A stretch of 53,638 nt of DNA, from NCBI GenBank assembly GCA_947166125.1, contig CAMVCW010000005.1, positions 1 through 53,638 on the forward strand. The letters run 5' to 3'. This DNA is from an uncultured Candidatus Saccharibacteria bacterium. Its GTDB lineage: Bacteria; Patescibacteriota; Saccharimonadia; Saccharimonadales; Saccharimonadaceae. Shown here piece by piece: positions 1-53,638 of this stretch. Within the stretch, counting starts at the first letter, position 1. Each line of letters opens with the position of its first letter. A program made the translations under genes and the position numbers. Below the pieces are notes generated by a model. That model saw only the letters and a program-made list of their open reading frames with translations, was not told where the DNA came from and made no database searches.

Positions 1-31
1 AGATTTTTTTAACACTTGCACGTACTTTCAT
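1..31 (-). CDS. rpmJ: 50S ribosomal protein L36 (bL36), 5' end only
   Basis: The minus strand from base 31 reads ATG and nine more codons giving MKVRASVKKI, the invariant start of bL36; the rest lies outside the window. bL36 is a tiny protein of the large ribosomal subunit. It follows infA in the usual infA-rpmJ order, so the alpha-operon genes (rpsM, rpsK, rpsD, rpoA) may lie just beyond the window edge. Whether the protein has the zinc-binding (CxxC) or the zinc-free form cannot be seen. A purine-rich AAGGAAAGG stretch 10-18 bases upstream is the likely ribosome binding site. Confidence 0.85.
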   Translation of the reverse strand, partial: MKVRASVKKI

Positions 32-153
32 TGTGTTAAAATCCTTTCCTTGTTAGCGTTGTTTTACGCCTATATAAAGTATTATGCTAAATACTTTTGC
101 AAATAGTATTTAACCTATACTTCCATATATTAACGTCAAAACAACAGTTAATA

Positions 154-378
154 TTAATCCTTGAGTCGAAAGCTGATTCTGCCCTTTGTAAGATCGTAGG
201 GGGTTAACTCAACTTCAACCCTGTCACCCGGCACTAAACGAATATAATTTTTACGCATTTTTCCGCTCATGTGGGCAACAATAATATGACCATTCTCGAG
301 TTCAACCCGGAACTGGGTATTTGGCAGTGCTTCAACAACACTACCCGTAAGTTTAATTACTTCCTTTTGACTAGCCAT
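154..378 (-). CDS. infA: translation initiation factor IF-1
   Basis: A 74-residue protein, normal length for IF-1, with the S1-like OB fold seen in the pattern [39 protein letters not shown] and [18 protein letters not shown]. It binds the ribosomal A site during initiation. It is the third gene of a secY-sortase-infA-rpmJ run. In most bacteria adk and map separate secY from infA; here a sortase takes their place. Upstream, an extended -10 box (TGCTAGAAT, about 391-399) lies just before an AGAAG ribosome-binding-like stretch, so infA probably has its own promoter behind the sortase terminator. Confidence 0.95.
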
Positions 379-481
379 AAATTACTTCTCTATTCTAGCA
401 TATTCGTCATAAAAAGTAAAGCATCAAAAGCTATATTTTTATTAAAAATCCCCCAAAACCTAGATCTTTCAACTTTCTTTA

Positions 482-540
482 TATTTTTAGACATGCGTCT
501 AGAAATATTGCTAAAATCACCCCTGTTATTACAGGGGTGA
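482..540 (-). terminator. two-hairpin 3' element after the sortase gene (copy A)
   Basis: Bases 517-526 and 531-540 form a perfect 10-bp stem (TCACCCCTGT / ACAGGGGTGA, loop TATT); on the minus strand it is followed by TTTTAG, as in an intrinsic terminator. A second small hairpin (TAGAC, loop ATGC, GTCTA, 488-501) follows. The same pair of hairpins with near-identical flanks occurs at 25315-25370 after the CHAP hydrolase gene, with a compensatory base change, so it is a repeated element and not only a chance terminator. Confidence 0.75.
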
Positions 541-571
541 CACACCATATATTATATGTAATTCTACAGAA

Positions 572-1261
572 CTATTCGTCCTCTACTAGCACCGCCCTAG
601 TAAACTGACGTGATAAATACGTTCCCCGCTGTTGCGACCACTCACCGGTACAAGATATCAAAGTCACAGATTCTTTACCCTGCTCTGGCGAGCGTGCCGC
701 TGTTGCCATATATGCATCAGATTCGCTAAGTAATACCGCCTTGTTCTCCACCACCTTATATTTATACACTACGCCATCTCCACGCTCCACCGTAATAATA
801 TCGCCATATTCCAAGCTTGGCAAATTCTTAAACACTCCTAGCACATGTGGCCCACCATTGTGTCCATCTATTATCATCGTACCACCTTTACCTGGTTTCC
901 CAGATGCTTCATACCAGCCCACGTCAAAGATATTATTTGGCGTAGCTAGCTCCCCCTTAGCATTTACGCCCATCGGCAAAATCCGTGCCTTATTGATACC
1001 CAATTTCTCCACCGTAAGATATCGCGGCCGATCTGGCGCCACGGTATATTCACGCACTTCTTGTTCTGTAGGCTCCACTTCTACCAGCTCTTCTTCTGGC
1101 TCCGTAGTTTCTGCTACCGCCCGCTCGCTCCCTTCCTTCTCGGCATAATAGCTCGCTTCAAACGTAGCTACGCGGATTAGAAACACCAAGAACAATATCC
1201 CTAGCACCGACCATATCGCCCACTTTGTAATTTTGCGCCAACCCTTAATCTTCAAGCTCAT
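572..1261 (-). CDS. sortase family transpeptidase
   Basis: A 229-residue membrane-anchored sortase: basic N-terminus, one transmembrane segment at about residues 14-30, an acidic linker, then the sortase beta-barrel. The catalytic His lies in MIIDGHNGG, the catalytic Cys in TLISCTGEW and the Arg in YLSRQFTRA. Sortases cut a C-terminal sorting signal and couple the protein to the cell wall or to another pilus subunit. Likely substrates in this window end in APNTG (gene at 48976-52992) and EPDTG (gene at 45577-46269). The start overlaps the end of secY by 17 bases, so it is translationally coupled to the translocon gene. The exact sortase class (E- or F-like) is not assigned. Confidence 0.9.
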   Translation of the reverse strand: MSLKIKGWRKITKWAIWSVLGILFLVFLIRVATFEASYYAEKEGSERAVAETTEPEEELVEVEPTEQEVREYTVAPDRPRYLTVEKLGINKARILPMGVNAKGELATPNNIFDVGWYEASGKPGKGGTMIIDGHNGGPHVLGVFKNLPSLEYGDIITVERGDGVVYKYKVVENKAVLLSESDAYMATAARSPEQGKESVTLISCTGEWSQQRGTYLSRQFTRAVLVEDE

Positions 1262-2678
1262 TACTAAAATCGTCGTATGTTATCATTAATGCTCGCGAAT
1301 CTAACGACCTTAGATTCTCTAGTGCCACCGTCACTACGATAAGAAGCCCCGTACCGGAAATAGACAAGCCGATAGGTGCTCCCGTTATGATAATAAAGAT
1401 ATAATCAGTAATAAATGGCAACATCGCAATTAACCCTAGTGCCAATGCGCCAAACAAATCCAAGTGATTTACCACCTTACCCAAGTATTTCGCCGTAGCA
1501 ATACCAGGCCGCACTCCTTCAATAAAGCCACCTTGTTTTTGCAAATTATCTGCAATTTCTTTAGTGTTAAAGATAATTGATGTGTAGAAGTAAGTAAACA
1601 TAAATACCAAGATAAAATACATCGCCGGATACACAAACCATTGCCCAGTAATACCATCCGGATACATCGCCTTAAAGTTATTAGCTGACGGCGCCGAAAA
1701 AATCGTTACCAAATTTTCGCCAATTTCATTACCAGGATTTACCGTAGTAATCACCTGCCCTATGAGCGCTGGCAATGATAGAAATGCCGTAGCAAAGATC
1801 ACCGGGATCACGCCAGCAGCAATCAACTTAATTGGCAATATAGATTTAATCCCACCATAAGAAGAGTTCCCATGCACACGCTTAGCGTAGTTAATTGTCA
1901 CTATTCGCTGCGCCTCGTTTAGCTTTACCAAGAAGTAAATTACTACCAGCATCGCTATTGCAAAGCCTAGTACAATCCAAAATACCGTAGGATTTACCGG
2001 AAGTTCCAACCAGCCGAACAAATTAAGTGAACCTTCACTCGTATCAAATAGTGCATTCCCAAGCGACGCCATCGTGGTAGGTAGCTGTGAAATGATGGAT
2101 GCAAAAATCAAAGTAGAGATACCGTTGCCAATACCCTGCTCAGTGATCAGCTCACCCATCCACATCAAGATCAAGGAACCTGCCGTCATGGCCGTAACAG
2201 ATAACGCCCAATCCCCCGCCGTAGGCGTAAACTCTGCCGCCACATTGGCCGATACCGTAGATTGGTACAAAATAAAAATGTATGCAATAGACTGCACAAT
2301 AGCTAGCGGCACCGTAAGCATCCGGGTCCACTGATTAATCTTCCGCCGCCCAGTCTCACCGTCATTGGAAAGTTCTTCTAGCGAAGGAATAGCCTTAGTA
2401 AGAAGCTGAATCACAATGGATCCAGTAATATATGGCGAAAGTCCCACCAAAATAATACTAAACGAGGCCAATCCACCACCAGAAATCAAATTCAAGAAAT
2501 TAGAAAAATCAGACTTCTCCATCAGATTAGACACAGCTTCTTTAAAAGTAGCCGCATCACCCATCGGCACTGGAATTTGCGCAAGTAGCCTGTATGCCAC
2601 CAAAATTCCAAGAATAATTAGCACACGCTTTAACATGTCTTTATTTTTCAGGGATTTGAAAATAGTCTTGAAATGCAT
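1245..2678 (-). CDS. secY: protein translocase subunit SecY
   Basis: A 477-residue polytopic protein with about ten transmembrane segments, forming the channel of the Sec translocon. Recognisable SecY features are the plug and first helix region (RLLAQIPVPMG), ISGGGLASFSIILVGLSPYI, the cytoplasmic NDGETGRRKINQWTR segment, and TEQGIGNGIS. It exports all the signal-peptide proteins of the window. Unlike the usual rplO-secY pairing, rplO is about 41 kb away, and the genes on either side are a CdiA-C-like nuclease and a sortase. It has its own consensus promoter (2809-2837) and a structured leader. The ribosome binding site is AGAGG just before the ATG. Confidence 0.97.
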   Translation of the reverse strand: MHFKTIFKSLKNKDMLKRVLIILGILVAYRLLAQIPVPMGDAATFKEAVSNLMEKSDFSNFLNLISGGGLASFSIILVGLSPYITGSIVIQLLTKAIPSLEELSNDGETGRRKINQWTRMLTVPLAIVQSIAYIFILYQSTVSANVAAEFTPTAGDWALSVTAMTAGSLILMWMGELITEQGIGNGISTLIFASIISQLPTTMASLGNALFDTSEGSLNLFGWLELPVNPTVFWIVLGFAIAMLVVIYFLVKLNEAQRIVTINYAKRVHGNSSYGGIKSILPIKLIAAGVIPVIFATAFLSLPALIGQVITTVNPGNEIGENLVTIFSAPSANNFKAMYPDGITGQWFVYPAMYFILVFMFTYFYTSIIFNTKEIADNLQKQGGFIEGVRPGIATAKYLGKVVNHLDLFGALALGLIAMLPFITDYIFIIITGAPIGLSISGTGLLIVVTVALENLRSLDSRALMITYDDFSNELED

Positions 2679-2758
2679 AAAACCTCTTGTTCTCTATTTA
2701 TACTACCACACTTCCCCCACAAAAACAACCTAAGATCAGAATTTATCTACAAATAAAG

Positions 2759-2797
2759 AACCCCTACGGGAAGAACATACTGCTCTGTGTAGGGATT
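2759..2797 (-). promoter_or_regulatory. hairpin in the secY 5' leader
   Basis: On the minus strand AATCCCTAC (2797-2789) pairs with GTAGGGGTT (2767-2759), nine pairs with one U-G, and TTCTTTATTTG follows. It sits just downstream of the predicted secY start of transcription and upstream of the coding region, so it could be an attenuator or a protein-binding leader. Function is inferred from position only. Confidence 0.45.
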
Positions 2798-2808
2798 TCT
2801 ATGATTCT

Positions 2809-2837
2809 ATACTATCAGATAAGCTTTTTTATGTCAA
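2809..2837 (-). promoter_or_regulatory. secY promoter
   Basis: On the minus strand TTGACA (2837-2832), a 17-base spacer and TAGTAT (2814-2809). The -35 box lies inside the 3' end of the CdiA-C-like gene, so secY can be transcribed independently of it. Confidence 0.7.
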
Positions 2838-3210
2838 CTATCCTACCTTTCTTGTTTATAAAAAGCATTTTCTTAATCTGTGGCTGAGCTTTGCACTTCT
2901 TGGTCAGCCAATTTTGCAAATTATAATCACGCATACCTCTAATTCTAGAAGAATCTATAATTATATTACAGGATTGGTTATTTGTAGCATCTTTTATTCT
3001 ATGCTCTATGGTATTAATTTTATTGCTCTTTGGTGATTTTATTTCATAGACCACTCCATTTAAGTAAATATCTGCCGTGCCAATAGTACCAGTAGGTATA
3101 AATTCCACCTTATACCCGGCAAGAGCCAGAATTTTGGCCACATGCCTTTCGTGTGGCCAAGGGTCTGCGTTTGCCGGAATTATAATCTTTCCAATTTTAT
3201 TATTTTTCAT
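2815..3210 (-). CDS. CdiA C-terminal tRNase-like domain protein, stand-alone
   Basis: A 131-residue soluble protein with no signal peptide. The central pattern, GTADIYLNG then VVYEIKSPKS, has the D...ExK arrangement of PD-(D/E)xK nucleases, and the following CNIIIDSSRIRG and KKMLFINKKGRIVDI match my recollection of the CdiA C-terminal tRNA-nuclease family (PF18451), known from contact-dependent inhibition toxins and from phage MuF-type proteins. Here the whole protein is just this domain, with no delivery part and no obvious immunity gene beside it. It could be a toxin exported by another route, a housekeeping or defence nuclease, or an orphan. Its 3' end holds the secY promoter. Family call fairly sure; role unknown. 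Confidence 0.65.
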   Translation of the reverse strand: MKNNKIGKIIIPANADPWPHERHVAKILALAGYKVEFIPTGTIGTADIYLNGVVYEIKSPKSNKINTIEHRIKDATNNQSCNIIIDSSRIRGMRDYNLQNWLTKKCKAQPQIKKMLFINKKGRIVDIKKLI

Positions 3211-3215
3211 AGCAA

Positions 3216-3299
3216 AACCCTAGCACAAGGGGTGAAAAACTTCAACCCCTGCACCCACGCTTACGCTTAGCTCCATCCCGCCTAGGGTTATTTTCTAAA
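3216..3299. repeat. inverted repeat between nuclease and FISUMP genes
   Basis: AACCCTAG (3216-3223) and CTAGGGTT (3292-3299) form the outer stem. Inside, on the minus strand, GGGGTTGAA and TTTCACCCC make a smaller hairpin. It may terminate the FISUMP transcript or fold the leader of the nuclease gene; no clear ribosome binding site precedes that gene. Confidence 0.5.
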
Positions 3300-3307
3300 T
3301 AATGAAA

Positions 3308-4768
3308 CTACCGCGCCAAACACCGCACAGAGAAACCTGCCCGAGTACTATAAGAACCTGCTACGCCTACTGTCGCTGAACTAAAATATGGACGATTAGC
3401 ACCACCGTTGCCATTAGACGTAGAAGACCAGTAATAACCTATCCTGCCTCCAGAACTAAACGAACCACTGTCATAATATCCTGCACGCAAAAAGTTCGGT
3501 ATAGTGTCTGTCCCAAGTAAAGCATATAAATCTGAACCTTTAGGCAAAGTATTATTGTTGTAATCCTGTATAGAATCTGACCCGCCCAATGCAATGATAA
3601 GTTTACGGAAATCCGTAGCTCCCGCAGCCACACCGCTACCATCATAAGTAGAGGGCAGCTTCCAACCTTTTGGACAAATAGAATAAGGTGTATCAGTATT
3701 TTTTGTATTTATATTTCTGCCAGACCCTAGTGTAGCCGCGTCCCAAGAATAATAAGAATAGCAGCCAGGGGTAGAACAAGTGGTTGTATTGTTGCTATTA
3801 TAAACATAAGCATAGTTGATTGTATTAAACCCATTTGTACTAGACTCCGGTAGTTTACCACCAGTTTGCCAGCCCTGATTTTCCGGAATGGTGTAATTAT
3901 CGCAATCTGAAGTTTCGCAAGAAATCGTAGTTCCACCTGCCAAGTTTAAATTTTTTGTCATCCAAATTTTGTTATCTGCTAACTTGGCGACAGTGTATTC
4001 CTGTTCATCTCTAATATCTTTTAGCGTGTAAGTACTATTTAAGACCATAGAACTTTTAACACTAGCTAAATCTACTGCATCTAATTCTGCAAAGGTTTGC
4101 ATATAGGCTATATCGTCTATAGTCTTTGGCATTGGTTTAGTAGTTGCGGTAAAATTAATAGTGCCAGTATATGTTCCACTAGCCTGAGTTTCACTTGCTT
4201 TGGCGGCTATCTTAAAGTCTATAGAGCCATTAGAACTGCTGTCTGTATTAAATAATACTTTGTCTACCGAATTAGACAAACCAGAATAACTAGACCAAGT
4301 AGGACTAGATACTAGATTGTTTTTATAGCTATAGCCCCAGGTATTGTCTGTAGTTAAATTAGATAAACTACTATTTGTGGCTATGCTGCTAAATACATTG
4401 ACCCCGTTACTATGAGTTAAATTACTGTCATTACCATTCATTGTGGCGGACAAGTTATAGCCATATGCTGAGTTAATAGCTACGGAAATATTGATTGTAT
4501 TGCTATCGCTAGTAGTGCCCGGAGTGAGATTATCTATTGTTAAATTTGATGGCGAGATATTAACAGAAAGTGTAGGATTAAAAGTAAAACCTACACCTAC
4601 ACTACTTTGGTATGATAATGCGGAAGTATTTATTATGTTTACAAAACTTAACATTATGATTATGAAACCTAAGGTTATGATTTCTTTCTTCCCTGTAAAA
4701 TGGCTGGTTATGTTTCTAGAAAATGATATTGTGTTTTCTAAACTTAGTGTTATGTTATTTTTCCGCAT
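3308..4768 (-). CDS. FISUMP-domain surface protein (paralogue A)
   Basis: A 486-residue exported protein. An N-terminal hydrophobic segment at about residues 32-50 acts as signal or anchor. Next comes a beta-rich stalk (about 55-215) starting YQSSVGVGFTFNPTLSV, shared with the gene at 40908-42506. The C-terminal half is a Fibrobacter succinogenes major paralogous (FISUMP) domain, marked by LKDIRDEQEYTVAKL, IWMTKNLNL, CPKGWKLPS, YYWSSTS and the terminal GFSVRCLAR. FISUMP domains are secreted and related to C-type-lectin-like folds; the ligand is unknown. The residues between WSST and FSVRC (S/N/G-rich here) differ in each paralogue. The ATG follows GCGAGGTAAA, like the GTGAGGTAAA(A)G before the other leader-linked genes. 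A pseudoknotted RNA with its own promoter lies about 300 bases upstream. Confidence 0.85.
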   Translation of the reverse strand: MRKNNITLSLENTISFSRNITSHFTGKKEIITLGFIIIMLSFVNIINTSALSYQSSVGVGFTFNPTLSVNISPSNLTIDNLTPGTTSDSNTINISVAINSAYGYNLSATMNGNDSNLTHSNGVNVFSSIATNSSLSNLTTDNTWGYSYKNNLVSSPTWSSYSGLSNSVDKVLFNTDSSSNGSIDFKIAAKASETQASGTYTGTINFTATTKPMPKTIDDIAYMQTFAELDAVDLASVKSSMVLNSTYTLKDIRDEQEYTVAKLADNKIWMTKNLNLAGGTTISCETSDCDNYTIPENQGWQTGGKLPESSTNGFNTINYAYVYNSNNTTTCSTPGCYSYYSWDAATLGSGRNINTKNTDTPYSICPKGWKLPSTYDGSGVAAGATDFRKLIIALGGSDSIQDYNNNTLPKGSDLYALLGTDTIPNFLRAGYYDSGSFSSGGRIGYYWSSTSNGNGGANRPYFSSATVGVAGSYSTRAGFSVRCLAR

Positions 4769-4862
4769 TTTACCTCGCTTAGCTTATTGTTTAATTTTTA
4801 TATTTAGCGGGTATAGTATAATTTAAAACCTAATTTTTAGTAGCCTTGAGCAAACCTGAGAA

Positions 4863-4949
4863 ATTTTTTCTAAATTTTAGAAAAATCGACGAGCGAACCC
4901 CCATCCGGCGTGAGACGAGCGATTTTTCGTTAAAAAATTTAGAAAAAAT
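4863..4949. repeat. long AT-rich hairpin in the leader region of FISUMP gene A
   Basis: The arms 4863-4888 and 4920-4949 pair over about 25 bases with one internal bulge (ATTTTTTCTAAATTTT and its complement, then GAAAAATCG and its complement). The loop holds a 9-base direct repeat GACGAGCGA (4888-4896 and 4914-4922). It lies between the structured RNA at 5075-5223 and the ATG at 4768, and could terminate the RNA transcript or insulate the gene. The rest of this 548-base gap holds only the RNA, its promoter and the rpoC terminator. Confidence 0.6.
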
Positions 4950-5074
4950 CTTCCCAGCGTGCAGCGAAACAGCTATAAAAATTATGGTTTTAAATTATCT
5001 AAACCATTATTCGCTAAATATGTTAAATTACTCTATCTTTGCGGTACCATCTTGTAATTTATGAAAAGGCGTAT

Positions 5075-5223
5075 TTACAAAAAATGGCACCGCAAGGGGT
5101 GCAAAACTTATCGTATAACTAAAGCTAGCTACGCAATAGGTACCTTACGGCGCCATTTCAAACTGCGTAGCCCTTTATATGATAAATAAAAAGTGCTTTA
5201 GTTACTAACGAATAAGTTTTGCT
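5075..5223 (-). ncRNA. pseudoknotted leader or small RNA, copy 1 (upstream of a FISUMP gene)
   Basis: Read on the minus strand from 5223: GCAAAACTTAT pairs with ATAAGTTTTGC near the 3' end, then AACTAAAGC with GCTTTAGTT, then CTACGCA with TGCGTAG. The apical loop GGCGCCGTAAGG is complementary (with G-U pairs) to CCTTGCGGTGCC directly after the stem, followed by ATTTTTTG. Copies at 23518-23660 and 53174-53320 share the loop, the 3' segment and the T tract but have different, still complementary stems. The -10 box ends 6 bases before the stem, so the RNA should start at the stem base. Class not recognised. Confidence 0.7.
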
Positions 5224-5228
5224 CTTTC

Positions 5229-5237
5229 ATTATAGCA
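5229..5237 (-). promoter_or_regulatory. extended -10 promoter of structured RNA copy 1
   Basis: On the minus strand TGCTATAAT, an extended -10 box with no clear -35. It lies directly behind the rpoC terminator, which separates the RNA from rpoBC transcription. The -10 to stem distance (6 bases) is the same in all three RNA copies. Confidence 0.7.
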
Positions 5238-5268
5238 CAAATATTTTATTAGGCGGAAAAATTAAGCA

Positions 5269-5302
5269 ACATAAAAGACCACCTTTCAGTGGCCTTTTAT
5301 GT
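5269..5302 (-). terminator. rpoC terminator
   Basis: CATAAAAG-A-CCAC, loop CTTTCA, GTGG-C-CTTTTATG form a 12-bp stem with one mismatch. On the minus strand it is followed by TTGCTTAATTTTT. It lies 15 bases after the rpoC stop. Confidence 0.8.
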
Positions 5303-5316
5303 TTTCAGAAGCTGGA

Positions 5317-8300
5317 TTACAAGTTTTCCAAATCTTCCTCAGTTGGGATTTTGGAATCAGGCGTTTCAAAATCCTCTAGTGGCGCTACGCCAGTACCTAC
5401 TGGAATCTTACGTCCGATAATCACATTTTCCTTGAGACCACGTAGGTGATCAACGCGTCCATTAATAGCTGCATTGATAAGCACGCGTGTGGTATCTTGG
5501 AAGGATGCTGCCGAAAGGAACGAATCCGAGAAGATTGATACCTTAGTAATACCAAGCAACAAATTAGTATAAGTTGCAGGCTCTTTACCTTCAGCTTCTA
5601 GCCGTTTATTTTCTAAACTGACTGCAGCCTTAGAAGTAATATCACCAGATACAAACTCAGAATCGCCCGGATCGTTGATCTGAACGCGAGAGAACATCTG
5701 ACGTACCAAGATCTCAAGGTGCTTTGGTGAAATTTCGTGACCCTGTGCTGCATACACATTTAGAACATCGTTCATAATGTAGCGCTCAGTTGCTTCTACG
5801 CCCTTGTACTTGAGCAAGTCTTGCAAGTTCAAAGAACCAGTCGTAAGCCTATCACCAGCCTTCACACTGTCATTAGACTTTACTACCATTTCTGCGTCAC
5901 CAGGTATTTCAATCTTTACAGAAGATTTAGCCGAAGACACCAAGATGATCGCATCTTTTACAAGCTCCACTATACCATCTTCTGGCGCCTTGATAGCTTC
6001 CTTATCACCACTCTTACGTATCAAAGTAGTACCAGCTTTTACGCTTTGTCCATCTTTTACCGCTGGCTTGCGACCATCTAGTTCAAAGCGCTTTAACTCA
6101 CCAGATTGTGGAGTAATTTGTACAACGTAGCGATTATTATCTTCCCACATTTCCACTACACCATCAATTGGCGAAACATAAGCCTGGCCTTTAGGATTAC
6201 GTGCCTCTAGAAGCTCTTCTACACGAGGAAGACCTCTAGCGATAGCACCAGAGCCCGCCACGCCAGAACCGTGCTTAGTATCAAGCGTTAGCTGAGTACC
6301 TGGCTCACCAAGCGACTGTGCCGCAATCACACCTACTGGCTCATTGGCTGCGACAAGTGCACGGGTAGACATATCTACACCATAAGCCTTACGTGGAATA
6401 CCTTCCACCGCCGTAGTCGATAAAATAGATTGAATCTTTACTTCAGAAACGTTTTCGTCAGCTTCAATTTGCTCTGCCATTTCTTTAGTAATCAATTCGT
6501 CCGCTTCAAGATAACCTGGCACAGCTTCCGCTGTATAGCGCCCAGTTAATCTTGCCGCAAAACCGATTCCAGAAAGCTCAGTTTCGTCACGATACACCGT
6601 AAATCCTGGATCTTCTGCCTCCTCATCTGTAGTAAACACATCCTGAGACACATCTACCAAACGACGAGTTAGATACCCAGAGTCCGCTGTACGAAGCGCC
6701 GTAGACACCTGTCCCTGACGTGCACCACGGGTAGCGATAAAGGATTCTAGTGTATTTAGACCCTTCTTATAAGACGACTTCACTGGAAGCTCAATTTCAT
6801 TGTTGTTAATATCCACCATGATACCAATCTCTGCTGAAGCAAGCTTGATATTTGAGATATTACCACGAGCACCAGAGTTCACCATCACCGCAATATCAGT
6901 ATCCATTTCCGAAAGCTTGCCCTGCAAGAATTCAGAAATCTTTTTATCGATATCACGCCAGTTGTTAACTGTCAACTTATGGCGCTCTTCCTCGGTTACC
7001 AAACCATCGTTAAATTGCTGCTGTATGAGCGCCGTCTTAGCATCACCTTCAGCGATGAAATCATCAATTTCATCATAGGTTGGGTAATCATCCTTAGCGG
7101 TAGAAATAGATGCAATCGTTTCGTATTCGAAGGCAAGATCCTTCAAATCATCCGCGGTTTTCACCATTACCTCTGCGCCATACAAATCAAAGATATCTGC
7201 CATTACCTTAGACAAGTGCTTTTTGGTTTGCACAGAGTTATCATATGGATAATCTTTTGGCAAAATCTCGTTAAAGATTACGCGACCTAGAGTAGTATCA
7301 CGGATTTCGCGCTTCGCAAACACTCGAATCGGAGTTTGAAGTGCGATAATTCCCTGATCGTAAGCCATTTCAGCTTCATATACACTAGAGAAAGCCTTTG
7401 GATCACCCTGATCCGTACCTGGCTTATCATAAGTAAGATAATAAGCACCGAGTACTACATCCTGATAAATAGCGAGCACCGGTGAGCCATCAGCTGGCTT
7501 CAACAAATTCTTGCCTGCCGACATTAATTCCCGAGCTTCAGCCTGTGCTGCATCAGAGAGTGGCAAATGTACTGCCATCTGGTCACCATCATAGTCAGCG
7601 TTAAAGCCCGACGCCACGAGTGGGTGAAGCTTAATAGCTTTACCATCAATCAATCTAGGTTGGAACGCCTGTACCGACAAACGATGTAGAGACGGAGCAC
7701 GGTTCAGAAGCACATACTTGCCCTTAATCACTTCGTCAAGTGCATCCCATACGATAGTTTCTTTTGCTTCGATAAGTCTTGATGCTGCACGAATATTATT
7801 AGCATATTCATTACCAATTAGCCAAGAAATCACAAATGGCTTAAAGAGTTCTAACGCCATTTGTTTTGGCAAACCACATTCGTTAAGCTTAAGTTCTGGA
7901 CCTACCACAATCACCGAACGCCCAGAGTAATCCACGCGCTTACCAAGAAGATTTTGACGGAAGCGCCCTTGCTTACCCTTAAGAAGATCAGATAAAGATT
8001 TCAACTTGCGGCGACCATTAGTAGAGTTAGCCCCACGCGAACCATGTGCTGCCGAATTATCAATCAAAGCATCCACAGCTTCCTGAAGCATCCGCATCTC
8101 GTTACGGCAAATTACTTCTGGTGCGTTTAAGTCAAGCAACTTCTTCAACCGGTTATTACGGTTGATTACGCGCCGATAGAGATCATTAAGATCCGACGTA
8201 GCAAAACGTCCACCAGGAAGCGCAATCATCGGACGTAGATCCGGTGGGATTACTGGAATCACCGTGAGAATTAAATCTTCTGGCTTAATCCCTGCCGCTT

Positions 8301-9150
8301 GCATACCTTCAAGAGTCTTCAAACGCTTTTGAATTTTCTTCTCTTTTTGACCTTTAGCTTCCTCTTCCTCTTTACGAAGGTCCTCAATTAGCTTATCAAG
8401 ATCAATTTCGTCAAGCAACTTCTTAATAGCGGTAGCACCCATTTCTACTGTAATTAAATCTTCGTATTCTTCTGGAAGATTGCGATATTCTACTTCAGTA
8501 ATCACGCCACCCTTCTTGAAACCTTCAAGCATAGCTTTACGTGATTGATAATCACTTTCTAACTCTTCCAATTCCTTGGTTTGAGCTTCTGCTAAAGCTT
8601 TTACATCAGCCCCGTCAGTCTTAGATTCTTTTTCGTAGCGCAATCTAATTGCATCGCGCGCCGCCATCGTTTGGCTCTCTAAGCTCTCCAAAGTCTTTTC
8701 AATTCCGTCTGTCTTCGCATCAGTGATAAGATAAGTTGCAAAGTAAACTACTTTCTCAATATTTTTGACCGTAATATCTAGAAGTAGGCTCAAAGCAGAA
8801 GGCACACCACGCATAAACCAAATGTGTGCAACTGGCGCAGCAAGAGCAATGTGCCCCATGCGCTCACGCCGAGTAATAGACTTAGTAACCAAATTGCCTT
8901 CTTTATCTACGGCAGCTTCACGGCTTCTTACGCCTTTCAATTTACTATCGTGTGGATTAATATCCTTAGTTGGTCCAAAGATACGTTCACAGAACAAACC
9001 ATCACGTTCTGGCTTTTGGGTACGATAGTTAATCGTTTCTGGCTTAGTTACTTCGCCATAGCTCCAGTTCAAGATGTCGTCACGACTAGCTACAGTCAGT
9101 CTAATCGAATCAAAATCCGAAGCGCTGATAAAATTATCCATCCACGCCAT
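5317..9150 (-). CDS. rpoC: DNA-directed RNA polymerase subunit beta'
   Basis: A 1277-residue beta' subunit. The active-site Mg loop is present ([16 protein letters not shown]), as are the bridge-helix/trigger-loop region ([40 protein letters not shown]) and [15 protein letters not shown]. The start was set at 9150 (MAWMDNF): it follows the rpoB stop by one base and has GAGGAG nine bases upstream, whereas the longer frame from 9186 would overlap rpoB. The unusual point is zinc. The N-terminal ribbon after [10 protein letters not shown] has none of the four cysteines (sequence continues [17 protein letters not shown]), and the second site reads [17 protein letters not shown] with no cysteine. 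Only three Cys are in the protein. It is co-transcribed with rpoB. Confidence 0.97.
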
Positions 9151-9151
9151 A

Positions 9152-12532
<3,381 letters not shown>

Positions 12533-12655
12533 TCTACCTCTTTTTATTAGTGTTGTTATTAATCTTTAGCGCCGAAGATTACTGCCCAGTCTCCCCCAGA
12601 GAGTCGCCAGCTCTCACAAGATTACAAAAACAGGGCACACTACTTCTTAATACCA

Positions 12656-12683
12656 ATTATATCTAATTTTTCTAAAAAAACAA
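12656..12683 (-). promoter_or_regulatory. candidate second rpoB promoter
   Basis: On the minus strand TTGTTT (12683-12678), a 16-base spacer and TATAAT (12661-12656), inside the leader made from the main rpoB promoter. The leader beyond it contains small possible hairpins (for example AATCTT...AAAGATT near 12565-12585). Confidence 0.5.
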
Positions 12684-12730
12684 GCCTAATTTTAGAGATT
12701 TTTTGCACAAAATCCCCACATCCTATCTCT

Positions 12731-12759
12731 ATTATATCACGCTTACGCTAAAATGTCAA
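12731..12759 (-). promoter_or_regulatory. main rpoBC promoter
   Basis: On the minus strand a perfect TTGACA (12759-12754), 17-base spacer and TATAAT (12736-12731). The predicted 5' leader of rpoB is about 190 bases, long enough for control by structure. Confidence 0.85.
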
Positions 12760-12799
12760 CTTTTCCGTAGCATCTCGATATCTTCTCGCCCAAGATTTC

Positions 12800-12910
12800 C
12801 CCCAAAACCAAAAAACACCTCTCTCTCAACCAGATGAAGTGTTTTTTAGACATAGATAAACTCTCAACTATTGTGTTTTCTACAAGCCGACTCGCAGTTA
12901 GTTAGCTTAT
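12800..12910 (-). ncRNA. small RNA upstream of rpoB
   Basis: A consensus promoter at 12916-12943 and a strong terminator at 12810-12847 bracket about 110 bases on the minus strand. Within, CTGCGAG, loop TCGG and CTTGTAG form a 7-bp hairpin (about 12880-12897), enclosed by AACTA and TAGTT. An ATG near 12852 has no convincing ribosome binding site and its frame runs through the terminator, so I favour a non-coding RNA. It is not a tRNA and lacks the SRP RNA consensus. Identity unknown. Confidence 0.6.
12810..12847 (-). terminator. terminator of the small RNA
   Basis: AAAAAACAC (12810-12818) pairs with GTGTTTTTT (12839-12847) around a 20-base loop; on the minus strand the 3' arm ends in TTTTTT followed by GGTTTT. 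It separates the small RNA from the rpoB promoter downstream. Confidence 0.75.
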
Positions 12911-12915
12911 GTTTA

Positions 12916-12943
12916 ATTATACACTATGGATTTGAGCTGTCAA
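12916..12943 (-). promoter_or_regulatory. promoter of the small RNA upstream of rpoB
   Basis: On the minus strand TTGACA (12943-12938), a 16-base spacer and TATAAT (12921-12916): both hexamers are perfect consensus. Confidence 0.8.
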
Positions 12944-12950
12944 GATATTT

Positions 12951-13127
12951 CATTTAAATAATCAAATTTTCAGAGCATAATGAGATTTAGATCAGATTTG
13001 TTTGTTGTAATTTTTACAATTCAACAATGAAAAAATCTCCCAAACTTAAGGAGATTTTTTCTTGCCTTGCGTTGTAAAAATTATAGAACGAACAAGTCCA
13101 AGCTCTGAAAATTTAATTATTTAAATG
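12951..13127. repeat. 177-bp nested palindrome with 26-bp terminal inverted repeats
   Basis: CATTTAAATAATCAAATTTT plus CAGAGC (12951-12976) is matched by its reverse complement at 13102-13127 with one mismatch. Nested inside are a second pair of arms (around GTAATTTTTACAA and TTGTAAAAATTA) and the terminator hairpin at 13030-13060. The right repeat overlaps the last codons and stop of the KH-protein gene. No clear target-site duplication is seen. It could be a MITE-like element or an extended 3' RNA structure. Confidence 0.7.
13030..13060 (-). terminator. terminator of the KH-protein gene
   Basis: AAAAAATCTCC and GGAGATTTTTT form an 11-bp stem with a 9-base loop. On the minus strand the T6 run makes a standard intrinsic terminator; it is nearly symmetrical and could work both ways. 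Confidence 0.8.
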
Positions 13128-13504
13128 TCAAGGTCATCTAGGTCAGCTAACTCAGCCCGAGTTTTCTCAGCTAGCTCAGAAGTCTCACCGTCTTGACTTT
13201 CAGCTACCTCTTCAGTAGTTTCTTCTACCATCTCCTCATGCCGTGGAGCTTCTGTTTCGTCAGTATTAACAATCTTTAAGTTGTAACGTGCATCTTGTTT
13301 AGTACCAAGCGCCCGAAGAAGCACTCTGATTGCTTGCGCCGTTACGCCGCGCTTGCCAATTACCCGCCCTACGTCCTCTGGATCCACCGTCAAAGATAAT
13401 AGCACGCCTTTTTCATCAATTTTGCGTTCAACTGCGACCTTGTCAGGATTATTTACTAGCGTTTTTACGATATATTCTACGAATTGTTGGTCGATAGTAG
13501 CCAT
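13121..13504 (-). CDS. khpA: KhpA-like KH-domain RNA-binding protein
   Basis: A 127-residue protein. The first 80 or so residues are a single KH domain with the GxxG loop in DVGRVIGKRGVTAQAIRVLL, as in KhpA (YlqC), a small RNA chaperone usually encoded next to rpsP, as here. KhpA is normally about 75-90 residues; this one has an extra acidic tail (about 95-127, rich in Glu and Asp) ending DLDDLDI. It has its own extended -10 promoter (13538-13546) after the rpsP terminator, and a TTTGGAGAA ribosome binding site. The stop codon lies inside the right arm of the 177-bp palindrome. Confidence 0.85.
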   Translation of the reverse strand: MATIDQQFVEYIVKTLVNNPDKVAVERKIDEKGVLLSLTVDPEDVGRVIGKRGVTAQAIRVLLRALGTKQDARYNLKIVNTDETEAPRHEEMVEETTEEVAESQDGETSELAEKTRAELADLDDLDI

Positions 13505-13537
13505 ATTTTCTCCAAATTAGTTATTTTTATTTAGTTA

Positions 13538-13546
13538 ATTATAGCA
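13538..13546 (-). promoter_or_regulatory. khpA promoter
   Basis: TGCTATAAT on the minus strand, an extended -10 box directly after the rpsP terminator T tract. Confidence 0.65.
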
Positions 13547-13547
13547 C

Positions 13548-13576
13548 AAAAATAGTCCCACGTTGGGACTATTTTT
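13548..13576 (-). terminator. rpsP terminator
   Basis: AAAAATAGTCCCA, loop CGT, TGGGACTATTTTT: a 13-bp stem with T5, symmetrical. It splits rpsP from khpA, which are usually in one operon. Confidence 0.85.
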
Positions 13577-13579
13577 GCT

Positions 13580-13963
13580 TTAAGCTTCCGCGGAAGTTTC
13601 TTCCGCTGGAGTCTCAGTAGCCTCAGCCGTTTCCACAGCAGGCTCTTCTTTTGGCTGATTTTTGCGTAGTTTATCAGCGTGCTTGGCCACGGCTTTCTTC
13701 TGCGCAGGCTCTTTATACCATTTTGGCAACTTCACCCCATTTTTCTTGAGGATGAAAGCCACGCGTGAAGATGGCTGTGCGCCATTACTTAAGTATTTTT
13801 CTACCAACTCTTTGTCAAGTGTCAAAGCCTTGGTTGCAGGGTTGTAATTGCCGACCTCAGCCACGACGCGCCCAGACAAAGGGTGGCGCTGTGATTCTTG
13901 GACGACTATCCGGTACGTAGGATAATGCGCCCGGCCATTACGTTGCATGCGAATCGCTAGCAT
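13580..13963 (-). CDS. rpsP: 30S ribosomal protein S16
   Basis: A 127-residue bS16. The conserved core is MLAIRMQRNGRAHYPTYRIV, ESQRHPLSGRVVAEVGNYNP and the later GAQPSSRVAFILKK. bS16 helps assemble the 30S 5' domain. The last 40 residues are a Lys/Glu/Ala/Thr-rich tail absent from the E. coli protein (82 residues); such tails are seen in several proteins of this window. The ribosome binding site is AAGGAG. Two possible promoters lie upstream (13992-14000 and 14061-14089). Confidence 0.95.
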   Translation of the reverse strand: MLAIRMQRNGRAHYPTYRIVVQESQRHPLSGRVVAEVGNYNPATKALTLDKELVEKYLSNGAQPSSRVAFILKKNGVKLPKWYKEPAQKKAVAKHADKLRKNQPKEEPAVETAEATETPAEETSAEA

Positions 13964-13991
13964 TTTGTCTCCTTAGTTATTAATCCTGTTA

Positions 13992-14000
13992 ATTATAGCA
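13992..14000 (-). promoter_or_regulatory. rpsP proximal promoter
   Basis: TGCTATAAT extended -10 on the minus strand, about 20 bases before the AAGGAG ribosome binding site of rpsP. Confidence 0.6.
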
Positions 14001-14060
14001 CATTTTTCTATAAAAGAAAACCCCAAAAGACCACTACCTCAATAAGAGGCCTATACTCTC

Positions 14061-14089
14061 ATTATATCACACTTATGTATAAAAGTCAA
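14061..14089 (-). promoter_or_regulatory. rpsP distal promoter with structured leader
   Basis: On the minus strand TTGACT (14089-14084), 17-base spacer, TATAAT (14066-14061). The transcript would first read a small CCTC/GAGG hairpin and a T-rich stretch (about 14010-14050) before the proximal promoter, possibly an attenuator. Confidence 0.7.
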
Positions 14090-14104
14090 ATTTAAGAGGT
14101 GAGT

Positions 14105-14821
14105 CTACTTTTTTGATTTACCCAGATGCATCGCTCGATAAGCCTTCACTCCCTCACGTGCTGCCATCGTTTGTGCTTCTTGTTTAGAGTGCCCAGTGCC
14201 CACGCCCTTCAAACTTTCCCCTACATATAGCCCCACCGTAAACATCTTGTCGTGATCTGGCCCTTCTTCCTTCAGTGTTTGGTACACCGGCGTAATCCCG
14301 TCAAATTTTTGTGCCAATTCCTGTACATAGGATTTTGGATCGCGCCAACTCCCCTCTTCCAAAATAGTATCCATCTTCACTAAAATGTGTTTAGCAATAA
14401 AATCTCTTGCCGCTTCATAACCCTGATCTAAATAAATTGCCCCAATCACCGCTTCAAAACAGTCTGCCAATATTACATCATGTGCCCGCTCCGAACCATT
14501 TTTTTCGCCTTTAGATAGTCGCACCAAAGGTTCGTACCCAAGTTCCTTCCCCGCATCACCGATAGATTCCGTCCGCACCAATGCCGCACGAAGCGCCGTC
14601 ATCACGCCCTCCGGATAGTCATAATTCCGGTACAAAAAATCCGATGACACTAATTCTAGCACCGCATCGCCCAAAAATTCCAACCGTTCATTGTGCACGT
14701 GTGTATTTTTATGCTCATTTACATAGCTCCGATGCGTCAGCGCCGTCACTAGCAAATTAATATCATTAAACTCAAAACCAAATTTCTCTTTTGCAAATTC
14801 TTGATATGGTGTAAAATCCAT
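14105..14821 (-). CDS. rnc: ribonuclease III
   Basis: A 238-residue RNase III that cuts double-stranded RNA, including rRNA precursors. The catalytic signature is NERLEFLGDAVLELVSSDFL (residues about 43-62) and the second acidic site is ILADCFEAVIGAIYLD. The C-terminal third is a double-stranded RNA-binding domain (PKSYVQELAQK, GVGTGHSKQEAQTMAAREGV). AAGGAG precedes the ATG. It lies in the run rpmF-nusB-NUDIX-rnc, all rRNA and ribosome related except the NUDIX gene. Confidence 0.96.
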   Translation of the reverse strand: MDFTPYQEFAKEKFGFEFNDINLLVTALTHRSYVNEHKNTHVHNERLEFLGDAVLELVSSDFLYRNYDYPEGVMTALRAALVRTESIGDAGKELGYEPLVRLSKGEKNGSERAHDVILADCFEAVIGAIYLDQGYEAARDFIAKHILVKMDTILEEGSWRDPKSYVQELAQKFDGITPVYQTLKEEGPDHDKMFTVGLYVGESLKGVGTGHSKQEAQTMAAREGVKAYRAMHLGKSKK

Positions 14822-14902
14822 TTTTCTCCTTTTAATAATTTAATTATTAAAATCCGCATTTCTAATAAAAATTTTCATTTTTAATACAAACCCGGCTTTT
14901 AT

Positions 14903-15484
14903 TTATTTATAGTCCCCCGCTCGTATCTTCTTCTTCGCAATCAACATTAACTTTTCAATATCCTCATATTCTATAGCTTCTAGTGCGTCCGTAAACGAAA
15001 ACCACCTTATTCCCTTCATCCATTTCTCTGGCGTCGGTGTTTCATGATTATCTAAAGCCTGCACTAGATAAACTTGCGTAGTCATTAGCACTAATTTATC
15101 CAGCCGGCGATACTTGAAATGAATCTTCCCAAGCCAAGTAAGCACCGATATATTCGCCAATCCCGTCTCTTCTTCTATCTCTCGCCGCGCAGTCACCTTG
15201 GCTGTTTCTCCCGGCTCAATATGCCCCTTCGGAATTGTCCAACGCTCCTTGGAATCCTGAATTAAAAGAATCTCGATATCTTTTTTATCCTTAGTAAATC
15301 GAAAAACAATCCCACCTGAAGTCGGCTCACGCACAATCTCCTGAATAGCCGTTTTCTTGCGAAAAACCGCCGATTTTATCTTGTCAAAGGCAGATTCTTT
15401 AATCTTTTCCGTCGGCAACGCTTCTGGCACTTTCAGTGCTCTCCGCGCTAGCGGCTCCCTCGACCGGTTTATTTCTTGATTCAT
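14903..15484 (-). CDS. NUDIX hydrolase
   Basis: A protein of about 193 residues with a full Nudix box, [20 protein letters not shown] followed by TGL, which binds Mg and cleaves nucleoside-diphosphate-X substrates; the WTIPKGH lead-in and WMKGIRWFS resemble diadenosine-polyphosphate or nucleotide-sanitising members. Substrate not assigned. The start was placed at 15484 ([10 protein letters not shown]) after a GAAG purine stretch; a longer frame runs back to 15565. Either way the start lies inside the nusB tail, so the two are translationally coupled. A basic N-terminal extension of about 50 residues precedes the Nudix fold. Confidence 0.85.
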
Positions 15485-15926
15485 TTTTTTCTTCAACAAT
15501 TCCAAGCTGTTTATAAGCCGTACCCAGCACTCCGTTAATAAACTTTGAAGAATTTTCACTACCAAATGCTTTCGCCAGCTCTACAGCTTCATTAATAGCT
15601 ACTTTCGGAGGAATACTATCCCTGCACTCCGAAAGTTCATATAGTCCCATCCTCAGAACGTTACGATCAATCGCCGCAATAGAACTAATCGGCCACTCTG
15701 GCGCCATCGGTGCCAAGGCCGTATCTAGTGTTTCAAAATTTTCTGCAACTTTGTGAGCTAAGTTATATACAAACTCAGTATCACCAAGAGCTTTTTCGTA
15801 TGGCTCAATGTTCTTTGCGACAATTACATCTAAATCGACTTCTGGGTCGTGTGCGAGGGTTCTTAGTTCATATTCGTACAAACTCTGTAGAACAATAACT
15901 CTACCTAAATGTCGATTACTTGCCAT
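15399..15926 (-). CDS. nusB: transcription antitermination protein NusB
   Basis: A 175-residue protein with an all-helical NusB core: [39 protein letters not shown] and [20 protein letters not shown] followed by [10 protein letters not shown]. NusB binds boxA RNA with S10 in rRNA antitermination. The usual length is about 140 residues; the extra C-terminal 35 residues (Ala/Ser/Glu-rich) lie over the start of the NUDIX gene. It begins 4 bases after the rpmF stop. Confidence 0.93.
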
Positions 15927-15930
15927 ATTT

Positions 15931-16113
15931 TTAAGCTTCTTTTCCTTTTACTGCTTTTTTATTAGTTTTAACTTTAAGGTTTGGGGTCTTTTTCTTGGTC
16001 TCAAACGCTTTTACTGGAGAAGTTTTATTAACTCTCCGAGCTAGCGCAAGCCGCAAATGACTCCTGCGAAGCCCAGTTTTCCGTGGGCTACTCTGTTTTT
16101 TAGGTTCAGGCAT
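15931..16113 (-). CDS. rpmF: 50S ribosomal protein L32 (bL32), cysteine-free
   Basis: A 60-residue basic protein. Its first half ([20 protein letters not shown]) aligns with the bL32 core as in E. coli (RGMRRSH...DKTS). It has no cysteines, so it is the zinc-free type. The second half is Lys-rich and diverges. bL32 sits near the peptidyl transferase centre exit. The gene opens the rpmF-nusB-NUDIX-rnc run and has AAGGAG before the ATG. The family call rests on the short RRSH motif, size, charge and context. Confidence 0.75.
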
Positions 16114-16144
16114 ATAGCTCCTTAATTAATAGATAATTTTATTC

Positions 16145-16206
16145 ATTTTATCACTTTTCCCCACTTTGCGCAATACCTTTACAAAATGTCAAAATAATGC
16201 TATAAC
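16145..16206. promoter_or_regulatory. overlapping divergent promoters
   Basis: Minus strand, for rpmF: TTGCGC (16173-16168), 17-base spacer, TAAAAT (16150-16145). Plus strand, for the orphan gene at 16255: TTTACA (16178-16183), 17-base spacer, TATAAC (16201-16206, preceded by TGC). The two -35 boxes are only 4 bases apart, so polymerase binding at one should hinder the other. Confidence 0.65.
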
Positions 16207-16254
16207 AATTTCAGAGTTTTTTCAAACTAGAATCTTACAAAGGAGTGACATAAA

Positions 16255-17109
16255 ATGCCAGAAAAACTCTACAAAGTCATTAAGGCTGTAGACCTTTTTG
16301 AGGAAGGCGATCTTATGCCAGAAAGATACTTGGTATTCATGGACTCAGAAGGCGACCAAACCAAAGAATTCTTCCCTAAAGACCGCGCTACACTATTCTT
16401 TCAAGGTGAACTCTATGACTGGTACGGTCACAAGGTAGTGCTTTCAAACGAAATCACCAAGGTTCTAAAACCATTTGGATATAGTCATGACTCCCGAGAT
16501 CAATTTCTAGTGATAATCAAAAATCACCGCTACGCCTTAGCTACTTTACACTACGAAAAAGCAGATAAACTACCGCGCAATCGCAACCATAATCCTTCTA
16601 CCCCCATACTAAAGTGTCGAAATTGGACCTTTGAAAAGCTCGCGAATATTAGCTCAACATGTCTTGATGAATATTTTTGCAATTCTAATAAATGCAGTGT
16701 GTTTGTTGGAGCCAATAATAACAGCAATGACAATACCAACTCTTCCTCATCATACATACCGTATTTTATAAAACCAGAGGAATCTATTTTGAATCTTTCA
16801 TGCACCTTTTTCATGCAAGGCCCCACATATCAATACCCACTCAGACATAAAGTTTTTATAGACCGCGAAAAAGCAGTTATTCAATTATGCCACCCTCATA
16901 AAGAAATACACTGGAGAGACGATGCTGTTACCATGGCCAATTATCTACTAGGGGATTTACAAATCTCCAAACATAGTGGAAAAATCTCCGCAATATTCCC
17001 CGTCCCAAGCCAAACCGGGAACACTCGTATCTCCACGGATTCAGGTATCATACAACATGGCATTATGAATCATGAATGTCTCTACTGGTACTACGACCCA
17101 AAACCGTAA
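16255..17109 (+). CDS. hypothetical protein, orphan
   Basis: A 284-residue soluble protein that I do not recognise. It has no signal peptide or membrane segment. The N-terminal half looks like a compact beta-rich domain (KLYKVIKAVDLFEEGDLMPE, RATLFFQGELYDWYGHKVVL). An Asn/Ser-rich low-complexity stretch lies at about residues 152-166. The C-terminal part is rich in His and Cys (LCHPHKEIHW, HGIMNHECLYWYY). A strong AAGGAG ribosome binding site, its own promoter and a clean terminator show a stand-alone gene on the strand opposite to its neighbours. Function unknown. Confidence 0.8.
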   Translation: MPEKLYKVIKAVDLFEEGDLMPERYLVFMDSEGDQTKEFFPKDRATLFFQGELYDWYGHKVVLSNEITKVLKPFGYSHDSRDQFLVIIKNHRYALATLHYEKADKLPRNRNHNPSTPILKCRNWTFEKLANISSTCLDEYFCNSNKCSVFVGANNNSNDNTNSSSSYIPYFIKPEESILNLSCTFFMQGPTYQYPLRHKVFIDREKAVIQLCHPHKEIHWRDDAVTMANYLLGDLQISKHSGKISAIFPVPSQTGNTRISTDSGIIQHGIMNHECLYWYYDPKP

Positions 17110-17131
17110 TTTCTCTGCAATCACCCCTTCG

Positions 17132-17158
17132 CCCCGCTCACGCGGGGTATTTTCTTGA
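17132..17158 (+). terminator. terminator of the orphan gene
   Basis: CCCCGC, loop TCAC, GCGGGG, then TATTTTC on the plus strand. Confidence 0.8.
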
Positions 17159-17169
17159 AATCTAAATAA

Positions 17170-17376
17170 CTATTTCCCTAACCTTCTAAGCGCTCTTTTT
17201 ATTGCCGGACGGTCAAAACCCACGATTTTCTCACCATCTATTTCTGTTACAGGTACCGAAGTAATTTCCGGATATTTCGTCGCATCTACTTCTGCGTATT
17301 TCACCCCCATATCATCCAACCAATCCATTAACACATGGCAATATGCACAAGTCGGCGTAGTATATACTTTTATCAT
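17170..17376 (-). CDS. glutaredoxin-like protein
   Basis: A 68-residue thioredoxin-fold protein with an active site CAYC near the N-terminus (TTPTCAYCHVLMDWL), the cis-Pro motif SVPVTEI and a C-terminal GFDRPAIKRAL. It is the size of NrdH or small glutaredoxins and probably reduces disulphides; the partner is unknown. Its ATG overlaps the stop of the upstream TrmH-like gene (ATGA), so the pair is translationally coupled. Confidence 0.88.
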   Translation of the reverse strand: MIKVYTTPTCAYCHVLMDWLDDMGVKYAEVDATKYPEITSVPVTEIDGEKIVGFDRPAIKRALRRLGK

Positions 17377-17879
17377 AAGTTCATTATACCATAAGTGGCA
17401 ATTCCCGCCGCCACAGACACGTTAAACGATTCTTTCTTTCCCTTCATCGGGATTTCTACAAACAGATCAATTATATCATACAACGAATAATCTATCCCGT
17501 TCACTTCTTCACCCAAAATCAAGATTACCTTATCTGATATTTTCTCTTTTAATTCGGAGCCATTTAGTGCAAAAATCGGTACATTTTCAACATTATTTTC
17601 CAGCCCCACCACCTGCCACCCCTGTTTTTTCAAATCTTTCAAATCACTAATTATATCACCAGACGAATATATATCTAGCAGATCTTCCGCACCGAGCGCT
17701 GTTTTATGTATCTCTTTATCTAATTTATCCCTTAGATGTGGCAACAAATTAGCATCGTGCACTCTAGGAGTATAGCCCGAAAGTATCACCTTTTCCACCC
17801 CAAACCCTTCCGCCGTACGCAAAATCGCCCCCACATTATAACAAGATCGTATATTATCAAGCAACAAAATCATTTTCAT
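17373..17879 (-). CDS. SpoU/TrmH family RNA 2'-O-methyltransferase
   Basis: About 168 residues, a compact SPOUT methyltransferase without an extra RNA-binding domain. Motif 1 is LDNIRSCYNVGAILRTAEGF, motif 2 VILILGEEVNGID and motif 3 VEIPMKGKKESFNVSVAAGI, the knot that binds S-adenosylmethionine. The target nucleotide in tRNA or rRNA cannot be told. The start was set at 17879: a TATCAT -10 box ends exactly 7 bases before this ATG, suggesting a leaderless mRNA, whereas the longer frame to 17903 would include the promoter. It ends in TGA, showing UGA is a stop here. Confidence 0.9.
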   Translation of the reverse strand: MKMILLLDNIRSCYNVGAILRTAEGFGVEKVILSGYTPRVHDANLLPHLRDKLDKEIHKTALGAEDLLDIYSSGDIISDLKDLKKQGWQVVGLENNVENVPIFALNGSELKEKISDKVILILGEEVNGIDYSLYDIIDLFVEIPMKGKKESFNVSVAAGIATYGIMNL

Positions 17880-17885
17880 AAAAAT

Positions 17886-17895
17886 ATGATATAAT
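17886..17895. promoter_or_regulatory. overlapping divergent -10 boxes
   Basis: Minus strand TATCAT (17891-17886) for the TrmH-like gene and plus strand TATAAT (17890-17895) for the Sua5-like gene overlap by two bases. Each puts the start of transcription at or next to the ATG, so the two genes cannot be initiated at the same moment. Confidence 0.65.
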
Positions 17896-17902
17896 AAAAT
17901 CA

Positions 17903-18409
17903 ATGAAAAATCAAATCATCACAGACCTACTATCAGACAAAATTGTCACTATCCCTACCGAAACAGTGGAAGGCTACGCCGTATCCTTAAATTCTGAGCC
18001 CGCTATCCGAAAATTAATGAAATTAAAAGACCGTAATTATAATTCCGGCAAAATATTTACCCTTGTACCAGAAGATAAGACTAAAATCGGCAAATATTGT
18101 ATTATCTCGAAAGCCGTCGAACTACTCATTGAAAAACATATCCCCGGTGAGCTTACCTTAATCCTCCATAAAAATCCAAATTTCCATCATTTCTATTATG
18201 ACCATTACGATACTATCGGTATCCGCATCCCGGATCATCCGTTATTCCAAAAAATCTTATCTCACACTGGCCCGCTTATCCTTACCTCCGCCAACCCTCG
18301 AGGCGGCACACCCAAATCTACCACCGGTCACTCGCCATCCACCATCATAGATTTCACTGGCACAGCACCCAAAATCCTCCGTCAAGGAAACCTCGTCATA
18401 AACCTATAA
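17903..18409 (+). CDS. Sua5/YciO/YrdC family protein (threonylcarbamoyl-AMP synthase type)
   Basis: A 168-residue protein of the YrdC fold. VTIPTETVEGYAV matches the PTETVYGL nucleotide-binding motif, PGELTLIL and IGIRIPDHPLFQ follow in the usual order, and PLILTSANPRGG is the SAN motif. The family makes threonylcarbamoyl-AMP for the t6A37 base of ANN-decoding tRNAs. It is shorter than typical TsaC/Sua5 and the KxR motif region is altered (LKDRNYNSGK), so activity is likely but not certain. A TATAAT ends 8 bases before the ATG: probably leaderless. Confidence 0.85.
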   Translation: MKNQIITDLLSDKIVTIPTETVEGYAVSLNSEPAIRKLMKLKDRNYNSGKIFTLVPEDKTKIGKYCIISKAVELLIEKHIPGELTLILHKNPNFHHFYYDHYDTIGIRIPDHPLFQKILSHTGPLILTSANPRGGTPKSTTGHSPSTIIDFTGTAPKILRQGNLVINL

Positions 18410-18412
18410 TTA

Positions 18413-18421
18413 TGGTATAAT
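18413..18421 (+). promoter_or_regulatory. leuS promoter (near-leaderless)
   Basis: TGGTATAAT, an extended -10 box ending 8 bases before the leuS ATG; the start of transcription should fall on or next to the start codon. Confidence 0.6.
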
Positions 18422-18428
18422 TTACCCT

Positions 18429-20690
18429 ATGGAAAGATACGAACCGCTCAAAATCGAACAAAAATGGCAAAAAATCTGGGAAGAAACCAAGCCTTTTAGG
18501 GCTACTGAAGAACCCGGCAAGCCCAAAATGATGCTCGCCGAAATGTTCCCTTACCCATCTGGCGCTGGCCTACATGTCGGCCACGTCCGCAACTTTACCA
18601 TTGTTGATGTACTTACGCGGTTCTATACTCAACAGGGGTTAAACGTCTTGCGCCCGTTTGGCTACGATACTTTCGGGCTTCCCGCCGAAAATTATGCCAT
18701 CAAAACTGGCACCGCTCCGCAAGATGTCACCAAAACCAACATTGCGAATTTCCGCAAACAAGCCAAGCGCCTCGGTTATGCCATAGATTGGAATCGTGAA
18801 ATCAACACATCTGATCCAGAATACTACAAATGGACCCAGTGGTGCTTCCTCCAGCTCTACAAAAAAGGTCTCGCCTATCAAAAAGAATCTTACCAATGGT
18901 GGTGCCCAGAAGACCAAACCGTCCTCGCTAACGAACAAGTCGAAAACGGCAAATGCTGGCGCTGTGGTCACGAAGTTGAAAAGAAAAAAATGAAACAGTG
19001 GTTTTTCAAGATCACCGAATATGCCGACGAACTGCTCGAAGAAATCGATAGCCTCGAATGGCCAGAAAAAATCAAAACCATGCAAAAAAACTGGATCGGT
19101 CGCTCTGTTGGCGCTGAAATAGATTTCGAAGTAGTGGGCGGCGCGCCACATATTACTGTCTTCACCACCCGCCCAGACACTATCTACGGCGCTACTTTCT
19201 TAGTAGTAGCTCCAGAATACACCGCATTAGACAGTCTGCTCACTGACGACACCCGCGAGAAAGTTTTAGATTACAAAGCCACCGCGCTTAAAAAATCCGA
19301 AATAGAACGTCAAGAAAACAAAGAAAAAACTGGCGTCTTTACCGGCTCTTATGCTATCAACCCAGCTACCAAAGAAAAAATTCCAATCTGGGTGGCAGAT
19401 TACGTACTCGCTGGCTATGGCACTGGCGCCATCATGGCTGTTCCTGCTATGGATGACCGCGACCACGAATTTGCCGAGAAATTCGACTTGCCAATTGTAG
19501 AAACCGAGCTTTGCGATCGTGATCTATTTGGCACACCAAAAGTCACTTATCGCATGCGCGACTGGCTAATTTCTCGTCAACGCTATTGGGGCTGTCCTAT
19601 CCCTATCGCTTACGATAAAGACGGCAATCCACACCCCATTCCAGAAGATCAATTGCCAGTACTAATCCCAGAAGTGGATGATTATAAGCCTGACAATTCT
19701 GGCCGTAGTGCCCTCGCCAAGGCTAAAGATTGGCTCAAGGTTACCATCAATGGCGAAGAAATGACCCGCGAGACCGACACCCTAGATGGCTATGCCTGTT
19801 CTTCTTGGTATCTCTGGCGCTATGCCTCCCCACATGACGAAGATGCCGCCTGGAATCAAGATGCTATCAAATATTGGGAACCAGTAGATTACTATTGCGG
19901 CGGAGATCATGCCGTGGCACACCTATTATATATTCGCTTTTGGTGTAAATTCTTTGCCGATGAAGGTTATCTGCCTTTCCGTGAACCTATCAAGCGCCTA
20001 CTTTACAATGGCTACATCAATGCCCCAGATGGCAAAAAAATGAGTAAGTCTAAAGGTAATGTCATAGATCCACTGGATGTCATCAACGATGGCTATGGCG
20101 CCGATACGCTCCGCACTTACGAAATGTTTATTGGCCCATACGATATGGACGCTGCCTGGGATCCACGCTCTGTGGGCGGTGTTTATCGTTTTCTCAATCG
20201 TTGTTGGACATTAGCGTTCGCTACCGAATACAGCAGAACAGACAAAACTATCAACATCCGTCATAAAACCATCAAAAAAGTTACCGAAGACATCCACCGC
20301 TACAATTTCAACACAGCCGTAGCTGCTTTAATGGAATACGTCAATGAACTATACAAATCTGGCGCCACAGAGGAAGACGTTATCACGCTAGCAAAATTAA
20401 TCAAACCTTTTGCGCCACACCTTGCTTCGGAAATGCTAGAAAAATTAAGTGCCGATGATGAATGGCCACAGTGGGACGAAAAATATCTAGTATCCGACAC
20501 CGTAGAAGTAATTGTACAAATCAACGGCAAGCTTCGCGCCAAACTTACAGTTAGCGCAGATGATTTAAATGACGAAAAGAAAATTACCAACCTTGCCTTA
20601 GCTGACGAAAAAGTTCAAAAATACACTAAGTCCGGCGTCAAGAAAACCATCTTCGTGCCAAAAGCCAAGCTTCTCAATATTGTCATCTAG
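18429..20690 (+). CDS. leuS: leucyl-tRNA synthetase
   Basis: A 753-residue class I synthetase. The HIGH motif is PYPSGAGLHVGHVRN, the KMSKS loop is KKMSKSKGNV, and a zinc-type CWRCG is at about residue 177. The editing (CP1) domain is kept: TTRPDTIYGAT and GTGAIMAVPAMDDRDHEF, though the usual HD before QRD is MD here. The protein is about 100 residues shorter than E. coli LeuRS (860), mainly between the editing domain and the KMSKS loop, in keeping with a reduced genome. It charges tRNA-Leu. Confidence 0.97.
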   Translation: MERYEPLKIEQKWQKIWEETKPFRATEEPGKPKMMLAEMFPYPSGAGLHVGHVRNFTIVDVLTRFYTQQGLNVLRPFGYDTFGLPAENYAIKTGTAPQDVTKTNIANFRKQAKRLGYAIDWNREINTSDPEYYKWTQWCFLQLYKKGLAYQKESYQWWCPEDQTVLANEQVENGKCWRCGHEVEKKKMKQWFFKITEYADELLEEIDSLEWPEKIKTMQKNWIGRSVGAEIDFEVVGGAPHITVFTTRPDTIYGATFLVVAPEYTALDSLLTDDTREKVLDYKATALKKSEIERQENKEKTGVFTGSYAINPATKEKIPIWVADYVLAGYGTGAIMAVPAMDDRDHEFAEKFDLPIVETELCDRDLFGTPKVTYRMRDWLISRQRYWGCPIPIAYDKDGNPHPIPEDQLPVLIPEVDDYKPDNSGRSALAKAKDWLKVTINGEEMTRETDTLDGYACSSWYLWRYASPHDEDAAWNQDAIKYWEPVDYYCGGDHAVAHLLYIRFWCKFFADEGYLPFREPIKRLLYNGYINAPDGKKMSKSKGNVIDPLDVINDGYGADTLRTYEMFIGPYDMDAAWDPRSVGGVYRFLNRCWTLAFATEYSRTDKTINIRHKTIKKVTEDIHRYNFNTAVAALMEYVNELYKSGATEEDVITLAKLIKPFAPHLASEMLEKLSADDEWPQWDEKYLVSDTVEVIVQINGKLRAKLTVSADDLNDEKKITNLALADEKVQKYTKSGVKKTIFVPKAKLLNIVI

Positions 20691-20696
20691 CCAATC

Positions 20697-20725
20697 TTGA
20701 ATACAAGATACAGGTATGCTACACT
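20697..20725 (+). promoter_or_regulatory. promoter of the structured RNA after leuS
   Basis: TTGAAT (20697-20702), 17-base spacer, TACACT (20720-20725, preceded by TGC). The predicted start, near 20732, is the first base of a 10-bp stem that closes at 20907. Confidence 0.65.
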
Positions 20726-20731
20726 TGCCTT

Positions 20732-20907
20732 AGTGGGGTTGCAATTTGATAATTAGTTAACGGTAAGGAGAAAGGAGGGATTTTATCATGAACGTTTCTG
20801 TTGAAGACATAAAAGTCACAATAAAACTAAAGATTGCTCCCGAAAAGAAGCAATCCTAAAATCCTAAATCAATTCTACCGCACAACAATTTAAAAGTCAA
20901 CCCCACT
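20732..20907 (+). ncRNA. closed-stem structured RNA with a micro-ORF
   Basis: AGTGGGGTTG (20732-20741) pairs with CAACCCCACT (20898-20907), closing a 176-base RNA. Nested inside, GGATTTTA (20778-20785) pairs with TAAAATCC (20857-20864) and GATTGCT (20832-20838) with AGCAATC (20849-20855). Stem, large internal loops and terminal hairpin recall the shape and size of 6S RNA, but I cannot show homology. A strong ribosome binding site and a 23-codon frame lie within (20788-20859). The middle pairing would hide the ribosome binding region, so it may also be a self-regulated mRNA. This RNA fills the 236-base gap between leuS and the glycosyltransferase gene. Confidence 0.55.
20788..20859 (+). CDS. 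candidate 23-residue microprotein
   Basis: The frame starts ATG AAC GTT and ends TAA, coding a small basic peptide (MNVSVEDIKV... ending EKKQS). Two purine blocks, AAGGAG and AAAGGAGGG, lie 8-22 bases upstream, a strong ribosome binding region. It has a promoter of its own. No known family; it could be incidental within a structured RNA. Confidence 0.4.
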   Translation: MNVSVEDIKVTIKLKIAPEKKQS

Positions 20908-20926
20908 TTCGCGATAAGCCAGTGGA

Positions 20927-22180
20927 TTATTTCTTATCTGCAATTACTTTTCTATAAATATTTTCAAACTTATCTAGAGTCTTTTCAAAATCATGTTCAC
21001 TAGCAATTTCAATTGATTTTTTAGAAAATCTAGCATGCAAGGAGCTGTCAGATAAAACTCGCGTCATCGCCTCACTAATCTCCACCACATTTCCCGGTTG
21101 GCATAAATATCCATTCTCGCCATCATGGCACACTTCGCCCACTGCACCCCCATCTACTGCAATCAACGGCAAACCACACGCCGCAGCTTCTATCAATACT
21201 ATTCCTTGCGTCTCAATATCACTAGCTGTTGCAAATACATCCCCGATCTTGTATAGTTCATACAAATCCGGCGGCAGCACTCGCCCCAAAAACTTTACAT
21301 CATTACCCAGCCCCATCTTTTCTACTTTCTGCATTAAACGTAGTTTATCTACGCCATCGCCAACTATCACTAGCAGCGCCTTCGGAACTTTCTTATGCGT
21401 CTCATTAAACGCATCTATTATCACGCCCACTTTTTTCTCCGGATCCACCCGCCCCACATACAGCACTGTTGGTCTATCCATAGGTATATTATATTTACGA
21501 TAAATCTCCGCCATCGCCTTGCCAGGTTTAAAATCAGCCAAATCTACACCATTACTTACCGCTGCCACTGGCACTGGAAACCCTTTCCCGCGCGACCAAA
21601 TCAAATCTTTAATCGCCTGTTCTGTTGGCATCGTTACAAAATCACTCTTGCTTTGCCGATTTCTAAAATACGAAGTCAAAAGATAATTTACTGGCTTTTT
21701 CACCACACCAGGCACCTTCAACGTGTCAGTAAACACATCCGGCTGATTATGTTCCGTTGTTACCACCGGAATCCCTCGCCGTCTGGCATACCACACCACA
21801 GAAAGCCCTATCGGATCAGACACCTGCACATGCACTACGTCCGGCCGAAATTCATCTAGAGCCTTCTTCACTTCCATCTGTGGGAACACCGACACCCTTA
21901 ATCCATGCCGATATACCAAATGTGGTAATTTTATGCCCAGAAATTTCTTTTTTTTCGGCACATCATGGATCTGATCGGGATACACTTTAGCATCCACGGA
22001 TCTCAGATAGACAGTTTTTACCCCATCAATTGTTCGCGTATAGTTCCGCCCAGTTTGTGATGGACAAATCACCATTACTTCATTACCACGCTTCGCTAGT
22101 CCAACCGCTAAATTGTGCGAAAAGACCGCCACCCCGTTTATCATCGGATAATACACTGCGGTAGCGATCACAATTTTCAT
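20927..22180 (-). CDS. family 4 glycosyltransferase
   Basis: A 417-residue GT-B glycosyltransferase. The N-terminal acceptor domain begins MKIVIATAVYYPMINGVAVF with the GVA/S-H-LA pattern; the C-terminal nucleotide-sugar domain has RPTVLYVGRVDPEKKVGVII, KFLGRVLPPDLYELYKIGDV and the EX7E region TQGIVLIEAAACGLPLIAVD. Such enzymes make glycolipids (for example diacylglycerol glucosyl- or mannosyltransferases) or cell-wall glycans; the substrate is not assigned. The ribosome binding site is AGGAGAG. A possible minus-strand terminator is the hairpin at 20832-20855. Confidence 0.9.
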   Translation of the reverse strand: MKIVIATAVYYPMINGVAVFSHNLAVGLAKRGNEVMVICPSQTGRNYTRTIDGVKTVYLRSVDAKVYPDQIHDVPKKKKFLGIKLPHLVYRHGLRVSVFPQMEVKKALDEFRPDVVHVQVSDPIGLSVVWYARRRGIPVVTTEHNQPDVFTDTLKVPGVVKKPVNYLLTSYFRNRQSKSDFVTMPTEQAIKDLIWSRGKGFPVPVAAVSNGVDLADFKPGKAMAEIYRKYNIPMDRPTVLYVGRVDPEKKVGVIIDAFNETHKKVPKALLVIVGDGVDKLRLMQKVEKMGLGNDVKFLGRVLPPDLYELYKIGDVFATASDIETQGIVLIEAAACGLPLIAVDGGAVGEVCHDGENGYLCQPGNVVEISEAMTRVLSDSSLHARFSKKSIEIASEHDFEKTLDKFENIYRKVIADKK

Positions 22181-22241
22181 TACTTCTCTCCTGAAGAAAG
22201 CGCGTATCTTTCTTCCGAACTACCCCTGTTATTTTTTAAAA

Positions 22242-23435
22242 TCATAGACTTTTAGCTTTATCCATTTGCGGATCACGCATCGCGTTAATATCTTCGTAGG
22301 TCCGCTCTACTTCTATATCAGGCTTAATTCCAGTTTTGTTGATAGACCTATCATTTGGCGTATACCACTCTGCCGTCGTCACCTTAAGCACTGTCGCGCC
22401 AGACAAATCATATAAGTTTTGCACTACACCTTTACCATAAGTAGTTTCCCCCACCACCGTAGCCTTACCATAATCTTGCAACGCTCCCGCTACAATTTCT
22501 GACGCCGAAGCCGTAGAACCATTTACCAACACTACCGTTTCCATATCTTTAAGGATTGCCTTGCCGGCACCACTGTTAGTATTAGTATTGCCAAAATGCT
22601 TAGATTTCTGAACTAAGATCTTCTCATTATCCAACCACAAACTGAGCAAATCTTGTGCCGCACTTACATAACCACCGCCATTACCGCGAAGATCTAGTAT
22701 CACCTTATTAATACCCTTATCGGCAAATTCTTTCGCAAAACCTTGCACCATCGTACCAGTATTGTTATCAAACCGCGTTACCGTAATAATAGCCGTCTTA
22801 CCATCATATTCCACATAAGCAGACACATTATTGATAGCTTCACGTTTCATGGTGAAAGATTTTTCTTCTCCATCACGCACCACCGTTACCGTTACCTCGG
22901 AGCCAGTCTCACCACGTACTTTCTTAGCAATCTCATCCGTAGATAAATTATAAACTTCTTCACCATTCACTTTATAAATAATATCACCAGCTAGTATTCC
23001 AGCTTTACGTGCCGGGTTATCTGGCAAAGTACGTAGCACTCGCACATAACCATCACGCAGTCCCATCTCTACGCCAATACCAGACCCCACGTTCCCATGT
23101 AAATCATCATAAAAATCTGAAGTTTCTTCTGAATCCATATATACTGTATAGATATCGCCTAGCGATTCTACTAGCCCCTTCTTTGCACCTTCCACTATTT
23201 CTTCTTTAGATATTTCACCATTATACGTAGTGGCAAGTTTATTATATACTTCATTCAAAGGCGACCAGTCCACATCAGCAGATACATTCCCTTGTATACC
23301 CAAATATGGCGCAAAACCACTAAACCAACTATTGCAGTTTACTCCTACAAAAATCCCTGCCGCCAACATTACGGCAGACATGATAATCGCGTTACCTAAA
23401 CTAGTCTTTTTTTCTTCCCACTTTTGCTTACTCAT
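22242..23435 (-). CDS. S41 family C-terminal processing peptidase
   Basis: A 397-residue secreted or membrane-anchored protease of the CtpA type. Transmembrane segment at about residues 16-34, PDZ domain at about 110-195 (VRVLRTLPDNPARKAGILAG), then the serine-lysine catalytic core: GNGGGYVSAA, the nucleophile Ser in VNGSTASASEIVAGAL and the Lys in ETTYGKGVVQNL. It trims or degrades proteins outside the membrane and would act among the many surface proteins here. A TGCTAAAAT box ends 7 bases before the ATG, so it is likely leaderless. Confidence 0.95.
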   Translation of the reverse strand: MSKQKWEEKKTSLGNAIIMSAVMLAAGIFVGVNCNSWFSGFAPYLGIQGNVSADVDWSPLNEVYNKLATTYNGEISKEEIVEGAKKGLVESLGDIYTVYMDSEETSDFYDDLHGNVGSGIGVEMGLRDGYVRVLRTLPDNPARKAGILAGDIIYKVNGEEVYNLSTDEIAKKVRGETGSEVTVTVVRDGEEKSFTMKREAINNVSAYVEYDGKTAIITVTRFDNNTGTMVQGFAKEFADKGINKVILDLRGNGGGYVSAAQDLLSLWLDNEKILVQKSKHFGNTNTNSGAGKAILKDMETVVLVNGSTASASEIVAGALQDYGKATVVGETTYGKGVVQNLYDLSGATVLKVTTAEWYTPNDRSINKTGIKPDIEVERTYEDINAMRDPQMDKAKSL

Positions 23436-23441
23436 TACTCT

Positions 23442-23450
23442 ATTTTAGCA
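23442..23450 (-). promoter_or_regulatory. leaderless promoter of the S41 peptidase gene
   Basis: TGCTAAAAT on the minus strand (23450-23442); the A of the ATG at 23435 is 7 bases after the box. Confidence 0.6.
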
Positions 23451-23482
23451 CAAAATTTTTCATAACGCGACTTTCGCATTTT

Positions 23483-23513
23483 TTAACATAAATGGAAAAT
23501 AATATGTTACAAT
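23483..23513 (+). promoter_or_regulatory. promoter of structured RNA copy 2
   Basis: -10 TACAAT (23508-23513) with a weak TTAACA (23483-23488) 19 bases upstream. The TGCAA of the RNA stem begins 6 bases after the -10, as in the other copies. Confidence 0.55.
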
Positions 23514-23517
23514 AAAA

Positions 23518-23660
23518 GTGCAACAATTTCATAATGAATAGCGTCAGCTATTTTAATATTTATTCGAACACAAAACGGCACCGTAAGGAAATCCGTTGTT
23601 CGAATCAGTATTGCTGGCGAGAATTATGAGATTGTTGCACCCCTTGCGGTGCCATTTTTG
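23518..23660 (+). ncRNA. pseudoknotted leader or small RNA, copy 2 (upstream of a FISUMP gene)
   Basis: Stem 1: GTGCAACAATTTCATAAT (23518-23535) with ATTATGAGATTGTTGCAC (23623-23640), 18 pairs with one U-G. Stem 2: CGTCAGC with GCTGGCG. Stem 3: ATTCGAACA with TGTTCGAAT. The apical loop GGCACCGTAAGG (23577-23588) is complementary to CCTTGCGGTGCC (23642-23653), and ATTTTTG follows. The stems share no sequence with copies 1 and 3, but loop and 3' segment do. The 3' segment can alternatively form GCACC-CCTTGC-GGTGC plus a T tract, a terminator-like hairpin competing with both stem 1 and the pseudoknot. Confidence 0.75.
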
Positions 23661-23823
23661 TTAATCCCCATTAATATAGTGGCACCACATGGGGGGATTA
23701 GTAGTAATCATATATAAGTGAGGTAAAGATGGGCCACAAAGCAAAACAATCATTAATGAGTAGTAGAGCAGATTTCTTCTACTATGCTTTCCGTAATGTA
23801 TTGTTAGTCTCTGTTCCTCTTCT
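23637..23823 (+). repeat. direct repeat of FISUMP-type leader and gene start (copy 1 of 2)
   Basis: From GCACCCCTTGCGG through the start codon and about 30 codons, this block is nearly identical to 53297-53500. Similarity stops abruptly upstream (different stems) and fades downstream, so a cassette of RNA 3' segment, second hairpin, ribosome binding site and signal-anchor coding region was duplicated or kept homogeneous. Confidence 0.85.
23663..23699 (+). promoter_or_regulatory. second leader hairpin before FISUMP gene B
   Basis: AATCCCC (23663-23669) pairs with GGGGATT (23693-23699), enclosing GTGGCACCAC (23679-23688). Its TGGCACC can also pair with GGTGCCA of the upstream RNA (about 23648-23654), giving a third mutually exclusive pairing. 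It ends about 30 bases before the ATG. Confidence 0.6.
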
Positions 23824-25255
23824 TGTGGTTTCTAGTGTTGTTTTATCTCATTTATCACTTCATAGTTCCGCCACAGGTTCTGGAACAGACCAAATCCAGT
23901 TCTCACTTTCTTCTTCTTGTACTATGTCTAGTGTAGTAGACGAAGCTCATACCAAAGAAATCAATAATGGTACCTATCATAGTGATGTGGGTAAGACTAC
24001 CATTACTACACTATGTAATGATGGTAATGGGTATAGTGTATATGCAGTAGGATATAGTAATAATGAAGAAGGTAATAATAAACTCATTAACGCAGAACAC
24101 CCTGAATACAGTATAGACACAGGATTAGCGACCAGTGGATTAATCTCTAATTGGGCTATGAAGTTAAACAACATACCAGATGATCCTTCTCCTACTCCAC
24201 CAGTTATAGAACCAGCTTATGACAATACTTATGGCTTAGTGCCACAATACTGGACTAGGGTAGCTTCTAGACCTTCTGGTACTACTGATATGGATGAAGG
24301 TTCTTCCTTTACTACTACCTATGCCATCTACACTACTTCTAACCAACATGCTGGTACATACAATGGACAAGTGAAATATGTTCTCACTCATCCATCCACC
24401 CGGCCATATGTATACTATATGCAAGAAGTAGATAAATGGAAGAATACGATAGCTCTAGAAGAAAGCGTACAGGCTATAGATATGCGGGATGGTAAGAAAT
24501 ATTGGGTAACCAAACTTAAGGATGGAAATATCTGGATGACGCAAAACTTGGATTTAGATATAGAAGCTAATACTGTGCTTAATTCCCAAACTACAGACTT
24601 AAATGTAGCTTATGACTCCAGTACTGGGCAGTATGCAGAATATGATAATGGATATACAGAAAGTAATGAAGTAATATACTATACTCCAGACAGTAGTGCT
24701 AATACTATAGATTTTACTGGTACTGATGTTTCTGGTTGGCAGAATAGTGATACTGAGCCATATACTGCTAACAAAACAGATGATACTGGCACAGGCCATG
24801 CTTCACTAGGTAATTACTATAACTGGACTGCAGCTATAGCATCTAATAATTCTTCTTCATTAACACAAGATACATTAAGTGATATATCTAAGAATCCTAA
24901 GAATTCTATATGTCCTAAAGGATGGAGATTGCCTACTATATCCAACCAGTCTAATACCATCTCCGGCTCTACTAATGAATTTGCAAGGCTGAACTATTTA
25001 TATAACAACAATTCAACATCAAATTCAGACGGATTCGTCATCAAGCCACTATACTTCATTTATGGCGGACTCATTAATGACAGAACACTATACATCGATA
25101 TGCGAGATGGTGGGGGTAATTACAGGTCAAGTACGGTTTCCAGCTCATTATCGTCCTATCGTTTGGCAATTACTGATTCGCTAGCCAACGTAGCCGATGG
25201 CTCAAAGTGGTCAGCCAAAAATAGAGGGATGTCCATCCGCTGCCTCGCCAAATAG
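23729..25255 (+). CDS. FISUMP-domain surface protein (paralogue B)
   Basis: A 508-residue exported protein. A signal-anchor at about residues 22-45 is followed by a Cys-containing beta domain (SSSCTMSSVVDEAH) unlike that of paralogues A and C but shared with the partial gene at 53392. The FISUMP domain has DMRDGKKYWVTKL, NIWMTQNLDL, CPKGWRLPT and ends GMSIRCLAK; the usual YWSST is degenerate (NYRSSTVSS). The last 230 bases or so are clearly richer in CpG than the rest of the gene, which may mark an exchanged 3' part. The ribosome binding site is GTGAGGTAAAG, and a structured leader lies directly upstream. Confidence 0.85.
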   Translation: MGHKAKQSLMSSRADFFYYAFRNVLLVSVPLLVVSSVVLSHLSLHSSATGSGTDQIQFSLSSSCTMSSVVDEAHTKEINNGTYHSDVGKTTITTLCNDGNGYSVYAVGYSNNEEGNNKLINAEHPEYSIDTGLATSGLISNWAMKLNNIPDDPSPTPPVIEPAYDNTYGLVPQYWTRVASRPSGTTDMDEGSSFTTTYAIYTTSNQHAGTYNGQVKYVLTHPSTRPYVYYMQEVDKWKNTIALEESVQAIDMRDGKKYWVTKLKDGNIWMTQNLDLDIEANTVLNSQTTDLNVAYDSSTGQYAEYDNGYTESNEVIYYTPDSSANTIDFTGTDVSGWQNSDTEPYTANKTDDTGTGHASLGNYYNWTAAIASNNSSSLTQDTLSDISKNPKNSICPKGWRLPTISNQSNTISGSTNEFARLNYLYNNNSTSNSDGFVIKPLYFIYGGLINDRTLYIDMRDGGGNYRSSTVSSSLSSYRLAITDSLANVADGSKWSAKNRGMSIRCLAK

Positions 25256-25314
25256 CTGTCCCATCGTGTTATTAAAACTTCCGCACATCCTCCAAACTTA
25301 ATTTTTCTTCGCAC

Positions 25315-25370
25315 TTTAGGCACGTGCCTAAAAATATCACCAAAATCACCCCTGTTATTACAGAGGTGAT
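25315..25370 (-). terminator. two-hairpin 3' element (copy B)
   Basis: TTTAGGCACGTGCCTAAA (25315-25332) is a perfect palindrome, and ATCACCCCTGT / ACAGAGGTGAT (345-355 and 360-370) a second hairpin. It matches copy A at 482-540: TAGAC/GTCTA there becomes TAGGC/GCCTA here, a compensatory A-T to G-C change. It lies between convergent genes and ends the CHAP-hydrolase transcript; it may also serve the FISUMP gene on the plus strand. Confidence 0.7.
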
Positions 25371-25399
25371 ACACCATATATTATATATAGATCTAAACT

Positions 25400-26572
25400 C
25401 TAAAAATGAATATAATTATACATCCTAGCCTGGCCAGCGCTTATCGTGCGTGCGCCAAAATCACCCGCATGTGAATGCCCAGAATATAGATAAGTAGCAT
25501 AGTAGTTATTATATTCTGTAACGTTTATAGAGCCATCACCATTTACGCTTTCTACCCAGAATACGTGTCCATAGTACCCAGCATCATCCTGCCCGATAGT
25601 CCCAGCTGCCGGATTATGATCCACCGTGTATCCAGCCGCCCTAGCACCATCATCCCAGCGCGAAGCATTGCCCCAAGCCAACACTACACCATAGGCCTCA
25701 TAAGCCTTCCAGCCAGTGTAGCTCACGCATTCACATACATAGCCACCAATATATCGCCCGTCATCCAATCTTGTTCCATACCAATCTTGCTTATCCGGGC
25801 AATCACCCTGCCATGGGTAAGTATTAATCCCCGTATAAGTACTACCGCCGTAGCGCTCTGGATGAGCTTCCTGTTCTGCTTTTTCGGCGGCACGCTGTGC
25901 TTCTTGTGCCGCCTTTGCCACTTCTGTATACGCCTCTGCATCGTTTTGATATTTCTCTACTAAATTTTGCTGCTCACTACGCTTTGCCACCAAAGTTTCC
26001 TTTGCGGTCTGCTGATTAGCAAGCAAATCTTCTACTTCCGCCTTGTCGGCTTCAAGCTGCATTTTCATATCACGCACCGCAGCCGCCGATACGCTTATTT
26101 GTTGCTTCACCACTTCCTCACGTGCTGCTTTTTCTGCTAAATCCGATATCGAACTAGAACCGGCCAATATTTTAATTGGCTCCGAATCCCCATCAAAATG
26201 CATATTAATGAGAAGTTCCGCCAAAGCCTCTTGCTGCTCTTCTAGTTTCATTTCTGTTTCATAAATTTGTTTCTTTAGTTCCTTAATCTCAGCCTCAGTC
26301 TGAGCAATCTCAGCCTCACTAGATGCAATTTCTACAGACAACTCATTTACTTTCATCTGAAACAAGTTAGCCGAGCTAGACGCTGCCGCCGCTCTTCTAT
26401 TGGCTTCTTGTTCTTTTTCTACCGCTTCACGACACGCCGCAGAATTTTGGCATGCTCGCGAAATACCATTTACCTCAATATTATTAAATACGGTAATCCC
26501 AAGTGGTGCTCCCACCAAAGCAAAAATCAATACAGTTATTAATATTTTCTTTTTGTTTTTTAGCATTAGCAT
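25400..26572 (-). CDS. coiled-coil and CHAP-domain peptidoglycan hydrolase (PcsB-like)
   Basis: About 390 residues: membrane-spanning signal segment near the N-terminus (ILITVLIFALVGAPLGITVF), a long coiled coil (roughly residues 50-225, rich in Glu, Lys, Ala), and a C-terminal CHAP domain with the catalytic Cys in GGYVCECVSYTGWKAY and His in GHVFWVESV, ending in INVTEYNN. It is encoded just after ftsE and ftsX. In streptococci FtsEX activates the coiled-coil/CHAP hydrolase PcsB at the septum, so a division hydrolase is the natural inference. The start was set at 26572, 7 bases after TGTTATAAT, in preference to 26605, which lies in the promoter. Confidence 0.88.
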   Translation of the reverse strand: MLMLKNKKKILITVLIFALVGAPLGITVFNNIEVNGISRACQNSAACREAVEKEQEANRRAAAASSSANLFQMKVNELSVEIASSEAEIAQTEAEIKELKKQIYETEMKLEEQQEALAELLINMHFDGDSEPIKILAGSSSISDLAEKAAREEVVKQQISVSAAAVRDMKMQLEADKAEVEDLLANQQTAKETLVAKRSEQQNLVEKYQNDAEAYTEVAKAAQEAQRAAEKAEQEAHPERYGGSTYTGINTYPWQGDCPDKQDWYGTRLDDGRYIGGYVCECVSYTGWKAYEAYGVVLAWGNASRWDDGARAAGYTVDHNPAAGTIGQDDAGYYGHVFWVESVNGDGSINVTEYNNYYATYLYSGHSHAGDFGARTISAGQARMYNYIHF

Positions 26573-26578
26573 AAGCTT

Positions 26579-26587
26579 ATTATAACA
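26579..26587 (-). promoter_or_regulatory. leaderless promoter of the CHAP hydrolase gene
   Basis: TGTTATAAT on the minus strand (26587-26579), an extended -10 box 7 bases before the ATG at 26572. The hydrolase can thus be made apart from ftsEX. Confidence 0.65.
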
Positions 26588-26620
26588 TAAATCTCTAAGA
26601 TGCAAATGTTTATCTATAAA

Positions 26621-27715
26621 TTAATTCGTTTTGTGCAAATACTTGGATACTGCCAATCTTGCCGATATCCTACCAATAATCATCCCCGCCGCCACAAATA
26701 TCAAATATACCAAAATCAACTTATTAGATTGCAACACATCCGTAATTGCTGTTACGTCTATACCGTAGCTAGCTAGCTTTGGCGCCATAAACATAAATCC
26801 GAAATAACTCACTGTAGCCGCCACCACACCCGCGATAATGCCACAAATCTCTGCTTCCACCAAAAACGGCCCACGAATAAACCGCTTTTCCGCACCTACC
26901 AGCTTCATCATATATATTTCTTCCCTACGTGAGAAAATTGCCATCCGGATAGTACTAAAGATAATCAATACCGATATTACCAAAAACACAATCGCAAGAA
27001 TCAAGCCACCAGTCCGCGCAATCCGCGCCCAAGAAGTAATTGTAGCAATCTCCGCTTGGTTTACGTCATAAGTTGGCGCTTTTTCTTTGTCGGTGTATTG
27101 TTTAAACAACTCGTTAGTTTCTACCAAATCCCTAATACTCGTCAAATCATCCACATTATATACTTTTACACGCATCGTACCCTGCATTTTGGCGATCATC
27201 AAGGTTTTCATTTCATCGTCTAAAATATTTATAACTTCATCACTATTAGCATTTTCTTCCAAAAACTTCTTGTATTCTTCTTCTGACGTAGAAGTTTCCA
27301 CGCTTTTTACATTTTTATCCGTCTTAATCGTGTCGGACAACTGGCCCAAAATTTCTTCCGAAGTATTTGGCTTGATGTAAATAGTGATATCAATTTTATC
27401 CTTCATTAATTCTGCGGTGCTAGTGAGAATTACGCTTGCCACCACGGTAATAAACAAAATAATCAGTGTAATCGCCATCACAACCGTAGCCGCAGTAGAT
27501 AACCAAATATTTCGCCCAAATCCCTTTGCACCATATTTAGCAATCCTCGCTTGCGTCCGCATCGGATGTTTCTGTCGCGTTTTCTGCATTGTACGCAAGC
27601 TTTTTTTGGTGACTTTCTTCAGCTTTTTAGCCTTACTTTCTTTTGTAAGTTTTTCTGGCTCAGCCGCCTTTTTCTCGCTTGTTTTAGGGATTATTGTTTT
27701 TTCTTCGCCCACCAT
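26621..27715 (-). CDS. ftsX: cell division protein FtsX
   Basis: A 364-residue membrane protein with the FtsX plan: one transmembrane segment (about 78-105), an extracellular loop (about 105-225), and three C-terminal segments (ILAIVFLVISVLIIFSTIRM, ICGIIAGVVAATVSYFGFMF, LILVYLIFVAAGMIIG) with the conserved FSRREEIYMMKLVGAEKRF between them. With FtsE it forms the transporter-like complex that controls wall hydrolases at division. An extra Lys-rich cytoplasmic N-terminus of about 75 residues is unusual and might touch the membrane or nucleic acid. The ATG overlaps the ftsE stop (TAATG). Confidence 0.93.
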   Translation of the reverse strand: MVGEEKTIIPKTSEKKAAEPEKLTKESKAKKLKKVTKKSLRTMQKTRQKHPMRTQARIAKYGAKGFGRNIWLSTAATVVMAITLIILFITVVASVILTSTAELMKDKIDITIYIKPNTSEEILGQLSDTIKTDKNVKSVETSTSEEEYKKFLEENANSDEVINILDDEMKTLMIAKMQGTMRVKVYNVDDLTSIRDLVETNELFKQYTDKEKAPTYDVNQAEIATITSWARIARTGGLILAIVFLVISVLIIFSTIRMAIFSRREEIYMMKLVGAEKRFIRGPFLVEAEICGIIAGVVAATVSYFGFMFMAPKLASYGIDVTAITDVLQSNKLILVYLIFVAAGMIIGRISARLAVSKYLHKTN

Positions 27716-28485
27716 TATTGTATTACTCTCCTATGTGGTCTTAGCGCGTGCCCTGGAGTTTGCACCGTTCGCACTGGTGTTTTTGGCACTGGCGTTTCAT
27801 CCAATTTATAAATACCGTGATTTTTCTGATCATTTACTATTTTGCCATCTTTTAGCGTAACTACACGCTTCTGCAGAGTATTGACGATGTTTTCATTGTG
27901 CGTAGTCACCAGTATAGTTGTACCAAAATCATTAATCCGCTTGAGAAGCCCAATAATTTCTTCTGTTGTTAGCTTATCTAGATTAGCTGTAGGCTCATCT
28001 GCAATCAAAATCTTAGGCTGTCGCGCTACACTCCTAGCAATAGATACCCGCTGCTGCTGTCCACCCGAAAGCTGATCCGGGAATTTTTTCGCCTGGTCCA
28101 AAAGATCCACTAACTCCAAGACTTTTGGTACAGTTTTGCGAATATCTTTACCGCTCATCCCCGCAATTTCTAAAGCAAAAGCTACATTTTCATATACTGT
28201 ACGCCGTGGCAAAAGTTTAAAATCCTGAAACACTACACCAAGTCGCCGCCGATACCCAGGAATATGACGCTTTTTTACATAATCCAAATCAATACCGCCA
28301 ATAATAATCTTACCGGCATCCGGATTTTCTTCTTTGGTAATCATCTTCATTAGGGTAGACTTACCAGCCCCAGATTTCCCCACCAAGAACACAAATTCGT
28401 TTGGCTCGATATGTAGCGACACACCATCCAGCGCAGGCTTTTCGTCGCCTGGATATTTCTTTGTGACGCCATCAAGCAAAATCAT
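27715..28485 (-). CDS. ftsE: cell division ATP-binding protein FtsE
   Basis: A 256-residue ABC ATPase. Walker A GKSGAGKSTLMKMI, Q-loop VVFQDFKLLPRRTVYENVAF, signature LSGGQQQRVSIARSVA, Walker B ILIADEPTANLD and the switch His in TTHNENIV. FtsE is usually about 225 residues; the extra Pro/Arg-rich tail may bind FtsX or another partner. TGCTAACAT ends 7 bases before the ATG, so the ftsEX transcript is probably leaderless. Confidence 0.95.
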   Translation of the reverse strand: MILLDGVTKKYPGDEKPALDGVSLHIEPNEFVFLVGKSGAGKSTLMKMITKEENPDAGKIIIGGIDLDYVKKRHIPGYRRRLGVVFQDFKLLPRRTVYENVAFALEIAGMSGKDIRKTVPKVLELVDLLDQAKKFPDQLSGGQQQRVSIARSVARQPKILIADEPTANLDKLTTEEIIGLLKRINDFGTTILVTTHNENIVNTLQKRVVTLKDGKIVNDQKNHGIYKLDETPVPKTPVRTVQTPGHALRPHRRVIQ

Positions 28486-28491
28486 ATCTCT

Positions 28492-28500
28492 ATGTTAGCA
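28492..28500 (-). promoter_or_regulatory. leaderless ftsEX promoter
   Basis: TGCTAACAT on the minus strand (28500-28492), 7 bases before the ftsE ATG at 28485. Confidence 0.55.
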
Positions 28501-28527
28501 TAAACAGCATAAATTCGCAAACAAACT

Positions 28528-30915
28528 CTACAAAGTTTCTAATTCTTGCATGATTTTATTATCAAATCCAGCACGAAACTCTATATGTACCGAAATATGT
28601 TTATCCACACTGCCTTCTGGCTGATAAACTGAACCCGGCGTAATCTCCGCTTTAGCATTATATTTCGCCAAAACCTTATTAATTTTTTCTACTACTACGC
28701 CATAAGTATCGTTAGTTTTCACTGTTAAATCGCGCTTTTCTGTTTTACCTATATAAATTTCTTTTTTGTCATTAGCCTTTACTAAAATTTTATCTAGATC
28801 AAGTTCAAATCCAGCCAAATATTCTGCCAGCTTAAACTCCAAACGTACAGAATTTTTAAATTCACCCACTACGCCAATTATCTCACCATCTTCTGTTACA
28901 ATTTCTGCAGCACGCTTCGGCTCGAATGGCTTATTTGCCGCAAAATTATCCTTTAATGGCAAAAACTTTACCACAATATTTAGTCCCTGCAGCAGTTCTT
29001 CCACATATTTTTTTGCTTTATAATAAGCCGTGCTATTATTCTTGCGCTCTGCTATTACCATGCCCATTTGCATTTTTTCTACCGGTACGTTTTCCGCATC
29101 CATTCCCCACGCTTTTTGATATACTTTATTCATTTCATAAAGCGCAAATTTATCAAATGGGATCTTTTGGTTCATGTATGCCTTATCCAATAAACTCGGC
29201 ACGATAGATTGCCTTACATATTGTAGTTCCGGCGAAATAGAATTTACAATTTTATATGAATTTTTCGGATCCTGTCCGGCCTTTTCCAATAATTTTCCAG
29301 ATACAAATCCATATGTCAATAATTCGTTTGCCCCCAAACGGCGCATAGCTTCACGAATTCGTTTCTTAAGCTCCCACATTTTATCTGACTCTGCCGTCTG
29401 GTGCAAAGGCAAAGTTGGCGTAATATTATCATAGCCGAGCAACCGCCCCACCTCTTCGATAATATCTTCTTTAATATGGATATCCGTTCGCCAAGCAGGC
29501 GCTGTTATTGTCAAATTGCCATTATCGGCTTTCACTATGAAACCTACGTTCGTTAAAGTTCGCGTGGTTAAATCTTCATCATAGCTTGTGCCTAGCAAAT
29601 TATTAATTTCTTCTACGGTAATCTCAACATTTAAAACAATTTCCGGCTGTGTAACTTCATCCGCCACGGCCGCCACTTTAAATCCTTCAGCAAGCATTTT
29701 TGCACATTCTTCTGCTACGGTCAAAGTTTGATATGCCGGCTGTCCTTTAGTAAATCTAGTAATTGCCTCTGAAAAAATCCCGTGTGCCATTTGCGTTTTG
29801 CGCAAATTATACAAGCTAAAAGTCGCCGATTCGATAATAATATTACGAGTATTTTCATCTATTTCTGTAGATTTTCCACCCATTGCACCAGCTAGCGCCA
29901 CCGGCACATTATTGCTCGTGATTACAATATCATTTTCATTTAACTCTATTTCTTTATCATCAAGTAACGTTAATTTTTCACCGTTTTTTGCCAATCGCAC
30001 TACAATCTCTGGTTCGTCTGTACCACCCACTTGTACAAACTTATCATAGTCAAACGCATGTAGTGGCTGACCGGTTAGCAGCATCAAATAGTTCGTTGCG
30101 TCCACGATCAGATCCACTGGCCGCATCCCAGATTTCGCCAAAATCGTATCTTGCCACGTCAGGTATTTTTGCTTTAGTTCGCCATGCTTTTCTAACACCA
30201 CCGCAGTATATCGTTCGCAAATATTTTTATCTACAATTTTAACCTTAATACTATTATCGGCTTTTAAAACTTCTTCCGGATTTTTATACTCAAACTTCTC
30301 GCCCAATATACCCGCCACTTCGCGCGCGAATCCAATCATTCCAAAACAATCTGGCCTGTGAGTTAGTGATTTATTTTCAATTTCCAAAATCAAATCATTT
30401 AATTCAAATATATCCGCAAGCAACTCACCCGGCCGCGCAACTTCTGGGTCAATTTCTGCAATTTTTTCATGCTTATCATCAAAATCCAGCTCATCTGCAC
30501 CCGCAAGCATACCATAAGAATCGTACTTACCAAGCATTTTACGCTTGCCAATCACAAATGGCGCGTCTTCATGCACGCTAGCCGGCACCACCGCCCCTGG
30601 TGCAATCCATACCGCCAACATCCCCGCTCTTACATTTGGCGCTCCGCACATCACCTGCACCAAACCATTTTCATCTGTCTCAACCTTAGCAAGTTCTTTA
30701 CCAACCCCACCCACGTTAATCCTGCAAAGTGTCAAATGCGTACCTTCAATTTTTTCTGCCGTTTCCACGCGTGCCACATAGATTTTGTCATATTTATGAG
30801 TTTCATCTATCACGCCTTCCACTTCTACCAAACGTGCACCAATCAGCCTAATCAAATCTTCGTTAGACACCTTAATATCTACATACTTTTTCAACCAATT
30901 TAATGAAATTTTCAT
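28528..30915 (-). CDS. pheT: phenylalanyl-tRNA synthetase beta subunit
   Basis: A 795-residue subunit with the full bacterial set: N-terminal tRNA-binding OB domain (about residues 40-160, KVETDENGLVQVMCGAPNVR), B3/B4 editing domain (FDYDKF, GAMGGKSTEIDENTRNIIIE), B5 (EINNLLGTSYDE), the catalytic-like core (EDIIEEVGRLLGYDNI) and the C-terminal FDX-ACB anticodon-binding domain (KRDLTVKTNDTYGVVVEKIN). It pairs with PheS, whose gene ends one base before this start. Confidence 0.97.
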   Translation of the reverse strand: MKISLNWLKKYVDIKVSNEDLIRLIGARLVEVEGVIDETHKYDKIYVARVETAEKIEGTHLTLCRINVGGVGKELAKVETDENGLVQVMCGAPNVRAGMLAVWIAPGAVVPASVHEDAPFVIGKRKMLGKYDSYGMLAGADELDFDDKHEKIAEIDPEVARPGELLADIFELNDLILEIENKSLTHRPDCFGMIGFAREVAGILGEKFEYKNPEEVLKADNSIKVKIVDKNICERYTAVVLEKHGELKQKYLTWQDTILAKSGMRPVDLIVDATNYLMLLTGQPLHAFDYDKFVQVGGTDEPEIVVRLAKNGEKLTLLDDKEIELNENDIVITSNNVPVALAGAMGGKSTEIDENTRNIIIESATFSLYNLRKTQMAHGIFSEAITRFTKGQPAYQTLTVAEECAKMLAEGFKVAAVADEVTQPEIVLNVEITVEEINNLLGTSYDEDLTTRTLTNVGFIVKADNGNLTITAPAWRTDIHIKEDIIEEVGRLLGYDNITPTLPLHQTAESDKMWELKKRIREAMRRLGANELLTYGFVSGKLLEKAGQDPKNSYKIVNSISPELQYVRQSIVPSLLDKAYMNQKIPFDKFALYEMNKVYQKAWGMDAENVPVEKMQMGMVIAERKNNSTAYYKAKKYVEELLQGLNIVVKFLPLKDNFAANKPFEPKRAAEIVTEDGEIIGVVGEFKNSVRLEFKLAEYLAGFELDLDKILVKANDKKEIYIGKTEKRDLTVKTNDTYGVVVEKINKVLAKYNAKAEITPGSVYQPEGSVDKHISVHIEFRAGFDNKIMQELETL

Positions 30916-30916
30916 A

Positions 30917-31873
30917 TTAAAACTCCTTCAAGAAATTAAGGTTTCCACTTTCAAAATATCGTACATCATCCAAGCCATATTTCAGCATCACCAACCTATC
31001 CATGCCTCCTCCCCACGCAAAACCATGGTATTTGGTAGGGTCAATTCCTGCCATTTTCAATACATTTGGATGAATCATCCCACATCCCAACATTTCCAAA
31101 AAGTCACCTTTTTTGCCGCCCAATGTCTTTGGTTTTTCAATCATAAATTCTAGGCTTGGCTCCGTAAATGGGAAATATCCTGGCTGTGTCCTGATATTTA
31201 ATTTCTGCCCATAATATTTCTCAAAAAACTCTCGCAAAATTCCAAGCATATTACCCATATTGCAATTTTCCGATACATACACTCCCTCGCACTGATAAAA
31301 AGTGTGTTCGTGCGTAGCGTCTACGTCTTCATTGCGATGCACACGCCCCGGAATTACTACTGCAATCGCCTTACCTTCGTCCAGGTTGTGCTTATATTTT
31401 TTTAATGCTCTGTGCTGCATAGTAGAAGTATGCGCCGGCGGTATCAAACCTTCCTCCGTACGAAAAGTATCATAACCATCGCGCGCCGGATGCTCCTTAG
31501 CAAAATTTAAAGAATCGAACATATGAAATTCGTCATCCAACTGCCGACTTTCCATCACATCAAAACCCATCATCTGATATATTTCTGTCACTCGGTCAAT
31601 TTCTTGCATCAAAGGGTGCTTAGAACCAAAACTCTGCGGATAAACTTCTGGCAATGTTTCATTTGGCGCAGTTGGCGCAGTTATGTCAATTGGGGTCACA
31701 TCTACGTCCATGGCCGCCTTTTCCGCTGCCGCTATTTTTGCCAAAATTTCCTGCTTGCGTGCATTAATTTCGCGCCCAAATTCTGCCCGCTTTTCTGCCG
31801 GTACATCACGAATTCCAGCATACTCTGCATTAATCTTTTTTAATTCTTGTTTTAGTGTCTCCAACTCTGCCAT
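30917..31873 (-). CDS. pheS: phenylalanyl-tRNA synthetase alpha subunit
   Basis: A 318-residue class II synthetase subunit: N-terminal coiled coil, then FGSKHPLMQEIDRVTEIYQM, motif 2 PPAHTSTMQHRALKKY, VHRNEDVDATHEHTFYQCEG and motif 3 GFAWGGGMDRLVMLKYGLDD. It activates phenylalanine. It leads the pheST pair, and its promoter (TTGTAA-17-TATAAT, 31884-31912) puts the RNA start only a few bases before the ATG. Confidence 0.97.
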   Translation of the reverse strand: MAELETLKQELKKINAEYAGIRDVPAEKRAEFGREINARKQEILAKIAAAEKAAMDVDVTPIDITAPTAPNETLPEVYPQSFGSKHPLMQEIDRVTEIYQMMGFDVMESRQLDDEFHMFDSLNFAKEHPARDGYDTFRTEEGLIPPAHTSTMQHRALKKYKHNLDEGKAIAVVIPGRVHRNEDVDATHEHTFYQCEGVYVSENCNMGNMLGILREFFEKYYGQKLNIRTQPGYFPFTEPSLEFMIEKPKTLGGKKGDFLEMLGCGMIHPNVLKMAGIDPTKYHGFAWGGGMDRLVMLKYGLDDVRYFESGNLNFLKEF

Positions 31874-31883
31874 ATCTATGCTT

Positions 31884-31925
31884 ATTATACCTCTACTTGA
31901 CTTTTTTTACAATCTATGATATAAT
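31884..31925. promoter_or_regulatory. overlapping opposite promoters before pheS
   Basis: Minus strand, for pheS: TTGTAA (31912-31907), 17-base spacer, TATAAT (31889-31884). Plus strand: TTGACT (31897-31902), 17-base spacer, TATAAT (31920-31925). The plus promoter is near-perfect but no plus gene follows: about 20 bases on lies AGGG-ATTTTATG-CCCT with TCTTTTTT, so it should make a very short RNA or act only by interference. Confidence 0.65.
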
Positions 31926-31956
31926 GAAAATATGTAGGGATTTTATGCCCTCTTTT

Positions 31957-34953
31957 TTATGCCGCAAAACTACGGTTGCGTACGTCCGCATAACTTACTG
32001 GATTAAATAGCACTATCAACAAATTATCCGCCACGGCATTACTATTATCAAATTTAAGCTCTTTTTCTGCCTCTACTGCCGGCTCCCCAAACGCATACCG
32101 CTCAGCTGGGTTATAATTATTCACGTACTCATAGTATCTTGCAATATACAAGATGTCGGAAACCGTCTCTTTATCCAAACCAGAATACCTAGCCAACATT
32201 CCTTCATATGAATTATCTAGTGGATTATCCTTATAATACTCTTCCAAATACGCGGTCACAGCCGACTTCTCAACTACGCCCATCGATTCAGCTAAAGACT
32301 GATCTTCTATGAAGCGCTGATAATACTTAGCTTCGTCCCAGCTCGGCGCTGAAGCATTATCAACTGTATTCCCAGCCACACAAGACTCCCCACTAATATA
32401 TCCAAGATTATTCAAAGAATTAATATTTTCAACCACATCGAGACCGTCGCCAATTATTGGAATAGCGCCGATTGCCCCATCCACCACCGCGTCCGTATAA
32501 GTATTACCTGTATTCGCGCTAGTCGAAGAATTAAGGCTCGACACAATATTATAATCCGTTACTCCAAACATAGAAGTCCTGCCATCGCAATAAACTATAT
32601 ACTTTGCCAAATTAGAATCTCCCTTAATCTTTACATTCCCGTCACTTGTCGTCTCTTTGTTGAGACCACCAAACTCATCAACTTTATCTATTACGTCTAC
32701 AGGATCGTCATTGATCGTAGACATATCCGTCATTACATACGGATTACAATATGCATCACCAATTACCCCGATCGATGCAAGATACGGGCATGTTTTTTCG
32801 TATTCCTCCTCTGTCGGAAGCGTAGTGGCTACATCATAAGCGGCAGCAGTCGGACTTAATGCGACCAGAGAATTTGAAACTGTATTGCTACTTGAAGATA
32901 TAACACCCATTAACGAACTAGCCGAAGTAAAATTCATAAATTGCGTCAGCAATGTCCCCATAAAAGTATATTTAGACGTCGTATCGAACGGATCTAAACT
33001 TTCCCGCTCGTATCTAGCATAATCTTCCATTACCTGATGTTGAGCTACCGCATAGCTTTCATATTTTTCTCTTGTCGCCGGTGACCCACCATTAGCTCTA
33101 TGTGCTCCACCAAGGTACATGTTCCCGCCAGAAGTCAAGGCATTGCCTAAATCTTCTCCACCAAGATTAGATATCAAATCGCGTGTCCACGCCTTCGTAA
33201 GTACTGGCGCTATAGCAGAAAACACACCTGCAATAGCTACGCTTATAAGTACACCTTTGCCAATAGATATGCCTATATCTACTATCAATTCTCCACACTG
33301 CTCGATCGCCACAGCCGCTCCTGCACCAGTTTCAGCCGTAACTATTCCAATTATGCAACCAATACCATCTAATAATGCGTTGCCCGCCTCAGCTGCAGAA
33401 GTCACAAGCTTAGCTATAGTACAAGTCTGAAATGCCGCCATACTTGAGCTTATACCACCCATAATTTTATTAATGCTCGATGTCAAATTAAAGCTTTGTA
33501 CGCTTGCGTTGCTCGTATTAACTTTTCCGCCACTATATAATGCTGCCACACCTTCGGCTTCCATTGCGGTTTTCTCAGTAGTAACCTCCTTAGTAGTTGC
33601 AGAATAATCACTTTCAGAACTACCATCTCCATTCATCGACACGCTTTCCAGTATTTCATTCGTATTTTTTTGTTTTTCATTCAAGGTCATAGACAGCTCA
33701 TGAATCGGCGCGTCTTCACCATATCCCGCTTTTACCTTATCAGCCGTTTCAAAATATGCCGTCGCTAAATTAATAATCTGCAAAGCCTCCGCTGCCGTTA
33801 CCGCCATAGTAATAGCTCCCACCGCATTAGATATCCCACACACAGCATTTGCACTAGCAGAAAACTTACTTGATATACTATCCATCTTTTTCTTTAAACT
33901 ATTTGTGTCTCCCCTGGTCAACTTACCAGAATCCGTATCGCTATCTTCTCCTTTATGTTTAGTAGATCCGCTATCTTCGTCTTCTTCTTCTTTAATATCT
34001 TGAGTTTTTTCCCCCTCATTATCAATACTCCCAGTTTTTTCTTCTAGCGTTTCTTTTACCGCCGCCAGCCCATCACCATCCAACTGTGCTTTTTTGTTTT
34101 CATAATCATTAAACATATTTCGCGTTAAATTATTATTCTTAAGAAACGCGCTCACCCTTGTGCCAAACCAGTTCGCAATCTGCCCACGCCAAGTCATCGA
34201 ACCGGCATTATAAGCCCGGTGAAAGTCAGTATTAGAATTATATACGTCATCAAACTCTCTTGCCGTAATCACCTTTATATCGCCAGATCCATCATCGAAC
34301 TTAAGTACCTTGGTTTTCTTTCCGTCAATTTCATAATTTTCATCAAACTCAATGCCCTGCTGCTTAAGCCTCTCTTTTTGTTTTTTTGTTATACTAAATG
34401 TCTTACCAAAAATAGTCCCCCTAACAGGATCTTTCACTCGTCCAGATTCCATTTGCAAACGGAAAAATCTACTAGATCTCGTGTTTGTCGAAACCTGCAT
34501 AGAGTTAAACGTCTCTTGAAATTGCGCCACCAAGCTAAATGGTTGAAACAGTTGAGATCCGCCCATGATCCCGCCTACACCCACAATTAGCCCTATTATC
34601 AATCCTACTGGGCCACCTTTTTTAAGCCAACCTCTCGACTTTTTCTTGCCTTTTCCACTTTTTCCACCAACTCTATCTACAGTTTTTCCGTTACCAGAAT
34701 ATAGTCCACCTACCTTAGTCTCTTTATCTCTCACACCACCCAAGCCACTTGCACTAGCACCTATCCCATCATTTACTGCCGATTGTTCCGCAGATCTCAA
34801 ACCACCTGCCACACCATCACTACCGTTGCGCCTCTTACTGTTCTTTTTATCTTTATTGCTCAAAAAATCAGGCCTCGTGTCCCTAAACCCCCTAATCACA
34901 TCCCTAGCTGCGTCAGACAAGCTTCTTTTTTCGGACCCTTCTTCACCATCCAT
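31957..34953 (-). CDS. large membrane protein of unknown function
   Basis: A 998-residue protein I do not recognise. The first 110 residues are hydrophilic, basic and Gly/Ser-rich, followed by a transmembrane segment (GLIIGLIVGVGGIMGG, about 117-133). An acidic low-complexity linker at about 310-350 (Asp/Glu/Lys/Ser) leads to hydrophobic stretches near 370-400 and 515-600 (GIGCIIGIVTAETGAGAAVA, GVLISVAIAGVFSAIAPVL). The C-terminal third is soluble, with Cys pairs. The mix of one early anchor and later amphipathic segments fits a membrane-bound machine such as a secretion or fusion component, but that is a guess. It stands alone between pheS and a small membrane gene. Confidence 0.75.
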   Translation of the reverse strand: MDGEEGSEKRSLSDAARDVIRGFRDTRPDFLSNKDKKNSKRRNGSDGVAGGLRSAEQSAVNDGIGASASGLGGVRDKETKVGGLYSGNGKTVDRVGGKSGKGKKKSRGWLKKGGPVGLIIGLIVGVGGIMGGSQLFQPFSLVAQFQETFNSMQVSTNTRSSRFFRLQMESGRVKDPVRGTIFGKTFSITKKQKERLKQQGIEFDENYEIDGKKTKVLKFDDGSGDIKVITAREFDDVYNSNTDFHRAYNAGSMTWRGQIANWFGTRVSAFLKNNNLTRNMFNDYENKKAQLDGDGLAAVKETLEEKTGSIDNEGEKTQDIKEEEDEDSGSTKHKGEDSDTDSGKLTRGDTNSLKKKMDSISSKFSASANAVCGISNAVGAITMAVTAAEALQIINLATAYFETADKVKAGYGEDAPIHELSMTLNEKQKNTNEILESVSMNGDGSSESDYSATTKEVTTEKTAMEAEGVAALYSGGKVNTSNASVQSFNLTSSINKIMGGISSSMAAFQTCTIAKLVTSAAEAGNALLDGIGCIIGIVTAETGAGAAVAIEQCGELIVDIGISIGKGVLISVAIAGVFSAIAPVLTKAWTRDLISNLGGEDLGNALTSGGNMYLGGAHRANGGSPATREKYESYAVAQHQVMEDYARYERESLDPFDTTSKYTFMGTLLTQFMNFTSASSLMGVISSSSNTVSNSLVALSPTAAAYDVATTLPTEEEYEKTCPYLASIGVIGDAYCNPYVMTDMSTINDDPVDVIDKVDEFGGLNKETTSDGNVKIKGDSNLAKYIVYCDGRTSMFGVTDYNIVSSLNSSTSANTGNTYTDAVVDGAIGAIPIIGDGLDVVENINSLNNLGYISGESCVAGNTVDNASAPSWDEAKYYQRFIEDQSLAESMGVVEKSAVTAYLEEYYKDNPLDNSYEGMLARYSGLDKETVSDILYIARYYEYVNNYNPAERYAFGEPAVEAEKELKFDNSNAVADNLLIVLFNPVSYADVRNRSFAA

Positions 34954-34999
34954 AATTATATATAATTATATAACAAACTTAAGCTTTTTGGTAAAAATT

Positions 35000-35236
35000 T
35001 TAAATTAATACGATCGAAATAATCGAAATAATCGCCAATACAATTAATACTACCCACACCCAACCAAATCTACCAGTCTTTTTAAAATCCTTCACGTATT
35101 CTGAATCTTCCGCAAAATCTGGCGTATCCTCATCTACCACACCAGAAGCCCTCAAGGCTCGTTCGCGCAAATCCGCATCAATCCTACGTGAGAGCTCGTT
35201 ATCTTGTTGATTATTTTTATTTACTATTACGCCCAT
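35000..35236 (-). CDS. small C-terminally anchored membrane protein
   Basis: About 78 residues from the ATG at 35236 (MGVIVNKNNQ): hydrophilic front with an acidic patch (VVDEDTPDFAEDSEYV) and one C-terminal transmembrane segment (WVWVVLIVLAIISIISIVLI). The frame extends to 35323, but the TATAAT at 35273-35268 and an AGGA ribosome binding site point to 35236. No family recognised. It precedes the 998-residue membrane protein gene with only 46 bases between, so the two may work together. Confidence 0.65.
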   Translation of the reverse strand: MGVIVNKNNQQDNELSRRIDADLRERALRASGVVDEDTPDFAEDSEYVKDFKKTGRFGWVWVVLIVLAIISIISIVLI

Positions 35237-35267
35237 ACTATTCCTAAATAAATTATTAACTTTTTTC

Positions 35268-35296
35268 ATTATAACATACAATTTTCGTGCTATAAT
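35268..35296. promoter_or_regulatory. divergent promoters
   Basis: Minus TATAAT (35273-35268) serves the small membrane protein; plus TGCTATAAT (35288-35296) serves the aquaporin-like gene. Confidence 0.6.
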
Positions 35297-35325
35297 AATG
35301 TAAATATCATTAAAGGAGGTCACAA

Positions 35326-36258
35326 ATGGCGACTAAAAAGTCGAAATCGTCGGCTAAGTCTGCAAAGACTAAGACGACTAAACCTAAAACTGCCGAGAAG
35401 TCTGTCAAAAAGTCAGAAATCGAGGCTCCTAAAACCAACACGGTGGAAGAAACAAAAGTAACCACAACTACTAGCGAGAAAAAATCTTGCTTCAAAGGTT
35501 TCTTTGCTAAAAAATATGAAGAAAAAGAGAGCATTCTCACCATCTTCAAAAATCACAAATTCTATGGCGCATTACTCGGCGAAGTTATCGGCACTATGCT
35601 CATAGCACTTTTGCTATTTGCTTTATCCCTCATGGGTATTGCTAATGTAGCTATGTACGCTTTTGCTATTATTGCAATACTAGTCGCGGTATACGCATTC
35701 TCTGGCGCTTGTCTCAACCCTATCGTAACCGTAGGTATGATGGCTACTCGCCGTATATCCGTAATTCGCGGCATTATGTATATCATTGCAGAAATCCTTG
35801 GCGCATGGCTCGGCTGGCTCATTTTCAATGGGTTCCATCTAGCCGGTGGCGAAACCGCCTACGATGTGCCAGCAATGGCAGCTGTGGCAGAAGGTGGCTT
35901 CTGGACAGTAACTATGGTAGAGCTCGTCGGCGCAGCAGTCATCGGGTTCTTCTTTGCGCGTGCCATTGAATACAAGCGTAGCGTCTTTACCTTTGCTGCC
36001 GTTGTAGCTGGCGGTATGGCGCTAGCCGTGCTTATCGGCTACGTAGTTTCTGCTGCCTTCTTAGGCTTAAATAGCAACTTCGTATTTAACCCAGCCGTAG
36101 CATTAATGATGCAAATCTTCCCAACTGCAGGTGAAAACTTTGGCGAAATCCTCGGCGGCATTTGCCAAGCATTATCTATCTACGCTTTAATCCCAATGAT
36201 TGGTGGCGTAGTAGGATTCTATCTTTCAGACTTTGCCAAAAAGCTTTCTGAAGATTAA
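35326..36258 (+). CDS. aquaporin/MIP family channel with long basic N-terminus
   Basis: A 310-residue protein. The first 75 residues are a Lys/Thr/Ser-rich cytoplasmic extension absent from usual MIP proteins. The membrane part has six helices and the two MIP half-repeats: the first pore motif is SGACLNPIVTVG (NPI instead of NPA), the second NFVFNPAVALMMQ (true NPA). The Arg that normally follows the second NPA is missing. Water or glycerol passage is likely for the family, but these changes suggest altered selectivity. Ribosome binding site AAAGGAGGT is near perfect. Confidence 0.85.
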   Translation: MATKKSKSSAKSAKTKTTKPKTAEKSVKKSEIEAPKTNTVEETKVTTTTSEKKSCFKGFFAKKYEEKESILTIFKNHKFYGALLGEVIGTMLIALLLFALSLMGIANVAMYAFAIIAILVAVYAFSGACLNPIVTVGMMATRRISVIRGIMYIIAEILGAWLGWLIFNGFHLAGGETAYDVPAMAAVAEGGFWTVTMVELVGAAVIGFFFARAIEYKRSVFTFAAVVAGGMALAVLIGYVVSAAFLGLNSNFVFNPAVALMMQIFPTAGENFGEILGGICQALSIYALIPMIGGVVGFYLSDFAKKLSED

Positions 36259-36270
36259 TTCATCACAAAA

Positions 36271-36294
36271 AAATAACCCCGCAAGGGGTTATTT
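36271..36294. terminator. bidirectional terminator between aquaporin and metG genes
   Basis: AAATAACCCC, loop GCAA, GGGGTTATTT, flanked by A and T runs on both sides. It serves both convergent genes. Confidence 0.85.
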
Positions 36295-36296
36295 TT

Positions 36297-37712
36297 TTAA
36301 TCTTTAGGGAACAATGGAGCTTCAGGCGGAGCAATCGGATTTTCAAATATTTTAAAAACCTTTTCCGTAGTTTGCGGAATAAACGGACTCAACATATAAT
36401 TCACATTCAATAAATCAAAGATTAAACTTTGCATACACTCTCGCAATTTTTCCGTTTCGCCATTTTTTGCCAAACTCCAAGGTTTTTCCTCGTCAATACG
36501 TTTATTAATATCCTGCACCTTGCCCCACACATATTCAAAAGTTTTAGAAAATTCAAACGCATTCATTAATTCTATATACTTAGCATCAAAGTGAAATTCC
36601 GGAGTTTCAGCAAGTCTTATATCGTTCTTTTTAGCTAACGTTGCAAGTCTCTGCACTAAATTACCTAAATCATTTGCCAGCTCGTTATTGTATGCATTTT
36701 CAAATTTTTCCCACGTAAAATCCGAATCCGCAAAAGTATCAGCATGTTTTAAGAAATAGTATCTAAATGCATCTAGACCATGTTTCTCCAACACCTCAAT
36801 CGGATCCACCACATTGCCAATAGATTTAGACATTTTCTGTCCATTCGCCAAAATAAATCCATGCGAAAGCAGCACTTTTGGCAACGGTAGCCCCAATCCA
36901 ATCAGCATTGTCGGCCAAATAATTGCATGGAACCGCAAAATATCTTTACCCACAAACTGCGCCGCTGCCGGCCACCACTCATTAATGTCTGCATCCGGAT
37001 ATCCCAATATTGTAATGTAGTTAGAAAGTGCATCAATCCATACATACATTACTTGAGTATCATCGTTAGGCACCGGCACACCCCAAGTTAGCTGCTCGGT
37101 AGAACGCGAAATAGATACATCTGGAGATTCTTCTAGTAATTTCAGGATTTCTTTTTTACGAAAATCCGGCAATATTAACATTTCATCAGTCTCAATCGCC
37201 GCACGAATTTTATCTTTAAAATCCGAAATTCTAAGATAATAATTTTCTTCTACAAGTTTTTCGTATGGTTTTTGATGATCGGGGCAAATTCCATTATTTT
37301 CGTCATATTCTTTTTGCGTGATAAATCTCTCACAACCAGAACAGTACCACCCCTCGTACTTGGCCTTGTATATATGATCAAGCAATCTGCGCCAAATTTC
37401 TTGACACCTACGTTCATGATCTTTGTCGGTCGTCCTAATAAAATCCGTGTAAGATGCATCTAATTTTTCAATGAATTCCCTAAATTTCTTTGCGTTATCC
37501 GCCACGTATTCTTCTACCGGAATTCCTAAATCATTGGCTTTTTGAAAAATCTTATTACCATGTTCATCTACACCAGCCTGAAATTTCACTTCGTCACCAG
37601 AAAGCCTACGATATCTAGCATAGACATCCGCTAAACAATAATCCATAGCATGACCAATATGTGGCGCACCGTTCACATACGGTATCGCCGTAGTTATATA
37701 CGTCTTATTCAT
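36297..37712 (-). CDS. metG: methionyl-tRNA synthetase
   Basis: A 471-residue class I synthetase. HIGH motif YVNGAPHIGHAMD, KMSKS loop QKMSKSIGNV, and a zinc knuckle WYCSGCERFI with CPDH further on. It lacks the C-terminal EMAP-like tRNA-binding domain of longer MetRS, like many short bacterial forms. TAAAAT ends 7 bases before the ATG, so it is likely leaderless. Confidence 0.97.
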   Translation of the reverse strand: MNKTYITTAIPYVNGAPHIGHAMDYCLADVYARYRRLSGDEVKFQAGVDEHGNKIFQKANDLGIPVEEYVADNAKKFREFIEKLDASYTDFIRTTDKDHERRCQEIWRRLLDHIYKAKYEGWYCSGCERFITQKEYDENNGICPDHQKPYEKLVEENYYLRISDFKDKIRAAIETDEMLILPDFRKKEILKLLEESPDVSISRSTEQLTWGVPVPNDDTQVMYVWIDALSNYITILGYPDADINEWWPAAAQFVGKDILRFHAIIWPTMLIGLGLPLPKVLLSHGFILANGQKMSKSIGNVVDPIEVLEKHGLDAFRYYFLKHADTFADSDFTWEKFENAYNNELANDLGNLVQRLATLAKKNDIRLAETPEFHFDAKYIELMNAFEFSKTFEYVWGKVQDINKRIDEEKPWSLAKNGETEKLRECMQSLIFDLLNVNYMLSPFIPQTTEKVFKIFENPIAPPEAPLFPKD

Positions 37713-37718
37713 AAAAAT

Positions 37719-37724
37719 ATTTTA
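37719..37724 (-). promoter_or_regulatory. leaderless metG promoter
   Basis: TAAAAT on the minus strand (37724-37719), preceded by TG, 7 bases before the ATG at 37712. Confidence 0.5.
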
Positions 37725-37757
37725 CAATATAAAATTATATACGTCAATGCCAGCGAA

Positions 37758-38399
37758 CTAAATCTGTAACACGCCTAGCTGTATCATCAATACTACAGCC
37801 AAAGCAATCACCACCATTACAGCCACTATCACTAAGGCAATCAAGGTATTTTTGCTCGTCTTCTTTTTTGCTGGCTTGGCCGGCGCAGCTGTTTGGCCCA
37901 TTTCTGGCTGCGTTGCCGGATCCGTAAACGACACGCTCTGTGGACTCCCAGCTGACGCCGCAAAAGCACTATCATCCATAGGAGTCGGCTCCGCCGCTTC
38001 TGGTCCGGACACCGCCGAACCAATCGAACCAGGTACTGGCCCTGCCGCTTTCATCGGCGCTTTTAATTCTTCTTCTATTGGATCTGGCGCTGGTGCTGGT
38101 TCGGGCATCATAATCGGATCTGTCGCCGCTACACCGTTCAAATTACCTGGCTGAAACACCGGATTTACTGGAGCCGATACAGCAGGATTAACCACCGGGT
38201 TAACTGGAGGCCGCACTACCGGATTTGCCGCCGCAGGCGTTGGTGCTACGAGCTGCTGAACCGGAGTTGGACCAACTGGAGTCACCGGAGCCACAGGCTG
38301 TACTGGAGCATTAAGCGGTTGTGGCGCCACTGGGGCGGGATTAGGGTTAGCTCCAGATGCCGGATTAGGGGTTGGTATCGGATTATTTGTTGGATCCAT
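37758..38399 (-). CDS. proline/alanine-rich tail-anchored protein
   Basis: A 213-residue protein: about 180 residues rich in Pro, Ala, Val and Asn (for example NPASGANPNPAPVAPQPLNA), a short Lys patch (KPAKKKTSKN) and one C-terminal transmembrane helix (TLIALVIVAVMVVIALAVVL). No fold is expected in the Pro-rich part. Such proteins can be cytoplasmic scaffolds tethered to the membrane; nothing more specific can be said. AAAAGGAAT is the likely ribosome binding site. Confidence 0.75.
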   Translation of the reverse strand: MDPTNNPIPTPNPASGANPNPAPVAPQPLNAPVQPVAPVTPVGPTPVQQLVAPTPAAANPVVRPPVNPVVNPAVSAPVNPVFQPGNLNGVAATDPIMMPEPAPAPDPIEEELKAPMKAAGPVPGSIGSAVSGPEAAEPTPMDDSAFAASAGSPQSVSFTDPATQPEMGQTAAPAKPAKKKTSKNTLIALVIVAVMVVIALAVVLMIQLGVLQI

Positions 38400-38483
38400 T
38401 TTTATTATTCCTTTTTAAGTTAATTCTAGAATCTTTACTATATTTTACCGCTAATGTCTACTTTTCGCAAGGCCACCACTAGT

Positions 38484-39398
38484 CTACATTTTTACAGAAT
38501 TAATTGCTTTTTTAAGAGCATTAATTGATTTTTGTAATCCAATTCCTTCTTTTTCAGAAATCTTCAAATCTAATCTCCGCACCACACCTTCGCGCCCCAC
38601 CACAGACGGCCAGCCAAAACACGTCCCAGAAAACCCATCATACGAAGACACCGGCATTATACGCATCTCATCATTTAAAATACAGTTTAGTATAGATACC
38701 ACACAAGTAGCAATCCCGTAATACGTTGCGCCTTTTTTCTCGATAATCTCATAAGCCTCATCGCGCACAAAATCCGAAATCCCATTTCGCACATCCGTAG
38801 GTAACATTTCCGCCACTTTCTGACCACCCGCGTCCGCCAATGACCACAAAGTTAGCTCCGTATCACCATGCTCACCAATCTGATGCGCATGCACAGATTT
38901 TGCATTAATATTCATATAATTTGCAATTCTCTGCCTTAGTCTTGCCGAATCCAGCACCGTACCAGAACCTATCACTCGCTCTGCTGGCAAACCAGAAAAC
39001 TTCAGAGTATAATACGTCAGCACATCCATTGGATTTGTTACCACCAGGAATATTCCATCAAATCCACTCGCCATTATCTGCTCTATCATCCCCTTTAAAA
39101 TATTCACATTTTTCTTGAGCAGTTCCATCCGCGTTTCGCCCGGCTTTTGCGCCGCACCCGCCGTAATCACTACTACATCACAATCTTTCGCATCTTTATA
39201 AGTGCCATTAGAAACTTTCACGTAACTCGGCGCCACAGCTAGTGCATCACGCAGATCCATTGCTTCGCCTTCCGCGTCTTTTGCAATAATATCCGTTAGA
39301 ATTATCTCATTTATCACCGTGCGCTGATTCATTATCGCAAACGCAATACTCGCGCCTACGTTCCCCGTCCCCACAATCATAACTTTATTGTTATCCAT
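38484..39398 (-). CDS. ldh: L-lactate dehydrogenase
   Basis: About 304 residues. NAD-binding MIVGTGNVGASIAFAIM, substrate-loop TAGAAQKPGETR (Gln at the specificity position, which marks lactate rather than malate dehydrogenase), NPMDVLTYYTLKFSG and the catalytic His in QIGEHGDTE. It regenerates NAD from pyruvate reduction, in line with a fermentative reduced metabolism. The start was set at 39398 (MDNNKVMIVG): TGCTATAAT ends 7 bases before it, so the mRNA is likely leaderless; the longer frame to 39455 would read through the promoter. Confidence 0.93.
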   Translation of the reverse strand: MDNNKVMIVGTGNVGASIAFAIMNQRTVINEIILTDIIAKDAEGEAMDLRDALAVAPSYVKVSNGTYKDAKDCDVVVITAGAAQKPGETRMELLKKNVNILKGMIEQIMASGFDGIFLVVTNPMDVLTYYTLKFSGLPAERVIGSGTVLDSARLRQRIANYMNINAKSVHAHQIGEHGDTELTLWSLADAGGQKVAEMLPTDVRNGISDFVRDEAYEIIEKKGATYYGIATCVVSILNCILNDEMRIMPVSSYDGFSGTCFGWPSVVGREGVVRRLDLKISEKEGIGLQKSINALKKAINSVKM

Positions 39399-39404
39399 AA
39401 TGAT

Positions 39405-39413
39405 ATTATAGCA
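39405..39413 (-). promoter_or_regulatory. leaderless ldh promoter
   Basis: TGCTATAAT on the minus strand (39413-39405), 7 bases before the ATG at 39398. Confidence 0.7.
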
Positions 39414-39434
39414 TAAGCATTTTAAATCATGATC

Positions 39435-39470
39435 AAAAATTAACTCGGAATTCACTTCTGAGTTAATTTT
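39435..39470 (-). terminator. terminator after exonuclease I gene
   Basis: AAAATTAACTC and GAGTTAATTTT form an 11-bp stem with a 13-base loop, T5 on the minus strand. Confidence 0.8.
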
Positions 39471-39489
39471 CTTGCTGGTTTCTTTTGCT

Positions 39490-39517
39490 GGACTTTTCTT
39501 TGCCTAAAGAAAAGTCC
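39490..39517. repeat. 12-bp perfect hairpin over the stop codon of exonuclease I
   Basis: GGACTTTTCTTT, loop GCCT, AAAGAAAAGTCC. It spans the last codons and stop (39504-39506) of the gene and precedes the terminator by 20 bases, so the mRNA end carries two stacked hairpins. Confidence 0.6.
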
Positions 39518-40841
39518 AAAGACTTTCAAAATATAGTTTTAATTCTTCACCAATATATTCATCTTTTTTGTATACTTCAGACAATTCCCTCAAAAACTTT
39601 GGCGCAAACCTTTCGAGTCTCGCCTTGCGGTATTCTTCCCACTTAGCACTTTCACTTTCGCTCAAACTTTGCGGAAAGTTTCGCCCTTTATAATGCAACA
39701 ACAATTCTGGCAACCGCGGGTCATGAAAATCCGGATGAAAATCTGCTAGTTTATTCGCATCCGCATTTCGCACTGCCGCCACTTTTATTCTGTCTGTGTC
39801 ACTTAAAAAACCATCATATAGTGCCGCTTCCGGCTCCATCGCCGGCGGAAACTCCGGCCGGTTTTCCATTTCGCTTCGCATTTTTTCCGCAAATTCTGGA
39901 TGCGCTAGTAGATTCTGCAAATTTCTCTCCACAATTTCCCGCGTTAAGCCAATTTTATTCCACCCATCTTCTTTTTCTAGCACTCCCATCGGCGCCACCG
40001 CTGGACATTTATTAAAACACAGCTCTTTTACGATCGGAAAAGTTTTTTCCATATCTACATCATTAATATTGTAGCGTAAATCATACACCAACACATTGCC
40101 ATTTCGTCCGCTAGTTAGCGGAAACGCCACCGTAGTCTTATTAAATTCATTACTATATCTACCAGATGCATATACAAACGGTTTTTTATTTTCTAAATTT
40201 ACCAATTTTTTAATTTCTTTTTTATCGCGCATCTTGAGGAGAAAATCAAAAAGTTCGGGCTGCTTTTCACGGATTAATCGCGCTACCGCAATAGTAGCAT
40301 ATACGTCCGAAAGCGCATCATGCGCATGCTCGTGCGCGACACCGTTTAGTTTGGTTATCAATTCCAGCCGGTTTGTCGGCGCACCATCTTCGCGAAACGG
40401 CCAATTAATCCCTTCTGGCCTAAGTGCCCGCGTTAAGCGCACCACGTCTAATATATCCCAACGACTCCGCCCATCTTTCCATTCCCACTCGTATGGATCA
40501 TAAAAATTCCGCCAAAGAAGCGCTCGTATAAATTCATCATCAAACCGCACTGTGTTATAGCCTATCGCTATAGTATTTGGTACAAACACTTCTTCAGTTA
40601 TAAACTTTACAAATTCTGCTTCCGATATACCATCCCGCAAAGTATCCTGCGGTGTAATCTTGGTTACCATAATTGCGCTAGGGCTAGGGAGAGCATCTTC
40701 CGTTATTCTCACCAAAATATTCACCGGCTCACCAATCGGGTTCAAATCTATATCCGTTCGCTGCCCAGCAAACTGCATCACCCGGTCTTCCCGCGCATTC
40801 AATCCCGAAGTCTCTAGATCGTAAAAGAAAAATGTTTTCAT
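39504..40841 (-). CDS. sbcB: exonuclease I (SbcB-like)
   Basis: A 445-residue single-strand 3'-5' DNA exonuclease. DEDDh exonuclease fold: FFYDLETSGLNAREDRVMQF, GYNTVRFDDEFIRALLWRNF, WDILDVVRLTRALRPEGINW and EHAHDALSDVYATIAVARL. The C-terminal ExoI-specific half contains NKCPAVAPMGVL and LPELLLHYKGRNFP. Used in recombination and mismatch repair. TATAAT ends 9 bases before the ATG, giving at most a few bases of leader. Confidence 0.95.
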   Translation of the reverse strand: MKTFFFYDLETSGLNAREDRVMQFAGQRTDIDLNPIGEPVNILVRITEDALPSPSAIMVTKITPQDTLRDGISEAEFVKFITEEVFVPNTIAIGYNTVRFDDEFIRALLWRNFYDPYEWEWKDGRSRWDILDVVRLTRALRPEGINWPFREDGAPTNRLELITKLNGVAHEHAHDALSDVYATIAVARLIREKQPELFDFLLKMRDKKEIKKLVNLENKKPFVYASGRYSNEFNKTTVAFPLTSGRNGNVLVYDLRYNINDVDMEKTFPIVKELCFNKCPAVAPMGVLEKEDGWNKIGLTREIVERNLQNLLAHPEFAEKMRSEMENRPEFPPAMEPEAALYDGFLSDTDRIKVAAVRNADANKLADFHPDFHDPRLPELLLHYKGRNFPQSLSESESAKWEEYRKARLERFAPKFLRELSEVYKKDEYIGEELKLYFESLWTFL

Positions 40842-40907
40842 ATCTAACTCATTATATCATGTCAAACTCGACAAAAAGAGTTGCGAAGAAAGGCGAGAAG
40901 GCGACGA

Positions 40908-42506
40908 CTATGTACCAACCATACAGCGGACGGAGAATCCGCTGCTCCTGCCGCCGTTGGTGCTCGGCCAGATACCACTATCATTAAAGACCAGGTAGTA
41001 GGCGTTGTTAGCATTGAAGACCGTACTAGACCAATAGCGGCCGTTGCTGCCTAAATTGATAAGCGAACTGCCATCGACGCTGCCGAACCGCTGATAGCAT
41101 AGAGGAGCCGTACGAAGCTTATTAAAGCCATCGGTAGCATAAGAATTACCCGAGCTAAATACTTCTTGAGCGGTCATCAAAGTACCATAGGCGCCATTTA
41201 CTGGTAAATCCCAGTTCTTTGGACAAACGGAATTACTCCAGGTAGAACCGTTTGGTGCTGTACTGGCATTATTAGTCGCGGCTGCGGCAGGCCAGTTGTA
41301 GTAGTTACCAAAGTGTGAATGCTGACAACCTACCGTATCGTTATTGTTATTGTTTGCACAAGTTTCTAGCGATGTATAGGTATTTTCAGCGTATGAGGAT
41401 GGGTTAGTATATCTATATCTTTCACCAGGGTCAGCAGAATATGGATGATTGTTGTCGTTTGCCCAGTTTGGCACACTGTCACCATTCATGACGATAGTAT
41501 CCGCACGTTGAGTAGGAGTCCCGCCCACATCAACTATAGTGCTAGGAAGCCATGAGACCACTCCAGTATCTTTATCTTTGCTATAACCATTAGCCTGAGT
41601 ATAAATACCAGTATCATAAGTAGTTGGGTCCATATCACTAGTTTCTGAAGTTAAAGCTACTTCATGCGATAAATCTAGATCTAAGTTCTGCGTCATCCAG
41701 CAGTTGTTGTCTTTAAGTTTAGCTACCCAATATACCTTATCATCTCTTACGTCTATAAGTTGCATACCTTTTTCTCCATTTGTATCTATGGATTTACATA
41801 TGGTGGGCGTCATATCCTGCATCTTAAAGTAACCATTATGCATTTTAGCTCCTGAAGCTATAAAGGCATCTAGCATAGTAGTAGGTATGGTGTTAGATAC
41901 TGCAGTAAAATTAATAACATTGTTATACTCACCAGATGCTTGGCTACTCCCGGCTTTTGCCGCTATTTTAAACTGTACCGAGCTACCAGCATTATCACTG
42001 CTACCAGCCAACTTCACACCGGTAGCCGTATATAATGGCAAAACTCCGTAACCCGCCGTAGCGCTACTGTAATCTCCGTTTATCCAATTCGTCCCATTAT
42101 CTATAGAATATGAATATCCCCACTCATTATTACCAAAATTAGCCAAACCCGCCACGCTGGCCGATAGTGGCGTAAAGCTATAATCCCCATTAACCAAATT
42201 TTGCGTAGCGTTGCTGCTATTACCTACCGTGGCAGACAAATTATATCCATAAACCACATTTGTAGATACATTCACGTCTATGATATTGCTATCTCGCGCA
42301 GCAGTTCCCGGAGCGAGACCATTAATAGTCAAATCCCTGTTAGATAACGTAACACTAAGAGAGGGATTGAACGTAAACCCCACCCCTACATTGCTTTGAT
42401 AATCCAAAGCCCCCGCACCATCAACACCCCCAAGTAACACTCCCCCCATAATCCCCCCTAAACTTATCAAACAGAACAATCTAACAAACTTGGTACGCCT
42501 TTTCAT
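40908..42506 (-). CDS. FISUMP-domain surface protein (paralogue C)
   Basis: A 532-residue exported protein. Signal peptide at about residues 8-33, then the same stalk as paralogue A (YQSNVGVGFTFNPSLSVTLS) and a FISUMP domain (LIDVRDDKVYWVAKL, CWMTQNLDLDL, CPKNWDLPV, RYWSSTVFNA, GFSVRCMVGT). Unlike A and B it has no structured RNA upstream: TGCTATAAT ends 7 bases before the ATG, so it looks leaderless. Two members of the family thus have complex leaders and one has none. Confidence 0.85.
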   Translation of the reverse strand: MKRRTKFVRLFCLISLGGIMGGVLLGGVDGAGALDYQSNVGVGFTFNPSLSVTLSNRDLTINGLAPGTAARDSNIIDVNVSTNVVYGYNLSATVGNSSNATQNLVNGDYSFTPLSASVAGLANFGNNEWGYSYSIDNGTNWINGDYSSATAGYGVLPLYTATGVKLAGSSDNAGSSVQFKIAAKAGSSQASGEYNNVINFTAVSNTIPTTMLDAFIASGAKMHNGYFKMQDMTPTICKSIDTNGEKGMQLIDVRDDKVYWVAKLKDNNCWMTQNLDLDLSHEVALTSETSDMDPTTYDTGIYTQANGYSKDKDTGVVSWLPSTIVDVGGTPTQRADTIVMNGDSVPNWANDNNHPYSADPGERYRYTNPSSYAENTYTSLETCANNNNNDTVGCQHSHFGNYYNWPAAAATNNASTAPNGSTWSNSVCPKNWDLPVNGAYGTLMTAQEVFSSGNSYATDGFNKLRTAPLCYQRFGSVDGSSLINLGSNGRYWSSTVFNANNAYYLVFNDSGIWPSTNGGRSSGFSVRCMVGT

Positions 42507-42512
42507 ACCACC

Positions 42513-42521
42513 ATTATAGCA
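42513..42521 (-). promoter_or_regulatory. leaderless promoter of FISUMP gene C
   Basis: TGCTATAAT on the minus strand (42521-42513), 7 bases before the ATG at 42506. Confidence 0.7.
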
Positions 42522-42552
42522 TAAGTTTTTTGAAAATACCGATTTTTGCAGA

Positions 42553-43281
42553 TTATTCTGCGTTTTTCACGACATCATCATAGTTCATGCCATAATACGC
42601 GTACTGCAACCGCATATAGGCCGTATCCAAATCCGCCGCTAGTGTTTTTAGCGGATCCTCGCTTGCCTTCGCCATTACGATAAATTTCAGCGGCTTATTT
42701 TTACCACCACATATTTCTCTACTTTCGCCATAGGCCAGTTCGCCCGGTATAGTAATTTCGCGAATACCGTTCAGCTTCATGCCCTCTACTCCCAAATTCC
42801 AACCCTCTATCATACCAAGCGAAGCATCCAAAATTTTCGCAAAAGCCGTAGGGTTATCATTATTGTCAAAAGAAGAATCAAACACGCTTTCATCCGCACA
42901 CCAACCTACATAATAGGCCAAATATTTGGTACCATCTTTAATCTCCTCTCCGGTACCATCTTTCAAATCACGCACCTGCACGCCATTTTCATTAGCCGCA
43001 GTTTCATTATAGGCGGTAATTTCCGACTTATACTTAATAAACTTATCGTAATCTTCTTTAGTTTTTTCAGAAAACTCTGCCACCTTAGCATTATAGGCGG
43101 ATTCATATTCCGCAATCTTTGCTTGATCCACCTGAGGATTCGTTTCACTTGTCGTATTAGATTTGCTACCATTTATCACAATTGCGATATAGCTTGCAAT
43201 AATAGACCCTAGCATTATCACCGCAATCAAAATTATAAAAAACCGCTGTTTTGGGCTAGTCTTTAGCTCTTTTTCATCCAT
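42553..43281 (-). CDS. membrane-anchored FKBP-type peptidyl-prolyl isomerase
   Basis: A 242-residue protein: transmembrane anchor at about residues 14-36, a charged helical linker (about 50-100), then an FKBP domain (LAYYVGWCADESVFDSSF, MIEGWNLGVEGMKLNGI, ITIPGELAYGESR). The active-site aromatic and Asp positions (YVGW, FDSS) are present. It probably folds exported proteins just outside the membrane, alongside the many surface proteins here. A TATAAT follows the rplO terminator, so it has its own promoter. Confidence 0.9.
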   Translation of the reverse strand: MDEKELKTSPKQRFFIILIAVIMLGSIIASYIAIVINGSKSNTTSETNPQVDQAKIAEYESAYNAKVAEFSEKTKEDYDKFIKYKSEITAYNETAANENGVQVRDLKDGTGEEIKDGTKYLAYYVGWCADESVFDSSFDNNDNPTAFAKILDASLGMIEGWNLGVEGMKLNGIREITIPGELAYGESREICGGKNKPLKFIVMAKASEDPLKTLAADLDTAYMRLQYAYYGMNYDDVVKNAE

Positions 43282-43323
43282 ATAATATATACTCCACTAT
43301 TAATTCCCTATTATTATACCACA

Positions 43324-43353
43324 AAAAATAACCCCTTTCACGGGGTTATTTTT
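43324..43353 (-). terminator. terminator after rplO
   Basis: AAAAATAACCCC, loop TTTCAC, GGGGTTATTTTT; a symmetrical 12-bp stem with T runs. Confidence 0.85.
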
Positions 43354-43360
43354 CAAGCAT

Positions 43361-43825
43361 TTATTCAGCTTTTTTGGCTGGTTTTTGCAAAATTGCAACT
43401 TTCTTAAAGCTACCGCCAGCTTTCTTGATAGCTTCTACTGCAGTCTTAGAAGCAAATTGTGTCTCTAAGTCAATCTTTGCAGTGAGCTCGCCGCGAGTGA
43501 TTACTTTCACCTTCACGAACGGGCTAGAAATCAAGCTAGCTTCCGCCATTGCGTAATTATCTACTTTACCTTTTAGATCGTTTAATCTATCAGTATAAAC
43601 AACTTCGGCCTTCGGGTGGAAAGATTTAAAACCTTTGAGCTTTGGCACAGCTTGCATAATAGCACGCTGACCACCCATGAATCCAGCTGGCATCTTGCGA
43701 TGGCCGGTACGAGCCTTTTGGCCTTTGGTACCACGTCCAGCAGTCTTACCTTGACCTGCCGAGATACCACGACCCTTACGGCTAGGACGAGTATTCTTTT
43801 CTACTACTAAATCATTATATTTCAT
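43361..43825 (-). CDS. rplO: 50S ribosomal protein L15
   Basis: A 154-residue uL15. The Gly/Arg/Lys-rich N-terminus (RKGRGISAGQGKTAGRGTKG, KARTGHRKMPAGFMGGQ) and the VKVKVITRGELTAKIDL region are typical. It is the last gene of the rplF-rplR-rpsE-rplO run; a terminator follows, where secY would usually be. The ATG overlaps the rpsE stop (TAATG). Confidence 0.96.
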   Translation of the reverse strand: MKYNDLVVEKNTRPSRKGRGISAGQGKTAGRGTKGQKARTGHRKMPAGFMGGQRAIMQAVPKLKGFKSFHPKAEVVYTDRLNDLKGKVDNYAMAEASLISSPFVKVKVITRGELTAKIDLETQFASKTAVEAIKKAGGSFKKVAILQKPAKKAE

Positions 43826-44514
43826 TACTTGTCCTCCTTCTTAGCGGACTTTTTTGTAGCTGGCTTCTTAGCTGCTGGCTTTTCGGCCTTAGCTTCTGCC
43901 TTTTCAGTCTTTGCACCAGTCCACTCTTTGCGTGGTACTTGCTGACGCAAACCTTCAATCACGGCATAGGCAATGTTTACCTTATTGGTGCTACCTAGTG
44001 ATTTGGAAATCAAGTTCTTTACACCGGTAAGGCCAATGATAGAACGTACCGTACCACCAGCAATAATACCAGTACCAGGAGCTGCAGGCTTAATCAAAAC
44101 ATCAGCACCAGTTACCTTAGTACGGGTTTCGTGGCATACGGTTTCACCATCCATATTAAAGGTAATCATAGCCTTCTTAGCCTTTGAAGTAGCTTTGGCT
44201 ACTGCAGTGGTTACGTCGTTGCCCTTAGCTACACCTACGCCAACTTTGTTTTTGTGGTTACCAATCGCTACGAGCGCTTTAAAACGCATACGACGACCAC
44301 CAGCTACAGTACGAGATACGCGATCTACCGCGATAGTAATTTCATCAAATTCTTTTGGCCCAGCTTCAGCACGTACGCGATCACGGCGATTGCGGCGATC
44401 CATCCTCTTACCAGAGATATCACGAGTCTGCTTAGTTGCAGCTGTTTTATCATCCATCTTGAGCGTGCCAGATTTATTAATTACTCTTGGGGCTTTTTTC
44501 TCTGTTTCTGGCAT
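43825..44514 (-). CDS. rpsE: 30S ribosomal protein S5
   Basis: A 229-residue uS5, longer than E. coli S5 (167) through N- and C-terminal charged tails. Core: DEITIAVDRVSRTVAGGRRM, FKALVAIGNHKNKVGVGVAK, PAAPGTGIIAGGTVRSIIGL and GVKNLISKSLGSTNKVNIAY. The C-terminus is a Lys/Ala/Glu-rich tail. It is followed at once by rplO with no rpmD, the CPR-typical loss of uL30. Confidence 0.96.
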   Translation of the reverse strand: MPETEKKAPRVINKSGTLKMDDKTAATKQTRDISGKRMDRRNRRDRVRAEAGPKEFDEITIAVDRVSRTVAGGRRMRFKALVAIGNHKNKVGVGVAKGNDVTTAVAKATSKAKKAMITFNMDGETVCHETRTKVTGADVLIKPAAPGTGIIAGGTVRSIIGLTGVKNLISKSLGSTNKVNIAYAVIEGLRQQVPRKEWTGAKTEKAEAKAEKPAAKKPATKKSAKKEDK

Positions 44515-44516
44515 AA

Positions 44517-44846
44517 TTAAAACTCCAATCCTTCTTTGCGAGCCGCATCAGCAAGTGCACTCATTCGGCCTGCATATAATTTAGCACCACGGTCAAAGAC
44601 AACCTTAGAAACTTTTGCAGTTTTGGCCTTCTTGGCAATTTCTGCGCCAATCTTGGCAGCTTTTTCGGTCTTGTTACCAGTCATTTTGGCACCAACCGTA
44701 GTAGCATAAGCCAAAGTCATTTTCTTATCGTCGTCAATAATTTGTGCGGTAATATGTTGATTCGAGAAATGGACACTTAAGCGTGGCCTATCCGCAGTAC
44801 CATGAATTTTGGCACGCGTCCTCTTTGCTCTAAAAATCTTATTCAT
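44517..44846 (-). CDS. rplR: 50S ribosomal protein L18
   Basis: A 109-residue uL18 that binds 5S rRNA. RLSVHFSNQHITAQIIDDDK and VVFDRGAKLYAGRMSALADA then ARKEGLEF are diagnostic. It lies between rplF (TAATG overlap) and rpsE (2-base gap). Confidence 0.96.
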   Translation of the reverse strand: MNKIFRAKRTRAKIHGTADRPRLSVHFSNQHITAQIIDDDKKMTLAYATTVGAKMTGNKTEKAAKIGAEIAKKAKTAKVSKVVFDRGAKLYAGRMSALADAARKEGLEF

Positions 44847-45382
44847 TATTTCTTACCCGCCTTTCCTGCCTTGCGAAGAATCACTTCGTCAGCATACTTA
44901 ATACCTTTACCCTTGTAAGGTTCTGGTTTCTTGAGACTGCGGATCTCTGCGGCAACCTGGCCAACTTTTTGCTTGTCGATGCCAGACACCGTAATTTCCA
45001 TTTTGTTGGTAGTAAGTGTTACGCCTTCTGGAGCTTTGTATTTCACAGGATGTGAAAAGCCAAGGGCCATTTCAATCTCTTGTGGACCACCAGACAAACG
45101 AAAACCTACACCGTTAATTTCTAGTTTTTTCTCGAAGCCTTTAGTCACACCTTCAACTGCGTTATTGAGTAACGCGCGTTGCAAGCCGTGCCAAGCCCGA
45201 GATTTTGGCTCGTCATCTTCGCGAGTGACGGTAGCCGTAGTGCCATCGATTGCAACCTTAGTTTTAGGTTGAACCGGAACAATGAGTTGACCCTTCGGGC
45301 CTGCAACAGTAATTTCGCTGTCGCCGACCGTGATTGTCACTCCCGCCGGAATCTCGATGGGTTGTTTTCCGATACGACTCAT
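44846..45382 (-). CDS. rplF: 50S ribosomal protein L6
   Basis: A 178-residue uL6 with two similar halves; SRIGKQPIEIPAGVTITVGD starts it and the signature EPYKGKGIKYADEVILRKAG ends it. It opens this spc fragment: rpsH, rpsN and rplE are not upstream. Two promoters with a terminator-like hairpin between them precede it (45414-45516). Confidence 0.96.
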   Translation of the reverse strand: MSRIGKQPIEIPAGVTITVGDSEITVAGPKGQLIVPVQPKTKVAIDGTTATVTREDDEPKSRAWHGLQRALLNNAVEGVTKGFEKKLEINGVGFRLSGGPQEIEMALGFSHPVKYKAPEGVTLTTNKMEITVSGIDKQKVGQVAAEIRSLKKPEPYKGKGIKYADEVILRKAGKAGKK

Positions 45383-45413
45383 ATCTTTTCCTTATGTTAA
45401 TAATATCCCGATA

Positions 45414-45442
45414 ATTATATCACAAAATACCTTATATTACAA
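45414..45442 (-). promoter_or_regulatory. rplF proximal promoter
   Basis: On the minus strand TTGTAA (45442-45437), 17-base spacer, TATAAT (45419-45414). Its -35 follows the leader hairpin T tract directly. Confidence 0.7.
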
Positions 45443-45446
45443 GAGA

Positions 45447-45472
45447 AAAATCCCCTATTTCTAGGAGATTTT
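45447..45472 (-). terminator. attenuator-like hairpin in the rplF leader
   Basis: On the minus strand AAAATCTCCTA, loop GAAA, TAGGGGATTTT (11 pairs, one U-G), then a T run. It stands about 10 bases after the start expected from the distal promoter, so most distal transcripts would end after some 45 bases unless read-through is allowed. The start context holds a 4-codon frame (ATG...TAG). Confidence 0.7.
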
Positions 45473-45487
45473 CATGTCTATCTTCCC

Positions 45488-45516
45488 ATTATAGCACACT
45501 TACACTATTTTGTCAA
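45488..45516 (-). promoter_or_regulatory. rplF distal promoter
   Basis: On the minus strand a perfect TTGACA (45516-45511), 17-base spacer, TATAAT (45493-45488, preceded by TGC). Confidence 0.85.
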
Positions 45517-45576
45517 GTTTACCCTATTTTAGCCCCTACCCCCATATTTCATTGCCTCTATCATATTAAAAGGACA

Positions 45577-46269
45577 TTACAAGCCTCGGCGTCTTTTCAG
45601 CAAGCAAAAGACTAGTATTGTCAGTATAACCGCCCCAAGCGACAAAACCACATATCCACCGACCGTCAATGGTTCAGAATTGGTAAATGCACCCGTATCT
45701 GGCTCTTCTGGCGTCACAACCGTCGGGTCATCTTCTGGCACATCTTCTCCCGCATAAGCCTCAAGATGCAAAGTAAACGTCGCGTTCTGATGCTCATTGC
45801 CAAGCTCTTCACTTAAATACACTTCATGAAACAACGGCTCAGTCAATTCGCCTGGCGCCAATTCGGTATTGTGTTTATAGCAAACCAAAATCGGCGAAGC
45901 CACCGCACCGCCACCATCTTCCCCACTAATCTTTGTCCAGTGACCATCGTTGATATCAATCTGAAAAGTCCTCGAGTCTAGTTCAATATCGTTCCCTTCC
46001 CCATCCTTACCAGATTCTGTCAAACACATCGTTACTGGCACCGTTATTGTTCCATCATTTCTCACTTGCGGTACCGCATTATAAGTCATCCCTGGCATTG
46101 CACCCGTAATATCCTGCCATTCCTCAATCAAATTACCAGAACCATCATCCCCCATCTCAACAATACTAATATCCACCGGTCCTTCCGCGAAGACAGGAGA
46201 ACAAATAAAACCGCCAGCCATCACTAACGCCATCATACCCCCCAAACCAAACAGTTCTTTCCTCAGCAT
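45577..46269 (-). CDS. secreted protein with sortase-type anchor
   Basis: A 230-residue protein. Signal peptide at about residues 1-28 (cut after SPVFA), an acidic beta-rich body with Cys, then the sorting signal: PEEPDTGAF, a hydrophobic helix (GGYVVLSLGAVILTILVFCL) and the basic tail KRRRGL. The motif is xPDTG rather than LPXTG; the membrane sortase at 572-1261 is the only candidate enzyme in the window. It is the last gene of the sipW/TasA-like run and may be an accessory pilus or fibre protein. Confidence 0.75.
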   Translation of the reverse strand: MLRKELFGLGGMMALVMAGGFICSPVFAEGPVDISIVEMGDDGSGNLIEEWQDITGAMPGMTYNAVPQVRNDGTITVPVTMCLTESGKDGEGNDIELDSRTFQIDINDGHWTKISGEDGGGAVASPILVCYKHNTELAPGELTEPLFHEVYLSEELGNEHQNATFTLHLEAYAGEDVPEDDPTVVTPEEPDTGAFTNSEPLTVGGYVVLSLGAVILTILVFCLLKRRRGL

Positions 46270-46318
46270 CTTATTTGCTTTCCTTTCCCCACGATATTAA
46301 ATATATCAAAGCCCCCTT

Positions 46319-46344
46319 GGGCCGGCCAGTTTCCCAGCCGACCC
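46319..46344 (-). promoter_or_regulatory. GC-rich hairpin inside the surface operon
   Basis: On the minus strand GGGTCGGCTGG, loop GAAA, CTGGCCGGCCC: 11 pairs including three G-U. No T run follows. It lies between the TasA-like gene and the sortase-substrate gene and may stabilise the upstream mRNA or reduce read-through. Confidence 0.55.
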
Positions 46345-46354
46345 TTGTTTGTTT

Positions 46355-47356
46355 TTAACCATTCACTTGTTGATCATCTACCTCAGTTTCAGAACCGGCT
46401 TGATTATCAAACGCTTGGAAAGCAGCCTCAGCAGAAGCAAAACCATCAGACTGAATCGCATTTACATCAACCTTGATGTCAAAACCTCTTTCGCGAAGAC
46501 TTTGAATATTAGTAAGGTCAGATTCTTTCACGCTTTCTTTAATCTTAACAGTGTTAATTGGACTCCAGTATGTCATCTCATTCTTCGTCAAAGCATCATG
46601 GAACACAAATACTAATACCTTGTCGCCATTTTCAGCTGTTGTTTCAGACTTAGTGAAGTAAGCATAGTCCATTGTATCGCCCTTCACGTTCGTATTATCC
46701 CCAGACGTAGTAGCTTGTTGTGGGGTGCTAGGATCATGAACATCGACCAATTCAGCAAGGTCTTTAGGAATAGTTACCTTGACTCGTACATAAGCAGTAT
46801 TTTCACCAGTATTCTTTACATAAACAAACTTACGAATTTGCTTACCAGGTACAAGATTCTTATATTCGTCAGCAACATAATTGGCATAACCACCAGAAGC
46901 TGTATCAGTAGCTTCTGCCTGAGATTCGCTATCAGCAATGATCTGAGCATCACTAAACATACCAGATTGACCCGCACCAGCTACACCAGCCACATGCGCC
47001 TTACGAACGTGTCCAGCCTGATAGGCGCTTACACCATCAACGGTTGCATTGGCATCAATATTTGGTGTACAATAAGAGTTTATCGTAGAAACACCTCTAT
47101 CATCATATGGTTCGCAAAGGTGCAAATTACTTGCGGATTCATCAGCCAATGTCTTACCAAGACGTTTAGATGTTGCAACGTTCGCGTTCACGCGGTGAAG
47201 CTGCGATTCGTACAAAGTTACATCAACATTACCTACCTTAAAATTATTCGTTTTACTATCGTTATCAGTAAAATACGCAATCGTCCCACCAGCAATCAGA
47301 GCCGCTACACCAAGTACTGCTGCCGTCGATAGAACTGTTCTTCTATTGATTTTCAT
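46355..47356 (-). CDS. TasA/camelysin-like SipW-type secreted protein (1)
   Basis: A 333-residue protein with a SipW-dependent signal sequence: KINRRTVLSTAAVLGVAALI, then GTIAYFTDNDSKTNNFKVGN and VDVTLYE, the pattern of TasA, camelysin and related fibre proteins. The mature part is beta-rich with YVKNTGENTAYVRVKVTIP and WSPINTVKI. TasA-type proteins form extracellular fibres. It lies two genes after a SipW-like signal peptidase. The ribosome binding site AAAAGGAGT is strong. Confidence 0.85.
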   Translation of the reverse strand: MKINRRTVLSTAAVLGVAALIAGGTIAYFTDNDSKTNNFKVGNVDVTLYESQLHRVNANVATSKRLGKTLADESASNLHLCEPYDDRGVSTINSYCTPNIDANATVDGVSAYQAGHVRKAHVAGVAGAGQSGMFSDAQIIADSESQAEATDTASGGYANYVADEYKNLVPGKQIRKFVYVKNTGENTAYVRVKVTIPKDLAELVDVHDPSTPQQATTSGDNTNVKGDTMDYAYFTKSETTAENGDKVLVFVFHDALTKNEMTYWSPINTVKIKESVKESDLTNIQSLRERGFDIKVDVNAIQSDGFASAEAAFQAFDNQAGSETEVDDQQVNG

Positions 47357-47398
47357 TTTTAACTCCTTTTATTATTAATTATTATTAAACAAATTAAA

Positions 47399-48079
47399 TT
47401 AATATGTTTCCGCCAAGTTCTCGAAGGCTTGTATTGCATTCGCAAACCCAGTTGTCTGAATCGCATCCGAATATGCTCTTACTCCAAATGAACACTTGTT
47501 CGCGTTGTCATTCTTACATGTCGCAATTTGTCTAAAATCTTCGACGCTCGAAATTTTGCCTACAGCGATCGCCGTCGTCGGCCATTCGCTAGTTTTTTCG
47601 CCTACACCTAATATATTTTTACTCAGGATGTAATATTCGGCATAAGTCGGAGAATTGTCGACATCGACAGATTTATTATAGGTCACACTATAATTCGCAT
47701 TATCACATCTGCTAATGTCTGCATCATCTTTATCTACGACCAGCGTACAATCGTCCATCTTCAACGTTAGTACATCAGCTAATTCAATTGGAACCACAAC
47801 GCGGAATCTCTGATACACAGGAATATTACCATTGTTAGTAGCCTGCAAATAGTATGCCACATCCTGCATGCCATCAGTCAATGGATCCAAATTTGCAGTA
47901 TCAAACGGTGTACTATTAGCATCTTTATAAATTGCAAGTTCTGTCGAAGCGTTTCCAATCGCAAAGTCATTCTGAATACTAACAGAATCGGTAAAATATG
48001 ACAATGTTCCAACAGAGCCAAGCATACAAAGAGCTATCAGTGCTAACGAAACCACCGTGATTCTAATCTTGTAATACAT
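47399..48079 (-). CDS. TasA/camelysin-like SipW-type secreted protein (2)
   Basis: A 226-residue paralogue of the next gene: signal region ITVVSLALIALCMLGSVGTL, then SYFTDSVSIQNDFAIGNAST, and a later QATNNGNIPVYQRFRVVVPI matching the fibre family. It has a near-perfect AAGGAGGTGA ribosome binding site and follows the SipW-like gene by 41 bases. Two TasA-like proteins in one operon suggest a major subunit and a minor or anchoring subunit. Confidence 0.83.
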   Translation of the reverse strand: MYYKIRITVVSLALIALCMLGSVGTLSYFTDSVSIQNDFAIGNASTELAIYKDANSTPFDTANLDPLTDGMQDVAYYLQATNNGNIPVYQRFRVVVPIELADVLTLKMDDCTLVVDKDDADISRCDNANYSVTYNKSVDVDNSPTYAEYYILSKNILGVGEKTSEWPTTAIAVGKISSVEDFRQIATCKNDNANKCSFGVRAYSDAIQTTGFANAIQAFENLAETY

Positions 48080-48120
48080 TCACCTCCTTTCTCCACACTT
48101 AAATTCATATATACCCCACT

Positions 48121-48837
48121 TTACGCTACACTTTTTCTCGCAGTTTTCCTCCTTTCTTCCAGCGTACCTGGCAAAAATGTCCACGCCAGTAGGAGAGTAC
48201 CCACTACTAGTGCGATATATAATCCAGGCGGTTGCTGAATATCATGCGCAAAATAACCAATAAGCGGAATAGTAATAACTGGTGTTCCCAGCACATTTTT
48301 ATAGTGTACTAAGTTCGAATCATTTACCTCATTTGCATCACCTTTTGTTGCAAAACGCCACACGCTTGCATCCTTCTCATCAACTTTGATTTCAGCAATT
48401 CGATGCGTTACTACTGTTTTATCATCGCTAGCCACAAAAGATATCACATCACCGACCTTAAGATCATAATAATTCGTTGGTTTTACAAAAATCATAGACC
48501 CTACTGGATATTCTGGCTCCATCGAGCCAGACATCACGGTGAAAGTTCTAAACCCAGCCAGTCTTAACCCAACTAGCACTATCGCAAGTGTCGCCACAGC
48601 TCCAACTACTAATAAACCCAATCTCGACCACCACGCCTTGAATCCTCGTCGTCTCTCGTCTACATGATCAACCTGACCCACAAAATAAACAGCCTCAATT
48701 TCAGGTTTCATTTGTGGCTTCTGGGTTCTTCGAGGCAAACGCACCATCACCGCCTCGCCAACATCATCTCCACCCATGACCACAACACGAGTCGCCAATC
48801 CGGCATCAGCCCCACTCAAAACTCTGTCTTGAGACAC
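48121..48837 (-). CDS. SipW-type signal peptidase I
   Basis: A 238-residue protein starting at GTG (48837) six bases after GGAGG. A cytoplasmic front of about 70 residues, a transmembrane helix (about 75-97), the catalytic Ser in VMSGSMEPEYPVGSMIFV, the His in VVTHRIAEI (His replaces the Lys of ordinary type I peptidases, as in SipW and ER-type enzymes), TKGDANEVND, and a second helix near the C-terminus. It should process the two TasA-like proteins after it in the operon. Promoter at 48865-48893. Confidence 0.9.
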   Translation of the reverse strand: MSQDRVLSGADAGLATRVVVMGGDDVGEAVMVRLPRRTQKPQMKPEIEAVYFVGQVDHVDERRRGFKAWWSRLGLLVVGAVATLAIVLVGLRLAGFRTFTVMSGSMEPEYPVGSMIFVKPTNYYDLKVGDVISFVASDDKTVVTHRIAEIKVDEKDASVWRFATKGDANEVNDSNLVHYKNVLGTPVITIPLIGYFAHDIQQPPGLYIALVVGTLLLAWTFLPGTLEERRKTARKSVA

Positions 48838-48864
48838 TTTTCCTCCACACTTTTATTACTTTTA

Positions 48865-48893
48865 ATTATAAGTTGTCAAAGTCCTTAAGTCAA
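48865..48893 (-). promoter_or_regulatory. promoter of the sipW/TasA-like operon
   Basis: On the minus strand TTGACT (48893-48888), 17-base spacer, TATAAT (48870-48865), giving a leader of about 20 bases. Confidence 0.75.
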
Positions 48894-48929
48894 TATTAAA
48901 AACAAGCATTTTATATTATTTTTCCACCA

Positions 48930-48957
48930 AAAATTCCCCTGTTACCAGGGGAATTTT
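48930..48957 (-). terminator. terminator after the large surface protein gene
   Basis: AAAATTCCCCTG, loop TTAC, CAGGGGAATTTT, a 12-bp stem with T5 on the minus strand. Confidence 0.85.
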
Positions 48958-48975
48958 CATAGCTAAGCTAGCAGT

Positions 48976-51900
48976 TTATTTACGCTTTATAAATACCGCT
49001 GCGCCCGCTAAGGTAACTGCCGCGATTGCCACAATCACAGCTACAGACAAGTTCGCGCTTGCTCCACCTTCATTGGTGGTATTTTCGCCTGTATTAGGAG
49101 CAGTTACGGTATAAACCACTTCTTCTTTTACTGGTAGCAAAGTATCCTTATAAGCTACTGCAAATGTAGAAAACTTATCAGAAATCACGTATAGCACACC
49201 ATCTTCAATATAGAAATCTACGCCTTCTACCAATATTTCAGGTTCTTCACCAGCATGTTGGCGCACCACGATATATTGACGAGCATAGCCAGTCTCCGGA
49301 TCAGTCACTTCGGTCAAAGCTACAGTAATTTTACCGTTTAGTTGATGCATTTTACCAAAATCGTAGCCGTTCCTAGACATCCATACTGAAACATCAAAGT
49401 ATTCTACATTGTCTACATCCAAGCCTTCAATAGTTTCAATCAAAGCCGCATCTACATCTTCCTCACTAAGCTCAGTTACCTCTACACGAGTTTCAATCTT
49501 ATCACCACCGAATACTGCACCATTTACGCCAGCAGTAGACCAAAGATATTCGAATCCATCACCAAATATCTCACGTGATTTTTGGACTTTTTCAACGAAT
49601 TCTTCCCAAGTACTACTATCCTTGAAGATACCTTCTATATATTCTTTCAAAGTATCCGCAGTAACGCCTTCTGGATCAGTTTCTGGATCCGCCTCCACAC
49701 TATATACTACTACAGTCACATTTTTTACCACCTCGCGCACATCTTCTCTGAAGTTGTGCGTCAAAGCTACTTGATGCATACCAAGAGCCACATCTTCGCC
49801 AGCCTCGAATATCGTCTTACTATTTTCCACATTCAAATCTTTACCAGTAGTGTTATCTACTGCACTATCGGTATCCCAATCAGAATGTGATGCTAGCTCC
49901 GCGCTCTTGCCAGATTCCACCAATACGGTTTCATGCTCTACATTGAAAATTATAAAGGTTGCCGTGTAAGTACCTACTACGCTACCGTCTTTCATATAGT
50001 CAGTATAAGTCACCGTATAAGTACCTGCACGAAATGCTACTACAGTATCACCAAAGAATACTAAGCCACCCACCGGACCATCTACGCTTCTTCTAGTGTA
50101 AGCATACTCATTCTTATCGCCCACATGCACTGAGAAAGTAGAACCAGTCCTACCGAAATATTCCGTCTCTTCAGGAGCTACCATTTCATATAGATAAATA
50201 TCCACAGTCTTTTGATCTACGATCTTATCACCGATTTTTGCATAGAAAGTTATAGCATATTTACCCGCTTCTGCATCGGTTGGCCAGAAATAATAATCCG
50301 TATCAGAATTTACCTTCTTTGTTACTTCAAAACCATTTACGGTGTCCGCGTTAGTTTCGTTCCAATATTTATTGATAGCCTTTACCAACTTTGGCGCATT
50401 ATCGCCCTTCACTAGATGATACTCAGTTTTGTCTACGGTAAAATCAATCGCATAGACGGTAATCGTTTTAGAAGCCACGCCGTCACTAAAGGTTACTTTA
50501 TATTCGCCAGCCTCATTTACTACGATCTCATATTCATCGCTGTTCTCGGTAGTATTTACTGTAATACCGTTAGAAGCAGCACCGCGAGCATCCGTGATTT
50601 CAATGTTACACTCGTATTCATAGTGACCCCACCATAAGAAGTCCCAGTGCCATACGTTTTTACAAATTGGCGCAAAACCATTCTTCTCGCCTACTGTGAC
50701 TTTACCAGCTTCGCCATCTTTTTTAATATATAGCTCATCTTGTGAAGCAGTAATCTCGTGCACACGAATTACCACATCTTGTTTAGCGATTTCTACATTA
50801 CCCACCTTGTCAGTAAATTCTAGAGTATATTCGCCACCCACCATATCGGCCGGCACTCTCACAATATATTCACCACGCTCATCATGTGAAATCTCAAAGC
50901 CAAGATCATCTTCGTAGCTCACCGAGTTCTGATCGTAAAGCTCGCTAATCATAAACTCCACTTCGCCACCCTGCGCTACGTCATGTGTACCACGCACATC
51001 TCGTGTTGCATAGTCAGATACTAGCACATCAAAAGTCTCAGTGGTTTCACCTAGGCTATCCGTATAAGTAACAGTCGCCGTAGTCTTGCCAGCACCACGC
51101 GCAGAGATGCGGTGTCCAGTAGTATACCATGCCCAATCACGCCAAGACCATTCATTTTCATTACGTACAGAAGCTACACTGTTATCTGCAATATTAATCC
51201 GATATTCCGGCAAGTTCACGTCATCTAATTTGTTAACTACTTCAGATAAGTTTGCACCAGTGCCAGTAATACTAAGTACAACATCTTGCAAATTCTGCAA
51301 AGCGTAAACCTTAATTTCAGTTTCACCAACTTTGGTTTTACCAGCATAGAATTCAATTACAGCTGTGCCTTTGGCATTTGTAGTTAGCTTACCGTTAGCG
51401 GTAGTATCAGCAGAGATATATTCACTGCCTTCTTTAATTTTTACCGTTACAGCGCCTGGATTTTCAATCGTCGCAATTGCTGCATTAGTGAAATCTACTT
51501 CCGTACCCTCCACAATAGTAGCACTTGTTTTAGCATTTACGCTATACACATGCACTGTTACCGGAATTTCTACGATCCTTGTTGAAACTTTTAGTTTGTA
51601 GGTCAAAGTTACATCACCAGCACTCTTACCTTCAATGTCGTAGACAGTAGTGGCCGCATTAGCAATTTCCACATCACCTGAAACCACTTCCACCGTTACA
51701 TCATTAGAGCCAAGCTTGATCCCGTCATAGTTTATGGTCTGACCTTTTTCTACCCAAATCTCGTCTTTTTCTACATCATATACATAAACCTTAATTTTCT
51801 TAGAAAGAGGGGTTTCATTTACTATAGAAGAAAACGTGAATTCTGTCTCACCCACACTCAAGCCATTGACCGTGAACTTTCCTTCACCGCCCTTTACCGT

Positions 51901-52992
51901 AGAAGCCACGGCATTATCTGGCGAAGCCGTTACATCCCAGTAACTATCCGTACTTACTACCGCACTACTACCTTTTTTGATAAGCAGCGGTAGATTATCT
52001 TCTGCGTCAAAATCGTACACATATACGTCAAATTTAAAAATCGTACCCAAAGTATCTGCAAAACGCACTGTCATAGTAGTTTTACCAGAAGCAAGTGCAT
52101 TTACTTTGCCATTTTCTACAGTAGCTACGGCAGGATTAGAAGATTCAATTACTTCCCAAGCCACATCTGCACCAGTAGTGGTAAGTCCAATATTTTGGCT
52201 TGCGCCTTTAGGTAACACCATGTCGCTTACAGGAGTATAATCAAAAACCTTTACACTAGCGTTGGTAGTATCGTTAGTTTCGGTTCTCAAAGCAACACTA
52301 TATTCACCAGCTACCAAGCCAGTTACGGTTCCCTTGGTTACTCCATTTTCTTCAGCAACATTTACTCTTAATGCGTTATTTACCGTAGCACCAGCAGCAT
52401 TACTTACTACATAAGTACTTGCGCCAGCTGGAGTAACAGTATAGAAATCCGCAGTACCATTTATTGGGATTACTACGTCATTAGCCACCACCTTTTTCTC
52501 TGGCATTACCACCCAAGTCCTACCTACCGGCTTCGCATAGTAACCATCCGCTACATATTGAGTAGGGTTAGATGTGTAGGTACCACCGTAAATGGTAAAG
52601 CTACCACCCCAAGCCGTATTCAGAGTACCATCAATTAAACCATCACCAACAATTACAACATTCCGCCCATTAGCTCGCATATTGCTAGTTAATGTATGTC
52701 CGTTCAAATCAATAGTAGCGTTATTATAAATGTCAAAAGTCTGCTTTCGTCCAGTAAAACTATAATTACTCAAATCCGCGCAAAGCGAACCTTCGCCATA
52801 ATTGTCTAAATAATTATATAGGCCATTTTCAAATCTACCAGTAATTGGCCCTCCAACCCATTCCCTATACAATCTAGTCGCACAATGGTCTACTGGCGCC
52901 GCTGATACTGGGATAATTGGCACTGCCGCCAACATCAAAATTATGGCCGCGCCAATATAGCTCGCCCTTTTTAATATTTGTTTTCTAACCAT
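48976..52992 (-). CDS. large modular surface protein with sortase-type anchor
   Basis: A 1338-residue secreted protein. Start at 52992 (MVRKQILKRA) after AGGAGGAGAG; the frame extends to 53052 without a ribosome site. Signal peptide to about residue 32 (IIPVSAAP), a beta-helix-like N-terminal domain (TIDLNGHTLTSN, FTIYGGTYTSNP), then about ten Ig/Big-like modules of 75-100 residues, many closing in a xVYVYDxx or xIYLYEx strand. The C-terminus holds the sorting signal TAPNTGENT, a hydrophobic helix (LSVAVIVAIAAVTLAGAAVF) and IKRK. It probably reaches out from the cell as an adhesin. The motif is APNTG, not LPXTG. Confidence 0.85.
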   Translation of the reverse strand: MVRKQILKRASYIGAAIILMLAAVPIIPVSAAPVDHCATRLYREWVGGPITGRFENGLYNYLDNYGEGSLCADLSNYSFTGRKQTFDIYNNATIDLNGHTLTSNMRANGRNVVIVGDGLIDGTLNTAWGGSFTIYGGTYTSNPTQYVADGYYAKPVGRTWVVMPEKKVVANDVVIPINGTADFYTVTPAGASTYVVSNAAGATVNNALRVNVAEENGVTKGTVTGLVAGEYSVALRTETNDTTNASVKVFDYTPVSDMVLPKGASQNIGLTTTGADVAWEVIESSNPAVATVENGKVNALASGKTTMTVRFADTLGTIFKFDVYVYDFDAEDNLPLLIKKGSSAVVSTDSYWDVTASPDNAVASTVKGGEGKFTVNGLSVGETEFTFSSIVNETPLSKKIKVYVYDVEKDEIWVEKGQTINYDGIKLGSNDVTVEVVSGDVEIANAATTVYDIEGKSAGDVTLTYKLKVSTRIVEIPVTVHVYSVNAKTSATIVEGTEVDFTNAAIATIENPGAVTVKIKEGSEYISADTTANGKLTTNAKGTAVIEFYAGKTKVGETEIKVYALQNLQDVVLSITGTGANLSEVVNKLDDVNLPEYRINIADNSVASVRNENEWSWRDWAWYTTGHRISARGAGKTTATVTYTDSLGETTETFDVLVSDYATRDVRGTHDVAQGGEVEFMISELYDQNSVSYEDDLGFEISHDERGEYIVRVPADMVGGEYTLEFTDKVGNVEIAKQDVVIRVHEITASQDELYIKKDGEAGKVTVGEKNGFAPICKNVWHWDFLWWGHYEYECNIEITDARGAASNGITVNTTENSDEYEIVVNEAGEYKVTFSDGVASKTITVYAIDFTVDKTEYHLVKGDNAPKLVKAINKYWNETNADTVNGFEVTKKVNSDTDYYFWPTDAEAGKYAITFYAKIGDKIVDQKTVDIYLYEMVAPEETEYFGRTGSTFSVHVGDKNEYAYTRRSVDGPVGGLVFFGDTVVAFRAGTYTVTYTDYMKDGSVVGTYTATFIIFNVEHETVLVESGKSAELASHSDWDTDSAVDNTTGKDLNVENSKTIFEAGEDVALGMHQVALTHNFREDVREVVKNVTVVVYSVEADPETDPEGVTADTLKEYIEGIFKDSSTWEEFVEKVQKSREIFGDGFEYLWSTAGVNGAVFGGDKIETRVEVTELSEEDVDAALIETIEGLDVDNVEYFDVSVWMSRNGYDFGKMHQLNGKITVALTEVTDPETGYARQYIVVRQHAGEEPEILVEGVDFYIEDGVLYVISDKFSTFAVAYKDTLLPVKEEVVYTVTAPNTGENTTNEGGASANLSVAVIVAIAAVTLAGAAVFIKRK

Positions 52993-53140
52993 ACTCTCTC
53001 CTCCTGATGGTTTAATTAAAAATGCGTCTGGCCCACCAAACGTCAAACACACACTCTTTTACTAATTTCAATATATCGCACAAACCACTAAAAATCAAGA
53101 TATTTTTAAACCTGCTTTAAGCCTCATTATTATAAAAATG

Positions 53141-53169
53141 TTGCAGAAAAATCTTGAGCGAGTTATAAT
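53141..53169 (+). promoter_or_regulatory. promoter of structured RNA copy 3
   Basis: TTGCAG (53141-53146), 17-base spacer, TATAAT (53164-53169). The stem of the RNA begins 6 bases after the -10. It is divergent from the large surface protein gene. Confidence 0.75.
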
Positions 53170-53173
53170 AAAA

Positions 53174-53320
53174 ATGCAAATCATTAGTAAACAGGACTGG
53201 ATTTTTATAGAGGAAAATCCAATGTACGAATAGTAACGGCACCGTGAGGGCTTTAGTTCGTAAATTGGGTTTTCCCAGTCCTATGGCTAATGATTTGCAC
53301 CCCTTGCGGTGCCATTTTTG
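53174..53320 (+). ncRNA. pseudoknotted leader or small RNA, copy 3 (upstream of a surface-protein gene)
   Basis: TGCAAATCATTAG (53175-53187) pairs perfectly with CTAATGATTTGCA (53287-53299); AGGACTGG with CCCAGTCCT; GGAAAATCCAATGTACGAA with TTCGTAAATTGGGTTTTCC with a few mismatches. The loop GGCACCGTGAGGG (53238-53250) is complementary with G-U pairs to CCCTTGCGGTGCC (53301-53313), then ATTTTTG. Same architecture as copies 1 and 2 with unrelated stem sequence. Together with its promoter and second hairpin it fills the 339-base gap before the next gene. Confidence 0.75.
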
Positions 53321-53500
53321 TTAATCCCCATTAATATAGTGGCACCACATGGGGGGTAGTAATAATCATATATACATAAGTGAGGTAAAAGATGGGCCAC
53401 AAAGTAAAACAATCATTAGTAAATAGTAGAACAGATTTCTTCTACTATGCTTTCCGCAATGTATTGTTAGCTTCTGTTCCTCTTCTTGTGGTTTGTGCTC
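53297..53500 (+). repeat. direct repeat of FISUMP-type leader and gene start (copy 2 of 2)
   Basis: Near-identical to 23637-23823, covering the RNA 3' segment, the second hairpin, the ribosome binding site and the signal-anchor codons. Confidence 0.85.
53326..53355 (+). promoter_or_regulatory. second leader hairpin before the partial surface gene
   Basis: CCCCAT and ATGGGG enclose GTGGCACCAC (53339-53348), as at 23663-23699. Its TGGCACC could pair with GGTGCCA of the upstream RNA. Confidence 0.55.
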
Positions 53501-53638
53501 TTATTCTTAGTCTTGGCGTTTCTCGCTCATCCGCACGTGTATCATCTAGTGATAGTTTAGCTATTTCTGTTCCTAGTTCTTGCACTTTATCTAGTTCTGT
53601 AGATGAAACTCATAGTGCTAGTATAGTTAATGGTACTT
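53392..53638 (+). CDS. surface protein of the FISUMP B type, 5' part only
   Basis: The frame runs off the window after 82 codons. MGHKVKQSLVNSRTDFFYYA then FRNVLLASVPLLVV is almost the same as the start of the protein at 23729, followed by a similar Cys-containing domain (VPSSCTLSSSVDETHSASIV). A FISUMP domain is expected beyond the window but not seen. GTGAGGTAAAAG precedes the ATG. It has the third copy of the structured RNA upstream. Confidence 0.8.
   Translation, partial: MGHKVKQSLVNSRTDFFYYAFRNVLLASVPLLVVCALILSLGVSRSSARVSSSDSLAISVPSSCTLSSSVDETHSASIVNGT

Follow-up and report, generated by a model that had tools for sequence, protein, structure and literature searches.

A putative pseudoknotted, attenuator-like leader RNA in front of exchangeable surface-protein genes of Saccharibacteria

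Many surface-protein genes of an uncultured Candidatus Saccharibacteria bacterium (GenBank assembly GCA_947166125.1) follow a structured leader RNA that, in the reading we favor and consider probable, acts in cis to attenuate expression of that gene. The apical loop (L) of a long hairpin would pair with a single-stranded tail (T) to form a pseudoknotted terminator or lock, at a site that stays fixed while the gene behind it is exchanged. Sequence comparison establishes a predicted transcription start position, the hairpin, L and T strands that co-evolve copy by copy, a conserved U-run directly after T, competing partners for the pairing strands and, in one species pair, exchange of genes. The leader is a structured-RNA family absent from Rfam 15 and previously uncatalogued, attenuator-like in its organization and placed in no known RNA family.

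Leader copies in the window, the genome and the order

The window, by which we mean the whole 53,638-nt stretch of contig CAMVCW010000005.1 that was analyzed, holds three copies of the leader. Copy 1 lies on the minus strand, where the RNA occupies 5080..5222 (143 nt from the first base of the basal helix P1 to the end of the U-run; covariance-model match, E 2.8e-18) behind a -10 box TATAAT at 5229..5234 with TG at the extended position. The two arms of P1, identified by covariation, span 5209..5222 (5' arm) and 5101..5114 (3' arm), and loop L, GGCGCCGTAAGG, is found at 5143..5154. Tail T, CCCCTTGCGGTGCCA, assigned by L:T covariation, covers 5085..5099 and is adjoined by the U-run at 5080..5084; the plus-strand feature at 5082-5093 from which the original prediction started is the complement of this minus-strand tail and U-run. 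An element D, TGGTACCGCA, which emerged from a comparison of T with downstream sequence as its alternative partner, follows at 5040..5049, and the surface gene, carrying a FISUMP domain (Fib_succ_major), at 3308..4768.

Copies 2 and 3 lie on the plus strand. Copy 2 (23520..23659, 140 nt, E 6.2e-30) has its -10 box TACAAT at 23508..23513, L (GGCACCGTAAGG) at 23577..23588, T (CCCCTTGCGGTGCCA) at 23640..23654, the U-run at 23655..23659, D (TGGCACCACA) at 23680..23689 and a surface gene at 23729..25255, whose FISUMP domain alone scores just below the NCBIfam cut-off while the whole-frame score lies above it. Copy 3 (53176..53319, 144 nt, E 5.6e-17) has its -10 box TATAAT at 53164..53169, L (GGCACCGTGAGG) at 53238..53249, T (CCCCTTGCGGTGCCA) at 53300..53314, the U-run at 53315..53319, D (TGGCACCACA) at 53340..53349 and a surface gene at 53392..53638 that is cut by the window (contig) end and begins with the N terminus MGHKVKQSL, as in its paralogues. 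The measured lengths of 140-144 nt agree with the RNA of about 145 bases that had been predicted. The stems of the three copies are unlike, and the loops GGCGCCGTAAGG, GGCACCGTAAGG and GGCACCGTGAGG pair with one identical tail, CCCCTTGCGGTGCCA, followed by TTTTT. The expectation that loop and 3' segment are conserved and stems are not was thus right as to sequence, but the pairing of the stems is itself conserved; likewise, the three copies first noticed are indeed present in the window, but the genome holds 39.

Several further observations concern the window. The distance from U-run to start codon is ~311 nt in copy 1 against a usual ~70, copy 1 being the exception to an arrangement in which a same-strand gene stands close behind the leader. 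An insertion-like palindrome, with arms at 4818-4844 and 4972-4998, lies between D and the gene of copy 1. A FISUMP-domain gene at 40908-42506 (minus strand) has no leader RNA in front. An 81-nt direct repeat (84% identity) at 486-566 and 25315-25395, the second unit just past the copy 2 surface gene, holds the hairpin CACCCCTGTTATTACAGGGGTGA and is probably a shared terminator.

The count of 39 leaders comes from a covariance-model search (E<1e-13) of the bacterium's own genome (816,580 bases in 8 contigs). Pattern searches of the same genome returned 25 near-identical tails and 38 exact loop-gap-tail patterns on both strands summed, and the backwards pattern, run as a control, had no match. 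Given 39 model-detected copies against none in this control, the family is not a product of chance. Contigs of these assemblies (C1 to C5 of this genome, and those of many relatives) frequently stop at the tail or in the conserved gene start, and copy numbers are therefore lower bounds. Reverse-strand matches of the model were rejected as an artefact of motif repeats: a single motif recurs as L, T and D, its orientation alternating from one to the next.

The association with surface-gene paralogues, part of the original prediction, was borne out. There are 37 genes with a FISUMP domain (TIGR02145 / PF09603) in the genome, and by comparison of coordinates 29 of the 34 leaders away from contig ends are followed by such a gene; across the genus, the domain was found in 29 of 38 downstream proteins scanned (E<=0.01). 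Behind D at four loci (L011, L032, L037 and L116), ~40-150 nt past the tail, we observed other palindromic insertions or non-coding stretches and no open surface gene, and these sites are perhaps broken or silent.

Relatives that bear the leader are assemblies of Candidatus Saccharibacteria, and ruminant small intestine is the source of many of them. A second form of the leader, with P1 GUCUUA/UAAGAC, L ACGGCACCGCAUAA and T CACCUUGCGGUGUCGUUUUU, was detected with models R2 and R3 in 30 of the 61 genera sampled within the family and, beyond it, in eight further families of the order. It usually occurs once per genome; among matching genomes of other genera, 33 of 56 have a single copy. The genes behind it are varied, some of them short (75-110 aa), and from their sequences we take them to encode exported or membrane proteins, pilin-like proteins, methyltransferases and short TM2-like proteins. 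At one locus (L256), a second-form leader in front of a methyltransferase gene has a tRNA gene at 1702-1785 (minus strand) immediately upstream, possibly an island at a tRNA. A weak match outside the order (G553, E 1e-3) was set aside, as it fitted poorly and had no promoter at the usual spacing.

We also rejected a mobile or phage origin, as viral contigs gave no match to the second form and a single contig for the first. One IMG/VR contig (L344, 11272-11293, minus strand) carries the tail pattern and may be bacterial sequence. At gathering score, Rfam 15 had no match in the window; in 11 further loci it reported only tRNAs, none of them over the element, and permissive thresholds below gathering score yielded nothing meaningful. 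No description of the leader was found in the part of the Saccharibacteria literature that our search covered, most subscription papers lying outside it.

Promoter, fold and covariation

The leader has a fixed order of promoter, long hairpin with loop L (GGCRYCGYRRGG), tail T (C2-4TTGCGGTGCCA) and TTTTT. Exactly 6 nt separate the -10 hexamer from P1 in 117 of the 132 copies compared, TGn precedes the hexamer in 105 of the 132, and this fixed spacing places the predicted RNA start at the first base pair of P1. In constrained folds, a P1 of ~24 bp and a P2 of ~15 bp meet at a junction that has a 5' insert of ~16 nt holding UUUU and ~1 nt on its 3' side; short linkers lead to L. Energies in the own genome are mostly between -36 and -50 kcal/mol. 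P1 (~24 bp) is about as long as P2 and the L:T helix together (15+12), so that L could reach T if the three-way junction were folded back, although this is a plausibility argument only.

The fold was evaluated on a covariation alignment (A5) of 100 distinct copies from 31 genomes, in which 36 pairs were tested. Overall, 97.0% of cells were paired compared with 74.3% after shuffling, 29 of the 36 pairs had changed on both sides, and double-changed cells numbered 789 against 216 shuffled. In P1, each of the 14 tested pairs had changed on both sides and 99.4% of cells were paired over the 100 copies, in every one of which the first pair is formed. The L:T pseudoknot lay outside the model used for alignment and so was not fitted by it; nevertheless, its 15 pairs were 96.5% paired, 8 of the 15 were double-changed (43 cells against 9.6 shuffled), and the signal was lost when the partner was slid by 1-3 columns. 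The core of T, GGUGCC, is nearly invariant, while L varies from A to G (28%) and from C to U (25%) with pairing kept. Swapping tails between genomes lowered L:T pairing from 13.505 to 13.035 of 14 (z 15.6); swapping within genomes lowered it to 13.44 of 14 (z 3.1, 1 of 2000), a small effect that reflects the near identity of tails in most genomes. The covariation places the L:T pairing within the individual copy, and the resulting pseudoknot is predicted to sit directly before the U-run, which is itself 98-100% conserved in the 100 copies.

The terminator-like T run of the original prediction is supported as a U-run standing directly behind a paired tail, and the leader contains a stable helix (L:T) with a run of U immediately after it, as in an intrinsic terminator. 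In the mechanism we consider probable, transcription would start at the first base of P1 in the long hairpin, the apical loop L would capture the single-stranded tail T to form a pseudoknot directly before TTTTT, and this structure would serve as both intrinsic terminator and lock, attenuating the downstream gene. Several observations count against an attenuator: the U-run has just five bases, the 5' strand of the pseudoknot lies 45-55 nt upstream, which is unusual for termination, and a P1 at +1 is equally expected of a pure 5' stabilizer. On the same side stand the missing upstream competitor, the position of the downstream competitor behind the U-run and the modest opening of the ribosome-binding site in the own genus, all described below. 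The stabilizer reading, in which a +1 hairpin locked by a pseudoknot guards the mRNA from 5'-end decay without any switching, draws on the position of P1 at the predicted +1, on the formation of its first pair in all 100 copies and on the great differences among downstream genes in other genera. As it accounts neither for the invariant U-run behind T nor for the complementarity of T to D, nor for the competitor that L has in other genera, we regard it as rather unlikely.

Competing pairings and action in cis or in trans

Both strands of the putative lock have competing partners, which differ between the own genus and other genera. In the second form, L is complementary to a segment, Y, of the 5' insert (z -2.70, t -9.3, 24 copies from other genera), and Y and L show compensating changes, e.g. 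CTATGC/GCATAG and GCGTGG/CCACGC. Y is transcribed before the U-run, and Y:L versus L:T is, as far as the predicted pairings go, the geometry of antitermination versus termination; Y:L pairing would thus constitute the permissive state in other genera. The upstream competitor was not found in the own genus, where L against the insert gave z +0.26. Pairing of the U-rich insert with the A-rich flank of L was also considered for the own genus and rejected, as it gave only a weak signal (z -0.24).

The own genus instead has D (TGGCACCRCA), the third copy of the motif, ~20-35 nt past the U-run. When T was compared with the next 100 nt, the genome-mean z was -3.25 (t -7.1, 33 genomes) in the own genus, compared with -0.27 for a control stretch and a weak -0.78 elsewhere. 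L:T is the stronger of the two pairings, with a mean of -24.3 kcal/mol against -17.9 for T:D in the own genome. Being located after the U-run, D cannot decide termination in cis and could act only on read-through RNA. Complementarity to the ribosome-binding site was also found for the segment after the U-run (z -1.41 in 23 genomes), the sequences involved differing among genomes. Folding with T free, which adds ~4-23 kcal/mol, slightly opens the start region, and relative to folds with T masked the ribosome-binding site became more open in 13 genomes and less open in 4, a modest effect. In the own genus, the permissive state may therefore consist of T:D pairing downstream together with anti-RBS pairing by the post-U-run segment, and D and this segment would then control translation. 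At loci L094, L138 and L139 (genome G210) and L100 (G262), the post-U-run segment is complementary to the end of the copy's own P1 3' arm and the start of T; GTTTAACACCC / GGGTGTTAAAC is an example of such a copy-specific alternative pairing from this set.

A complex fold at +1 ahead of long exported-protein genes could also be read as a leader that modifies RNA polymerase for processive antitermination, in the manner of the put or EAR RNAs, so that long surface genes are read through. In other genera, however, the leader precedes short genes of 75-110 aa, and a U-run inside the element suggests termination rather than its suppression, which makes this reading quite improbable.

The original prediction had gone further, proposing that each copy releases its RNA at the U-run and that the tail or loop of this 145-nt sRNA silences the leaders at other sites, giving one-at-a-time expression. 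Its premise stands: in the own genome, the loop of any copy fits the tail of every other copy, the 1482 cross combinations forming 13.5 of 14 pairs on average and never fewer than 11. The U-run is terminator-like, and D, which nearly all leaders have close to the start codon, is a possible target. Against action in trans, L and T co-evolve copy by copy, and pairing within one molecule enjoys a far higher effective concentration than pairing between molecules. A genome-wide search for the complement of the tail (<=2 mismatches) found almost none outside the elements, near-matches being nearly all L, T or D themselves, so that the surplus of targets outside its own copy expected of a trans-acting sRNA did not appear. 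The distribution of the family is the strongest argument against trans action as a core function, since the single-copy genomes of other genera offer no partner copy. In most copies the start codon follows the U-run at a distance of ~15-80 nt, which leaves little room for a separate promoter, and the leader is most likely part of its gene's own mRNA. With cassette exchange (below) added to within-copy co-evolution, single-copy genomes, the lack of extra sites and close start codons, trans action and one-at-a-time expression find no support, and we judge them improbable. An sRNA of ~145 nt may well exist as a terminated product; the sequence evidence does not point to a regulatory role for it in trans.

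Exchange of genes behind fixed leaders

We compared the own genome with one other genome of the genus (G254), a single species pair. Twenty-six loci share their upstream flank at 71-99.8% identity; a 27th flank match of 39 bp was ignored. Hairpins are 60-100% identical at orthologous sites compared with a mean of 59% among the sites of one genome. Behind these conserved flanks, the best protein match was found at another site in 8 of 12 testable orthologous pairs, and the leader type differed in 12 of 19 pairs typed. In aligned examples, identity extends across the promoter and the hairpin until it is lost at the tail or D, and in longer comparisons synteny resumes just past the gene, which was fully replaced in one case, mosaic in three and unchanged in one. 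In the own genus, promoter and hairpin would thus form a fixed expression site, with the gene exchanged by recombination from the tail or beyond.

Since between-species identity breaks at the tail, beside the hairpin base, and hairpins are alike in shape and unlike in sequence, the element might instead be an integron-like recombination site in DNA, its hairpin guiding a recombinase that swaps cassettes at the 3' base and its role as RNA being secondary. Breaks also fall at D and inside genes, however, producing mosaics typical of ordinary recombination between paralogues. No integron integrase scored over the cut-off in the own genome, and the only tyrosine recombinase match there is generic, with matches at the same level in 14 of 14 control genomes. 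Pairing that tolerates G-U and a promoter locked to P1 indicate RNA, and other genera, which have few copies, showed no cassette exchange. We consider a dedicated recombination site very improbable, the least credible of the alternatives; ordinary recombination among paralogues that have everything from the tail onward in common is sufficient.

Returning to the attenuator, exchange of this kind offers an explanation for the identical tail that fits every loop, as the tail moves with the gene when genes are swapped between sites. A tentative extension, which we hold to be possible though not the likelier outcome, is a lock-and-key arrangement in which promoter and resident loop (the lock) stay fixed while cassettes carry the universal tail (the key) and the competing D. 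An incoming tail, once captured by the resident loop, would place the new gene under the same RNA switch. If this is true, any surface gene could be swapped into any of the ~39 sites and still be regulated.

The proposed leader resembles known attenuators and riboswitch expression platforms in being a 5' leader transcribed from its promoter, in having a helix followed by a U-run and, in other genera, in having mutually exclusive partners (Y:L versus L:T). It differs in that the terminator-like helix is a loop-tail pseudoknot with stems free in sequence, and in that the own genus has no evident conserved ligand pocket and a competitor placed after the U-run. Compact pseudoknots in mRNA leaders are shared with the EAR (eps-associated RNA), preQ1 and SAM-II elements, the first of which precedes surface-polysaccharide operons; the present leader has no Rfam match, another topology and a P1 of ~24 bp at +1. 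At the level of genes, vlsE of Borrelia, vlhA of mycoplasmas and msp2 of Anaplasma are likewise surface-gene families that recombine between loci and have conserved ends, whereas here each locus has its own promoter and leader hairpin, and a single expression site with silent cassettes was not seen. Integron cassettes are similarly swapped behind a fixed promoter beside a folded site, but here there is no integrase over the cut-off, a promoter is kept at each site and breakpoints vary.

Saccharibacteria are epibionts with tiny genomes, and their surface must match their host bacteria; to our knowledge, the control of their surface genes is largely unknown. With ~39 copies in a 0.8-Mb genome, the leader marks, and probably controls, an exchangeable repertoire of FISUMP surface proteins, and the list of promoters, leaders and genes is a direct handle on surface variation in this group. 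Because genes move from site to site, every loop has to remain compatible with every tail, which makes the family an unusual case, and the sequence comparisons suggest a built-in switch that would fit whichever gene is plugged in behind the leader.
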